Below are positions 1 to 32,606 of a stretch of DNA of 32,606 bases, one piece after another; within the stretch, counting starts at the first letter, position 1; the number at the start of each line of letters is the position of its first letter. The notes below the pieces were generated by a model, which saw nothing but the letters and a program-made list of their open reading frames with translations, was not told the origin of the DNA and did no database searches. Both the position numbers and the translations under genes were made by a program. This DNA comes from a virus. The stretch spans positions 1-32,606 of the IMG/VR virus record IMGVR_UViG_3300030329_002079. The stretch is one strand, 5' to 3'.

Positions 1-340
1 GTCAGTGTGAGATCAGGTATGCAGAACCTATGTTTTAGAGTTGGTCTTCTCCGGCCTGGGGACTCTTACCCCTGTAGTTTGCCACTTTCACCTGCTTTAT
101 CCACGGTCTCAATGTCAGACCTCACACACACTTCACAGATATCGCTCTGCCGTTGTTATCCCCGAAAGCGGAGCAAGTACCTTCATATACCAAGATATAC
201 TTGTGTTGACTGCGGCTATGCCGTGGTTTAAGGTGGCGGGAAATTGAGGTAAGTTGCCTGTATTTCCCTCACCTATATAGGCGGCGTAGCTGGAGTCTTG
301 ATGGGACATCCTCGCTCAATTTCTAATCTACCATAACCAT
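1..340. other. Left-edge stretch without a supported gene
   Basis: I see no convincing gene here. Short open frames on the plus strand have no ribosome-binding site and look unlike protein. On the minus strand, 266-280 reads CTATATAGGTGAGGG, close to the leader of the gene starting at 4040, but no ORF follows it. It may be a relic of an early-gene start. A gene may have been lost or cut by the window edge. Confidence 0.4.
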
Positions 341-345
341 TCGGT

Positions 346-744
346 ATTGCAATCGCTAAACTTGAAAAAAAGACAATCCCCCAGCTAAAAAAATTGTTGG
401 ACAAGGAATTCTCTAAATTCATCAGGCATCATCACTCAGAAGATGGTATCAATGTTCAGTGTTTTACCTGTCAAGCGGTAAAGCCGATCACCGCGATGCA
501 CAATGGACACTGGATACCTCGCAACATCAGTCCAACCCGCTATTCTGAATCAAACTGTCGGCCACAATGCCCAACTTGCAACACCTTCAGGGCTGGGATG
601 CCGCATATCTTTCACCAAAATTTAAAAATTGAAATTGGTGCTGATGCTATTGATGAAATGATCGAGGAAAGTCGTCAATCCTGGAAGTGGGATAGGTTCT
701 GGCTGATCGAAAAAATAGAACACTACAAAAGCCTTCTAGTCTGA
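346..744 (+). CDS. ninG: NinG-like recombination protein (C-terminal-type, start uncertain)
   Basis: This resembles the C-terminal half of lambda NinG (Rap), a zinc-containing nuclease-like protein that acts on recombination intermediates. Visible features are the CFTC pair, the HNGHWIPR segment, the CPTCN pair and the I-G-DA-IDEM region followed by a basic helix. The zinc pairs and the His between them match the family's HNH-like core. The usual Cys-rich N-terminus of about 90 residues is missing, which is also true of many short phage NinG proteins. No ATG precedes the conserved part. The frame opens at 337 and the KKTIPQLKK segment before the first TTG (394) already looks family-like, so an ATT at 346 or another rare start is likely. 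Start position is weak; identity is fairly sure. Confidence 0.72.
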   Translation: MAIAKLEKKTIPQLKKLLDKEFSKFIRHHHSEDGINVQCFTCQAVKPITAMHNGHWIPRNISPTRYSESNCRPQCPTCNTFRAGMPHIFHQNLKIEIGADAIDEMIEESRQSWKWDRFWLIEKIEHYKSLLV

Positions 745-859
745 AATTCCTATAAATTGTCAAGGACAACTAGGGGTCTATTTGTCCTCTAATGTATATT
801 ATGCAGAACACCACTCTGAACCCCTGATAAACAAAGGGCTGTGGAGGTTTTGTGGTCAA
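745..859. other. Start of convergent spacer, no gene seen
   Basis: Follows the NinG-like stop. There is no ORF, hairpin with T-run or promoter that I can support before the repeat units at 860. Confidence 0.4.
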
Positions 860-917
860 GCGACAAAAAGTGCACAAAATGTCGCCTAACAAGCGACAAA
901 AAGGTTCTAAATGTCGC
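860..917. repeat. Two copies of a GCGACA...TGTCGC inverted repeat unit
   Basis: GCGACA (860-865) pairs with TGTCGC (880-885), and GCGACA (893-898) pairs with TGTCGC (912-917). Each unit is GCGACAAAAAG followed by a variable centre and ATGTCGCCTAACA. The two units are direct repeats of each other about 32 bases apart. They lie between convergent genes, so they may be protein-binding sites or structured RNA ends rather than promoter operators. There is no run of T for a standard terminator. Confidence 0.7.
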
Positions 918-943
918 CTAACACATTTTTATTTGCTTGTCGT

Positions 944-983
944 GGCAAATGCCAAAATTAATTGGCAAATGCCAAAATTAATT
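944..983. repeat. Exact 20-bp tandem repeat, two copies
   Basis: The unit runs 944-963 and repeats exactly at 964-983. It begins with GGCAAATGCC, itself an inverted repeat (GGC-aaat-GCC), followed by AAAATTAATT. The second copy stops one base before the stop codon of the leftward gene that ends at 985. A repressor or replication-protein iteron is possible; two copies are too few to call an origin. Confidence 0.75.
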
Positions 984-984
984 G

Positions 985-1368
985 TCAATCGGTGCTTTCA
1001 ATCCTGTTTTGATCCTTGTTAAGAACCAATCGATATTCAAAAAGGCCGTGAGATCTGTCGCCCCGTGGTTGTTTTTCTACGGTGTGTCCACCGAAACGAG
1101 CTTTTCTCAAGTGCCGCAACTGGGCGCTAACGGATGCATGAGGATCACCCGTTTCCCCTGCAAGCTCATCTAGTGTTCTCCATCTGCTATCTTTCATGCA
1201 GTGGTAAACCCTAGCGATTTGACCCGTTAGCCTAATGTCATCGTGCGCTGGACTGTAATCTGACCCGTTAAAATGGGCTACTGGCGGATCACCTCGCAGA
1301 CAAGCGGGGCAATCCTTGTGAATGACATCACTGTACTGATGACCTTTTACGCATCTAACAACTGCCAT
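985..1368 (-). CDS. Zinc-binding winged-helix phage protein
   Basis: A 127-residue protein with two visible parts. Residues 6-23 hold C6, H10, C20 and C23, a likely small zinc ribbon. Residues 45-114 look like a winged helix-turn-helix: a 'RWRTLDELAGETGDP' helix, the recognition-like 'ASVSAQLRHLRKARFGGHTVEK' region, and the wing ending GLFEYRLV. Proteins with this 'SAQLR.LRK..FGGHTVEK' signature are common in marine and other phage early regions. The role is likely DNA binding or transcription control, but no target is known to me. The start has a strong site (AAGGTGAGG, seven bases before ATG). It ends next to the tandem repeats at 944-983, the last gene of the leftward block. Confidence 0.75.
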   Translation of the reverse strand: MAVVRCVKGHQYSDVIHKDCPACLRGDPPVAHFNGSDYSPAHDDIRLTGQIARVYHCMKDSRWRTLDELAGETGDPHASVSAQLRHLRKARFGGHTVEKQPRGDRSHGLFEYRLVLNKDQNRIESTD

Positions 1369-1377
1369 ATCTTTACC

Positions 1378-2013
1378 TCACCTTGTCAAAAAATCTTCTA
1401 CTATTTTATTTAGCACTCTCTGTCCCAAGTTTGGGTGAACGCAATTTCTCAAGACTTGAGCGGGACAATGGTTCCCCTCGTAATAAATCGGTTTTTCGTA
1501 ATGAATACCCAGCCATTTCTGAAGTTTTCGCATCCCAGCCACGTTAGTCATGTTGATGAAGTCTGGCGGACTTTTGATGTCTTCGATACCTTCTAATGCG
1601 CTGGCAGGGGCTGAAGACCACATCATATGCCGTCCGATTGTCGCAGTAGGCGCAACTAAAGGCGTGTAATAGGGGATCACATTCTCAACCAACCATTTAC
1701 CCTTGAAATTGTGCTGTAAAAGCAGGATTTCCTCGTACAATCTTAAATCAGGGTAACGTGATTTCCTGTTTTTCCCTGACCTGATTAGCCTTGAGTGGCT
1801 TTGGCATGGAGGTGATGACCAGATGAAATCAAAATTCTGGAAATTCTCCAGCAAATAAGAATGTGCATCTCCCACAACCAGCGTGTCGTTTGGGTACTGT
1901 GCCGCATAAATGTCAGCAATTCCCTGCGCGTATTCGACAGACGTTATGTCGTGTTCGTTACCCCAGAGCTTACGGTTCCCGCCTAGCCCTGCGTACAGAT
2001 TTAATATTTTCAT
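1378..2013 (-). CDS. DNA (cytosine-5) methyltransferase, compact orphan type
   Basis: Transfers a methyl group from S-adenosylmethionine to carbon 5 of cytosine in DNA. Motif I is NLYAGLGGNRKLW (residues 5-17), motif II around VEYAQG, motif III VVGDAH, motif IV SSPPCQS with the nucleophile C70, and motif VI ENV (110-112). The C-terminus HPNLGQRVLNKIVEDFL matches the returning helix of the catalytic domain. At 211 residues it is well below the roughly 330 of bacterial C5 enzymes, so the target-recognition part must be very small. No restriction enzyme partner is visible. It likely protects phage DNA from host restriction, alongside ArdA at 3212-3766. The ATG overlaps the stop of the upstream gene by four bases (ATGA), with AAGGGG ahead of it. 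Confidence 0.88.
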   Translation of the reverse strand: MKILNLYAGLGGNRKLWGNEHDITSVEYAQGIADIYAAQYPNDTLVVGDAHSYLLENFQNFDFIWSSPPCQSHSRLIRSGKNRKSRYPDLRLYEEILLLQHNFKGKWLVENVIPYYTPLVAPTATIGRHMMWSSAPASALEGIEDIKSPPDFINMTNVAGMRKLQKWLGIHYEKPIYYEGNHCPAQVLRNCVHPNLGQRVLNKIVEDFLTR

Positions 2014-2510
2014 ACTTTTACCCCTTCGCAGAACTTCAGTGCGTCAGCGACGGGTATTTCATGCTGTAAGATTGCCCCATTTTCCCCGTCGTGCTCGCTG
2101 TAATAATAAATCCCAACCGTGACCAAATCGGTCATTTTTTCTGGGTGTGATGGGTCATCCGCATTGGTAATCAGCAGATAACTCTGCCCCATGCGTTCGC
2201 CGTTTGCTGGGTTAATGTTATCGCTTAAAACCTTCTCGTAAGCGGTACAACCGCCGCCCGTGTTTGTAAGTCTAAAGCCAGCCGCCGTCATGCTTTGCTC
2301 TACATTGGTTTCTTTGCTCAATCGTTCGTCGGCAGTAAAAGCCCACGTTCTAATCTTGCTAGATACCTCATAAAAATCTTCTTTGAACGGGTAGTCCTCA
2401 GCGCAATCCGCATCCTCACCCGCTCTATGCTCCATGCAACCTAATAGCGTAGATGCTGCAATCGCAAAATCGTCATAAGCTTCTATGAGTTCTTTATCTT
2501 CTACTTTCAT
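2010..2510 (-). CDS. Conserved-looking hypothetical protein
   Basis: An acidic 166-residue protein of unknown function. The N-terminal third looks helical (KELIEAYDDFAIAASTLLGCM), with C24-type Cys residues and an acidic CAEDYPFKEDF stretch. The second half has strand-like segments (GQSYLLITNADD, DLVTVGIYYYSEHDGENG). No catalytic motif or membrane segment is visible. The start is well supported by AAAGGTGAG four bases before ATG, the same leader found ahead of the genes starting at 1368, 3766 and 4040. It is translationally coupled to the methyltransferase downstream through an ATGA overlap. I do not recognise the family. Confidence 0.65.
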   Translation of the reverse strand: MKVEDKELIEAYDDFAIAASTLLGCMEHRAGEDADCAEDYPFKEDFYEVSSKIRTWAFTADERLSKETNVEQSMTAAGFRLTNTGGGCTAYEKVLSDNINPANGERMGQSYLLITNADDPSHPEKMTDLVTVGIYYYSEHDGENGAILQHEIPVADALKFCEGVKV

Positions 2511-2595
2511 TTTCTCACCTTTAAATTTAAGTTAATCCTGCAAATCACAGGCAATAACGCGCCACTGGTACTTATGACGCGCTATAGTCTTTGAT

Positions 2596-2730
2596 CTACT
2601 CTTTTCTAATTAAAGTCATTTGTATTGAGTCATCATCTTCCGTATAGCGTGGGTCTGACTTGTCTATCATTCGATAAGACAAATCTATAAATTTCCATTC
2701 GCTCATTTCCCATGACTTAGCCCAAGTCAT
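2596..2730 (-). CDS. Possible 44-residue hypothetical protein
   Basis: A short leftward frame reading MTWAKSWEMSEWKFIDLSY... and ending in MTLIRKE. It lies 12 bases after the stop of the gene at 2743-2946, in the same direction, and fills an otherwise empty 230-base gap. It is rich in Trp, Asp and Met, as short phage early proteins often are. No clear ribosome-binding site precedes the ATG (only TTGG), which weakens the call. Nothing can be said about its function. Confidence 0.38.
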   Translation of the reverse strand: MTWAKSWEMSEWKFIDLSYRMIDKSDPRYTEDDDSIQMTLIRKE

Positions 2731-2742
2731 CCAATGATATTG

Positions 2743-2946
2743 TCAGTTAGGGGCTAATGGTGTTCCGTTGTGTCTTTTCTGGGTAATGCTGCAAGCGTAA
2801 GCAAACAAGTCAGAATCAAGCTCAAAACATCCATCATGTTCTGGCTTGTGATCAGTTCCGCATGAATCAACTGTGCATTTATGCGGAATCAATGACCCTA
2901 TAATTAAATCTTTAATCATTAGATCCTGCCTTTTTATTGTTTCCAT
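2743..2946 (-). CDS. Small Cys/His-containing hypothetical protein
   Basis: A 67-residue frame with three to four Cys and several His (HKCTVDSCGTDHKPEHDGC, then YACSITQKRH). This could be a metal-binding fold, but the spacing fits no zinc finger I can name. Two starts are possible. The first ATG at 2946 has AGGA immediately before it, too close. The tenth residue, Met at 2919, has GGCAGGATCTA ahead at good spacing, so the real protein may be 58 residues (MIKDLIIGSL...). It is part of the leftward early operon. Confidence 0.5.
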   Translation of the reverse strand: METIKRQDLMIKDLIIGSLIPHKCTVDSCGTDHKPEHDGCFELDSDLFAYACSITQKRHNGTPLAPN

Positions 2947-2955
2947 TCCTGTGTC

Positions 2956-3201
2956 TTAAATTAGCGTTGGGGTCGCTTTCTCGTCAGCGATTCTTTGTTT
3001 AGTGCTAAAAGGCTTTTCTCTTCCGTTCAACCAATAGACTCCAAAAAGAGAATCACTTGGTGCGAAGACGTTTAACCTTTTTTTTATGTCGCAGAAAATT
3101 CCGAAACATGCGAACAGAGTCACATACATGTCAGGATTGTTAAGCGATTGCTGCAAAGCAAACTGTTTGGCTTCCTGCTCATTGCTTCCGGCTTTGATCA
3201 T
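2956..3201 (-). CDS. Hypothetical early protein
   Basis: An 81-residue protein with no recognised domain. It contains a helix-prone start (EQEAKQFALQQSLNNPDM), a short hydrophobic patch (YVTLFACFGIFCDI) and a basic C-terminal half. The hydrophobic patch is too short and polar-flanked to call a membrane segment with confidence. The start is well supported: TAAGGAG lies six bases before the ATG. It sits ten bases downstream of the ArdA gene and is probably co-transcribed with it, so an accessory early role is the best contextual guess. Confidence 0.6.
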   Translation of the reverse strand: MIKAGSNEQEAKQFALQQSLNNPDMYVTLFACFGIFCDIKKRLNVFAPSDSLFGVYWLNGREKPFSTKQRIADEKATPTLI

Positions 3202-3211
3202 TTCCCGCTCC

Positions 3212-3766
3212 TTAAACCCGTTGGAAAACGTGCCCGTTTTCTTCGCAATAGGTATCAGTTAATAAATCTCGACCATAACTCTCAAAGTCAAAATAGGCTT
3301 GTAAGTGTTCGGGCATGTCGTCGAGCAATCCAGAATTGTCGTCGATAAACTCTGCGAGTTGCTTAGGAACATCCCAGCTATCGAAACTGCCCATGTAGAG
3401 ACAAATCAATTCTTCAGGGGTGTGGTTGTATTCGTTTAAATTTTGATCCCAGTAGAGAACGCCTAGCGAAAGCGCAGCGTCTAAAGCATCTTTACCAATA
3501 ACGTCTACGTGTTCTTGGTACTGAATAAACGCATCAACTCCAAAATTAAGTAAATCATGGGGTACGTTTTCAGTGTCCGCGATTTCCCATTCTTCGCGTA
3601 ATTCGCCGTCTTTAGAGTTATCGGTTAATTCCGCCAGCCACTCGGCTAGTTCTTCACTGTGTTCTTCGGACGTTTTACCGTCCAAATCAAACCACTTAAA
3701 AACTAAATTCCCCTTGCTGTAATCAGTCAAAGAGTTGTAACAGACTCTCGCGTTTTGTTTGTTCAT
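3212..3766 (-). CDS. ardA: ArdA-type antirestriction protein
   Basis: ArdA proteins are acidic DNA mimics that occupy the DNA-binding groove of type I restriction-modification enzymes and stop them cutting incoming DNA. This 184-residue protein is strongly acidic throughout. It has the family's opening (R-V-C-Y-N-S-L-x-Y-x-x-G-x-L-x-x-K-W-F-D), the central EEWEIADTENVP segment, and the characteristic end (HLQAYFDFESYGRDLL...NGHVF). Usual length is about 165-180. The start has AACAAGGTGAGAAT ahead of ATG. It sits second in the leftward block, the place expected for a gene needed immediately after DNA entry. Together with the C5 methyltransferase it forms an antirestriction pair. Confidence 0.87.
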   Translation of the reverse strand: MNKQNARVCYNSLTDYSKGNLVFKWFDLDGKTSEEHSEELAEWLAELTDNSKDGELREEWEIADTENVPHDLLNFGVDAFIQYQEHVDVIGKDALDAALSLGVLYWDQNLNEYNHTPEELICLYMGSFDSWDVPKQLAEFIDDNSGLLDDMPEHLQAYFDFESYGRDLLTDTYCEENGHVFQRV

Positions 3767-3857
3767 ATTCTCACCTTGTTATGAGGCCAAAATGTGACCC
3801 CTTCACGCCAAAAGCCCACATTAGAGCGGGCTTGGCTGGGTTAATTGTTGGTATGGC

Positions 3858-4040
3858 TTAATTGCCTAGCCATTCATCAAAAGTCTTTAGCGGCTTATTT
3901 GTTGTGACGTCAATTCCGTTACCATCGTCAGCACATGCTAAATATATTTGATATTCCTGATTATTGGTTCCTCTGCCTTGCGTTTGCCAGTCGGCTGATA
4001 TTGTCGCTATTACTTTGCCTTCGTGCGTTAGTGTTGTCAT
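3858..4040 (-). CDS. Small hypothetical protein, first gene of leftward block
   Basis: A 60-residue protein starting MTTLTHEGKVIATISADW and ending KPLKTFDEWLGN. The central part (GRGTNNQEYQIYLACADDGNGIDVTTN) suggests a small beta-sheet fold. No motif or membrane segment is seen. I chose the ATG at 4040, not the in-frame one at 4076, because TATAGGTGAGACT precedes it at normal spacing. It is the first gene downstream of the divergent control region, so it should be expressed earliest. Small proteins of this 'ISADWQTQGRGTNN' style recur in phage early regions, but no function is known to me. Confidence 0.65.
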   Translation of the reverse strand: MTTLTHEGKVIATISADWQTQGRGTNNQEYQIYLACADDGNGIDVTTNKPLKTFDEWLGN

Positions 4041-4079
4041 AGTCTCACCTATATATAGCGTTATTGCTGGGAACAAATA

Positions 4080-4108
4080 TATATGTATATAACGACTGAC
4101 AGAACCAA
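4080..4108 (-). promoter_or_regulatory. Candidate leftward early promoter
   Basis: On the minus strand TTGGTT (4108-4103) is followed after 17 bases by CATATA (4085-4080), in an AT-rich stretch that ends about 40 bases before the start codon at 4040. The spacing is that of a sigma70-type promoter and both hexamers match only partly. Position supports it more than sequence does. Confidence 0.28.
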
Positions 4109-4143
4109 GTATTACAACGCTTATGATGCCCTATAGATTAGCG

Positions 4144-4334
4144 TGATAGTTGGTATGAATATTGATGTATATAAATATCCCCGAAAATATGGTAAAATAT
4201 TTAATACTTATAAAGACTACACATTAAAATAAGCCAGAATGATAATGGTAGCGGATGTGCTTGTAGGCACAATCTAAACCTGTTGTAGGTTCCCTGTTCC
4301 GTTCACACACTTATATCTTCAGTACCCACTATCA
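4144..4334. repeat. Three dispersed operator-like sites (TGATARTxGGTA)
   Basis: TGATAGTTGGTA at 4144-4155, TGATAATGGTA at 4240-4250 and TACCCACTATCA at 4323-4334, which reads TGATAGTGGGTA on the other strand. The first and third match at 11 of 12 bases as an inverted pair. They lie upstream of the candidate leftward promoter. A repressor or activator binding set is a reasonable reading, with no protein identified. Confidence 0.4.
4256..4291. other. Two tandem small hairpins
   Basis: TGTGC-TTGTAG-GCACA (4256-4271) is followed by AACCT-GTTGT-AGGTT (4277-4291). Both loops share TTGT and the sequence TTGTAGG occurs in both. The pattern is suggestive of an RNA element or cruciform-type site, but the rest does not fold as a tRNA and no known RNA family is recognised. 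Confidence 0.35.
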
Positions 4335-4481
4335 TTTAGAATGATCCAGGCATGGCCCAATCATCACTGAAGTCAATGGGGCGGGGAGGGGGATCACGCA
4401 ATGATATTATTAGTAGTACCAACCCACATACAAAATAAAGCAATTTAGAAAAAAGATATCCTTATATTGTTTTTCAAGTTC

Positions 4482-4511
4482 TTGATTTAAAACATCATTA
4501 ATACTTATCTT
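4482..4511 (+). promoter_or_regulatory. Candidate rightward promoter
   Basis: TTGATT (4482-4487) and TATCTT (4506-4511) are separated by 18 bases and lie about 35 bases before the ATG at 4547, in AT-rich DNA. The match is moderate. It would drive the late block starting with the TerS-like gene. Confidence 0.25.
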
Positions 4512-4546
4512 GCCAAAGAATGTAAATACGGGTATTTTCCTAGACG

Positions 4547-4975
4547 ATGGATGATTACTCGCAATTAACGGATAAAGACAGGGAGAACCTTGAGGAGCGC
4601 AGAGAGTTCAATCTGCGTAAGAGGAAGCGTGGTCGGCCTAAGAAATCGGAGATAAAGGCCAAGAAGCGGGGTAATCGTGGTCCGGTAGGTCGTCCCAAGG
4701 GTGATGCAGCGATTATTAACGAGTACAAGGCTCGTATGCTGGCTTCCCCTAAGTCTGAGTTAGTCCTGAAGACTATTTTCAATGCTGCGCTGAATGACGA
4801 ACACAAGCATCAGGCTGCTGCATGGAAGATGGTGATGGATCGTATGCTTCCCGTGGCTGCTTTTGAGAAGGAAATCGTCAAAGACGGCGGTAGAAATGCC
4901 ATACAGATTAATATATCGGGAGTAGCGGCAGTAGATGTTCCTGACCAACCCCCTATAGAGGGAGAATTTGAATGA
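4547..4975 (+). CDS. Terminase small subunit candidate with two AT-hooks
   Basis: A 142-residue, highly basic protein. Two AT-hook-like motifs are visible, RGRPKK (28-33) and GRPKG (48-52), which bind the minor groove of AT-rich DNA. They sit in a Lys/Arg-rich region of about 30 residues. A helical C-terminal part follows (SPKSELVLKTIFNAALNDEHKHQAAAWKMVMDRMLP), which is typical of phage proteins found just ahead of TerL. From position and DNA-binding character it is likely the small terminase, which selects phage DNA for packaging. It is first in the late block. The ribosome-binding site is poor, so the start is not certain. It could instead be another DNA-binding protein. Confidence 0.6.
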   Translation: MDDYSQLTDKDRENLEERREFNLRKRKRGRPKKSEIKAKKRGNRGPVGRPKGDAAIINEYKARMLASPKSELVLKTIFNAALNDEHKHQAAAWKMVMDRMLPVAAFEKEIVKDGGRNAIQINISGVAAVDVPDQPPIEGEFE

Positions 4976-5088
4976 TCAAGTGGCTGAAAAAGCTCTTATC
5001 CAAAAAACCGAAGAAGAGAGCCAGGGATGAGAAAGGCCGTTTTGTAAAGGATGACCCCAAAACCAGAAAAAACGAAGCCTATGAATGA
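4972..5088 (+). CDS. 38-residue very basic peptide
   Basis: Reads MIKWLKKLLSKKPKKR... and ends RKNEAYE. An amphipathic N-terminal helix (W, L, L against K) is followed by a Lys/Arg-rich stretch and a DEKGRFV-DDP-T segment. It overlaps the stop of the TerS-like gene by four bases (ATGA) and its own stop overlaps the start of the next gene the same way, so translation is coupled on both sides. GAGGGAGA precedes the ATG. These features argue that it is a true gene. Function unknown; a nucleic-acid-binding or membrane-active peptide would fit the charge. Confidence 0.68.
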   Translation: MIKWLKKLLSKKPKKRARDEKGRFVKDDPKTRKNEAYE

Positions 5089-5939
5089 GTTTTTCGGGCA
5101 ACATTAGTGACAAAGTTCCGCTGTATACGTTTCTTGGGAATTTTGGCGATGCCCTTTCTCCGTATTTAGTAAAAAAAATAGCAAACAAGGAAGTTCATTA
5201 TTTAAATTTAGGATTTAACAACAAAGACCGAAATGATTTTGGATATATGGCCGTCGGAAGCATTGCTTCACTGGCTGGCTCTTCTACCAAAGTTTGGGGT
5301 TCTGGGATACTAGATATTAACCTCTGCCCTAGCAAAGACGCTGAGTTTTTTGCAGTTAGAGGGCCAATTACAAGAATGTGGCTTGAATTTCAAGGGTTTA
5401 ATGTTCCTGAGATATACGGAGATCCTGCACTATTGCTGCCTCGTTTTTACAATAAAGAAGTAAAAATTAAGCACAAAATAGGGATTATCCCTCATTACAT
5501 CCACAGCAAGTTATGCAAGGAAAAGTTTGAAGAATCTTTTATAATAGACCTTTCAGGCCATTGCGGAAATGAGTTAGACGGGAAAATAGAGACAACAATA
5601 GATAAAATCAGATCATGCAAGCTGATTGTGTCAACGTCCCTACACGGCATTATTGTTGCTCATGCCTATGGTATTCCAGCGATATGGGCTACGTTTTCTG
5701 CATCAAAACAAAAGTTATTGGGTGGTAAATGGCAGTATATGAAGTTTCAAGATTATTATTTATCTGTTGGCTTAATGCCTCCCAAGTCGCCTTTAGATTT
5801 ATCAAATAAAAAAATAACAAGTAAGTTTTTATCTGGCCTATATTTAAAGTCGCCTAAATTAAATATTAACTTAAAGGATCTGTTTGATTCTTGCCCAATA
5901 CCTAAAAAATGTTCCGGAATAATAGAAGATTTGTTATGA
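5085..5939 (+). CDS. Polysaccharide pyruvyltransferase family protein
   Basis: Family members (ExoV, GumL, CsaB, WcaK) transfer pyruvate from phosphoenolpyruvate to a sugar as a ketal, adding negative charge to surface glycans. This 284-residue protein has the family marks in order: NFGDALSPYL (19-28), VWGSGIL (70-76), AVRGPITR (90-97), YGDPALLLP (111-119) and STSLHGIIVAHAYGIPAIW (183-201). It appears full length for the short phage/bacterial type. No signal peptide or membrane segment, so it should be cytoplasmic. It starts with an ATGA overlap and ends with another. By counting seven 60-base rows I get about 33% GC, against about 46% for four rows of TerL, which suggests transfer. The donor and sugar acceptor cannot be read from sequence. 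Confidence 0.85.
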   Translation: MSFSGNISDKVPLYTFLGNFGDALSPYLVKKIANKEVHYLNLGFNNKDRNDFGYMAVGSIASLAGSSTKVWGSGILDINLCPSKDAEFFAVRGPITRMWLEFQGFNVPEIYGDPALLLPRFYNKEVKIKHKIGIIPHYIHSKLCKEKFEESFIIDLSGHCGNELDGKIETTIDKIRSCKLIVSTSLHGIIVAHAYGIPAIWATFSASKQKLLGGKWQYMKFQDYYLSVGLMPPKSPLDLSNKKITSKFLSGLYLKSPKLNINLKDLFDSCPIPKKCSGIIEDLL

Positions 5940-6316
5940 GTGATCTTCAGCAGTTATTCCTCTTTCCTGCTGACGTTATTTCGGTTTATGACGGTGATAC
6001 CATCACAACGGAGATAAGACTGCCGTTTAATATCTCTAAACGCTCTAAAGTCCGTCTTGCGAAGATAGATACCCCTGAAATACGCACCCGCAGCAAGGCA
6101 GAGAAGGTCTTAGGCTACAAAGCACGGGACAGGATGAGAGAACTTTGTGGCGACAGGGTTTGGCTGGAGTCGTTAGAGAAGGGAAAAGAAGACAAGTACG
6201 GACGGGTTCTGGCTAACCTTTACACCCTTGATGGCGAGGACATTGCCCAGACCCTTATCCGCGAGGAATTAGGCGTTCCCTACGATGGTGGCAAGAAGAA
6301 GCATGTCTGGGGCTGA
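5936..6316 (+). CDS. Staphylococcal nuclease-like (SNase/TNase) endonuclease
   Basis: Calcium-dependent phosphodiesterase fold that cuts DNA or RNA. The 126-residue protein carries VYDGDT (D19, D21, T22), KVRLAKIDTPEIR with R40, D45, T46 and E48, and KYGRVLA with R90. These match the calcium ligands, the general-base Glu and the two catalytic Arg of staphylococcal nuclease. There is no signal peptide, so it acts inside the cell. I chose the ATG at 5936, which overlaps the previous stop as ATGA, over the in-frame ATG at 5909. It sits directly before TerL and overlaps it, so a job in genome processing, host DNA breakdown or packaging is plausible. Confidence 0.88.
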   Translation: MSDLQQLFLFPADVISVYDGDTITTEIRLPFNISKRSKVRLAKIDTPEIRTRSKAEKVLGYKARDRMRELCGDRVWLESLEKGKEDKYGRVLANLYTLDGEDIAQTLIREELGVPYDGGKKKHVWG

Positions 6317-7565
6317 GTTAAATATTGAACTCCTCCCGTGGCAGCAGGAAGTCTGGGGGGATACGACCCGTTTCAAGATCGTTGCTGCTGGCAGACGAAC
6401 CGGAAAGTCCCGATTAGCCGCATGGATGCTCATTGTTAACGCCCTACAGGCTGATAAAGGCCATGTCTTCTACGTTGCACCTACCCAGGGACAGGCCAGG
6501 GACATTATGTGGCAAACCCTTTTAGAGTTAGGCCATCCCGTTGTTTCTGGCTCACATATCAATAATTTACAGATCAAATTAATCAATGGAGCCACGATTA
6601 GCTTAAAGGGTGCTGACCGACCTGAAACCATGCGGGGTGTATCCCTGAAGTTCCTGGTTCTTGACGAATACGCTGATATGAAGCCTGAAGTCTTTGAACA
6701 GATCCTCAGACCCGCCCTGACTGACCAGAAAGGTTCAGCGATGTTTGTCGGGACTCCCATAGGTCGCAACCACTTCTACGAGCTTTATAAATATGCCGAA
6801 TTGGGCGATGACCCGACTTATAAGGCGTGGCACTACACATCCTATGACAATCCCCTGTTAGACCCTGAAGAAATAGACACAGCAAAGAAGTCGATGTCCT
6901 CTTACGCCTTCCGGCAGGAATTCATGGCATCTTTCGAGGCGCGTGGCTCTGAGATGTTCAAGGAAGACTGGATTAAGTACGGTTCTGAGCCTGAAATGGG
7001 TGATTATTACATTGCTATTGACCTTGCAGGTTTTGAGGAAGTCGGGAAAAGGCGTTCCAAGAATTCAAAACTTGACAATACAGCGATTTCTGTCGTGATG
7101 GTAACTGATGCGGGTGAATGGTATATTAGGGAGATTATCCACGGTAGATGGGATCTTAACGAAACAGCGCAAAAGATTTTCAACGCAGTAGACAAGTATC
7201 AGCCTGTATCTGTAGGCATTGAGCGCGGCATAGCGAAACAAGCGGTAATGTCCCCCTTAATGGATTTACAAAAGAGATATAACAAGTTCTTCAGGGTAGT
7301 TGAGCTAACACACGGCAACCGAAAGAAGACGGACCGCATTATGTGGGCGTTACAGGGCAGATTTGAAAACGGGGTTATCTCGTTGGAAAAGGGCGATTGG
7401 AATATCAAGTTCCTTGATGAACTCTTCCAGTTCCCTGATCCACTAACCCATGATGATTTGGTAGATTCGTTAAGTTATATTGACCAGCTTGCCCAAGTCC
7501 CTTACGGGGTGAATGAAATGGAATTTGATGAGCCTGAAATACTGGATGTTATTGCAGGGTATTAA
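6303..7565 (+). CDS. terL: Terminase large subunit (packaging ATPase/nuclease)
   Basis: Motor that pumps DNA into the procapsid and cuts it. Using the ATG at 6303 (420 residues), the Walker A-type motif is AAGRRTGKS (28-36), Walker B with catalytic Glu is FLVLDEY (117-123), and the coupling motif is FVGTPIGRNHF (148-158). The C-terminal RNase H-like nuclease has D240 (IAIDLAG), E307 (VGIERG) and D384/D385 (HDDLVDSL). All key residues are present and length is normal. An alternative start is the ATG at 6285, which adds six residues. Either start overlaps the SNase-like gene. TerL is followed without gap by the Cys-rich gene at 7566. Confidence 0.95.
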   Translation: MSGAELNIELLPWQQEVWGDTTRFKIVAAGRRTGKSRLAAWMLIVNALQADKGHVFYVAPTQGQARDIMWQTLLELGHPVVSGSHINNLQIKLINGATISLKGADRPETMRGVSLKFLVLDEYADMKPEVFEQILRPALTDQKGSAMFVGTPIGRNHFYELYKYAELGDDPTYKAWHYTSYDNPLLDPEEIDTAKKSMSSYAFRQEFMASFEARGSEMFKEDWIKYGSEPEMGDYYIAIDLAGFEEVGKRRSKNSKLDNTAISVVMVTDAGEWYIREIIHGRWDLNETAQKIFNAVDKYQPVSVGIERGIAKQAVMSPLMDLQKRYNKFFRVVELTHGNRKKTDRIMWALQGRFENGVISLEKGDWNIKFLDELFQFPDPLTHDDLVDSLSYIDQLAQVPYGVNEMEFDEPEILDVIAGY

Positions 7566-7757
7566 ATGAAATCATTAGTATGCAATAGCAGTGTATGTTC
7601 AAATGAATCCCCAATGACTGATGACCCTTTAAAAGAATGGTGCAACGCCTGTTATCCTAAGAGAGTAGACAAGGCGGGGCGTAACCAGAGAAGTTTAAAG
7701 CACCAAATTGATCTTGTTAATCGGTGTTGGCGTGTGCCGACATGGAGGCCAGCATGA
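7566..7757 (+). CDS. Small Cys-rich protein between TerL and portal
   Basis: A 63-residue protein whose ATG directly follows the TerL stop codon and whose stop overlaps the portal ATG (ATGA), so it is locked into the operon. It contains C6, C11, C26 and C29 (VCNSSVC ... WCNACYPKR), a four-Cys arrangement typical of small zinc ribbons, then a basic tail (KAGRNQRSLKHQ). A nucleic-acid-binding or packaging-accessory role can be guessed from position only. No ribosome-binding site is obvious; coupling to TerL would supply ribosomes. Confidence 0.65.
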   Translation: MKSLVCNSSVCSNESPMTDDPLKEWCNACYPKRVDKAGRNQRSLKHQIDLVNRCWRVPTWRPA

Positions 7758-9772
7758 GTGAATTATACGAAGTAGACCCATTGATGATAGAGCAATCTAT
7801 AGAAAGCTGGGTTATGACAAAGTGTGATGACTGGCGAGATCATTACGAATCTAATTACTCCTACCGTTTTGACGAATATTACAGGCTTTGGCGTGGCATC
7901 TGGGACTCTGCTGACAGTGAAAGGTCTTCAGAGCGTTCAAGGATCATATCCCCTGCCTTGCAACAGGCCGTAGAGTCTAATGTTGCAGAACTGGAAGAAG
8001 CTACTTTTGGGCGTGGCAAGTGGTTTGATGTTTCAGATAACCTGGGCGACACACAACCCCAGGATGTCCAGTTCCTGAGAAACAAGCTCACTGAAGACTT
8101 TGAAGACTGCAAAATACGCAAGTCTGTAGCGGAGTGCTTAATCAACGCTGCTGTCTTTGGTACAGGTGTTGGCGAGATTGTCATTGAAGAAATGAAGGAG
8201 ATGGCTCCTGCCACCCAGCCTATTATGGGCGGTGATCTTCAGGCGGTTGGTGTCAGCATAGAGGAAAGGGTTAAGGTCAAGTTAAAGCCTGTCATGCCGC
8301 AGAATTTCCTGATTGACCCCGTTTCAACGTCTGTTGAAGACGCTATGGGCGTTGCTATTGATGAATTTGTTGGTCTGCATCAAGTGGAGATGCTTCAGGA
8401 GGAAGGTGTCTACAAAGACACTTATGTTGGCCTTGCCACCCCCGATTCGGATTTAGAGCCAGACCAAGACCTGACTATACGGCATGATAGCAAAGTCCGT
8501 TTAACCAAGTATTACGGTCTAGTGCCAAGGGAAATGCTGGAAGATGCCTTGGATGAAGAAATAGAAGAACTTTCTGGCGAAAAAGAAAAATCAAAATACG
8601 TTGAAGCGATTGTTGTAGTTGCTAACGGCGGTATTCTTTTAAAAGCAGAAGCCAATCCCTACATGATGCAGGATCGCCCTGTTATCGCTTTCCCGTGGGA
8701 TGTTGTCCCAGGAAGATTTTGGGGTCGAGGTGTTTGCGAGAAGGGTTATAACTCTCAAAAAGCTCTTGATACTGAGCTGAGAGCAAGAATAGACGCACTT
8801 AGTCTTACTATTCATCCTATGATGGCTATTGATGCTACCAGACTTCCCAGAGGCTCTAAGCCGGAAGTTCGTCCAGGCAAGATGATCCTTACCAGCGGAG
8901 ATCCCAGAGAAGTCCTACAGCCCTTTAATTTCGGGCAGGTTAACTCGATTACCTTCAATCAAGCAGCCGCTTTACAACAGATGGTGCAGCAGTCTACAGG
9001 TGCGGTAGATTCAGCGGGTATCGCAGGGCAAGTCAACGGTGAAGCCACGGCAGCAGGTATTTCCATGTCCCTTGGGGCGATCATCAAGCGGCATAAGCGC
9101 ACCCTGATTAACTTCCAGCAATCCTTCCTGATCCCCTTTGTCAAGAAGGCTGCTTACCGTTACATGCAGTTTGACCCTGAAAACTACCCTGTTGCTGACT
9201 ACAAGTTCAACGCTAGTAGCACGTTAGGTATTATCGCCAGGGAGTACGAAGTAACCCAGCTTGTCCAGTTGTTGCAAACGATGCAGCAAGACTCGCCGCT
9301 GTATGCAACCCTTGTTGAATCCATTATAGACAACATGAACCTGTCTAACCGTGAAGACCTTGTAGCAGCGATGCAACAGGCCATGCAGCCAAACCCAGAA
9401 GCACAGCAGATGGCGATGGCAGTCCAGCAGTCACAGCTTGAGTTCCAGCAGTCCCAGACAGCAGCATTAACAGCGCAATCTCAAGAGTCTGCCGCTAGAG
9501 CGGTTAAACTGGCTGTTGAAGCTGATACGGCTCCAAAAGAGCTGCAAATTGATCTCATTAACGCTATTACCCGAAACCTGAAAGAAGGTGATGGCGAAGA
9601 TAAAGAGTTTGAGCGCAGATTGAAAACTGCCCAGACTCTCCTTAAAGAAAGAGAAATCAAAGGTAAAGAAAATGCTAACAGACCACGAACTGCAACTCCT
9701 CCTGAGACAGGTAGACAAGCACCTCCAGCCGAAATGGGACCGCTTAGAAGCGTTGGAGAAGATTTACTCTAG
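7754..9772 (+). CDS. Portal protein
   Basis: Dodecameric ring at one capsid vertex through which DNA enters and leaves. The 672-residue protein has the podovirus-type beginning (WVMTKCDDWRDHYESNYSYRFDEYYRLWRG), a segment 'RSRIISPALQQAVESNVAELEEATFG' and the long PGRFWGRGV/EKGYNSQKALDTELRARID region usual in this family. The C-terminal 100 residues are Gln-rich and helical (MAVQQSQLEFQQSQTAALTAQ), like the portal barrel. I chose the ATG at 7754 because GGAGG lies five bases upstream; in-frame upstream codons at 7724 (GTG) and 7742 (ATG) are less well placed. It is larger than T7 portal (about 535 residues). The last 101 bases overlap the next gene. Confidence 0.88.
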   Translation: MSELYEVDPLMIEQSIESWVMTKCDDWRDHYESNYSYRFDEYYRLWRGIWDSADSERSSERSRIISPALQQAVESNVAELEEATFGRGKWFDVSDNLGDTQPQDVQFLRNKLTEDFEDCKIRKSVAECLINAAVFGTGVGEIVIEEMKEMAPATQPIMGGDLQAVGVSIEERVKVKLKPVMPQNFLIDPVSTSVEDAMGVAIDEFVGLHQVEMLQEEGVYKDTYVGLATPDSDLEPDQDLTIRHDSKVRLTKYYGLVPREMLEDALDEEIEELSGEKEKSKYVEAIVVVANGGILLKAEANPYMMQDRPVIAFPWDVVPGRFWGRGVCEKGYNSQKALDTELRARIDALSLTIHPMMAIDATRLPRGSKPEVRPGKMILTSGDPREVLQPFNFGQVNSITFNQAAALQQMVQQSTGAVDSAGIAGQVNGEATAAGISMSLGAIIKRHKRTLINFQQSFLIPFVKKAAYRYMQFDPENYPVADYKFNASSTLGIIAREYEVTQLVQLLQTMQQDSPLYATLVESIIDNMNLSNREDLVAAMQQAMQPNPEAQQMAMAVQQSQLEFQQSQTAALTAQSQESAARAVKLAVEADTAPKELQIDLINAITRNLKEGDGEDKEFERRLKTAQTLLKEREIKGKENANRPRTATPPETGRQAPPAEMGPLRSVGEDLL

Positions 9773-9854
9773 TAAGCAGGAGCCGCCTAAGAAACGAGGC
9801 CGACCAGCAAAAGTTCATTCTGACCAACCCCAAAAAACAGCAAACATTGCATAG
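9672..9854 (+). CDS. AT-hook small protein overlapping portal end
   Basis: A 60-residue protein made of an amphipathic helix (DHELQLLLRQVDKHLQPKWDRLEALEKI) followed by KKRGRPAK (40-47), an AT-hook. Its first 101 bases are shared with the portal gene in another reading frame. AAAGGTAAAGAA precedes the ATG. Small proteins of the 'V.KH..P..DR.EALE' type often sit after the portal gene in marine phages. This is the second AT-hook protein in the module, which suggests a shared role in handling phage DNA near the packaging machine. Function unknown. Confidence 0.62.
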   Translation: MLTDHELQLLLRQVDKHLQPKWDRLEALEKIYSSKQEPPKKRGRPAKVHSDQPQKTANIA

Positions 9855-9862
9855 GAGGAGGT

Positions 9863-9955
9863 ATGGCTACTTACAGCAAGCCCGTCAAAAGGGTTATTCA
9901 CAGGGATAACAAGCCTAAACCCAGAAATGTAAAGAAAGGCGGGCGCAAGAGGTAA
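9863..9955 (+). CDS. 30-residue basic peptide
   Basis: Reads MATYSKPVKRVIHRDNKPKP... and ends KKGGRKR. It has one of the strongest ribosome-binding sites in the window (AGGAGGAGGT just before ATG), which is the main reason to call it. Eleven or more residues are Lys or Arg and there is no acidic residue except one Asp, so it should bind nucleic acid or an acidic protein surface. It lies between the AT-hook protein and the gene at 9989. No family recognised. Confidence 0.6.
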   Translation: MATYSKPVKRVIHRDNKPKPRNVKKGGRKR

Positions 9956-9988
9956 TTTAAAACTGCTATAAAGAAAAAGAGGGAACTT

Positions 9989-10225
9989 ATGACCCCAGAG
10001 CTTGAAACCTATTACAATAACTATAATGAGTTATTTAACCATCAAGGCTTCAAACAACTCTTAAAAGATGTTTCCAACAATATTGACCGTCTTTCTGATG
10101 TCCAGACTGTTAAAGACTTAGAGGAGTTGTTTTTTAGAAAAGGCCAAATAGCGGCCTTTACCTCAATTATTAACCTTGAAGGGACGATTGAGGCAGCTAG
10201 AGATCAGGCAGAAGATGCCGCATAG
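9989..10225 (+). CDS. Small helical phage protein (portal-proximal)
   Basis: A 78-residue acidic, helix-rich protein (YYNNYNELFNHQGFKQLLKDV...DLEELFFRKGQIAAFTSIINLEGTIEAA). The segment 'F...G.K.L..D......L....DLEELFFRKGQ' recurs in small proteins beside the portal gene of many phages. Its function is unknown; a head-neck or packaging accessory is likely from position. GAGGGAAC precedes the ATG. Its stop (TAG) shares its last base with the GTG start of the glycosyltransferase gene. Confidence 0.7.
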   Translation: MTPELETYYNNYNELFNHQGFKQLLKDVSNNIDRLSDVQTVKDLEELFFRKGQIAAFTSIINLEGTIEAARDQAEDAA

Positions 10226-11202
10226 TGAGGATATTTATATCAATAGCTTCATTTGAAGACCCTTTATTAAAATATACGATAGCTTCTTGCTATGAGAACG
10301 CTAAATATAAGGAAAACCTGGTATTTGGCGTATTTGACCAAAGCAATGATCATCTAACCTTCGATAGCAGCATTAATATCAGGTATAAGACCTGCGCCCC
10401 TGCTGAATCTTTAGGTGCTTGCTGGGCAAGGTCAAAGATCCAAACCGAACTGATGGAGGATGAGGAGCTATATTTACAGGTAGATTCCCACACCCTTTTC
10501 GGAAAGGATTGGGATGTTTATATACTGGATCAGTATATTAAGGCTAAAACATGGGTAGATAAGCCAGTTCTTACTACTTACCCAAGGTCTTTTATTGCTG
10601 TAGAGACAAAAGAATCTTTTAACTGCGACCAAGATTTAGTTTTTTTGCCTAAAAAGGATTGGGATTATCCTAGTTATAAACCCTCTACTTACGTTTTAAT
10701 AGTAGATAGACCATTTAATAATGGTTTTCATTGTAGCCAAACTGCCAGGATTATTGACCCAAAGCAATACAAAGGTTTTTTGTTAGCGGCAGGGTTTATT
10801 TTTTCTAGCAGAGATTGGGTAGATTGTGTACCTTATGACCCTGAAATATTTTTCACTGGGGAGGAAAGCACGTTGGCATTGAGGACGTTTACCCACGGGT
10901 ATGATCCGGTTTTCTTCCCTCAAGCCCCTGTTTGGCATCAATATCACGATAAAGATAACAAGGCGCAGAGGAAAAGGCACTGGGAAACAGACACCAAAGA
11001 AAGTTCTAACAAGCTGATGTTGGCTGGCGAAGAAAGGGTAAATAAAGTTTTATCTGAAAAAATTACAGGAAAATACGCAATAGGAGACAAAAGAACATTA
11101 AAGGAGTATGCTTGTTTTAGTGGTATAAACTATAAGCAGAAAAGCTATTGCCCAGAAAAAGCCACATTTAAAGCATATGAAAACTTTGGCTGGGAAGAGT
11201 AG
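10225..11202 (+). CDS. GlcNAc-transferase-like glycosyltransferase (PF11397 type)
   Basis: The nearest family I recognise is PF11397, which includes Skp1 GnT1, an enzyme that moves GlcNAc from UDP-GlcNAc to a protein hydroxyl. Family marks: IFISIASFEDPLL at the N-terminus, CWARSKIQ (66-73), QVDSHTLF (85-92) with the metal/sugar-binding D-S-H, a FIFSS segment (191-195), VPYDPEIFFTGEE (202-214) and THGYDPVFFP (223-232) with a downstream H-x-Y-H. No signal peptide or membrane anchor, so cytosolic. The GTG start overlaps the previous stop by one base. Three counted 60-base rows give about 32% GC, lower than the flanking head genes. The acceptor could be a virion protein or a host glycan; donor sugar is not proven. 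Confidence 0.78.
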   Translation: MRIFISIASFEDPLLKYTIASCYENAKYKENLVFGVFDQSNDHLTFDSSINIRYKTCAPAESLGACWARSKIQTELMEDEELYLQVDSHTLFGKDWDVYILDQYIKAKTWVDKPVLTTYPRSFIAVETKESFNCDQDLVFLPKKDWDYPSYKPSTYVLIVDRPFNNGFHCSQTARIIDPKQYKGFLLAAGFIFSSRDWVDCVPYDPEIFFTGEESTLALRTFTHGYDPVFFPQAPVWHQYHDKDNKAQRKRHWETDTKESSNKLMLAGEERVNKVLSEKITGKYAIGDKRTLKEYACFSGINYKQKSYCPEKATFKAYENFGWEE

Positions 11203-11203
11203 A

Positions 11204-11428
11204 ATGTTAAAAGTTTATGATTTTTGTTGCCCAAATGGGCATGTATTTGAAAAGTTTGTTAGCAGTGACGTTACGTCCAGTAGGTGCGGTTGTGGCGAAA
11301 CTGCTGAGAAAAGGTTATCTGCCCCGTCCTTTATCCTGGATGGGTCTACTGGGGATTTCCCTGGCAGACACCTGAAATGGATAAGAGAGCACGAAGAAGC
11401 AGGTAGAAGAAAAACATCTCCACAATGA
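11204..11428 (+). CDS. FmdB-like zinc ribbon protein
   Basis: A 74-residue protein. The N-terminal half has YDFCCPNGHVFEKF and SRCGCGETAEKR, two Cys pairs of a zinc ribbon like the FmdB family. The second half, APSFILDGSTGDFPGRHLKWIREHEEA, is the 'GDFPG....W...HE' signature seen in many phages between portal and scaffold genes. I chose the ATG at 11204, one base after the glycosyltransferase stop, rather than the upstream in-frame ATG at 11177. The function is unknown, perhaps head assembly or regulation of host translation. Its close linkage to the glycosyltransferase may be only positional. Confidence 0.75.
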   Translation: MLKVYDFCCPNGHVFEKFVSSDVTSSRCGCGETAEKRLSAPSFILDGSTGDFPGRHLKWIREHEEAGRRKTSPQ

Positions 11429-11451
11429 TTTGACAATCACGGAGTTTAATT

Positions 11452-12273
11452 ATGTCAAGAGCGTCAATGGTTGATCTGCCTCCTGAAGGGGAGCAAGCAG
11501 TCAGCGTTGAAAGTGAAGATCAGGAGATTCAACAAATCTCTTCAGATGGTTCTGGATTACCGGAGCCAGGAGAGCATGTTGAGCAACCTCAAGAGCCTCA
11601 AGTTCCTGAGAAATACCAAGGTAAATCTCTGGAAGAAGTTGTACAGATGCACCAAGAAGCCGAAAAGCTGCTAGGTCGTCAGTCTTCTGAGGTAGGAGAA
11701 CTTCGCAAGGTTGTAGATGATTTCATTACGAATCAAACGCCGCAGCCAGCACCACAACAAGAGAAGCCTGAAGATGACTTAGATTATTTTACAGATCCGC
11801 AAGCAGCCGTTAATCGTGCTATTGATAACCATCCTAAGATTAGGGAGGCTGAAGAGTATACTGCTAGGCACAAGAAACAAACGTCCCTGGCACAACTCCA
11901 AAGCAGACATCCTGACATGCAGGACATTCTCGCTGATGAGAAGTTCGCAGAATGGATAAAATCTTCCCCAATTAGGACGCAGTTATATGTAGAGGCTGAT
12001 AAAAATTTTAATGCAGAGGCTGGAAATGAGCTTTTTACGCTCTGGAAAGAGTTGAAAGGTTCAGCACAGCAAGTAGCCAATGTTGAAAAACAGGCTAGGA
12101 AGCAGCAAATTAAATCAGCTAACACAGGTAATGTGCAAGGCAGCGCGGAGAAGTCAAATAGGAAAGTCTATCGCAGGGCAGACATTATTAAGCTAATTCG
12201 TGACGACCCAGAAAGGTATCAATCTTTGTCTGAAGAAATTTTAAGAGCGTACCAGGAGGGTCGAGTCAAATAA
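11452..12273 (+). CDS. Capsid scaffolding protein
   Basis: Internal protein that shapes the procapsid and leaves before DNA packaging. The 273-residue sequence begins with an acidic disordered region (about 1-45), then VPEKYQGKSLEEVVQMHQEAEKLLGRQSSEVGELRK, the signature of podovirus scaffolds. Helical, Gln/Glu-rich middle and a basic C-terminus (KVYRRADIIKLIRDDPERY) follow, as usual for the capsid-binding end. It directly precedes the major capsid gene, the conserved order. GGAG lies eight bases before the ATG. Confidence 0.87.
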   Translation: MSRASMVDLPPEGEQAVSVESEDQEIQQISSDGSGLPEPGEHVEQPQEPQVPEKYQGKSLEEVVQMHQEAEKLLGRQSSEVGELRKVVDDFITNQTPQPAPQQEKPEDDLDYFTDPQAAVNRAIDNHPKIREAEEYTARHKKQTSLAQLQSRHPDMQDILADEKFAEWIKSSPIRTQLYVEADKNFNAEAGNELFTLWKELKGSAQQVANVEKQARKQQIKSANTGNVQGSAEKSNRKVYRRADIIKLIRDDPERYQSLSEEILRAYQEGRVK

Positions 12274-12290
12274 CTTAGGAGAAGTTACTC

Positions 12291-13271
12291 ATGGCTACTG
12301 CTACATATCCTGGCGCGGCGGGTAATACCGCTGTTACAGAAGCAGCAACTTTTATCCCCGAAATTTGGTCGGATGAAATTATTGCTGCTTATCAGAAAAA
12401 CCTAAAAATGGCTCCGCTTGTCAAAAAGATTTCCATGAACGGAAAGAAAGGCGACAAGCTCCATATACCGAAGCCCACTCGCGGTGATGCCAATGCCAAG
12501 GCTGCTGATACAGCGGTTACTATCATTGCCAACACTGAAAGTGAACTGGCTATCGACATTAATCGACACTTTGAATACTCAAGGTTGATCGAAGACATTG
12601 TTGAAGTACAGGCTCTTAGCAGCCTACGTCAGTTCTATACTGATGATGCTGGTTATGCCCTTGCTACAAGGGTAGACACTGACCTGCACTCTTGCGGTAC
12701 TGGCTTTGGCAATGGTGGCGCAGTCGTACACACTGGCTCAGTAGCTCCTACTGATTACCAGCACACTGGCTGTTTCTTTAACGATGGCGGTACAACAACT
12801 CAGTACACAGATGACACGGCAGTAGCTGCTGACATCTTTTCTGATGCGTTTTACCGTGACATGATTCAGAAACTGGACGATAACGATGTCCCTATGGAAG
12901 ATCGCGTCCTTGTTATTCCCCCTTCTGTCCGTAAGACAATTATGGGTCTTGACCGTTATGTATCTTCTGACTTCGTAGCGGGTCAGACTACAAATTCTGG
13001 CCTTATCGGGAATCTTTATGGCGTAGATGTCTATGTGTCTTCTAATTGTGCAACAATAGAAGCCGCAGCCGACAACTCTGCATCATCTATCGACACCCGT
13101 GCCGCTATTCTGATGCACAAGGACGCTATTGTTCTTGCAGAACAGCAGTCAGTACGGTCACAAACTCAGTACAAGCAGGAATACCTCTCAACCCTGTACA
13201 CGGCAGATTGCCTGTACGGTGTTCAGGTGTATCGTCCTGAAGCTGGTTTTGTACTCGCTATAGCGGAATAA
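12291..13271 (+). CDS. Major capsid protein
   Basis: The 326-residue shell protein. It shows the N-terminal EIWSDEIIAAYQKNLKMAPLVKKI region, the GDKLHIPKPTRGDA stretch, HFEYSRLIEDIVEVQ (the long helix), an ATRVDTDLH helix, and the C-terminal VLVIPPSVRKTIMGLDRYVSSDF with EYLSTLYTADCLYGVQVYRPEAGFVLA. This is the HK97-like fold pattern used by many podovirus capsids. Start has AGGAGAAG. A strong terminator follows 26 bases after the stop, which would set capsid transcript levels above those of the tail genes. Confidence 0.93.
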   Translation: MATATYPGAAGNTAVTEAATFIPEIWSDEIIAAYQKNLKMAPLVKKISMNGKKGDKLHIPKPTRGDANAKAADTAVTIIANTESELAIDINRHFEYSRLIEDIVEVQALSSLRQFYTDDAGYALATRVDTDLHSCGTGFGNGGAVVHTGSVAPTDYQHTGCFFNDGGTTTQYTDDTAVAADIFSDAFYRDMIQKLDDNDVPMEDRVLVIPPSVRKTIMGLDRYVSSDFVAGQTTNSGLIGNLYGVDVYVSSNCATIEAAADNSASSIDTRAAILMHKDAIVLAEQQSVRSQTQYKQEYLSTLYTADCLYGVQVYRPEAGFVLAIAE

Positions 13272-13286
13272 GGATCTCCAAATAGC

Positions 13287-13304
13287 GACCCTAGCTAGGG
13301 GGTC
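13287..13304. promoter_or_regulatory. Palindrome overlapping the terminator
   Basis: CCCTAGCTAGGG (13289-13300) is a perfect 12-base palindrome. Its right arm (AGGG) is also the left arm of the terminator stem, so the two hairpins exclude each other. This could weaken termination, act as a protein site, or be chance in a GC-rich spacer. Confidence 0.4.
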
Positions 13305-13323
13305 TTTATGGCCCCCTTTTTTT
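13297..13323 (+). terminator. Rho-independent terminator after capsid gene
   Basis: AGGGGG (13297-13302), a nine-base loop, CCCCC (13312-13316) and seven T (13317-13323). This is the textbook shape and the place phages usually put it. Confidence 0.88.
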
Positions 13324-13349
13324 ACAAGGATCTTTAGGGGATCTAGCTA

Positions 13350-15299
13350 ATGTCCAATTACACCAAAACCACAGACTTTGAAGCCAAGGATGGTCTGCCT
13401 TCTGGCGACAGCGGGAAGATTATTAAAGGCGCAGAGTTTGAAACTGAGTTCGACAATATCGCAACAGCGATAGCGACCAAATCAGACACTGCTGGCCCCA
13501 CGTTTACTGGAACACTAACCTTTGCGACTATTTCTGACGGTACAATCAATGTAACAGCATTTGTTGATGAAGATAATATGTCTTCAGACAGTGCTACATT
13601 GATTCCAACCCAGCAGTCTGTAAAAGCATATGTTGACTCCCAGGCGGGGGATATGCAATTCATCCTTGAGGATGGGGATGGAACTGAAGTCCAGATAACC
13701 AAAGACAAAGAAGTTAAGTTTGTCGAAGGTGGCGGGATAGATATTGACTGGACTGATACTGACAATGGTACGGATGGAGATCCCTATGATCTTACATTTA
13801 CCATTAATGCAGCCCAGACAGGCATCACTTCCCTATTAGCCACTGATATTAAAATTGGGGAAGATGACCAGACCAAGATTGATTTTGAAACAGCCGATGA
13901 AATTCATTTTTATGCGGCTAATGTTGAACAAGTATATCTTGGCGATAATATTTTTGGCCCTCAGTCAGACAGCGATGTAGATTTAGGGTCAACTAGCGTT
14001 CGTTGGAAAGATGCTTATGTAGATAGCATTACTGTCACAGGCGAGATAGATGGTAATTCGCTAGATATTGAAGGCGATGCCGATATTAATGGAACCCTCG
14101 AAGCAGATGCAATTACTGTTGATGGGACTGCACTCGCTACTTATATCAGGGATACTGTCGGCACTAATATGCTTTCTAGTAATACAGAAAGTGGTATTAC
14201 AGTTACCTATGATACAAGTAACGATAATATTGATTTTGCCATTGACGCTGCACAAACAGGCATTACGTCTTTATTGGCTACCGATATAAAGATTGGTGAA
14301 GACGATCAAACAAAGATTGATTTTGAAGATGCTGACAAGATCAACTTTTATGCTGGTAATGAAAAACAACTCATCCTTGAAGACGGTGCGTTATACCCAG
14401 GCTCAAATAATATTATTGATTTGGGTAAATCTGATAATGAATTCAAACATGCTTTCTTTGATGGAACAGTCACCGCAGATGGTTTCGCAGGGCCATTAAC
14501 AGGTGATGTTACAGGTAATGTTTCAGGAACTGCTGCAACAGTTACAGGCTCCGCGCAATCTAGTATTACATCATTAGGAACGCTGACCACCCTGACGGTT
14601 GATAACGTAATCATCAATGGCACAACGATAGGCCATACTGGTGACACTGACCTAATGACTGTAGCAAGTGGTGTCCTGACAGTAGCGGGTGAAGTCAGCA
14701 TGACCACCCTGGACATTGGTGGAACTAATGTTACTTCCACAGCAGCAGAACTGAATAAGCTAGATGGTGTAGGGACTTTAAAGCAAGCAGGGCTAGAGAC
14801 GATCTATGTTCCTGCCAGTGCGATGTACCCAAATACTACGGCAGGGTGTGCAGAGTTAGCACAGGTTGAACTCTCTAATGGCCCTGAACTCAAGTGCCTA
14901 GACTTTGATGCAAGTTCAGATGAAAACGCGCAGTTTACTGTTTGTTTCCCTAAGAGTTGGAACGAAGGCACTGTAACATTTCAAGCCTTCTGGACGGTCA
15001 CGGGAACAAACACAGGCACAGTAGCGTGGGGATTGTCTGGTGGCAGCATAGCAGATGACGCTTCAATTAATACAGCATTTGGAACTAATGTGGTTGCTAC
15101 GGCAAAAGCATTTTCTGGAACCTCAAACGATATGACTGTTTCGGCTACTAGCGGAGCAGTTACCATAGCTAACGCTGCTGCCGACACAATGACTTATTTC
15201 CAAGTCATGCGGGATGTATCTGCTGATAGCCAAACAGGTGACGCAAGGTTACTTGGCATAAAACTGTACTTCACCACTGATGCTGCTAATGACGCATAA
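13350..15299 (+). CDS. Tail fibre protein
   Basis: A 649-residue receptor-binding-type protein. The N-terminus (MSNYTKTTDFEAKDGLPSGD...GAEFETEFDNIATAIATK) is the virion-attachment part shared by many phage fibres. The body is strand-rich and Asp/Thr/Ser-rich, with repeat-like segments: an 80-residue block beginning AAQTGITSLLATDIKIGEDDQTKIDFE occurs at about residues 153-235 and again at 299-380. A Gly/Thr stretch (GDVTGNVSGTAATVTG) and STAAELNKLDG follow, both typical of fibre shafts. The C-terminus (after 490) is probably the tip domain. It binds the host surface; receptor unknown. It is the first gene after the terminator, so a read-through or its own promoter is needed. Confidence 0.87.
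   Translation: MSNYTKTTDFEAKDGLPSGDSGKIIKGAEFETEFDNIATAIATKSDTAGPTFTGTLTFATISDGTINVTAFVDEDNMSSDSATLIPTQQSVKAYVDSQAGDMQFILEDGDGTEVQITKDKEVKFVEGGGIDIDWTDTDNGTDGDPYDLTFTINAAQTGITSLLATDIKIGEDDQTKIDFETADEIHFYAANVEQVYLGDNIFGPQSDSDVDLGSTSVRWKDAYVDSITVTGEIDGNSLDIEGDADINGTLEADAITVDGTALATYIRDTVGTNMLSSNTESGITVTYDTSNDNIDFAIDAAQTGITSLLATDIKIGEDDQTKIDFEDADKINFYAGNEKQLILEDGALYPGSNNIIDLGKSDNEFKHAFFDGTVTADGFAGPLTGDVTGNVSGTAATVTGSAQSSITSLGTLTTLTVDNVIINGTTIGHTGDTDLMTVASGVLTVAGEVSMTTLDIGGTNVTSTAAELNKLDGVGTLKQAGLETIYVPASAMYPNTTAGCAELAQVELSNGPELKCLDFDASSDENAQFTVCFPKSWNEGTVTFQAFWTVTGTNTGTVAWGLSGGSIADDASINTAFGTNVVATAKAFSGTSNDMTVSATSGAVTIANAAADTMTYFQVMRDVSADSQTGDARLLGIKLYFTTDAANDA
13806..14484 (+). repeat. Internal duplication in the tail fibre gene
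   Basis: Codons 153-235 (13806-14050) and 299-380 (14244-14484) encode similar 80-residue blocks. About 25 residues at the start are identical (AAQTGITSLLATDIKIGE and on), while many third bases differ, so the duplication is old and kept by selection on protein. Confidence 0.8.
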
Positions 15300-15309
15300 G
15301 GTTAGATAG

Positions 15310-17754
15310 ATGTCTTTTAGCGATAGAGTCTTAGGGTTTGGTGCGTTTCCTAATAGGGACACTACCTATGAGATAGACCAGTCCCTGATGTTTAATGGCA
15401 GTAGTTCTTATCTTCATCTAACCCCCAGTGGTGCAGGAGATAGAGATAAGTGGACATTTTCTTGCTGGGTAAAGCGCGGGAACCTATCAATATCTGCGGA
15501 AACAGCTTTATTTGGTGCTTATGATGATGCTAATAATCGGGATGTTTTAAGATTTAAGAGCAGTGATGAGTTAGAACTTCAGGTTTTGTCTGGAGGAACA
15601 AGCTACAACAAAAAAAGCGATGCAAAATACCGTGACCCCTCTGCTTGGTATCATATAGTCGCAGTCTATGACTCTGCAAACGCAACAGCAGATTATAGAA
15701 TAAGGCTGTACGTTAACGGTTCAGAAATAACCAGCTCGACAGGGACTGATCCGGCCTCTGGAACGGATTCAACTATCAACAATTCTGACAAACATTATAT
15801 CGGCGCAAGAAGTTCTGACGGAAATCCTTCTTTGTATTGGGATGGTTATATGGCTGAAGTCCATTTCATTGATGGAAGTGCTTTAACCCCTAGTGCTTTT
15901 GGCGAAACACATGAAGACACGGGGCAGTGGATTCCTAAGAAATATAGCACTGCAAGTGGTGCGTATGACACTAATGGCTTCTACCTCAAGTTCGTGTCGG
16001 GGGCTTTGGGTACTGACAGTTCTGGCGAAGGAAACAACTATACCGCTGTCAGTCTTGATAACGATGATGTTTTCTTAGATTCACCAACCAATAATTTTTC
16101 TGTAGCAAACCCTCTAGCGGGAAGCACAGATATTGATTGGTATCAAGGAAATACAGTTCCATATCAACCAAGCCAAAGTAATTTCGGCGTAACGGTTTCT
16201 ACAATCGCGGTTGAGTCTGGAAAATATTACGCTGAGTTTCGAGTGCGCGGAGACAAAAGCAACGCTCAATATATTGGTGCTGGCACTTATGTTCCTATAG
16301 TGGACAACAGCAATCAAAACGGTAACGGTTCAGGCAATGTTGTTTTATTCCCTCAAAATAGCACTGCTGCAAATAGAGCCATTGTTGTAGATGGTACAGC
16401 GATAACCACTGATTTAACCGCTGGTTCAGAAGGGGATAAGTACGGCGTTGCACTGGATGCCGATAATGCAAAAGTTTATTTTTATCGAAACGGTTCTACA
16501 ATAGGCTCTACGAGTGGCTATTCCATTACTGATGTAGGCACTGGGAAATACCATTTTATTATCGGTGTTAGGGGCACTACGGACTATAGAGGTTATTGGG
16601 AAGCAAACTTTGGTGCAAACTCTTCTTTTGCTGGCAATGAAACAAAACAAAATAATGGGGGAGAAGGCGAAGATTTTTACTACACGCCTCCTACAGATTA
16701 CAAAGCACTGTGTACCGCGAACCTCCCAACCCCAACGATTACAAAAGGTACGGATCATTTTAATACGATTCTGTATACCGGTAATGATACCGACGATAGA
16801 ACTCTAACAGGAGTAGGGTTTCAACCAGACTGGGTATGGATTAAAACAAGAAATGCAACTAACTACCATAATTTATTTGATGCGGTTCGTGGAGTTAGCA
16901 GGGTTTTATATAGCAACAATAATCTCGCTGAAGTAGTCACATCCGACCCTAATAATTCCCTAGTTGCGTTTACAAGCGACGGCTTCACGGTTGATGATTC
17001 GTCGGAATATAATGACTTAAATAGTTCTTCTCATACTTATGTCGCTTGGAACTGGAAAGCCAACGGGTCAGGTTCTGCCGACACAAGTGCTGATATAGAC
17101 GCAACAGTTTCAGCAAATACTGCCGCAGGGTTCTCTATTGTTACGTGGACGGCAAATGGTTCAAATACAGACACTATCCCGCATGGTCTGGGAACTACTC
17201 CAAAGGTTGTTTTATACAAGCAACGGGCAACGGCAGCGAGTAGTTGGTATTGGTGGACAACTGCTGTTGACGGATCTCAAGACTATTTGATTCTAAATAC
17301 TACTGCTGCCAAAGCAGATATAAACACTTCAACGTATGGTTCGCTAACTTCTTCAACCTTTACAAATTTCGGGTATCCAGACACAAATACAATGGTGGCG
17401 TATTGTTTCGCAGAGGTAGATGGGTATTCAAAATTTGGATCGTATGAAGCGAATAATTCTACGGCTGGCCCCTTTATTTTTACGGGTTTCACCCCTGCGT
17501 GGTTAATGATTAAGTATGCCGATGGTGCTGGTGAAAGTTGGTGGATGTATGATAACAAAAGAAATGCTGCTTTTAATCTAAATGATGATGTCTTGTATGC
17601 CAACTTAACTGCCGTTGAATCATCTTCCGGTGGTGTAGATTTTCTTTCAAACGGCTTTAAGCTACGGGCCACTAGCGGCGGTTTAAACAGCGCAAATACC
17701 TATAGTTATATGGTTTTTGGATCCAGTCCATTTAAATATTCCAACGCGAGGTAA
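15310..17754 (+). CDS. LamG/concanavalin-type tail protein
   Basis: An 814-residue protein following the tail fibre. Residues about 27-205 look like a LamG/concanavalin A-like lectin fold (SLMFNGSSSYLHLTP, WTFSCWVKRG, WYHIVAVYD, IRLYVNGSEI, YWDGYMAEVHFIDG). Residues about 290-440 resemble a SPRY-type jelly roll (GKYYAEFRV, YGVALDADNAKVYFYRNGS). The rest (480-810) carries VGFQPDWVWIKTRNATNYHNLFDAVRG and WNWKANG segments, which often occur in phage tail proteins of marine origin. Likely binds glycans on the host surface, as fibre or spike. No catalytic residues were recognised. Confidence 0.8.
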   Translation: MSFSDRVLGFGAFPNRDTTYEIDQSLMFNGSSSYLHLTPSGAGDRDKWTFSCWVKRGNLSISAETALFGAYDDANNRDVLRFKSSDELELQVLSGGTSYNKKSDAKYRDPSAWYHIVAVYDSANATADYRIRLYVNGSEITSSTGTDPASGTDSTINNSDKHYIGARSSDGNPSLYWDGYMAEVHFIDGSALTPSAFGETHEDTGQWIPKKYSTASGAYDTNGFYLKFVSGALGTDSSGEGNNYTAVSLDNDDVFLDSPTNNFSVANPLAGSTDIDWYQGNTVPYQPSQSNFGVTVSTIAVESGKYYAEFRVRGDKSNAQYIGAGTYVPIVDNSNQNGNGSGNVVLFPQNSTAANRAIVVDGTAITTDLTAGSEGDKYGVALDADNAKVYFYRNGSTIGSTSGYSITDVGTGKYHFIIGVRGTTDYRGYWEANFGANSSFAGNETKQNNGGEGEDFYYTPPTDYKALCTANLPTPTITKGTDHFNTILYTGNDTDDRTLTGVGFQPDWVWIKTRNATNYHNLFDAVRGVSRVLYSNNNLAEVVTSDPNNSLVAFTSDGFTVDDSSEYNDLNSSSHTYVAWNWKANGSGSADTSADIDATVSANTAAGFSIVTWTANGSNTDTIPHGLGTTPKVVLYKQRATAASSWYWWTTAVDGSQDYLILNTTAAKADINTSTYGSLTSSTFTNFGYPDTNTMVAYCFAEVDGYSKFGSYEANNSTAGPFIFTGFTPAWLMIKYADGAGESWWMYDNKRNAAFNLNDDVLYANLTAVESSSGGVDFLSNGFKLRATSGGLNSANTYSYMVFGSSPFKYSNAR

Positions 17755-17757
17755 AAA

Positions 17758-18372
17758 ATGTTCGCAATAGTAGAAGACGGGGCAATCGTTAGAACAGCCT
17801 CCACAGTACAAAAATTATTTAATTACTCTGTCCCTGATGGGGCTGGTATTGCCACAATGTCTGAATTCATGTCTCAGATGAATGTTAAAGATGTGGTTAA
17901 TGGAGAAATGAAGGATGGGAGATACTACTATATTACGGCTGGAGACATTGCTTTAGTCGATGGCGTACCAACCCAAGCCTATACCAACACCGCTAAACTC
18001 TTGGCTGATGAAGACGCTAAAGATGATGATGGCAACCAACTGTATGTTCAGGTCTGGGATGCCGATGTTGATAACGGGGAAGGCAGACCCAAAGGCGGGA
18101 TGGTAGACACCAGCGAAAAGCAGATCAATGTTGGCTTAAAAACTACGATGACTGAACAAGTTAAAAGAACTGCCAACTCTTTACTCTCCAACACAGATTG
18201 GATGGTGATCAGAAAAGCTGAAAGAGATGTCGCTATTCCTAGTGCAACAGCTACCTATAGGGCAGCGGTATTAACTGAATGTGCAAGATTAGAAACAGCT
18301 ATAACTAATGCTGCTGATGTAGACGCTCTAGCAGCGGTGATGAATGCTCAAGATTGGCCTAAAGAGCCTTAA
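17758..18372 (+). CDS. Tail fibre assembly chaperone-like protein
   Basis: A 204-residue protein directly behind the LamG tail protein. The C-terminal half (VKRTANSLLSNTDWMVIRKAERDVAIPSATATYRAAVLTECARLETAI) is the 'L..TDW..IR..E....P......R' pattern of phage tail fibre assembly proteins and DUF4376-type domains. The N-terminal half (FAIVEDGAIV, DGRYYYITAGD) is strand-rich. It likely helps fold the fibre or tail protein encoded just upstream, or caps it. AGGTAAAAA precedes the ATG, with three bases between genes. Confidence 0.7.
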   Translation: MFAIVEDGAIVRTASTVQKLFNYSVPDGAGIATMSEFMSQMNVKDVVNGEMKDGRYYYITAGDIALVDGVPTQAYTNTAKLLADEDAKDDDGNQLYVQVWDADVDNGEGRPKGGMVDTSEKQINVGLKTTMTEQVKRTANSLLSNTDWMVIRKAERDVAIPSATATYRAAVLTECARLETAITNAADVDALAAVMNAQDWPKEP

Positions 18373-18394
18373 TTAATTTCACAGGAGAAAAGCT

Positions 18395-18703
18395 ATGGGA
18401 CTTGTCGGAACTGTAAAAAATATATTTGTCAGAGTTTGGGCGTGGCTGGAGCGGTTTGTTGAAGAGGAAGCTGCTTACCAGGCAAAGATAGCAGCAGAAA
18501 AGATAGCTGCTAAAAAGATTTCTGGTGCTAAGAAGAAAGCAAAAGCAGTTATTAAAGAAAAAGAAGAAGTATTACAAGCAGAAGTTAGGGAAAAAATAGA
18601 AGAAGTAAAAGATGATGTAGAGGAAAGCATTGTCTTTGCAAAAGATAAAATTAAAGAAAAGGTTAAAAGTAAGGCTTTTAGTAAACGATTGGATGATGAC
18701 TAA
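18395..18703 (+). CDS. Coiled-coil, Lys/Glu-rich protein
   Basis: A 102-residue protein with an N-terminal hydrophobic/aromatic segment (LVGTVKNIFVRVWAWLERFV), then nearly 60 residues of alternating Lys, Glu, Ala with a heptad look (AAEKIAAKKISGAKKKAKAVIKEKEEVLQAEVREKIEEVKDDVEE). Start has a good site (AGGAGAAAA). It opens the lysis-type cassette, so an inner-membrane-associated accessory is possible, but nothing identifies its job. It overlaps the start of the next gene by 11 bases. Confidence 0.6.
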   Translation: MGLVGTVKNIFVRVWAWLERFVEEEAAYQAKIAAEKIAAKKISGAKKKAKAVIKEKEEVLQAEVREKIEEVKDDVEESIVFAKDKIKEKVKSKAFSKRLDDD

Positions 18704-18875
18704 TCAAGACGCATTGTCCAAAATTGAAGTGCATGAAAAAGAGTGTGCGCTTAGATTTAAGACTATTGAGGAGAGATTAGAAAGAGGTTCTTCGCGTATG
18801 GCAAGGCTGGAGGGTCTAATATGGACGATGTATCCGTTTATTCTAGCCTCTATATACCTATCAAAAGACCTATAG
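18693..18875 (+). CDS. XhlA/holin-accessory-like small membrane protein
   Basis: A 61-residue protein with a charged helix (KIEVHEKECALRFKTIEERLERGSSRMARLEG) followed by one C-terminal hydrophobic segment (LIWTMYPFILASIYL). This layout, helix then a single membrane span, is that of XhlA-like and related phage lysis helpers. The start may be the ATG at 18693 or at 18696. The start of the frame at 18630 is inside the previous gene and rejected. Role inferred from position and shape. Confidence 0.6.
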   Translation: MMTNQDALSKIEVHEKECALRFKTIEERLERGSSRMARLEGLIWTMYPFILASIYLSKDL

Positions 18876-18884
18876 AGGTGAACT

Positions 18885-19349
18885 GTGATAGGAGAAGTCG
18901 CAGCCGTTTTATCTGCGTTAAAAACCCTTAATGACGGCTTAAATACAATTAAAGAGTCAGCAGGGCATGCTGGCAGTCTACAATCGTTAGTAGGAAAGTG
19001 GGGCGAGGCTTCTGAAAAATACAGGGATGTAGAGCGTTCTAAAGCAGGGGCAATGAGCTACAAAGAAGCTCTTGCGATGGAAAGCGCAAAGAGGCAGCTT
19101 GAAAATTTTGATAGGCAGTTTAAGGACATCTGCCTGATACAAGGTCAAGGAGATTTATATACCAGCGTTAAAAACCGCATGGAGGAAAGCAGATTAGCCC
19201 ATGAAAAAGAAGTTGCAAGGATAAAACTTAGAAGAAAAGAAATAAGAAAGATGTTGAACCTTGGAGGTACAGTAGCTTTTGCCTGGGTAGTGTTTATGGG
19301 GTTTGTATGGGCATTTATTTGGATAGTGGAGAATAGGGCTATCGAGTGA
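18885..19349 (+). CDS. Membrane-anchored helical protein
   Basis: A 154-residue protein with helix-rich body (residues 1-120, many Glu/Lys/Ala) and one C-terminal membrane segment (NLGGTVAFAWVVFMGFVWAFIWIV), ending in NRAIE. GAGGTG precedes the GTG start. The topology suggests a cytoplasmic or periplasmic helical domain anchored in the inner membrane. It belongs to the lysis cassette by position and may control holin timing or form a spanin-like part, though classical i-spanins carry their span at the N-terminus. Confidence 0.6.
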   Translation: MIGEVAAVLSALKTLNDGLNTIKESAGHAGSLQSLVGKWGEASEKYRDVERSKAGAMSYKEALAMESAKRQLENFDRQFKDICLIQGQGDLYTSVKNRMEESRLAHEKEVARIKLRRKEIRKMLNLGGTVAFAWVVFMGFVWAFIWIVENRAIE

Positions 19350-19564
19350 TCATGGCATTTTTACTCGTTGTTATTGTCAGCGGGGAAGTGGTGTCAGATG
19401 ATAGGATGCTTTTTAAGTCGATATACCGTTGTAATGAATTTGCTGCGGCTATTGAGGAGGGTCGGGCTAGGCCAGACCACTTAAAAAGACATAGGATGCA
19501 AAGCGGCGTTACTGCTTATTGTATTCCTAAAATGGTTAACCAGAGAACGGAGCTTTTTGAATAA
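19346..19564 (+). CDS. Short protein with N-terminal hydrophobic segment
   Basis: A 72-residue protein starting MIMAFLLVVIVSGEVV and ending NQRTELFE, with two Cys (C29-type and C59-type). The GTG start at 19346 overlaps the previous stop as GTGA; the ATG at 19352 is an alternative. The opening segment is hydrophobic but short (about 11 residues), so either a secretion signal or a surface patch. It lies within the lysis cassette. No family recognised; a similar style of protein (hydrophobic start, two Cys, basic middle) exists at 32246-32473. Confidence 0.55.
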   Translation: MIMAFLLVVIVSGEVVSDDRMLFKSIYRCNEFAAAIEEGRARPDHLKRHRMQSGVTAYCIPKMVNQRTELFE

Positions 19565-19565
19565 C

Positions 19566-19760
19566 ATGAGAATAATACTTTTCCCGATTATCTTGCTTCT
19601 TGCGTCCTGCTCTTCTGTTCCCCTGTGTGGAGAGCGAGAGTACAGCGTAACATTGCCTTCTGGCATACCTTTTGTAGATGGGGCGTTTACCATTACAAAA
19701 AGTTCCGACCATGTAGATTGTGACAGAGATCCAGAGGAAAGAGCATTACCTAATGGTTGA
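19566..19760 (+). CDS. Small lipoprotein, possible o-spanin
   Basis: A 64-residue protein with a typical lipoprotein signal: a hydrophobic stretch (IILFPIILLLASC) ending in the lipobox LASC, with C15 as the lipidated residue. The mature part is about 50 residues. Outer-membrane spanins of Gram-negative phages are short lipoproteins of this kind encoded in the lysis cassette, so o-spanin is a fair guess. An earlier TTG at 19557 has GGAG four bases ahead and would add three residues; ATG is chosen by default. Confidence 0.6.
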   Translation: MRIILFPIILLLASCSSVPLCGEREYSVTLPSGIPFVDGAFTITKSSDHVDCDRDPEERALPNG

Positions 19761-20328
19761 CCACCAAAGACTTAGCAGGATTTGTGGCGAAAGCTACCAG
19801 AAGTCTACCTTTGAAGAGGCTAATATCGAGGTTCTTGTAAAAAAGAATGTATTTGCATTTCGGGGCACTGATGAACCCCTTGACGCTTTAAGGGACATTA
19901 GGATATTCCCTCTATGGACTAGGGAATTAGGTTTCTGCCCTGCTGGATTTCTCAAAGCCAGTAAACGCTTAGTTAATAAAGTAACCAGTATTTGCCTTGA
20001 AAAAGACCTTGACCACAAAAATATTATTCTGACAGGACATTCGCTGGGTGGAGCCGTAGCTATGATCCTGGGTGCTTTGATGACAAGGGATGAAATTCCC
20101 CCTAAACAAATTGTCACCTTTGGTGCGCCCAGATGTGGACGGCTCAAAATATTAGACGGGGTATCAGTGACACAATACAGAAACGGCAAGGATATTGTGC
20201 CGCTGGTTCCCCCTCTAATGCGAAGGCATGACAAGTTGCTGGAATTAGGCCGTCCAGGAGATAGCTGGATAAAGGATCATTACATGGCGAACTATATTAA
20301 AATGAATAAAACGCCGGAGTACCGCTAA
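19753..20328 (+). CDS. Class 3 lipase-like alpha/beta hydrolase
   Basis: A 191-residue lipase_3 (fungal lipase-type) protein. The nucleophile elbow is GHSLGG with S97; D147 (KDIVPLVP) and H176 (DHYM) complete a Ser-Asp-His triad in the usual order. FRGTDEPLDALRDI is the family's 'RGT' strand and oxyanion region. No signal peptide, so it would reach lipid after holin opens the membrane or act on the cytoplasmic face. The ATG at 19753 overlaps the lipoprotein gene; GTG at 19720 is less likely. Placed between the lipoprotein and holin candidate, it could cut membrane lipids during lysis. Substrate unknown. Confidence 0.82.
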   Translation: MVDHQRLSRICGESYQKSTFEEANIEVLVKKNVFAFRGTDEPLDALRDIRIFPLWTRELGFCPAGFLKASKRLVNKVTSICLEKDLDHKNIILTGHSLGGAVAMILGALMTRDEIPPKQIVTFGAPRCGRLKILDGVSVTQYRNGKDIVPLVPPLMRRHDKLLELGRPGDSWIKDHYMANYIKMNKTPEYR

Positions 20329-20672
20329 TGGCAAAAGGCAAGAGGCTGGAAGACAATAGCGAATACGCTATGTACGATGTAGATGGAGATGGTACTGTCT
20401 CTGATGAAGAACTTGCTATGTCTGAGCGTATGCAGAACCTATCTGTGATGCACGAGAAGGCCGATGCCCAGCGGAATATGTGCTGGTTGGCCCTATTAGG
20501 TATGCTTTTATACCCTTCTCTTGTGGTGTTTTGTGACATGCTTGGATTGAATAAGGCTGCAGAGCTACTTGAAGCGATGAGTTCAATTTATTTCGTGTCT
20601 GTCGGCGGTCTTGTCTCCGTATGGTTCGGATCGGTGGCTTACACCAACACCAAGAATGGAGGCTCTAAATGA
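20328..20672 (+). CDS. EF-hand protein with two membrane segments, holin candidate
   Basis: A 114-residue protein with a canonical calcium-binding EF-hand loop, DVDGDGTVSDEE at residues 17-28, in the N-terminal cytoplasmic-type part. Two hydrophobic segments follow (about 51-72, CWLALLGMLLYPSLVVFC, and about 85-105, IYFVSVGGLVSVWFG). The end is basic and polar (AYTNTKNGGSK). This order, just before the lysozyme, is that of a holin. Related EF-hand holin-like proteins occur in marine phages. It overlaps the lysozyme start (ATGA). Confidence 0.7.
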   Translation: MAKGKRLEDNSEYAMYDVDGDGTVSDEELAMSERMQNLSVMHEKADAQRNMCWLALLGMLLYPSLVVFCDMLGLNKAAELLEAMSSIYFVSVGGLVSVWFGSVAYTNTKNGGSK

Positions 20673-21154
20673 CCGTAAACGTAAAACAAGTTTACGAGGA
20701 AATAGCTTCAGACGAAGGCAAAATTTTGCATAAGTATTTATGCTCTGAATCCCACCCGACTGTGGGTATTGGCCATAAAGTGCTTGATACAGACCCAGAG
20801 GCTAACCTCCCTATACATGATGCCTACGGGGAAGTTTCTGAGGATGAATGTATTTCAGAAGAGCGTTGTTTTGAGCTTTTTGAGCAGGATGTTGAGATTG
20901 CTATTAACGGATGTAAATCCATATACAGTAATTGGGATGAATTGCCACAAGAAATGCAGCATATTCTGGTGAATATGTGTTTTCAGCTTGGACAAGGCGG
21001 TTTAAGCAAGTTTAAGAACATGAACGATGGTGTTGAAAAAGAAATGTGGGGCATGGTTTCGTTGGACATGATGGACTCCAGATGGGCGCAGCAGACTCCA
21101 GAACGGGCAAGAAGGCTCAGAGATAGAGTTTTAGAGGTGTCTTCAGGAGAATAA
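20669..21154 (+). CDS. T4-type lysozyme (GH24) endolysin
   Basis: Cleaves peptidoglycan between MurNAc and GlcNAc. The 161-residue protein has the catalytic region DEGKILHKYLCSESHPTVGIGH. E16 and T31 match Glu11 and Thr26 of T4 lysozyme. The residue at the Asp20 position, nine after E16, is C25. In the T4 family the triad is written E-8aa-D/C-5aa-T, so this fits the Cys variant. The C-terminal TPERARRLRDRVLEV is also family-like. There is no signal, so it needs the holin to pass the membrane. GGAGG lies eight bases before ATG. Confidence 0.88.
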   Translation: MTVNVKQVYEEIASDEGKILHKYLCSESHPTVGIGHKVLDTDPEANLPIHDAYGEVSEDECISEERCFELFEQDVEIAINGCKSIYSNWDELPQEMQHILVNMCFQLGQGGLSKFKNMNDGVEKEMWGMVSLDMMDSRWAQQTPERARRLRDRVLEVSSGE

Positions 21155-21155
21155 A

Positions 21156-23000
21156 ATGGCGTTAGCAACCCTTTTCCAAGACATAGGTGTTAATGATGCT
21201 GCTGAAGCCAGAGCAGTAATATACAAGATCCTTAACAAGAAGACCTCTGACCTAACCCCGCAACAGCAAGGCATGTTAGGCACAGGGATTTACAGGGATA
21301 TTTCTGATGAACTTGATATTTTAGATGCTGCTGGCAACCCTATTACCCGCACCAGCACAGTTACATTGCCATCTGGCGAAAAGATGGAATCAAAATTTTC
21401 TGCAACCCCGCCACCACAAGAGCGTCAACCAGCCAATGTTGTTCAATCATCGCCTACTTCAGCTTCCTTGCGTGTTGGCCCTGGTTCTGGTTCATATCAG
21501 GATATATATGGAGAGCCTTGGTGGGATTTTTTTGGCCCTTTGTATCCAGATTTGTCTTTTATTTTTAGCAGCGAAAGTGACGATGTTTATTCAGAAACAA
21601 GAGAAATAATAGAAAGGGCTTATAACGCAGAAACAGCAGAAGAAGCAGCAGAGATATTAGCCCCTCTTTATAATGTATCTATTGAGCAACTTATAGATTC
21701 ATTAAAGCGTCATCCAGGGGGTAGATTTTACGACCCAGATTATGAGCCTCAAGGCGAGGATGATGATGAAATAGTAGACCCCAACAAACAAGATCCTGAC
21801 TTAGACGGTACGGGAGCCGTCAATGACTTAATTGCACAAAGCTATTTAACTGCTGTTACACCATTTGTCCAAGACCCAGAAACAGTTAAAAGACTCCTAA
21901 AAGAGTGGAATAAAGGCACTCCTTTAGACGAGGCTCTTAATAAAATTCTTCAAGAAATGTTGCTGGGCGGCGGCGGCATAGGCGTTGAAATTACTGGAAA
22001 AACGCCAGAATATCTTTTAATTAAAATTCCTGGAATTCCAACGGAATTACTGACTGCTGCTGGTATTAATAAGATAAGATTAAAAAATCCTGACGGTACT
22101 TTTAAAACAATCCCAGAAATTACTGGGGAAATAGGCGGCGCAATAAAGAAAACTATAGAAAAAATAGGAGAGATACCAAGAAAAGTTATAGGGAAGATAA
22201 AAGATTTGTCTGAAGCAGGAAGTCCAGAAGACATTCTTGTAATTATGGAAGATATTTTTAATTCAGGGGAATACATTGGCCCTGATGGTACGATTGTTAA
22301 AACCCCGCCTTGGCTTACTGGAGAAGTCATAGGCGAGCTAAAGGATCTTCTTAAAGACCTTAGCACAAAGTGGAGAGAAGGAGATGAAGAGGCTTCAAGT
22401 TTCTTTGGAATTCCTTTTCCAATAATTGATGTAACGCCAGACATTGATCCAACCCCAAGCATAGACGTAACGCCAAGCATTGACGTAACTCCCAGCATAG
22501 ATGTTACTCCAAGCATAGACGTAACTCCTAGTATAGATGTAACGCCAAGCATAGATGTCACTCCAAGCATAGATGTAACGCCCAGTATAGATGTCACTCC
22601 TAGTATAGATGTGACCCCTAGTATAGATGTGACCCCTAGTATAGATGTGACCCCTAGTATTGATGTAACTCCCAGTATTGATGTAACTCCTAGCATTGAT
22701 GTAACGCCCAGTATAGATGTTACTTTTCAAGTCACTCCCGAAGTAACGACTTCAGCAACGCCTGAAGTAACGCTGGGAGTAACTCCTACTGAAGAAAATG
22801 GCGGTGGTGGTGGAGTCGCTGGCGGCGGCGGTATGTTCAAGCCACATATAGGGGGAATTAACTACGGCCTTGCTGGGTTTAATCCCGTGCTTCATCCTGA
22901 CAAAGATTATAATGTGGCTCTTGACCGTATAATGTTTGAGAATTTAACTTCGCCAGCAACTAAAAAAGAAAGACTGTTTGGTGATTTTGATGTGGCTTAG
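21156..23000 (+). CDS. Virion-type protein with 15-fold PSIDVT repeat
   Basis: A 614-residue protein. Residues 1-70 look helical, and 71-430 mix Pro-rich, acidic and strand segments. Residues 434-523 are 15 perfect copies of the hexapeptide PSIDVT, then TFQVTPEVTTSATPEVTLGVTPTEE, a Gly-rich hinge (GGGGGVAGGGGMFKPHIGG) and a C-terminal domain (YNVALDRIMFENLTS). The repeat is likely an extended stalk. The 'MFKP..GI.Y' ending occurs in variable structural proteins of marine phages. It sits between lysozyme and the tail tube genes, a place for a fibre or internal virion protein; I cannot name it more closely. Confidence 0.7.
   Translation: MALATLFQDIGVNDAAEARAVIYKILNKKTSDLTPQQQGMLGTGIYRDISDELDILDAAGNPITRTSTVTLPSGEKMESKFSATPPPQERQPANVVQSSPTSASLRVGPGSGSYQDIYGEPWWDFFGPLYPDLSFIFSSESDDVYSETREIIERAYNAETAEEAAEILAPLYNVSIEQLIDSLKRHPGGRFYDPDYEPQGEDDDEIVDPNKQDPDLDGTGAVNDLIAQSYLTAVTPFVQDPETVKRLLKEWNKGTPLDEALNKILQEMLLGGGGIGVEITGKTPEYLLIKIPGIPTELLTAAGINKIRLKNPDGTFKTIPEITGEIGGAIKKTIEKIGEIPRKVIGKIKDLSEAGSPEDILVIMEDIFNSGEYIGPDGTIVKTPPWLTGEVIGELKDLLKDLSTKWREGDEEASSFFGIPFPIIDVTPDIDPTPSIDVTPSIDVTPSIDVTPSIDVTPSIDVTPSIDVTPSIDVTPSIDVTPSIDVTPSIDVTPSIDVTPSIDVTPSIDVTPSIDVTPSIDVTFQVTPEVTTSATPEVTLGVTPTEENGGGGGVAGGGGMFKPHIGGINYGLAGFNPVLHPDKDYNVALDRIMFENLTSPATKKERLFGDFDVA
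22455..22724 (+). repeat. Fifteen 18-bp tandem repeats encoding PSIDVT
   Basis: Fifteen in-frame units, all translating as PSIDVT, but with many synonymous differences (cca/ccc/cct, agc/agt, ata/att, gac/gat, gta/gtt/gtc/gtg, acg/act/acc). Copies 9-11 (22599-22652) are identical to each other and are probably recent expansions. The amino-acid sequence is thus held constant while the DNA drifts. Confidence 0.93.
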
Positions 23001-23025
23001 ATGATTATTTTAGAGGAATGATCTA

Positions 23026-23673
23026 ATGACTTATTTAGATTTAGTAAACAACGTCCTGAGAAGGCTGCGGGAAACAGAGGTTTCTACAGTTCCTGCTAAC
23101 TCTTACAGCAAGCTAATCGGTGATTTTATTAATGATGCCAAAGACCTTGTAGAGAACGCCTGGGACTGGTCTGAGTTACGGTCTGTTATAACGCTGACAA
23201 CTTCTGATGGAGACTATACTTATACGCTGACAGGATCAGGGCATAAGATTAAAGAGTTTCTTGTAATTAACGATACGTCAGACATAGTAATGGAATACAG
23301 GACAAATAACTGGTTTGAAAAGCAGTTCCTGTTGCAAACGCCTTTGAGTGGCGCACCTAAATACTACACATATAACGGTGCTGACTCTGCTGGCGACATG
23401 ATCCTGGAAGTTTACCCAAAGCCTGATGGGGTTTATTCAATAAAGTTCAAAGCAGCAAAGCGTAACGCAAGTCTTAGCAGCGACTCTGATACGTTGAAAG
23501 TCCCAGCAGTCCCTGTAATCCACCTTGCAGTGGCGTTTGCTTCAAGGGAAAGAGGGGAAACAGGTGGAACGTCTACCCCTGAATATTTCGAGATGGCAAA
23601 CAAGTACCTGTCAGATGCGATAGCACAAGATTCTGGCAGACACCCAGAAGAACTGATCTTCTATACATCCTGA
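23026..23673 (+). CDS. Tail tubular protein A-like (head-tail adaptor)
   Basis: Protein that joins the portal to the tail, like T7 gp11. The 215-residue sequence opens TYLDLVNNVLRRLRETEVSTV, then FINDAKDLVENAWDWSEL, the classic start of the family. A strand-rich part follows (YTYTLTGSGHKIKEFLVIND) and the end 'PVIHLAVAFASRERGETGG...A.KYLSDAIAQD' is conserved. Length matches T7 gp11 (about 196). It directly precedes the tail tubular B analogue, as in T7-like genomes. AGAGGA precedes the ATG. Confidence 0.85.
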   Translation: MTYLDLVNNVLRRLRETEVSTVPANSYSKLIGDFINDAKDLVENAWDWSELRSVITLTTSDGDYTYTLTGSGHKIKEFLVINDTSDIVMEYRTNNWFEKQFLLQTPLSGAPKYYTYNGADSAGDMILEVYPKPDGVYSIKFKAAKRNASLSSDSDTLKVPAVPVIHLAVAFASRERGETGGTSTPEYFEMANKYLSDAIAQDSGRHPEELIFYTS

Positions 23674-23680
23674 GAAACTA

Positions 23681-25228
23681 ATGGCACAAGAATTAAAAAG
23701 TATCAACCTTGTAGCACCAGCTTTCAAAGGGATTAACACAGAAGACTCCCCGCTGGCTCAAGACCCGTCTTTTGCAGAAGTAGCAGATAACGCTGTTATA
23801 GACCAGCGTGGACGTATTGCTGCCCGTAAAGGTCTTAGTGTTATTACAACGAACAAGACTGCGCTAGGCTCTGCCAAGATACGGGCAATCAAAGAGTTTA
23901 AAAACGATGCAGGGACTACCAAGGTCTTTTCTGTAGGTAATAACAAGATACTTAGCGGGACAGCTACCCTTTCTGACGAAACCCCTGGCAGCTACAGCAT
24001 TAGTGCTGATAACTGGAAGATGGTTACGTTTAATGACAGCATTTATTTTTACCAAAGGGGTTATCAGCCTTTAATCTATAACACGATTGCGTCAGGGACT
24101 TCAGGCGGTGCTAACAGTGACGTAGTAACCTTGAGTTCCGTCAACAGTGCTTCCGGCCTTACGTCTTCGATGTACGGCAATGAGGTTCTGGCAGCTTATG
24201 GTAGGCTCTGGACAGCAGACTTTGCCTCTGATAAATCTACAATTTACTGGTCTGACCTCTTGGCAGGGCATATATGGACAGGTGGAAGCTCTGGATCGAT
24301 AGACATCTCTAAAGTCTGGCCTGATGGCTATGATGAGATTGTTGCTTTGTCTGCCCACAACAACCATTTGATTATCTTTGGTAAACGGAGTGTTGTTGTT
24401 TACTCAGGGGCTACTACACCTTCATCAATGACATTAGCTGACACAGTTTCTGGTGTTGGCTGTGTAGACAGGGACACAGTACAGGCTACGGGTACGGATG
24501 TATTATTCTTATCCCAGACAGGACTTAAAAGTTTCGGCAGGACAATACAAGAGAAATCCATGCCGCTCAGCAGTTTGTCTGGCACGATTACTAAAGACAT
24601 CATTGCTACGCTGACGGCTGAGACAGACTTTTTCAGGTCTGTTTACCATCCAGAAGAAAACTTCTATCTGGTGACGTTTGTTAGCCAGGATCTAACATTC
24701 TGTTTTGATGTCAGGGGAACTTTAGACAATGGCTCTTACAGGGCTACACGCTGGCCTACTACTGGCTTTACGTCTTATAGCAGAAAGGATGACGGGACGT
24801 TGCTTATAGGCAGCGCACAGGGTATTGGGAAGTATTCAGGCTATCAGGACAACAGCAGTTCTTATCGTTTCCAATACACAAGTCCTGAACTTTCCTTTGG
24901 TGACCCTGCTAAACTCAAGTTCTTAAAGAAGATAAGACCCACTATTTTCGGTGGTGAAGACTCAAGCATCTTCTTTAGATGGGCGTATGATTTTAATTCT
25001 TCCTCCGCTTCTGCAACAATAACACTCTCCAGTGATGCTACTTCTGAATATAACGTAGCCCAATACAATATTGACCAGTTTACATCTGGACAGTTTCTTT
25101 CGCGTAACAACGTCAATACAACAGGCAGTGGCGGGACTTTAGCTATTAACATGGAATCTGACATTGACGGAAAAGAAATGTCATTACAGGAAATAAACGT
25201 GCTTGCGCTATTAGGTAAAACGATATGA
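23681..25228 (+). CDS. Tail tubular protein B-like (tail nozzle)
   Basis: A 515-residue strand-rich protein with LVAPAFKGINTEDSPLAQDPSFAEVADNAVIDQRGRIAARKGLS at the N-terminus, the usual opening of the family. A YYWSDLLAGH-type central region, a GKRSVVVYSGA segment and the VDRDTVQATGTDVLFLSQTGL stretch suggest beta-propeller blades, as in T7 gp12. It forms the end of the short tail through which DNA passes. Its stop overlaps the start of the mini-ORF at 25225 (ATGA). Confidence 0.83.
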   Translation: MAQELKSINLVAPAFKGINTEDSPLAQDPSFAEVADNAVIDQRGRIAARKGLSVITTNKTALGSAKIRAIKEFKNDAGTTKVFSVGNNKILSGTATLSDETPGSYSISADNWKMVTFNDSIYFYQRGYQPLIYNTIASGTSGGANSDVVTLSSVNSASGLTSSMYGNEVLAAYGRLWTADFASDKSTIYWSDLLAGHIWTGGSSGSIDISKVWPDGYDEIVALSAHNNHLIIFGKRSVVVYSGATTPSSMTLADTVSGVGCVDRDTVQATGTDVLFLSQTGLKSFGRTIQEKSMPLSSLSGTITKDIIATLTAETDFFRSVYHPEENFYLVTFVSQDLTFCFDVRGTLDNGSYRATRWPTTGFTSYSRKDDGTLLIGSAQGIGKYSGYQDNSSSYRFQYTSPELSFGDPAKLKFLKKIRPTIFGGEDSSIFFRWAYDFNSSSASATITLSSDATSEYNVAQYNIDQFTSGQFLSRNNVNTTGSGGTLAINMESDIDGKEMSLQEINVLALLGKTI

Positions 25229-25281
25229 GCAACTATACGAAAACAAAGACTTTCAGCATAACTAATGGAGGGTCTTACTGA
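25225..25281 (+). CDS. 18-codon mini-ORF resembling tail fibre N-terminus
   Basis: Reads MSNYTKTKTFSITNGGSY. The first seven residues equal those of the tail fibre at 13350 (MSNYTKT). It overlaps the tail tubular B stop (ATGA) and its stop overlaps the ATG of the next gene (TGATG), so it is coupled on both sides. It may be a remnant of a lost fibre gene, a leader peptide or a real short protein. There is no domain content to judge. Confidence 0.4.
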   Translation: MSNYTKTKTFSITNGGSY

Positions 25282-26549
25282 TGGCTCACGAATGGTGGCA
25301 TTTTTGGGATGAAGGAGAGGGTGCAGAGACATTATTGGGCGGTGCTGGTGCTGCTGCTGGTCTTGCTCTTGCAAAAAAAGGTTACGATGAGCTAGGAAGA
25401 ATAGGCGAAAGGGCTTTTAGTGGGTTTGCTGGGACTGGCGGTCTTGCTGATGTCCTTTCAGGCAGACTGGATTTCCAGCCATACACCGTAACGACTGCTA
25501 CTGGCAGTAATTTTGGCATGTCGCAAGCTCCCTCAACAGGCAGTATAGGGCGTGTCGATCCAAACCTTACCAATCAAGGTTTATTTGATGCCTACAACGC
25601 AGCTAATACGAGTCCAGAGGTACAAGCAGCATTTGCGGCTGGAGCAAATAGCCAAGCGTCTGCTAACGAGCTTGCCGCTTTCAATATGGGAGTCCCCGAT
25701 CTAAATAACGATGGCAGGATTTCAAACGAAGAGTTTTCTTCGTGGAGTGGGTATCCAGCGTGGGCTGCACAGCAAGGTGGAAATTATTTAATCAACGATG
25801 GAACAGACCCTGGAGGGATTCCAGGATCAAGATTTACTGGGGAGTATGACGCAAGCGGGAACCCTATTTATGTATCTCCTCCTACTTCTGGGACTGCCTC
25901 TACTGCTGGTACGACTGCTGGCACTACTGCTGGCACGACTGCTGGGGAACAGTATGCTCCTGGGCAGATGGATTACCTGCTAACCCTTTCCGATGACGAA
26001 AAAAAGTTCTACGAGGATCGTTTAAAGGGTGCTAAAAGCATGTTTGAAGCAGCAGAGGCGGATACTGCTACCCGTGAACAAGAGGTTTACGACCGCATGA
26101 TGGCTGCTATGGCTCCAGAAAGGGAGCGGCAAAGGCTAGCCCTGGAAGAGCGGTTAGCAGGTCAGGGCAGGTTAGGTGTCCGTACTGGCATGTTTGGCGG
26201 CACACCTGAACAACTGGCACAGGCACAGGCTGAAGAAGAAGCCAGAAATCAGGCAATCCTTAATGCAATGACCTTTGCAGGACAGGAGCAGCAACGTCAG
26301 GCTGCTTTAGGTTCAGGGATGTTAGCTGCTGGTTATGTCCCACAGGCGCAGCTTCTTGGCGCAGTAACCCCAGGGATGACAGCATCAGAACGCCGCCGAC
26401 AGTCGGTATCTGAAGCTACACAAGCATATGGGGAAACGTATGCCGCAGGTCTTCAGGCTCTGTTACAGTCAGCACTGGGACAGGCTGGTATTGCTGGTGG
26501 TTTTGGCACAAGCATGGCTAACGCTGCACTAGGCGGCTTGTTTAAATAG
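25281..26549 (+). CDS. Internal virion-type protein with EF-hand-like loop
   Basis: A 422-residue Ala/Gly/Gln-rich protein. A hydrophobic Gly/Ala segment lies near the start (LLGGAGAAAGLALAKKG), DLNNDGRISNEE (140-151) is a canonical EF-hand loop, TAGTTAGTTAGTTAG is a short repeat (around residue 208), and the long helical C-terminal half has ERERQRLALEERLAGQGRLGVRTGMFGGTPEQLAQAQAEEEARNQ. The latter is the common pattern of short-tail phage ejection proteins. It follows the tail tube gene, where T7-like genomes place internal virion proteins. GGAGG precedes the ATG. Confidence 0.65.
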   Translation: MAHEWWHFWDEGEGAETLLGGAGAAAGLALAKKGYDELGRIGERAFSGFAGTGGLADVLSGRLDFQPYTVTTATGSNFGMSQAPSTGSIGRVDPNLTNQGLFDAYNAANTSPEVQAAFAAGANSQASANELAAFNMGVPDLNNDGRISNEEFSSWSGYPAWAAQQGGNYLINDGTDPGGIPGSRFTGEYDASGNPIYVSPPTSGTASTAGTTAGTTAGTTAGEQYAPGQMDYLLTLSDDEKKFYEDRLKGAKSMFEAAEADTATREQEVYDRMMAAMAPERERQRLALEERLAGQGRLGVRTGMFGGTPEQLAQAQAEEEARNQAILNAMTFAGQEQQRQAALGSGMLAAGYVPQAQLLGAVTPGMTASERRRQSVSEATQAYGETYAAGLQALLQSALGQAGIAGGFGTSMANAALGGLFK

Positions 26550-26559
26550 GAGATAGGTA

Positions 26560-27801
26560 ATGCCTACATTTTCACAACAATTTCTCGCTAACCTAGGAAC
26601 TGGAGGAGGTATGCTCCAGGGTTTTAGTGACCTTGGTGGTGCTATTGGCGGCATTGGTGGTCAGATAAAAGAGAGACGAAGACTTGCCGAAGAAGCTGCC
26701 GAACTTAAAAATTCAGGTTTAAAGCCAGGAACTTCTGGTTATATTGCAATTCAGGCTAGGCAAGCGGCAGCAAGAGGCGATAGAGATTTAGCAATAAAAT
26801 ATGCAAACGCCGCTGCCGTAGCAAAAAATAATGAAGAGACTTTGGCGCTTGCTACATTAAAAAACAAGAGAGAACAACAAAAATTTAGTCAAGAGCAAGA
26901 AGGTACACTGGCTGTTGCTAAAGGAGTAATTACGGATCTCCATCAAGCATCAACGACAAAAAAAGATCTTAGTGGAAATCAATTAACACAAGATGCTTTA
27001 AGAAGAGTTAACCAAATGTTGCTCCAAGCGTCAGGGGCTGGTATGGGAGCCGCAAAGTTAGTTGAGGAAAAAAACAAGTTAATAGGGGGTCCAGAAAAAG
27101 AACTTTATGTAATAACTGATTCTCTTTCAGGAACACAAAGAGTTGTCAGTATGAGCAAAGACAATCCTGTTAATCTTGGAGAAAACGAAACGATTTCTAA
27201 AATTGCAAGTACTGTATACGAAGGAAGTGCTGGGATTACTGGAAATGAACAACAGTTTAATATCGAGCCTAAAGAATTTGGCGGAGGATTAGAAGGCGTT
27301 AATATTATTGCAGAAGCAACTGGATTTGTTGATAGGATAAGAAAGGGATTAGAGGGAAATGTAATAACAGAATCTCTAGTAGAAGCGGAAGATACTGTTG
27401 GAGCATATCAGGTATTAACATCTACTGTTAAGGACATAGAAGGTGCTTTTGCTAAAAACCCTAAATTTCCTGAAGGGGAAAGAGAGCAAATTCAAAATTT
27501 AGGATTGTCAGAGTTAGCACAATCTGTATTTTCTTCAGAGTCTGCAATAAGAAGCAAATTGAAAGCTAGTGTAGATATGTTTGAAGGAATGAGGATTAGA
27601 GAGATTAATTTTCAAAATGACCCAAACACAGAATCTGGCGCAAGAAGAGACTCGCAAGACAGAGCTAAAACGCTGTCAGAAAGTATATCTAAAATAAAAG
27701 GCATTCTTCAGTCTGGTCAGCAAAACGCTACTCAAAACCGAAACGGTTTGCCTGACGATGTAGAGGTTCTTGTAAACCAATATAATACTGGGGGGGACTA
27801 A
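26560..27801 (+). CDS. Probable internal virion (ejection) protein
   Basis: A 413-residue protein. The N-terminus is Gly-rich and amphipathic (TGGGMLQGFSDLGGAIGGIGGQI), the rest is helix-rich with many Ala, Glu and Lys (RQAAARGDRDLAIKYANAAAVAKNNEETLALATLKNKRE) and ends QYNTGGD. No catalytic motif is seen. It is second of three large genes between tail tube and the convergent gene junction, the slot for proteins injected with DNA. AGGAGATAGGTA precedes the ATG. GC is lower here than in head genes. Confidence 0.6.
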   Translation: MPTFSQQFLANLGTGGGMLQGFSDLGGAIGGIGGQIKERRRLAEEAAELKNSGLKPGTSGYIAIQARQAAARGDRDLAIKYANAAAVAKNNEETLALATLKNKREQQKFSQEQEGTLAVAKGVITDLHQASTTKKDLSGNQLTQDALRRVNQMLLQASGAGMGAAKLVEEKNKLIGGPEKELYVITDSLSGTQRVVSMSKDNPVNLGENETISKIASTVYEGSAGITGNEQQFNIEPKEFGGGLEGVNIIAEATGFVDRIRKGLEGNVITESLVEAEDTVGAYQVLTSTVKDIEGAFAKNPKFPEGEREQIQNLGLSELAQSVFSSESAIRSKLKASVDMFEGMRIREINFQNDPNTESGARRDSQDRAKTLSESISKIKGILQSGQQNATQNRNGLPDDVEVLVNQYNTGGD

Positions 27802-27803
27802 TA

Positions 27804-30527
27804 ATGGCTGAAGCTAATCCAAAAACACTTGCCCCTATGGAAAAAGTTTACGATGCTCTTAGGGCGGCTCACTTGGCGCATGAAAATGCAACAACGCAAG
27901 CAGAAAAAGATAGTCATAGGCGTAACGCTGAGAAATTAGCTAATTACATTAGATCTCAATCAAACCCTCGTCCTAAAGAGCAAGAAAAAGCGGGGGTAAC
28001 ACGATCTATTGCTGATGCAATTTTAGAATTAGGAACAGGCGTTGTCGGTTTTCCTGCTGACATATCTCAGGCTTTAGGTTCTGATCCATTAACGCCTACG
28101 TCTGCTGAATTAAATAGAATGCTTGCGGAAGGAGGAATACACTCTGGTGTTGGCGTTGAAGGTGTTGGTCTGTCTGAAAGAACAGATGCTGGCGGGTTTT
28201 CTAAAGTAGCTTCAGATGTCATATCTACTGCTGTCCCTGTGGCTGCTGGCACAGGTATGTTAGCTCAAGCAACAAGACCATTAGCTTCTTATGCAGCCCA
28301 AACTGCTCCCTCAGTAGCAGCCTTATCTGCCCCTTCTACAGCGGGGAAAAGAATTGTTAGGGAGATTGCAGAAACTGCTGCTAAAAATCCAAGGGCATTC
28401 TTAAGCACAGAATTGACGGCGGCAACAACCGCAGGATTAGGGGCCGCAACAGCAGGGGAAATTTTTCCTGAAATAGAAGGAGCAGAAACTGTTGGTGGAA
28501 TAGTAGGAGCGATAGCAAATCCAGCGACCACTGTTCCTGCTCTAATTCAAGGGGGCGGCAAAGCTTTTAACTCTCTTATGAGTATTTTTGGCAAAGCTGG
28601 TCAGGAAAGAAGGGCTGCAAATATTATAGCAGAGGTAGTTAAAGAGAACGGTGGTGATATAAACACAGTTTTAAAGTCACTTCTTGTGGCTGATGATGTT
28701 CCATCATCTGCCCCTAGTGCAATCAAGACGGGGGATAAAGGTCTTGCTGCACTTCAAAGATTTATTTCTCAAAGATCTCCTGATTCAGACAGGGCTTTAA
28801 ATGAAGCGACGGAGCAAGCATTCCAAGAAATGAGAAATACTGTTTATAAATTAAGAAATACTGGCGACCCCCAGGCTTTAAGAATTGCAGCGTCTTTAGA
28901 AAAAGAAATGTTAAAAGACCAAATTGACCAGCGTATTCAAATTGCTCAAACAGCAGTAGATGATCAGGTTTCTAAAATTGACATTGGCACTACTGTTGAA
29001 GACACAGGTATCGCAGTAAGAGAAATATTAGATGAGGCAAGAAAAGAATTAAGAACAATTGAAAAAATGCTATGGAACAAGCTCCCAGATAATGTATCTC
29101 TTGTTTCAAAAAATACCAACAATGCGTGGCTAAAAATTCAAGAAGATGAAGCTCCTGAACTATTAGCAAGAAGAGTCCCTGTTGATTTTCAAAAATTATT
29201 AGCAAGGTATAGCCAATCACCAACGGTTTCTAGCAAACAATTAAAGAAATTTCGCAGTGATTTAAGATCTCAAGCAGAGGATATGAGGTCTGGCTTATCG
29301 CCAAACAGGGAAGGCGCAAGGATTTTGGAAGAGTTGGCAGAAGCAGTTGGTAAAGACATGGACGGATTGCCTGGATATGAAACAGCAAGCAATTTTACAG
29401 CAGCGTACCATGAAAAATTTACAAAAACTTTTGTGGGTAAAATTCAATCAAGAACAGCTTATGGCGGACAAGCAGTTGCCCCAGAATCTACTTTAGAGTC
29501 TGCATTTTCTGGAGGGTCTTCAACAGGATCAACTCGTTTTGGGCAGATAGAGCAAGCGGCTAAAATGGCTGATGAAAGAGTCTCAGGCGAACTAGGACTT
29601 GCCCAGAAAGTCCTTGAGGAGCAAGAAAAGTTCTTGAAGACGTTGGCGCAAAGATATCTTGACGAAGACAATACAATTAAACCTGGACTTGCAAACTTTA
29701 TAAGAAAAAACAGAAGGCTATTAGAGAGATTCCCAGGATTAAGAGAAGAACTAACAGACATGCAAACCCTGTCCAACACCTTAAAAGATGTCAAAATCAG
29801 AGCAAAAAAACGCCAAAGTGATTTCGATAAATCTGCAATTAGTCAGGTTGCTGCTAACGAAAACCCTGACGTAGTAATTGGTTCTATATTGTCTGGCAAG
29901 ACTCCAGCAGAAACATATTCTGAATTAGCGTCTGCTGCGAAAAACTCTAGCAAGTCGGCAATAGATGGATTAAGGACAGCAACTCTTAAAAATAGATGGG
30001 ATGCTTCAGGGAAAGAAACTCCTTTTCAAAACTTTCAAGACAATATGGAAAGCGTTTTTCCTTTAATGAGAGCTAATGAAGTTATGTCTCCTGAAGAGGT
30101 ATCTCGACTTGAAAGGTTAGTTGCCACAGCCGCTAAAATGGAAAGAAATGCAGCAGAAGTTGTCGGCAGAGCAGGTGATGTTGCTTCTCCAGTAGAGTCC
30201 AATGTTTTAGATACAATTATAAGAATAGCTGGCGCAAAAGCAGGGGCTTCTGTAGCTGGCGAGACATCTGGAGCAACACTTGTTGCAGCAGGGCAAGGAT
30301 CTAAATTCCTAAGAAAGCTTCTTCAAGACAGTCCTTTTGATAAAACATTTAAGATTTTAGAGCAAGCCGCATTAGATCCGCAGTTAATGGCAGATCTCTT
30401 GATGAGAACTACAGATCCAAAATTACAGGCTAGTGCTTTTAGAAGAATACATGCGGCATTATTTTCAGCAGCCATTGTTGAAGAGCCTCCCGAACAGCAA
30501 GAAGAAAAGATGGTTGTTAACCAGTAA
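27804..30527 (+). CDS. Large internal virion (ejection) protein
   Basis: A 907-residue protein, the longest in the window. It has a helical, charged N-terminus, a hydrophobic Ala/Gly-rich stretch (about 75-260: VVGFPADISQ, STAVPVAAGTGMLAQ, GGIVGAIANPATTVPALIQGGG) that could insert into membrane, then about 600 residues of long helices (REILDEARKELRTIEKMLW, EKVLEEQEKFLKTLAQRYLDE) and an acidic end. No lysozyme or transglycosylase motif was found. The layout fits proteins extruded into the host envelope during genome entry. The stop overlaps the leftward gene at 30517 by eleven bases. Confidence 0.62.
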   Translation: MAEANPKTLAPMEKVYDALRAAHLAHENATTQAEKDSHRRNAEKLANYIRSQSNPRPKEQEKAGVTRSIADAILELGTGVVGFPADISQALGSDPLTPTSAELNRMLAEGGIHSGVGVEGVGLSERTDAGGFSKVASDVISTAVPVAAGTGMLAQATRPLASYAAQTAPSVAALSAPSTAGKRIVREIAETAAKNPRAFLSTELTAATTAGLGAATAGEIFPEIEGAETVGGIVGAIANPATTVPALIQGGGKAFNSLMSIFGKAGQERRAANIIAEVVKENGGDINTVLKSLLVADDVPSSAPSAIKTGDKGLAALQRFISQRSPDSDRALNEATEQAFQEMRNTVYKLRNTGDPQALRIAASLEKEMLKDQIDQRIQIAQTAVDDQVSKIDIGTTVEDTGIAVREILDEARKELRTIEKMLWNKLPDNVSLVSKNTNNAWLKIQEDEAPELLARRVPVDFQKLLARYSQSPTVSSKQLKKFRSDLRSQAEDMRSGLSPNREGARILEELAEAVGKDMDGLPGYETASNFTAAYHEKFTKTFVGKIQSRTAYGGQAVAPESTLESAFSGGSSTGSTRFGQIEQAAKMADERVSGELGLAQKVLEEQEKFLKTLAQRYLDEDNTIKPGLANFIRKNRRLLERFPGLREELTDMQTLSNTLKDVKIRAKKRQSDFDKSAISQVAANENPDVVIGSILSGKTPAETYSELASAAKNSSKSAIDGLRTATLKNRWDASGKETPFQNFQDNMESVFPLMRANEVMSPEEVSRLERLVATAAKMERNAAEVVGRAGDVASPVESNVLDTIIRIAGAKAGASVAGETSGATLVAAGQGSKFLRKLLQDSPFDKTFKILEQAALDPQLMADLLMRTTDPKLQASAFRRIHAALFSAAIVEEPPEQQEEKMVVNQ

Positions 30528-30765
30528 CGGGCTTACAGTATCCCATCAGGACACTACAGGCTTCGCGTACAGCCTCATCTTCAGCAATCTCTGCATGTAG
30601 CTTGCAGAACTCCCTTACGACAGTGACCTGGAAGTCTTCAGTTAGTATCTTGTTGACCTTATCCATCTCGTAAACCTTTCTGGATGCTTGCTCCCACTCT
30701 TCTGGGGTTGCTTCATTAATGCTCATTATCGTGCCTCTTTCTTTAGCTGTAATTGGTGCTTTCAT
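30517..30765 (-). CDS. Small hypothetical protein (convergent with ejection gene)
   Basis: An 82-residue acidic helical protein (TPEEWEQASRKVYEMDKVNKILTEDFQVTVVREFCKLHAEIAEDEAVREACSVLMGYCKPVTG). Starting at 30765 its ATG overlaps the stop of the GIY-YIG gene (ATGA). Starting at 30726 (MSINEATPEEWEQAS) it has AGAGG at good spacing and is 69 residues; both are possible. No known domain. It ends inside the last codons of the large virion gene on the opposite strand. Confidence 0.58.
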   Translation of the reverse strand: MKAPITAKERGTIMSINEATPEEWEQASRKVYEMDKVNKILTEDFQVTVVREFCKLHAEIAEDEAVREACSVLMGYCKPVTG

Positions 30766-31202
30766 GTAATTCCCTTATAAGCATATCTAGCACTGAACAT
30801 TTCATACGCATCCAATGTAGAACCAGTACCTGTCACCATATAACCTGAAGATGTGACATTAGAAATTGCTGTAAAATCAATATCTTTCCAGCCATATTTT
30901 TCTTTACGCTCCTGATCAAACTTGGCATATGCTTGCTGTTGTTTAGTCTTCCAGTAATTATCAGAGCCTGAAGGCTTACCTTGTTTGTTATAGATCGGGT
31001 GTTCTGTTTTGATTGCTTTAGCTTCCGCTTCTCTAGCCAATTCGCGAGTAGCAAAATGTTCTAGCGTGATCCTGACGCACTCACCGTGCCATACCCCTGC
31101 GTTTTTATGCTGACCTATACGGGCCATGACACTGTGACTAATGCCAACATACAAAAGCTCATTGCCCCTGTTGTAAGAGCGATACAGGGTTGTTTTAGAC
31201 AT
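30762..31202 (-). CDS. GIY-YIG family endonuclease
   Basis: A 146-residue stand-alone nuclease of the URI/UvrC-N type. The motif is YRSY (7-10) with YVG (18-20), followed by R28, H32, E60 (REAEAKAI) and N72 (PIYN). Thus the catalytic Arg and Glu are in place while the first Gly-Ile-Tyr is replaced by R-S-Y. The C-terminal 70 residues (ARYAYKGIT end) are not recognised. It may be a free-standing mobile (homing) nuclease or a phage repair/host-DNA-degrading enzyme. It lies 32 bases after the NinB-like gene in a leftward block. Ribosome-binding site weak. Confidence 0.78.
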   Translation of the reverse strand: MSKTTLYRSYNRGNELLYVGISHSVMARIGQHKNAGVWHGECVRITLEHFATRELAREAEAKAIKTEHPIYNKQGKPSGSDNYWKTKQQQAYAKFDQERKEKYGWKDIDFTAISNVTSSGYMVTGTGSTLDAYEMFSARYAYKGIT

Positions 31203-31234
31203 ATCTGGCTCGAAGTAAGGCTTTTTGTTTGGCC

Positions 31235-31828
31235 TCAGTCATTTTCTTTCTTGGAAGCCTCATCATAGTCATGCAGCCAATCTTCAACCGCTAAGTTTAG
31301 CCCCAGGTCAGTTGCAGCCCACGCTTCAACCTTTGTTAGCAACTCGTTCATCGAGATAATCCCTTCACGTTGCTCCGCAACAGATAAGTCGCTTTCTAAC
31401 TGCTTGTATTGGGAAGACCTCATTGCCACTTCAACCTTCTCATACCCCCGAAAATAGGCTATACCGCGCTGTATTCGCCGTTCTACGTCTGGATCAGGAT
31501 TGTTTAGATAACTTTCTATCAAGTCCAGAAAGCGGTTAAAAAGAGGGTCAGAATCCGCCTTAATGCCTTTTACGGCGACTTTTTTAGTATTCCCTAGTCC
31601 TCTCAGGATCAGTTCCTTTACCGCTCCCTCATGCAGCATTACGCCGTTCTCCTGAAGATGATCCCGTATGATCCTGCACCACTTATGTAGGCAGTCGTTT
31701 TGTTCCAGTGACCTGTTCACTACTTCTCCTTTAAAGCCAGCTCGCTTCATTACCTCGCCTATGTGCAACGCCTCTTCCAAATTTTCGGCATCAATGCCTA
31801 CATGCTGAACGCTTAGTGGGCGCATCAT
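31235..31828 (-). CDS. NinB-like protein
   Basis: A 197-residue protein. VVNRSLEQNDCLHKWCRIIRDHL (37-58) resembles the 'RNRSLDQNRKLW' segment of lambda NinB (Orf), a recombination mediator that binds single-strand DNA-binding protein and DNA. The second half is helix-rich (DPLFNRFLDLIESYLNN, RRIQRGIAYFRGYEKV) and differs from lambda NinB, so this is a distant call. NinG lies at the other end of the window. It overlaps the upstream gene by ATGA with AGGAG about 12 bases before the ATG. Confidence 0.5.
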   Translation of the reverse strand: MMRPLSVQHVGIDAENLEEALHIGEVMKRAGFKGEVVNRSLEQNDCLHKWCRIIRDHLQENGVMLHEGAVKELILRGLGNTKKVAVKGIKADSDPLFNRFLDLIESYLNNPDPDVERRIQRGIAYFRGYEKVEVAMRSSQYKQLESDLSVAEQREGIISMNELLTKVEAWAATDLGLNLAVEDWLHDYDEASKKEND

Positions 31829-32226
31829 ATCCAGACCACTCCTGAACCCGTTTTAGACAACTTGTATTTCTTCTCTCCGGCCCAACCATCGAAGTACGGT
31901 TGTTTCTGGTTGCAGATCTCTTCATGCCTTCTGGACTTCGGATGACTTCTGCACCCCTCGCAAATGGTTAACTGCGGGTTGCTCCGACTGTGATTACCAA
32001 ATGTCTTTAATCTGGGATAGTCATCGTCCCATCGCCCCTGATTTAAATAGGTTGCGGGGTTAGGAATGAACTTTCCCTCGTTCCACTGAGCATCCGTACT
32101 GGCTCTCTCTGGTAGGGTTTCCTGGATGCGGCGTTTTTCTTCCGCACCTAGCTTACTCCAGATCCTCTGACACTCTTTCTTTCCCACTTTCTTGGGGTAG
32201 TGTCTCCAAAACTCTTCAAACTCCAT
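31825..32226 (-). CDS. Phage replication-type protein with zinc pair
   Basis: A 133-residue protein starting MEFEEFWRHYPKKVGKKECQRIW with FIPNPATYLNQGRWDDDY. 'FW..YPKKVGK...' and 'IPNPATYLN..RW.D' are the C-terminal signature of phage replication initiators (lambda O/DnaT-like). Here it stands as its own small gene, with C89, C92 and C105 as a possible zinc site. AAGGAGAGACA precedes this ATG, so I prefer it over the in-frame ATG at 32262. A separate N-terminal helicase-loader or origin-binding gene may lie beyond the right edge. Confidence 0.7.
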   Translation of the reverse strand: MEFEEFWRHYPKKVGKKECQRIWSKLGAEEKRRIQETLPERASTDAQWNEGKFIPNPATYLNQGRWDDDYPRLKTFGNHSRSNPQLTICEGCRSHPKSRRHEEICNQKQPYFDGWAGEKKYKLSKTGSGVVWI

Positions 32227-32245
32227 TGTCTCTCCTTTTTCAATG

Positions 32246-32473
32246 TCAAAGTAAGTCATCATCTATCTCTGGTATGGCCTTAATTCCATGCGACTCCATA
32301 AACTCCTTTGTCGTCTTTCCCAGTTCTAAACACTGGGGTGAGAACTGACGCTCTTCCTCCAGGTGGGAGAATTTCTCCTCAAAATACCTTTTCTGCTTCA
32401 GGCACTCTTCAATCGTTGGGTATTCATCCCACAAAATGATGCCGAAAAAGCTGAACAGGTAAAGGCTGATCAC
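32246..32473 (-). CDS. Small protein with N-terminal membrane segment
   Basis: A 75-residue protein with MISLYLFSFFGIILW as a possible membrane segment, then a Glu/Lys-rich helix (CLKQKRYFEEKFSHLEEERQF) and an acidic end (AIPEIDDDLL). The GTG start directly follows the stop codon of the gene upstream (TAAGTG). No strong ribosome-binding site. It resembles in style the short protein at 19346. Function unknown. Confidence 0.5.
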   Translation of the reverse strand: MISLYLFSFFGIILWDEYPTIEECLKQKRYFEEKFSHLEEERQFSPQCLELGKTTKEFMESHGIKAIPEIDDDLL

Positions 32474-32606
32474 TTACACACCCAATTTGTCTAATAATTG
32501 TTGTTTGGATTCTGCCTGGAATTGATCACACCACTGGCTAACGCCACACCAGTCCTGTGTGCAGCGTGTTTTTTCGCCTTTCCTGATCTCAAGGTAGTGA
32601 TTACTG
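32474..32606 (-). CDS. Partial gene cut by right edge (C-terminal end)
   Basis: An open frame enters from the right edge and ends in TAA at 32476-32474. The 44 visible codons read SNHYLEIRKGEKTRCTQDW..., then CGVSQWCDQF and ...QQLLDKLGV. The three Cys and two Trp suggest a small structured protein or a C-terminal domain. The directly following GTG of the next gene supports an operon. The start lies outside the window and the product is not recognised. Confidence 0.55.
   Translation of the reverse strand, partial: SNHYLEIRKGEKTRCTQDWCGVSQWCDQFQAESKQQLLDKLGV

Follow-up and report, generated by a model that had tools for sequence, protein, structure and literature searches.

Enzymes of the PF04230 family, phage-encoded pyruvyltransferases included, are already known, and one of the phage enzymes has been shown to be active (PMC10629545). 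Among them is WbbZ, the O-antigen pyruvyltransferase of Klebsiella O1, the solved structure of which is 6x1l; its Caudovirales version is active as a pyruvyltransferase and makes the O1b glycan (PMC10629545). The gene considered here, PvT, belongs to virus record IMGVR_UViG_3300030329_002079, the whole of which (32,606 nt, hereafter the window) was analysed. Its product shares the motifs of WbbZ, which also provides its best solved fold, at about 15% identity; the published phage WbbZ has the polymerase gene wbbY as its partner, whereas PvT, devoid of such a partner, sits in a packaging operon. The pyruvyltransferase-like core protein of the Lak megaphages is likewise phage-encoded and carries a PS_pyruv_trans domain, with Lak phage sequences 32-37% identical to PvT, but it is described as a two-domain protein, fused to a glycosyltransferase domain and encoded in a genome of about 540 kb (PMC8346664). 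Members of the same subfamily, about 30-43% identical to PvT, are found in loci L104-L166, in LR756500 and in Cobetia phage Carin-5, where they stand with sugar-nucleotide and glycosyltransferase genes, many of them by a UvsX-like gene, and not in a terminase operon.

Phage receptor-modifying (seroconversion) enzymes, which typically act in lysogens, resemble the predicted role of PvT in that a phage gene alters a surface polysaccharide. They differ from it in that PvT lies among packaging genes, and in that no integrase match was found in 12 records of its phage group, possibly fragments, an absence which argues weakly against lysogenic conversion. What is new, within the literature and collections searched, is that a pyruvyltransferase gene stands alone inside a packaging operon and that close relatives have the exact empty site.

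The pyruvyltransferase and its predicted fold

A preliminary description, made from the letters of the DNA, had called this open reading frame a full-length polysaccharide pyruvyltransferase, and had proposed to check the call by a profile search against PF04230, by structure prediction and by comparing the same gap in related phages. The frame is intact, from its ATG start to its TGA stop (284 aa, no internal stop), and the PF04230 profile matches it with E=3.6e-17, at 63.6 bits for a curated cut-off of 25.3, so that both the call and the profile check held. The low GC content also described was right as a contrast, the gene having 36.3% GC (33.0% at third codon positions) vs 46.6% for the terminase large subunit gene (TerL) and 43.5% for the window, while the figure of about 33% then given was slightly low. 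The narrower CsaB equivalog TIGR03609 does not include the protein (13.8 bits vs a cut-off of 213.1), no PHROGs family matches it, and PADLOC returned nothing.

Characterised pyruvyltransferases have in common the motifs NxGD and RxxxS/T and a histidine (PMC10629545), which are found in PvT as N19-F-G21-D22, R92-GPI-T96 and H187. In all 63 homologues compared, viral and cellular, the residues N19, G21, D22, G58, S59, G74, R92, G93, G112, D113, H137, H187, G188, K220 and D223 are invariant, and PvT carries every one of them. By motif, its conserved histidine corresponds to H270 of CsaB, a residue whose replacement by alanine gave phage resistance (PMC3545897). A difference is seen two residues before this histidine, where yeast Pvg1p has R337, an arginine contacting the phosphate of phosphoenolpyruvate (PEP) (PMC6801904): PvT has Ser185 at this position, and serine is nearly invariant there across the 63-sequence subfamily. 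The PEP-site arginine of the Pvg1p type is not family-defining for PF04230.

The AlphaFold2 model, computed from the 63-row alignment, is confident (pLDDT 89.4, pTM 0.90) and displays a pair of Rossmann-like domains, arranged in the GT-B-like manner of WbbZ and Pvg1p. Its best solved match is WbbZ, structure 6x1l (Foldseek E=3.8e-4, TM about 0.45; VIA Z 12.2, rmsd 4.8, 203 aligned), with Pvg1p close behind (5ax7; Z 11.6, rmsd 5.2, 227 aligned). Since chains of the UDP-GlcNAc 2-epimerase type score equally (Z 11.9), the functional call needs the profile and the motifs besides the fold. The link to WbbZ and Pvg1p comes from fold comparison only, PDB sequence searches with the protein or with the 63-row profile giving no match, and the nearest folds in BFVD belong to giant-virus proteins, two of them bearing the name polysaccharide pyruvyl transferase. 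Profile, motifs and fold together identify PvT as an intact ketal-pyruvyltransferase, with its catalysis predicted.

A scan with a five-sequence alignment retrieved homologues in 293 viral contigs and 68 cellular loci. None of the 79 other viral loci kept has packaging or structural genes of the present phage beside the pyruvyltransferase gene, the sole packaging-type match being a weak nuclease (SNase) match in L152, and about two dozen lie near a UvsX-like gene, a label read from the sequence and not a profile result. When the flanking genes of 37 loci, 128 in number, are sorted by Pfam family, the commonest are sugar isomerases, cytidylyltransferases, epimerases, glycosyltransferases, methyltransferases and aminotransferases; to judge from these neighbours, phage pyruvyltransferases mostly adjoin sugar-biosynthesis genes, as would befit surface-glycan pathways. 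The short pyruvyltransferases of loci L104, L118 and L133-L166 form a clade that is largely viral, and many of them adjoin UvsX-like and sugar-nucleotide genes. The tree does not resolve the position of the window's protein among sequences that are mostly viral (best identity 44%, end branch 0.88), so that a donor cannot be named.

The packaging operon and its empty site

The phage is an uncultured, small, tailed one, with portal and adaptor proteins of the SU10 type. Its host is likely a marine bacterium, as suggested by the LamG/DUF7483 protein (15310-17754), which matches proteins of Roseobacter, Methylophilales, cyanobacterial and Pelagibacter phages at about 34-40%, and by a portal weakly resembling those of Roseobacter and Puniceispirillum phages. 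At the left end of the window, on the minus strand, are a short C5 DNA methylase-like frame (1378-2013), matching positions 1-111 only of a 324-position profile, and an ArdA-type antirestriction gene (3212-3766).

Table 1. Genes and insert boundaries of the packaging region and of the second cassette
Feature	Coordinates	Strand	Remarks
Small-terminase-position gene (TerS by position only)	4547..4975	+	Upstream of TerL in most relatives
38-aa basic peptide gene	4972..5088	+	Stop overlaps PvT start; 79% conserved in L001 and L002
Left insert boundary, TATGAaTGA-type junction	5081..5095	+	L001/L002: single TATGA, 38-aa peptide to SNase
PvT, ketal-pyruvyltransferase (PF04230) cassette	5085..5939	+	Pfam, motifs, fold model
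Right insert boundary, second TATGAgTGA-type junction, PvT stop/SNase start	5935..5949	+	
SNase-like nuclease (PF00565)	5936..6316	+	E=5.9e-12; 72-81% identical in L001/L002
TerL, terminase large subunit (Terminase_6N)	6303..7565	+	E=9.5e-21; 79-93% identical, best 80 relatives
PF11397 (GlcNAc) glycosyltransferase	10225..11202	+	E=1.2e-35; between 9989-10225 and 11177-11428

The layout of the operon (Table 1), read from the sequence and from Pfam matches, agrees with what had been described: PvT stands between a TerS-like gene followed by a 38-aa peptide and the SNase-TerL pair, joined to both neighbours by ATGA overlaps (at 5085 and 5936). A further ATGA joins the TerS-like gene to the peptide gene (4972), and the nuclease and TerL genes overlap by 14 nt; with gene ends overlapping in this way, the stretch 4547-7565 makes a single compact set, the genes of which are probably coupled in translation. 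As for the TerS-like gene, its position was as described and its identity was not confirmed by profile, there being no Pfam match and weak PHROG matches only. A promoter and terminator scan of 3767-11500 gave no excess over shuffled sequence, and neither Rfam matches nor tRNAs were found. In the non-coding region upstream of the TerS-position gene, a block conserved with L002 (4320-4450) comprises a G-rich run followed by a conserved stretch, and might serve in control or in packaging.

A scan of viral contigs with TerL yielded relatives of which the best 80, with 79-93% identity, were taken. Those reaching far enough share the gene order TerS, TerL, portal, two small genes, scaffold and capsid. 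PF04230 is found in 2 of the 85 group records, many of which are fragments: the window and a contig (L081) that is 99.7% identical to it over 8.2 kb, with the same arrangement and a PvT gene identical base for base. Such a match points to the same virus population, recovered in another contig, and the recurrence of the junctions makes a chimaeric assembly of the locus unlikely. All 22 differences between the two contigs fall within the non-coding interval 4168-4544, the remainder of the 8.2 kb being identical.

The two nearest of the relatives listed, L001 and L002, pass from the 38-aa peptide to the nuclease gene at one TATGA, hence display an exact empty site, while in the window the same TATGA junction flanks PvT on both sides. 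This repeat may be the trace of a recombination event, being however too short to serve as evidence beyond ATGA coupling. The comparison of the gap thus shows that PvT is not a normal gene of the terminase region, and its status as a core gene there has to be rejected: it is a cassette inserted in the packaging operon.

The place where it landed is itself changeable, a point absent from the preliminary description, as is the second carbohydrate gene treated below. Over the 69 loci that span it, the interval between TerS and TerL varies from 354 to 2,224 bases, as against 17-80 for the gap between scaffold and capsid, and this spread, set against a near-constant gap, marks the interval as a variable slot. 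Its cargo is an M15 endolysin-type gene in 74 of the best 80 relatives (a representative matches a PHROG endolysin family with E=6.7e-34) and elsewhere includes a 2OG-Fe(II) oxygenase, a glutaredoxin-like gene and a methyltransferase-like gene. Lateral acquisition of PvT into this slot, downstream of the TerS-position gene and upstream of the SNase-TerL pair, is the best explanation of its presence. In the window, as in L001 and L002, the nuclease gene occupies the slot instead of the M15 gene of the interval in L003-L080, and the oxygenase (PF13640; L001:1634-2233) is that of the sister virus, lying between nuclease and TerL in the same slot.

A second cassette, the PF11397 glycosyltransferase, is inserted in the structural operon 4.3 kb downstream of PvT. 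In the other relatives covering the interval, the two small genes that flank it are at most 54 bases apart. It is present in 5 of 53 records tested, occurring at this very position in L236, L237 and L238 (82-83% identical), and is missing in L001 and most other relatives. The contig L002, with its slot free of PvT, overlaps L236, which has the glycosyltransferase gene, at 99.9% over 2,271 bases; by this overlap the two appear to be one virus population having PF11397 but not PvT. Likewise, L238 has the glycosyltransferase gene and L001, about 90% identical to it, does not. It follows from the L002/L236 overlap that the two cassettes are not obligate partners and assort independently, which weakens the idea that they form a pair within one pathway.

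What the cassette may do

We put at roughly one in two the probability that PvT serves the PEP-dependent pyruvylation of a surface glycan of the host late in infection, thereby masking receptors. The enzyme, probably translated along with the late packaging genes through ATGA coupling, would move pyruvate from cellular PEP onto a terminal sugar, in ketal linkage. The acceptor would be a host-made glycan or a lipid-linked precursor thereof, because the window, in which PvT stands alone, has no recognised gene of the sugar-nucleotide, flippase or polymerase kind. The negative charge added would alter the host surface glycan late in infection, and competing phages, or progeny meeting their own host or its debris, would no longer bind. 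When pyruvylation by the CsaB of the host is lost, adsorption of AP50c and infection by Thrax1-2 are abolished (PMC3545897, PMC9703825), which means that pyruvate can decide phage adsorption; together with the activity of the phage WbbZ, this makes receptor masking plausible. Several features speak against it: using cytoplasmic PEP late in infection would leave little time for export of the modified glycan, PvT has no recognised partner of a glycan pathway, and Ser185 replaces the PEP-phosphate arginine of Pvg1p.

The main structural rival would have PvT pyruvylate a virion-protein sugar, one that the PF11397 enzyme may have attached, to give charged virions. Characterised PF11397 enzymes, of the Skp1 Gnt1 type, add GlcNAc to a polypeptide, and the two genes both belong to the late structural operon, relatives showing an empty site for either of them. 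Yet the independent assortment of the cassettes (L002/L236; L238/L001) weakens this decoration of virions, the literature examined yielded no pyruvylated glycan of virions, and we hold this reading to be unlikely. The envelope could also be the target in another way, a pyruvylated cell-wall or envelope polymer easing lysis or release, and the sole point in favour of this is that the M15 endolysin-type gene, usual occupant of the slot, acts on the envelope. A glycan-capping transferase is however no hydrolase, the window has a PF00959 lysozyme of its own (20669-21154), and other phage pyruvyltransferases lie in sugar-synthesis clusters, not in lysis modules, all of which leaves a role in lysis very improbable.

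It is rather doubtful, finally, that PvT is a passenger, an intact gene recently captured, of no benefit to the phage and heading for loss. That the gene is known from one virus population only, in two identical copies, that its GC content is low and that it is missing from relatives among the best 80 with a TerL up to 93% identical would all suit such a fate; against it, PvT is full length and in frame, retains the whole set of family-invariant residues, and is coupled to essential genes without disturbing them.

In a broader and tentative reading, to which we give a minor probability, a lytic phage would carry a stand-alone pyruvyltransferase as exchangeable late-operon cargo, capping glycans of the virion or of the host with charge, as one of several single-gene modifiers of glycans or proteins, such as the PF11397 glycosyltransferase and the 2OG-Fe(II) oxygenase, that are exchanged at fixed slots of the morphogenesis operon. 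A lone pyruvyltransferase coupled to terminase genes suggests that the charge of glycans is changed around virion assembly and release, and the exact empty site in close relatives offers a clean natural comparison of presence and absence. PvT thus adds to the exchangeable single-gene modifiers found in the morphogenesis operon of a widespread and abundant group of uncultured phages.
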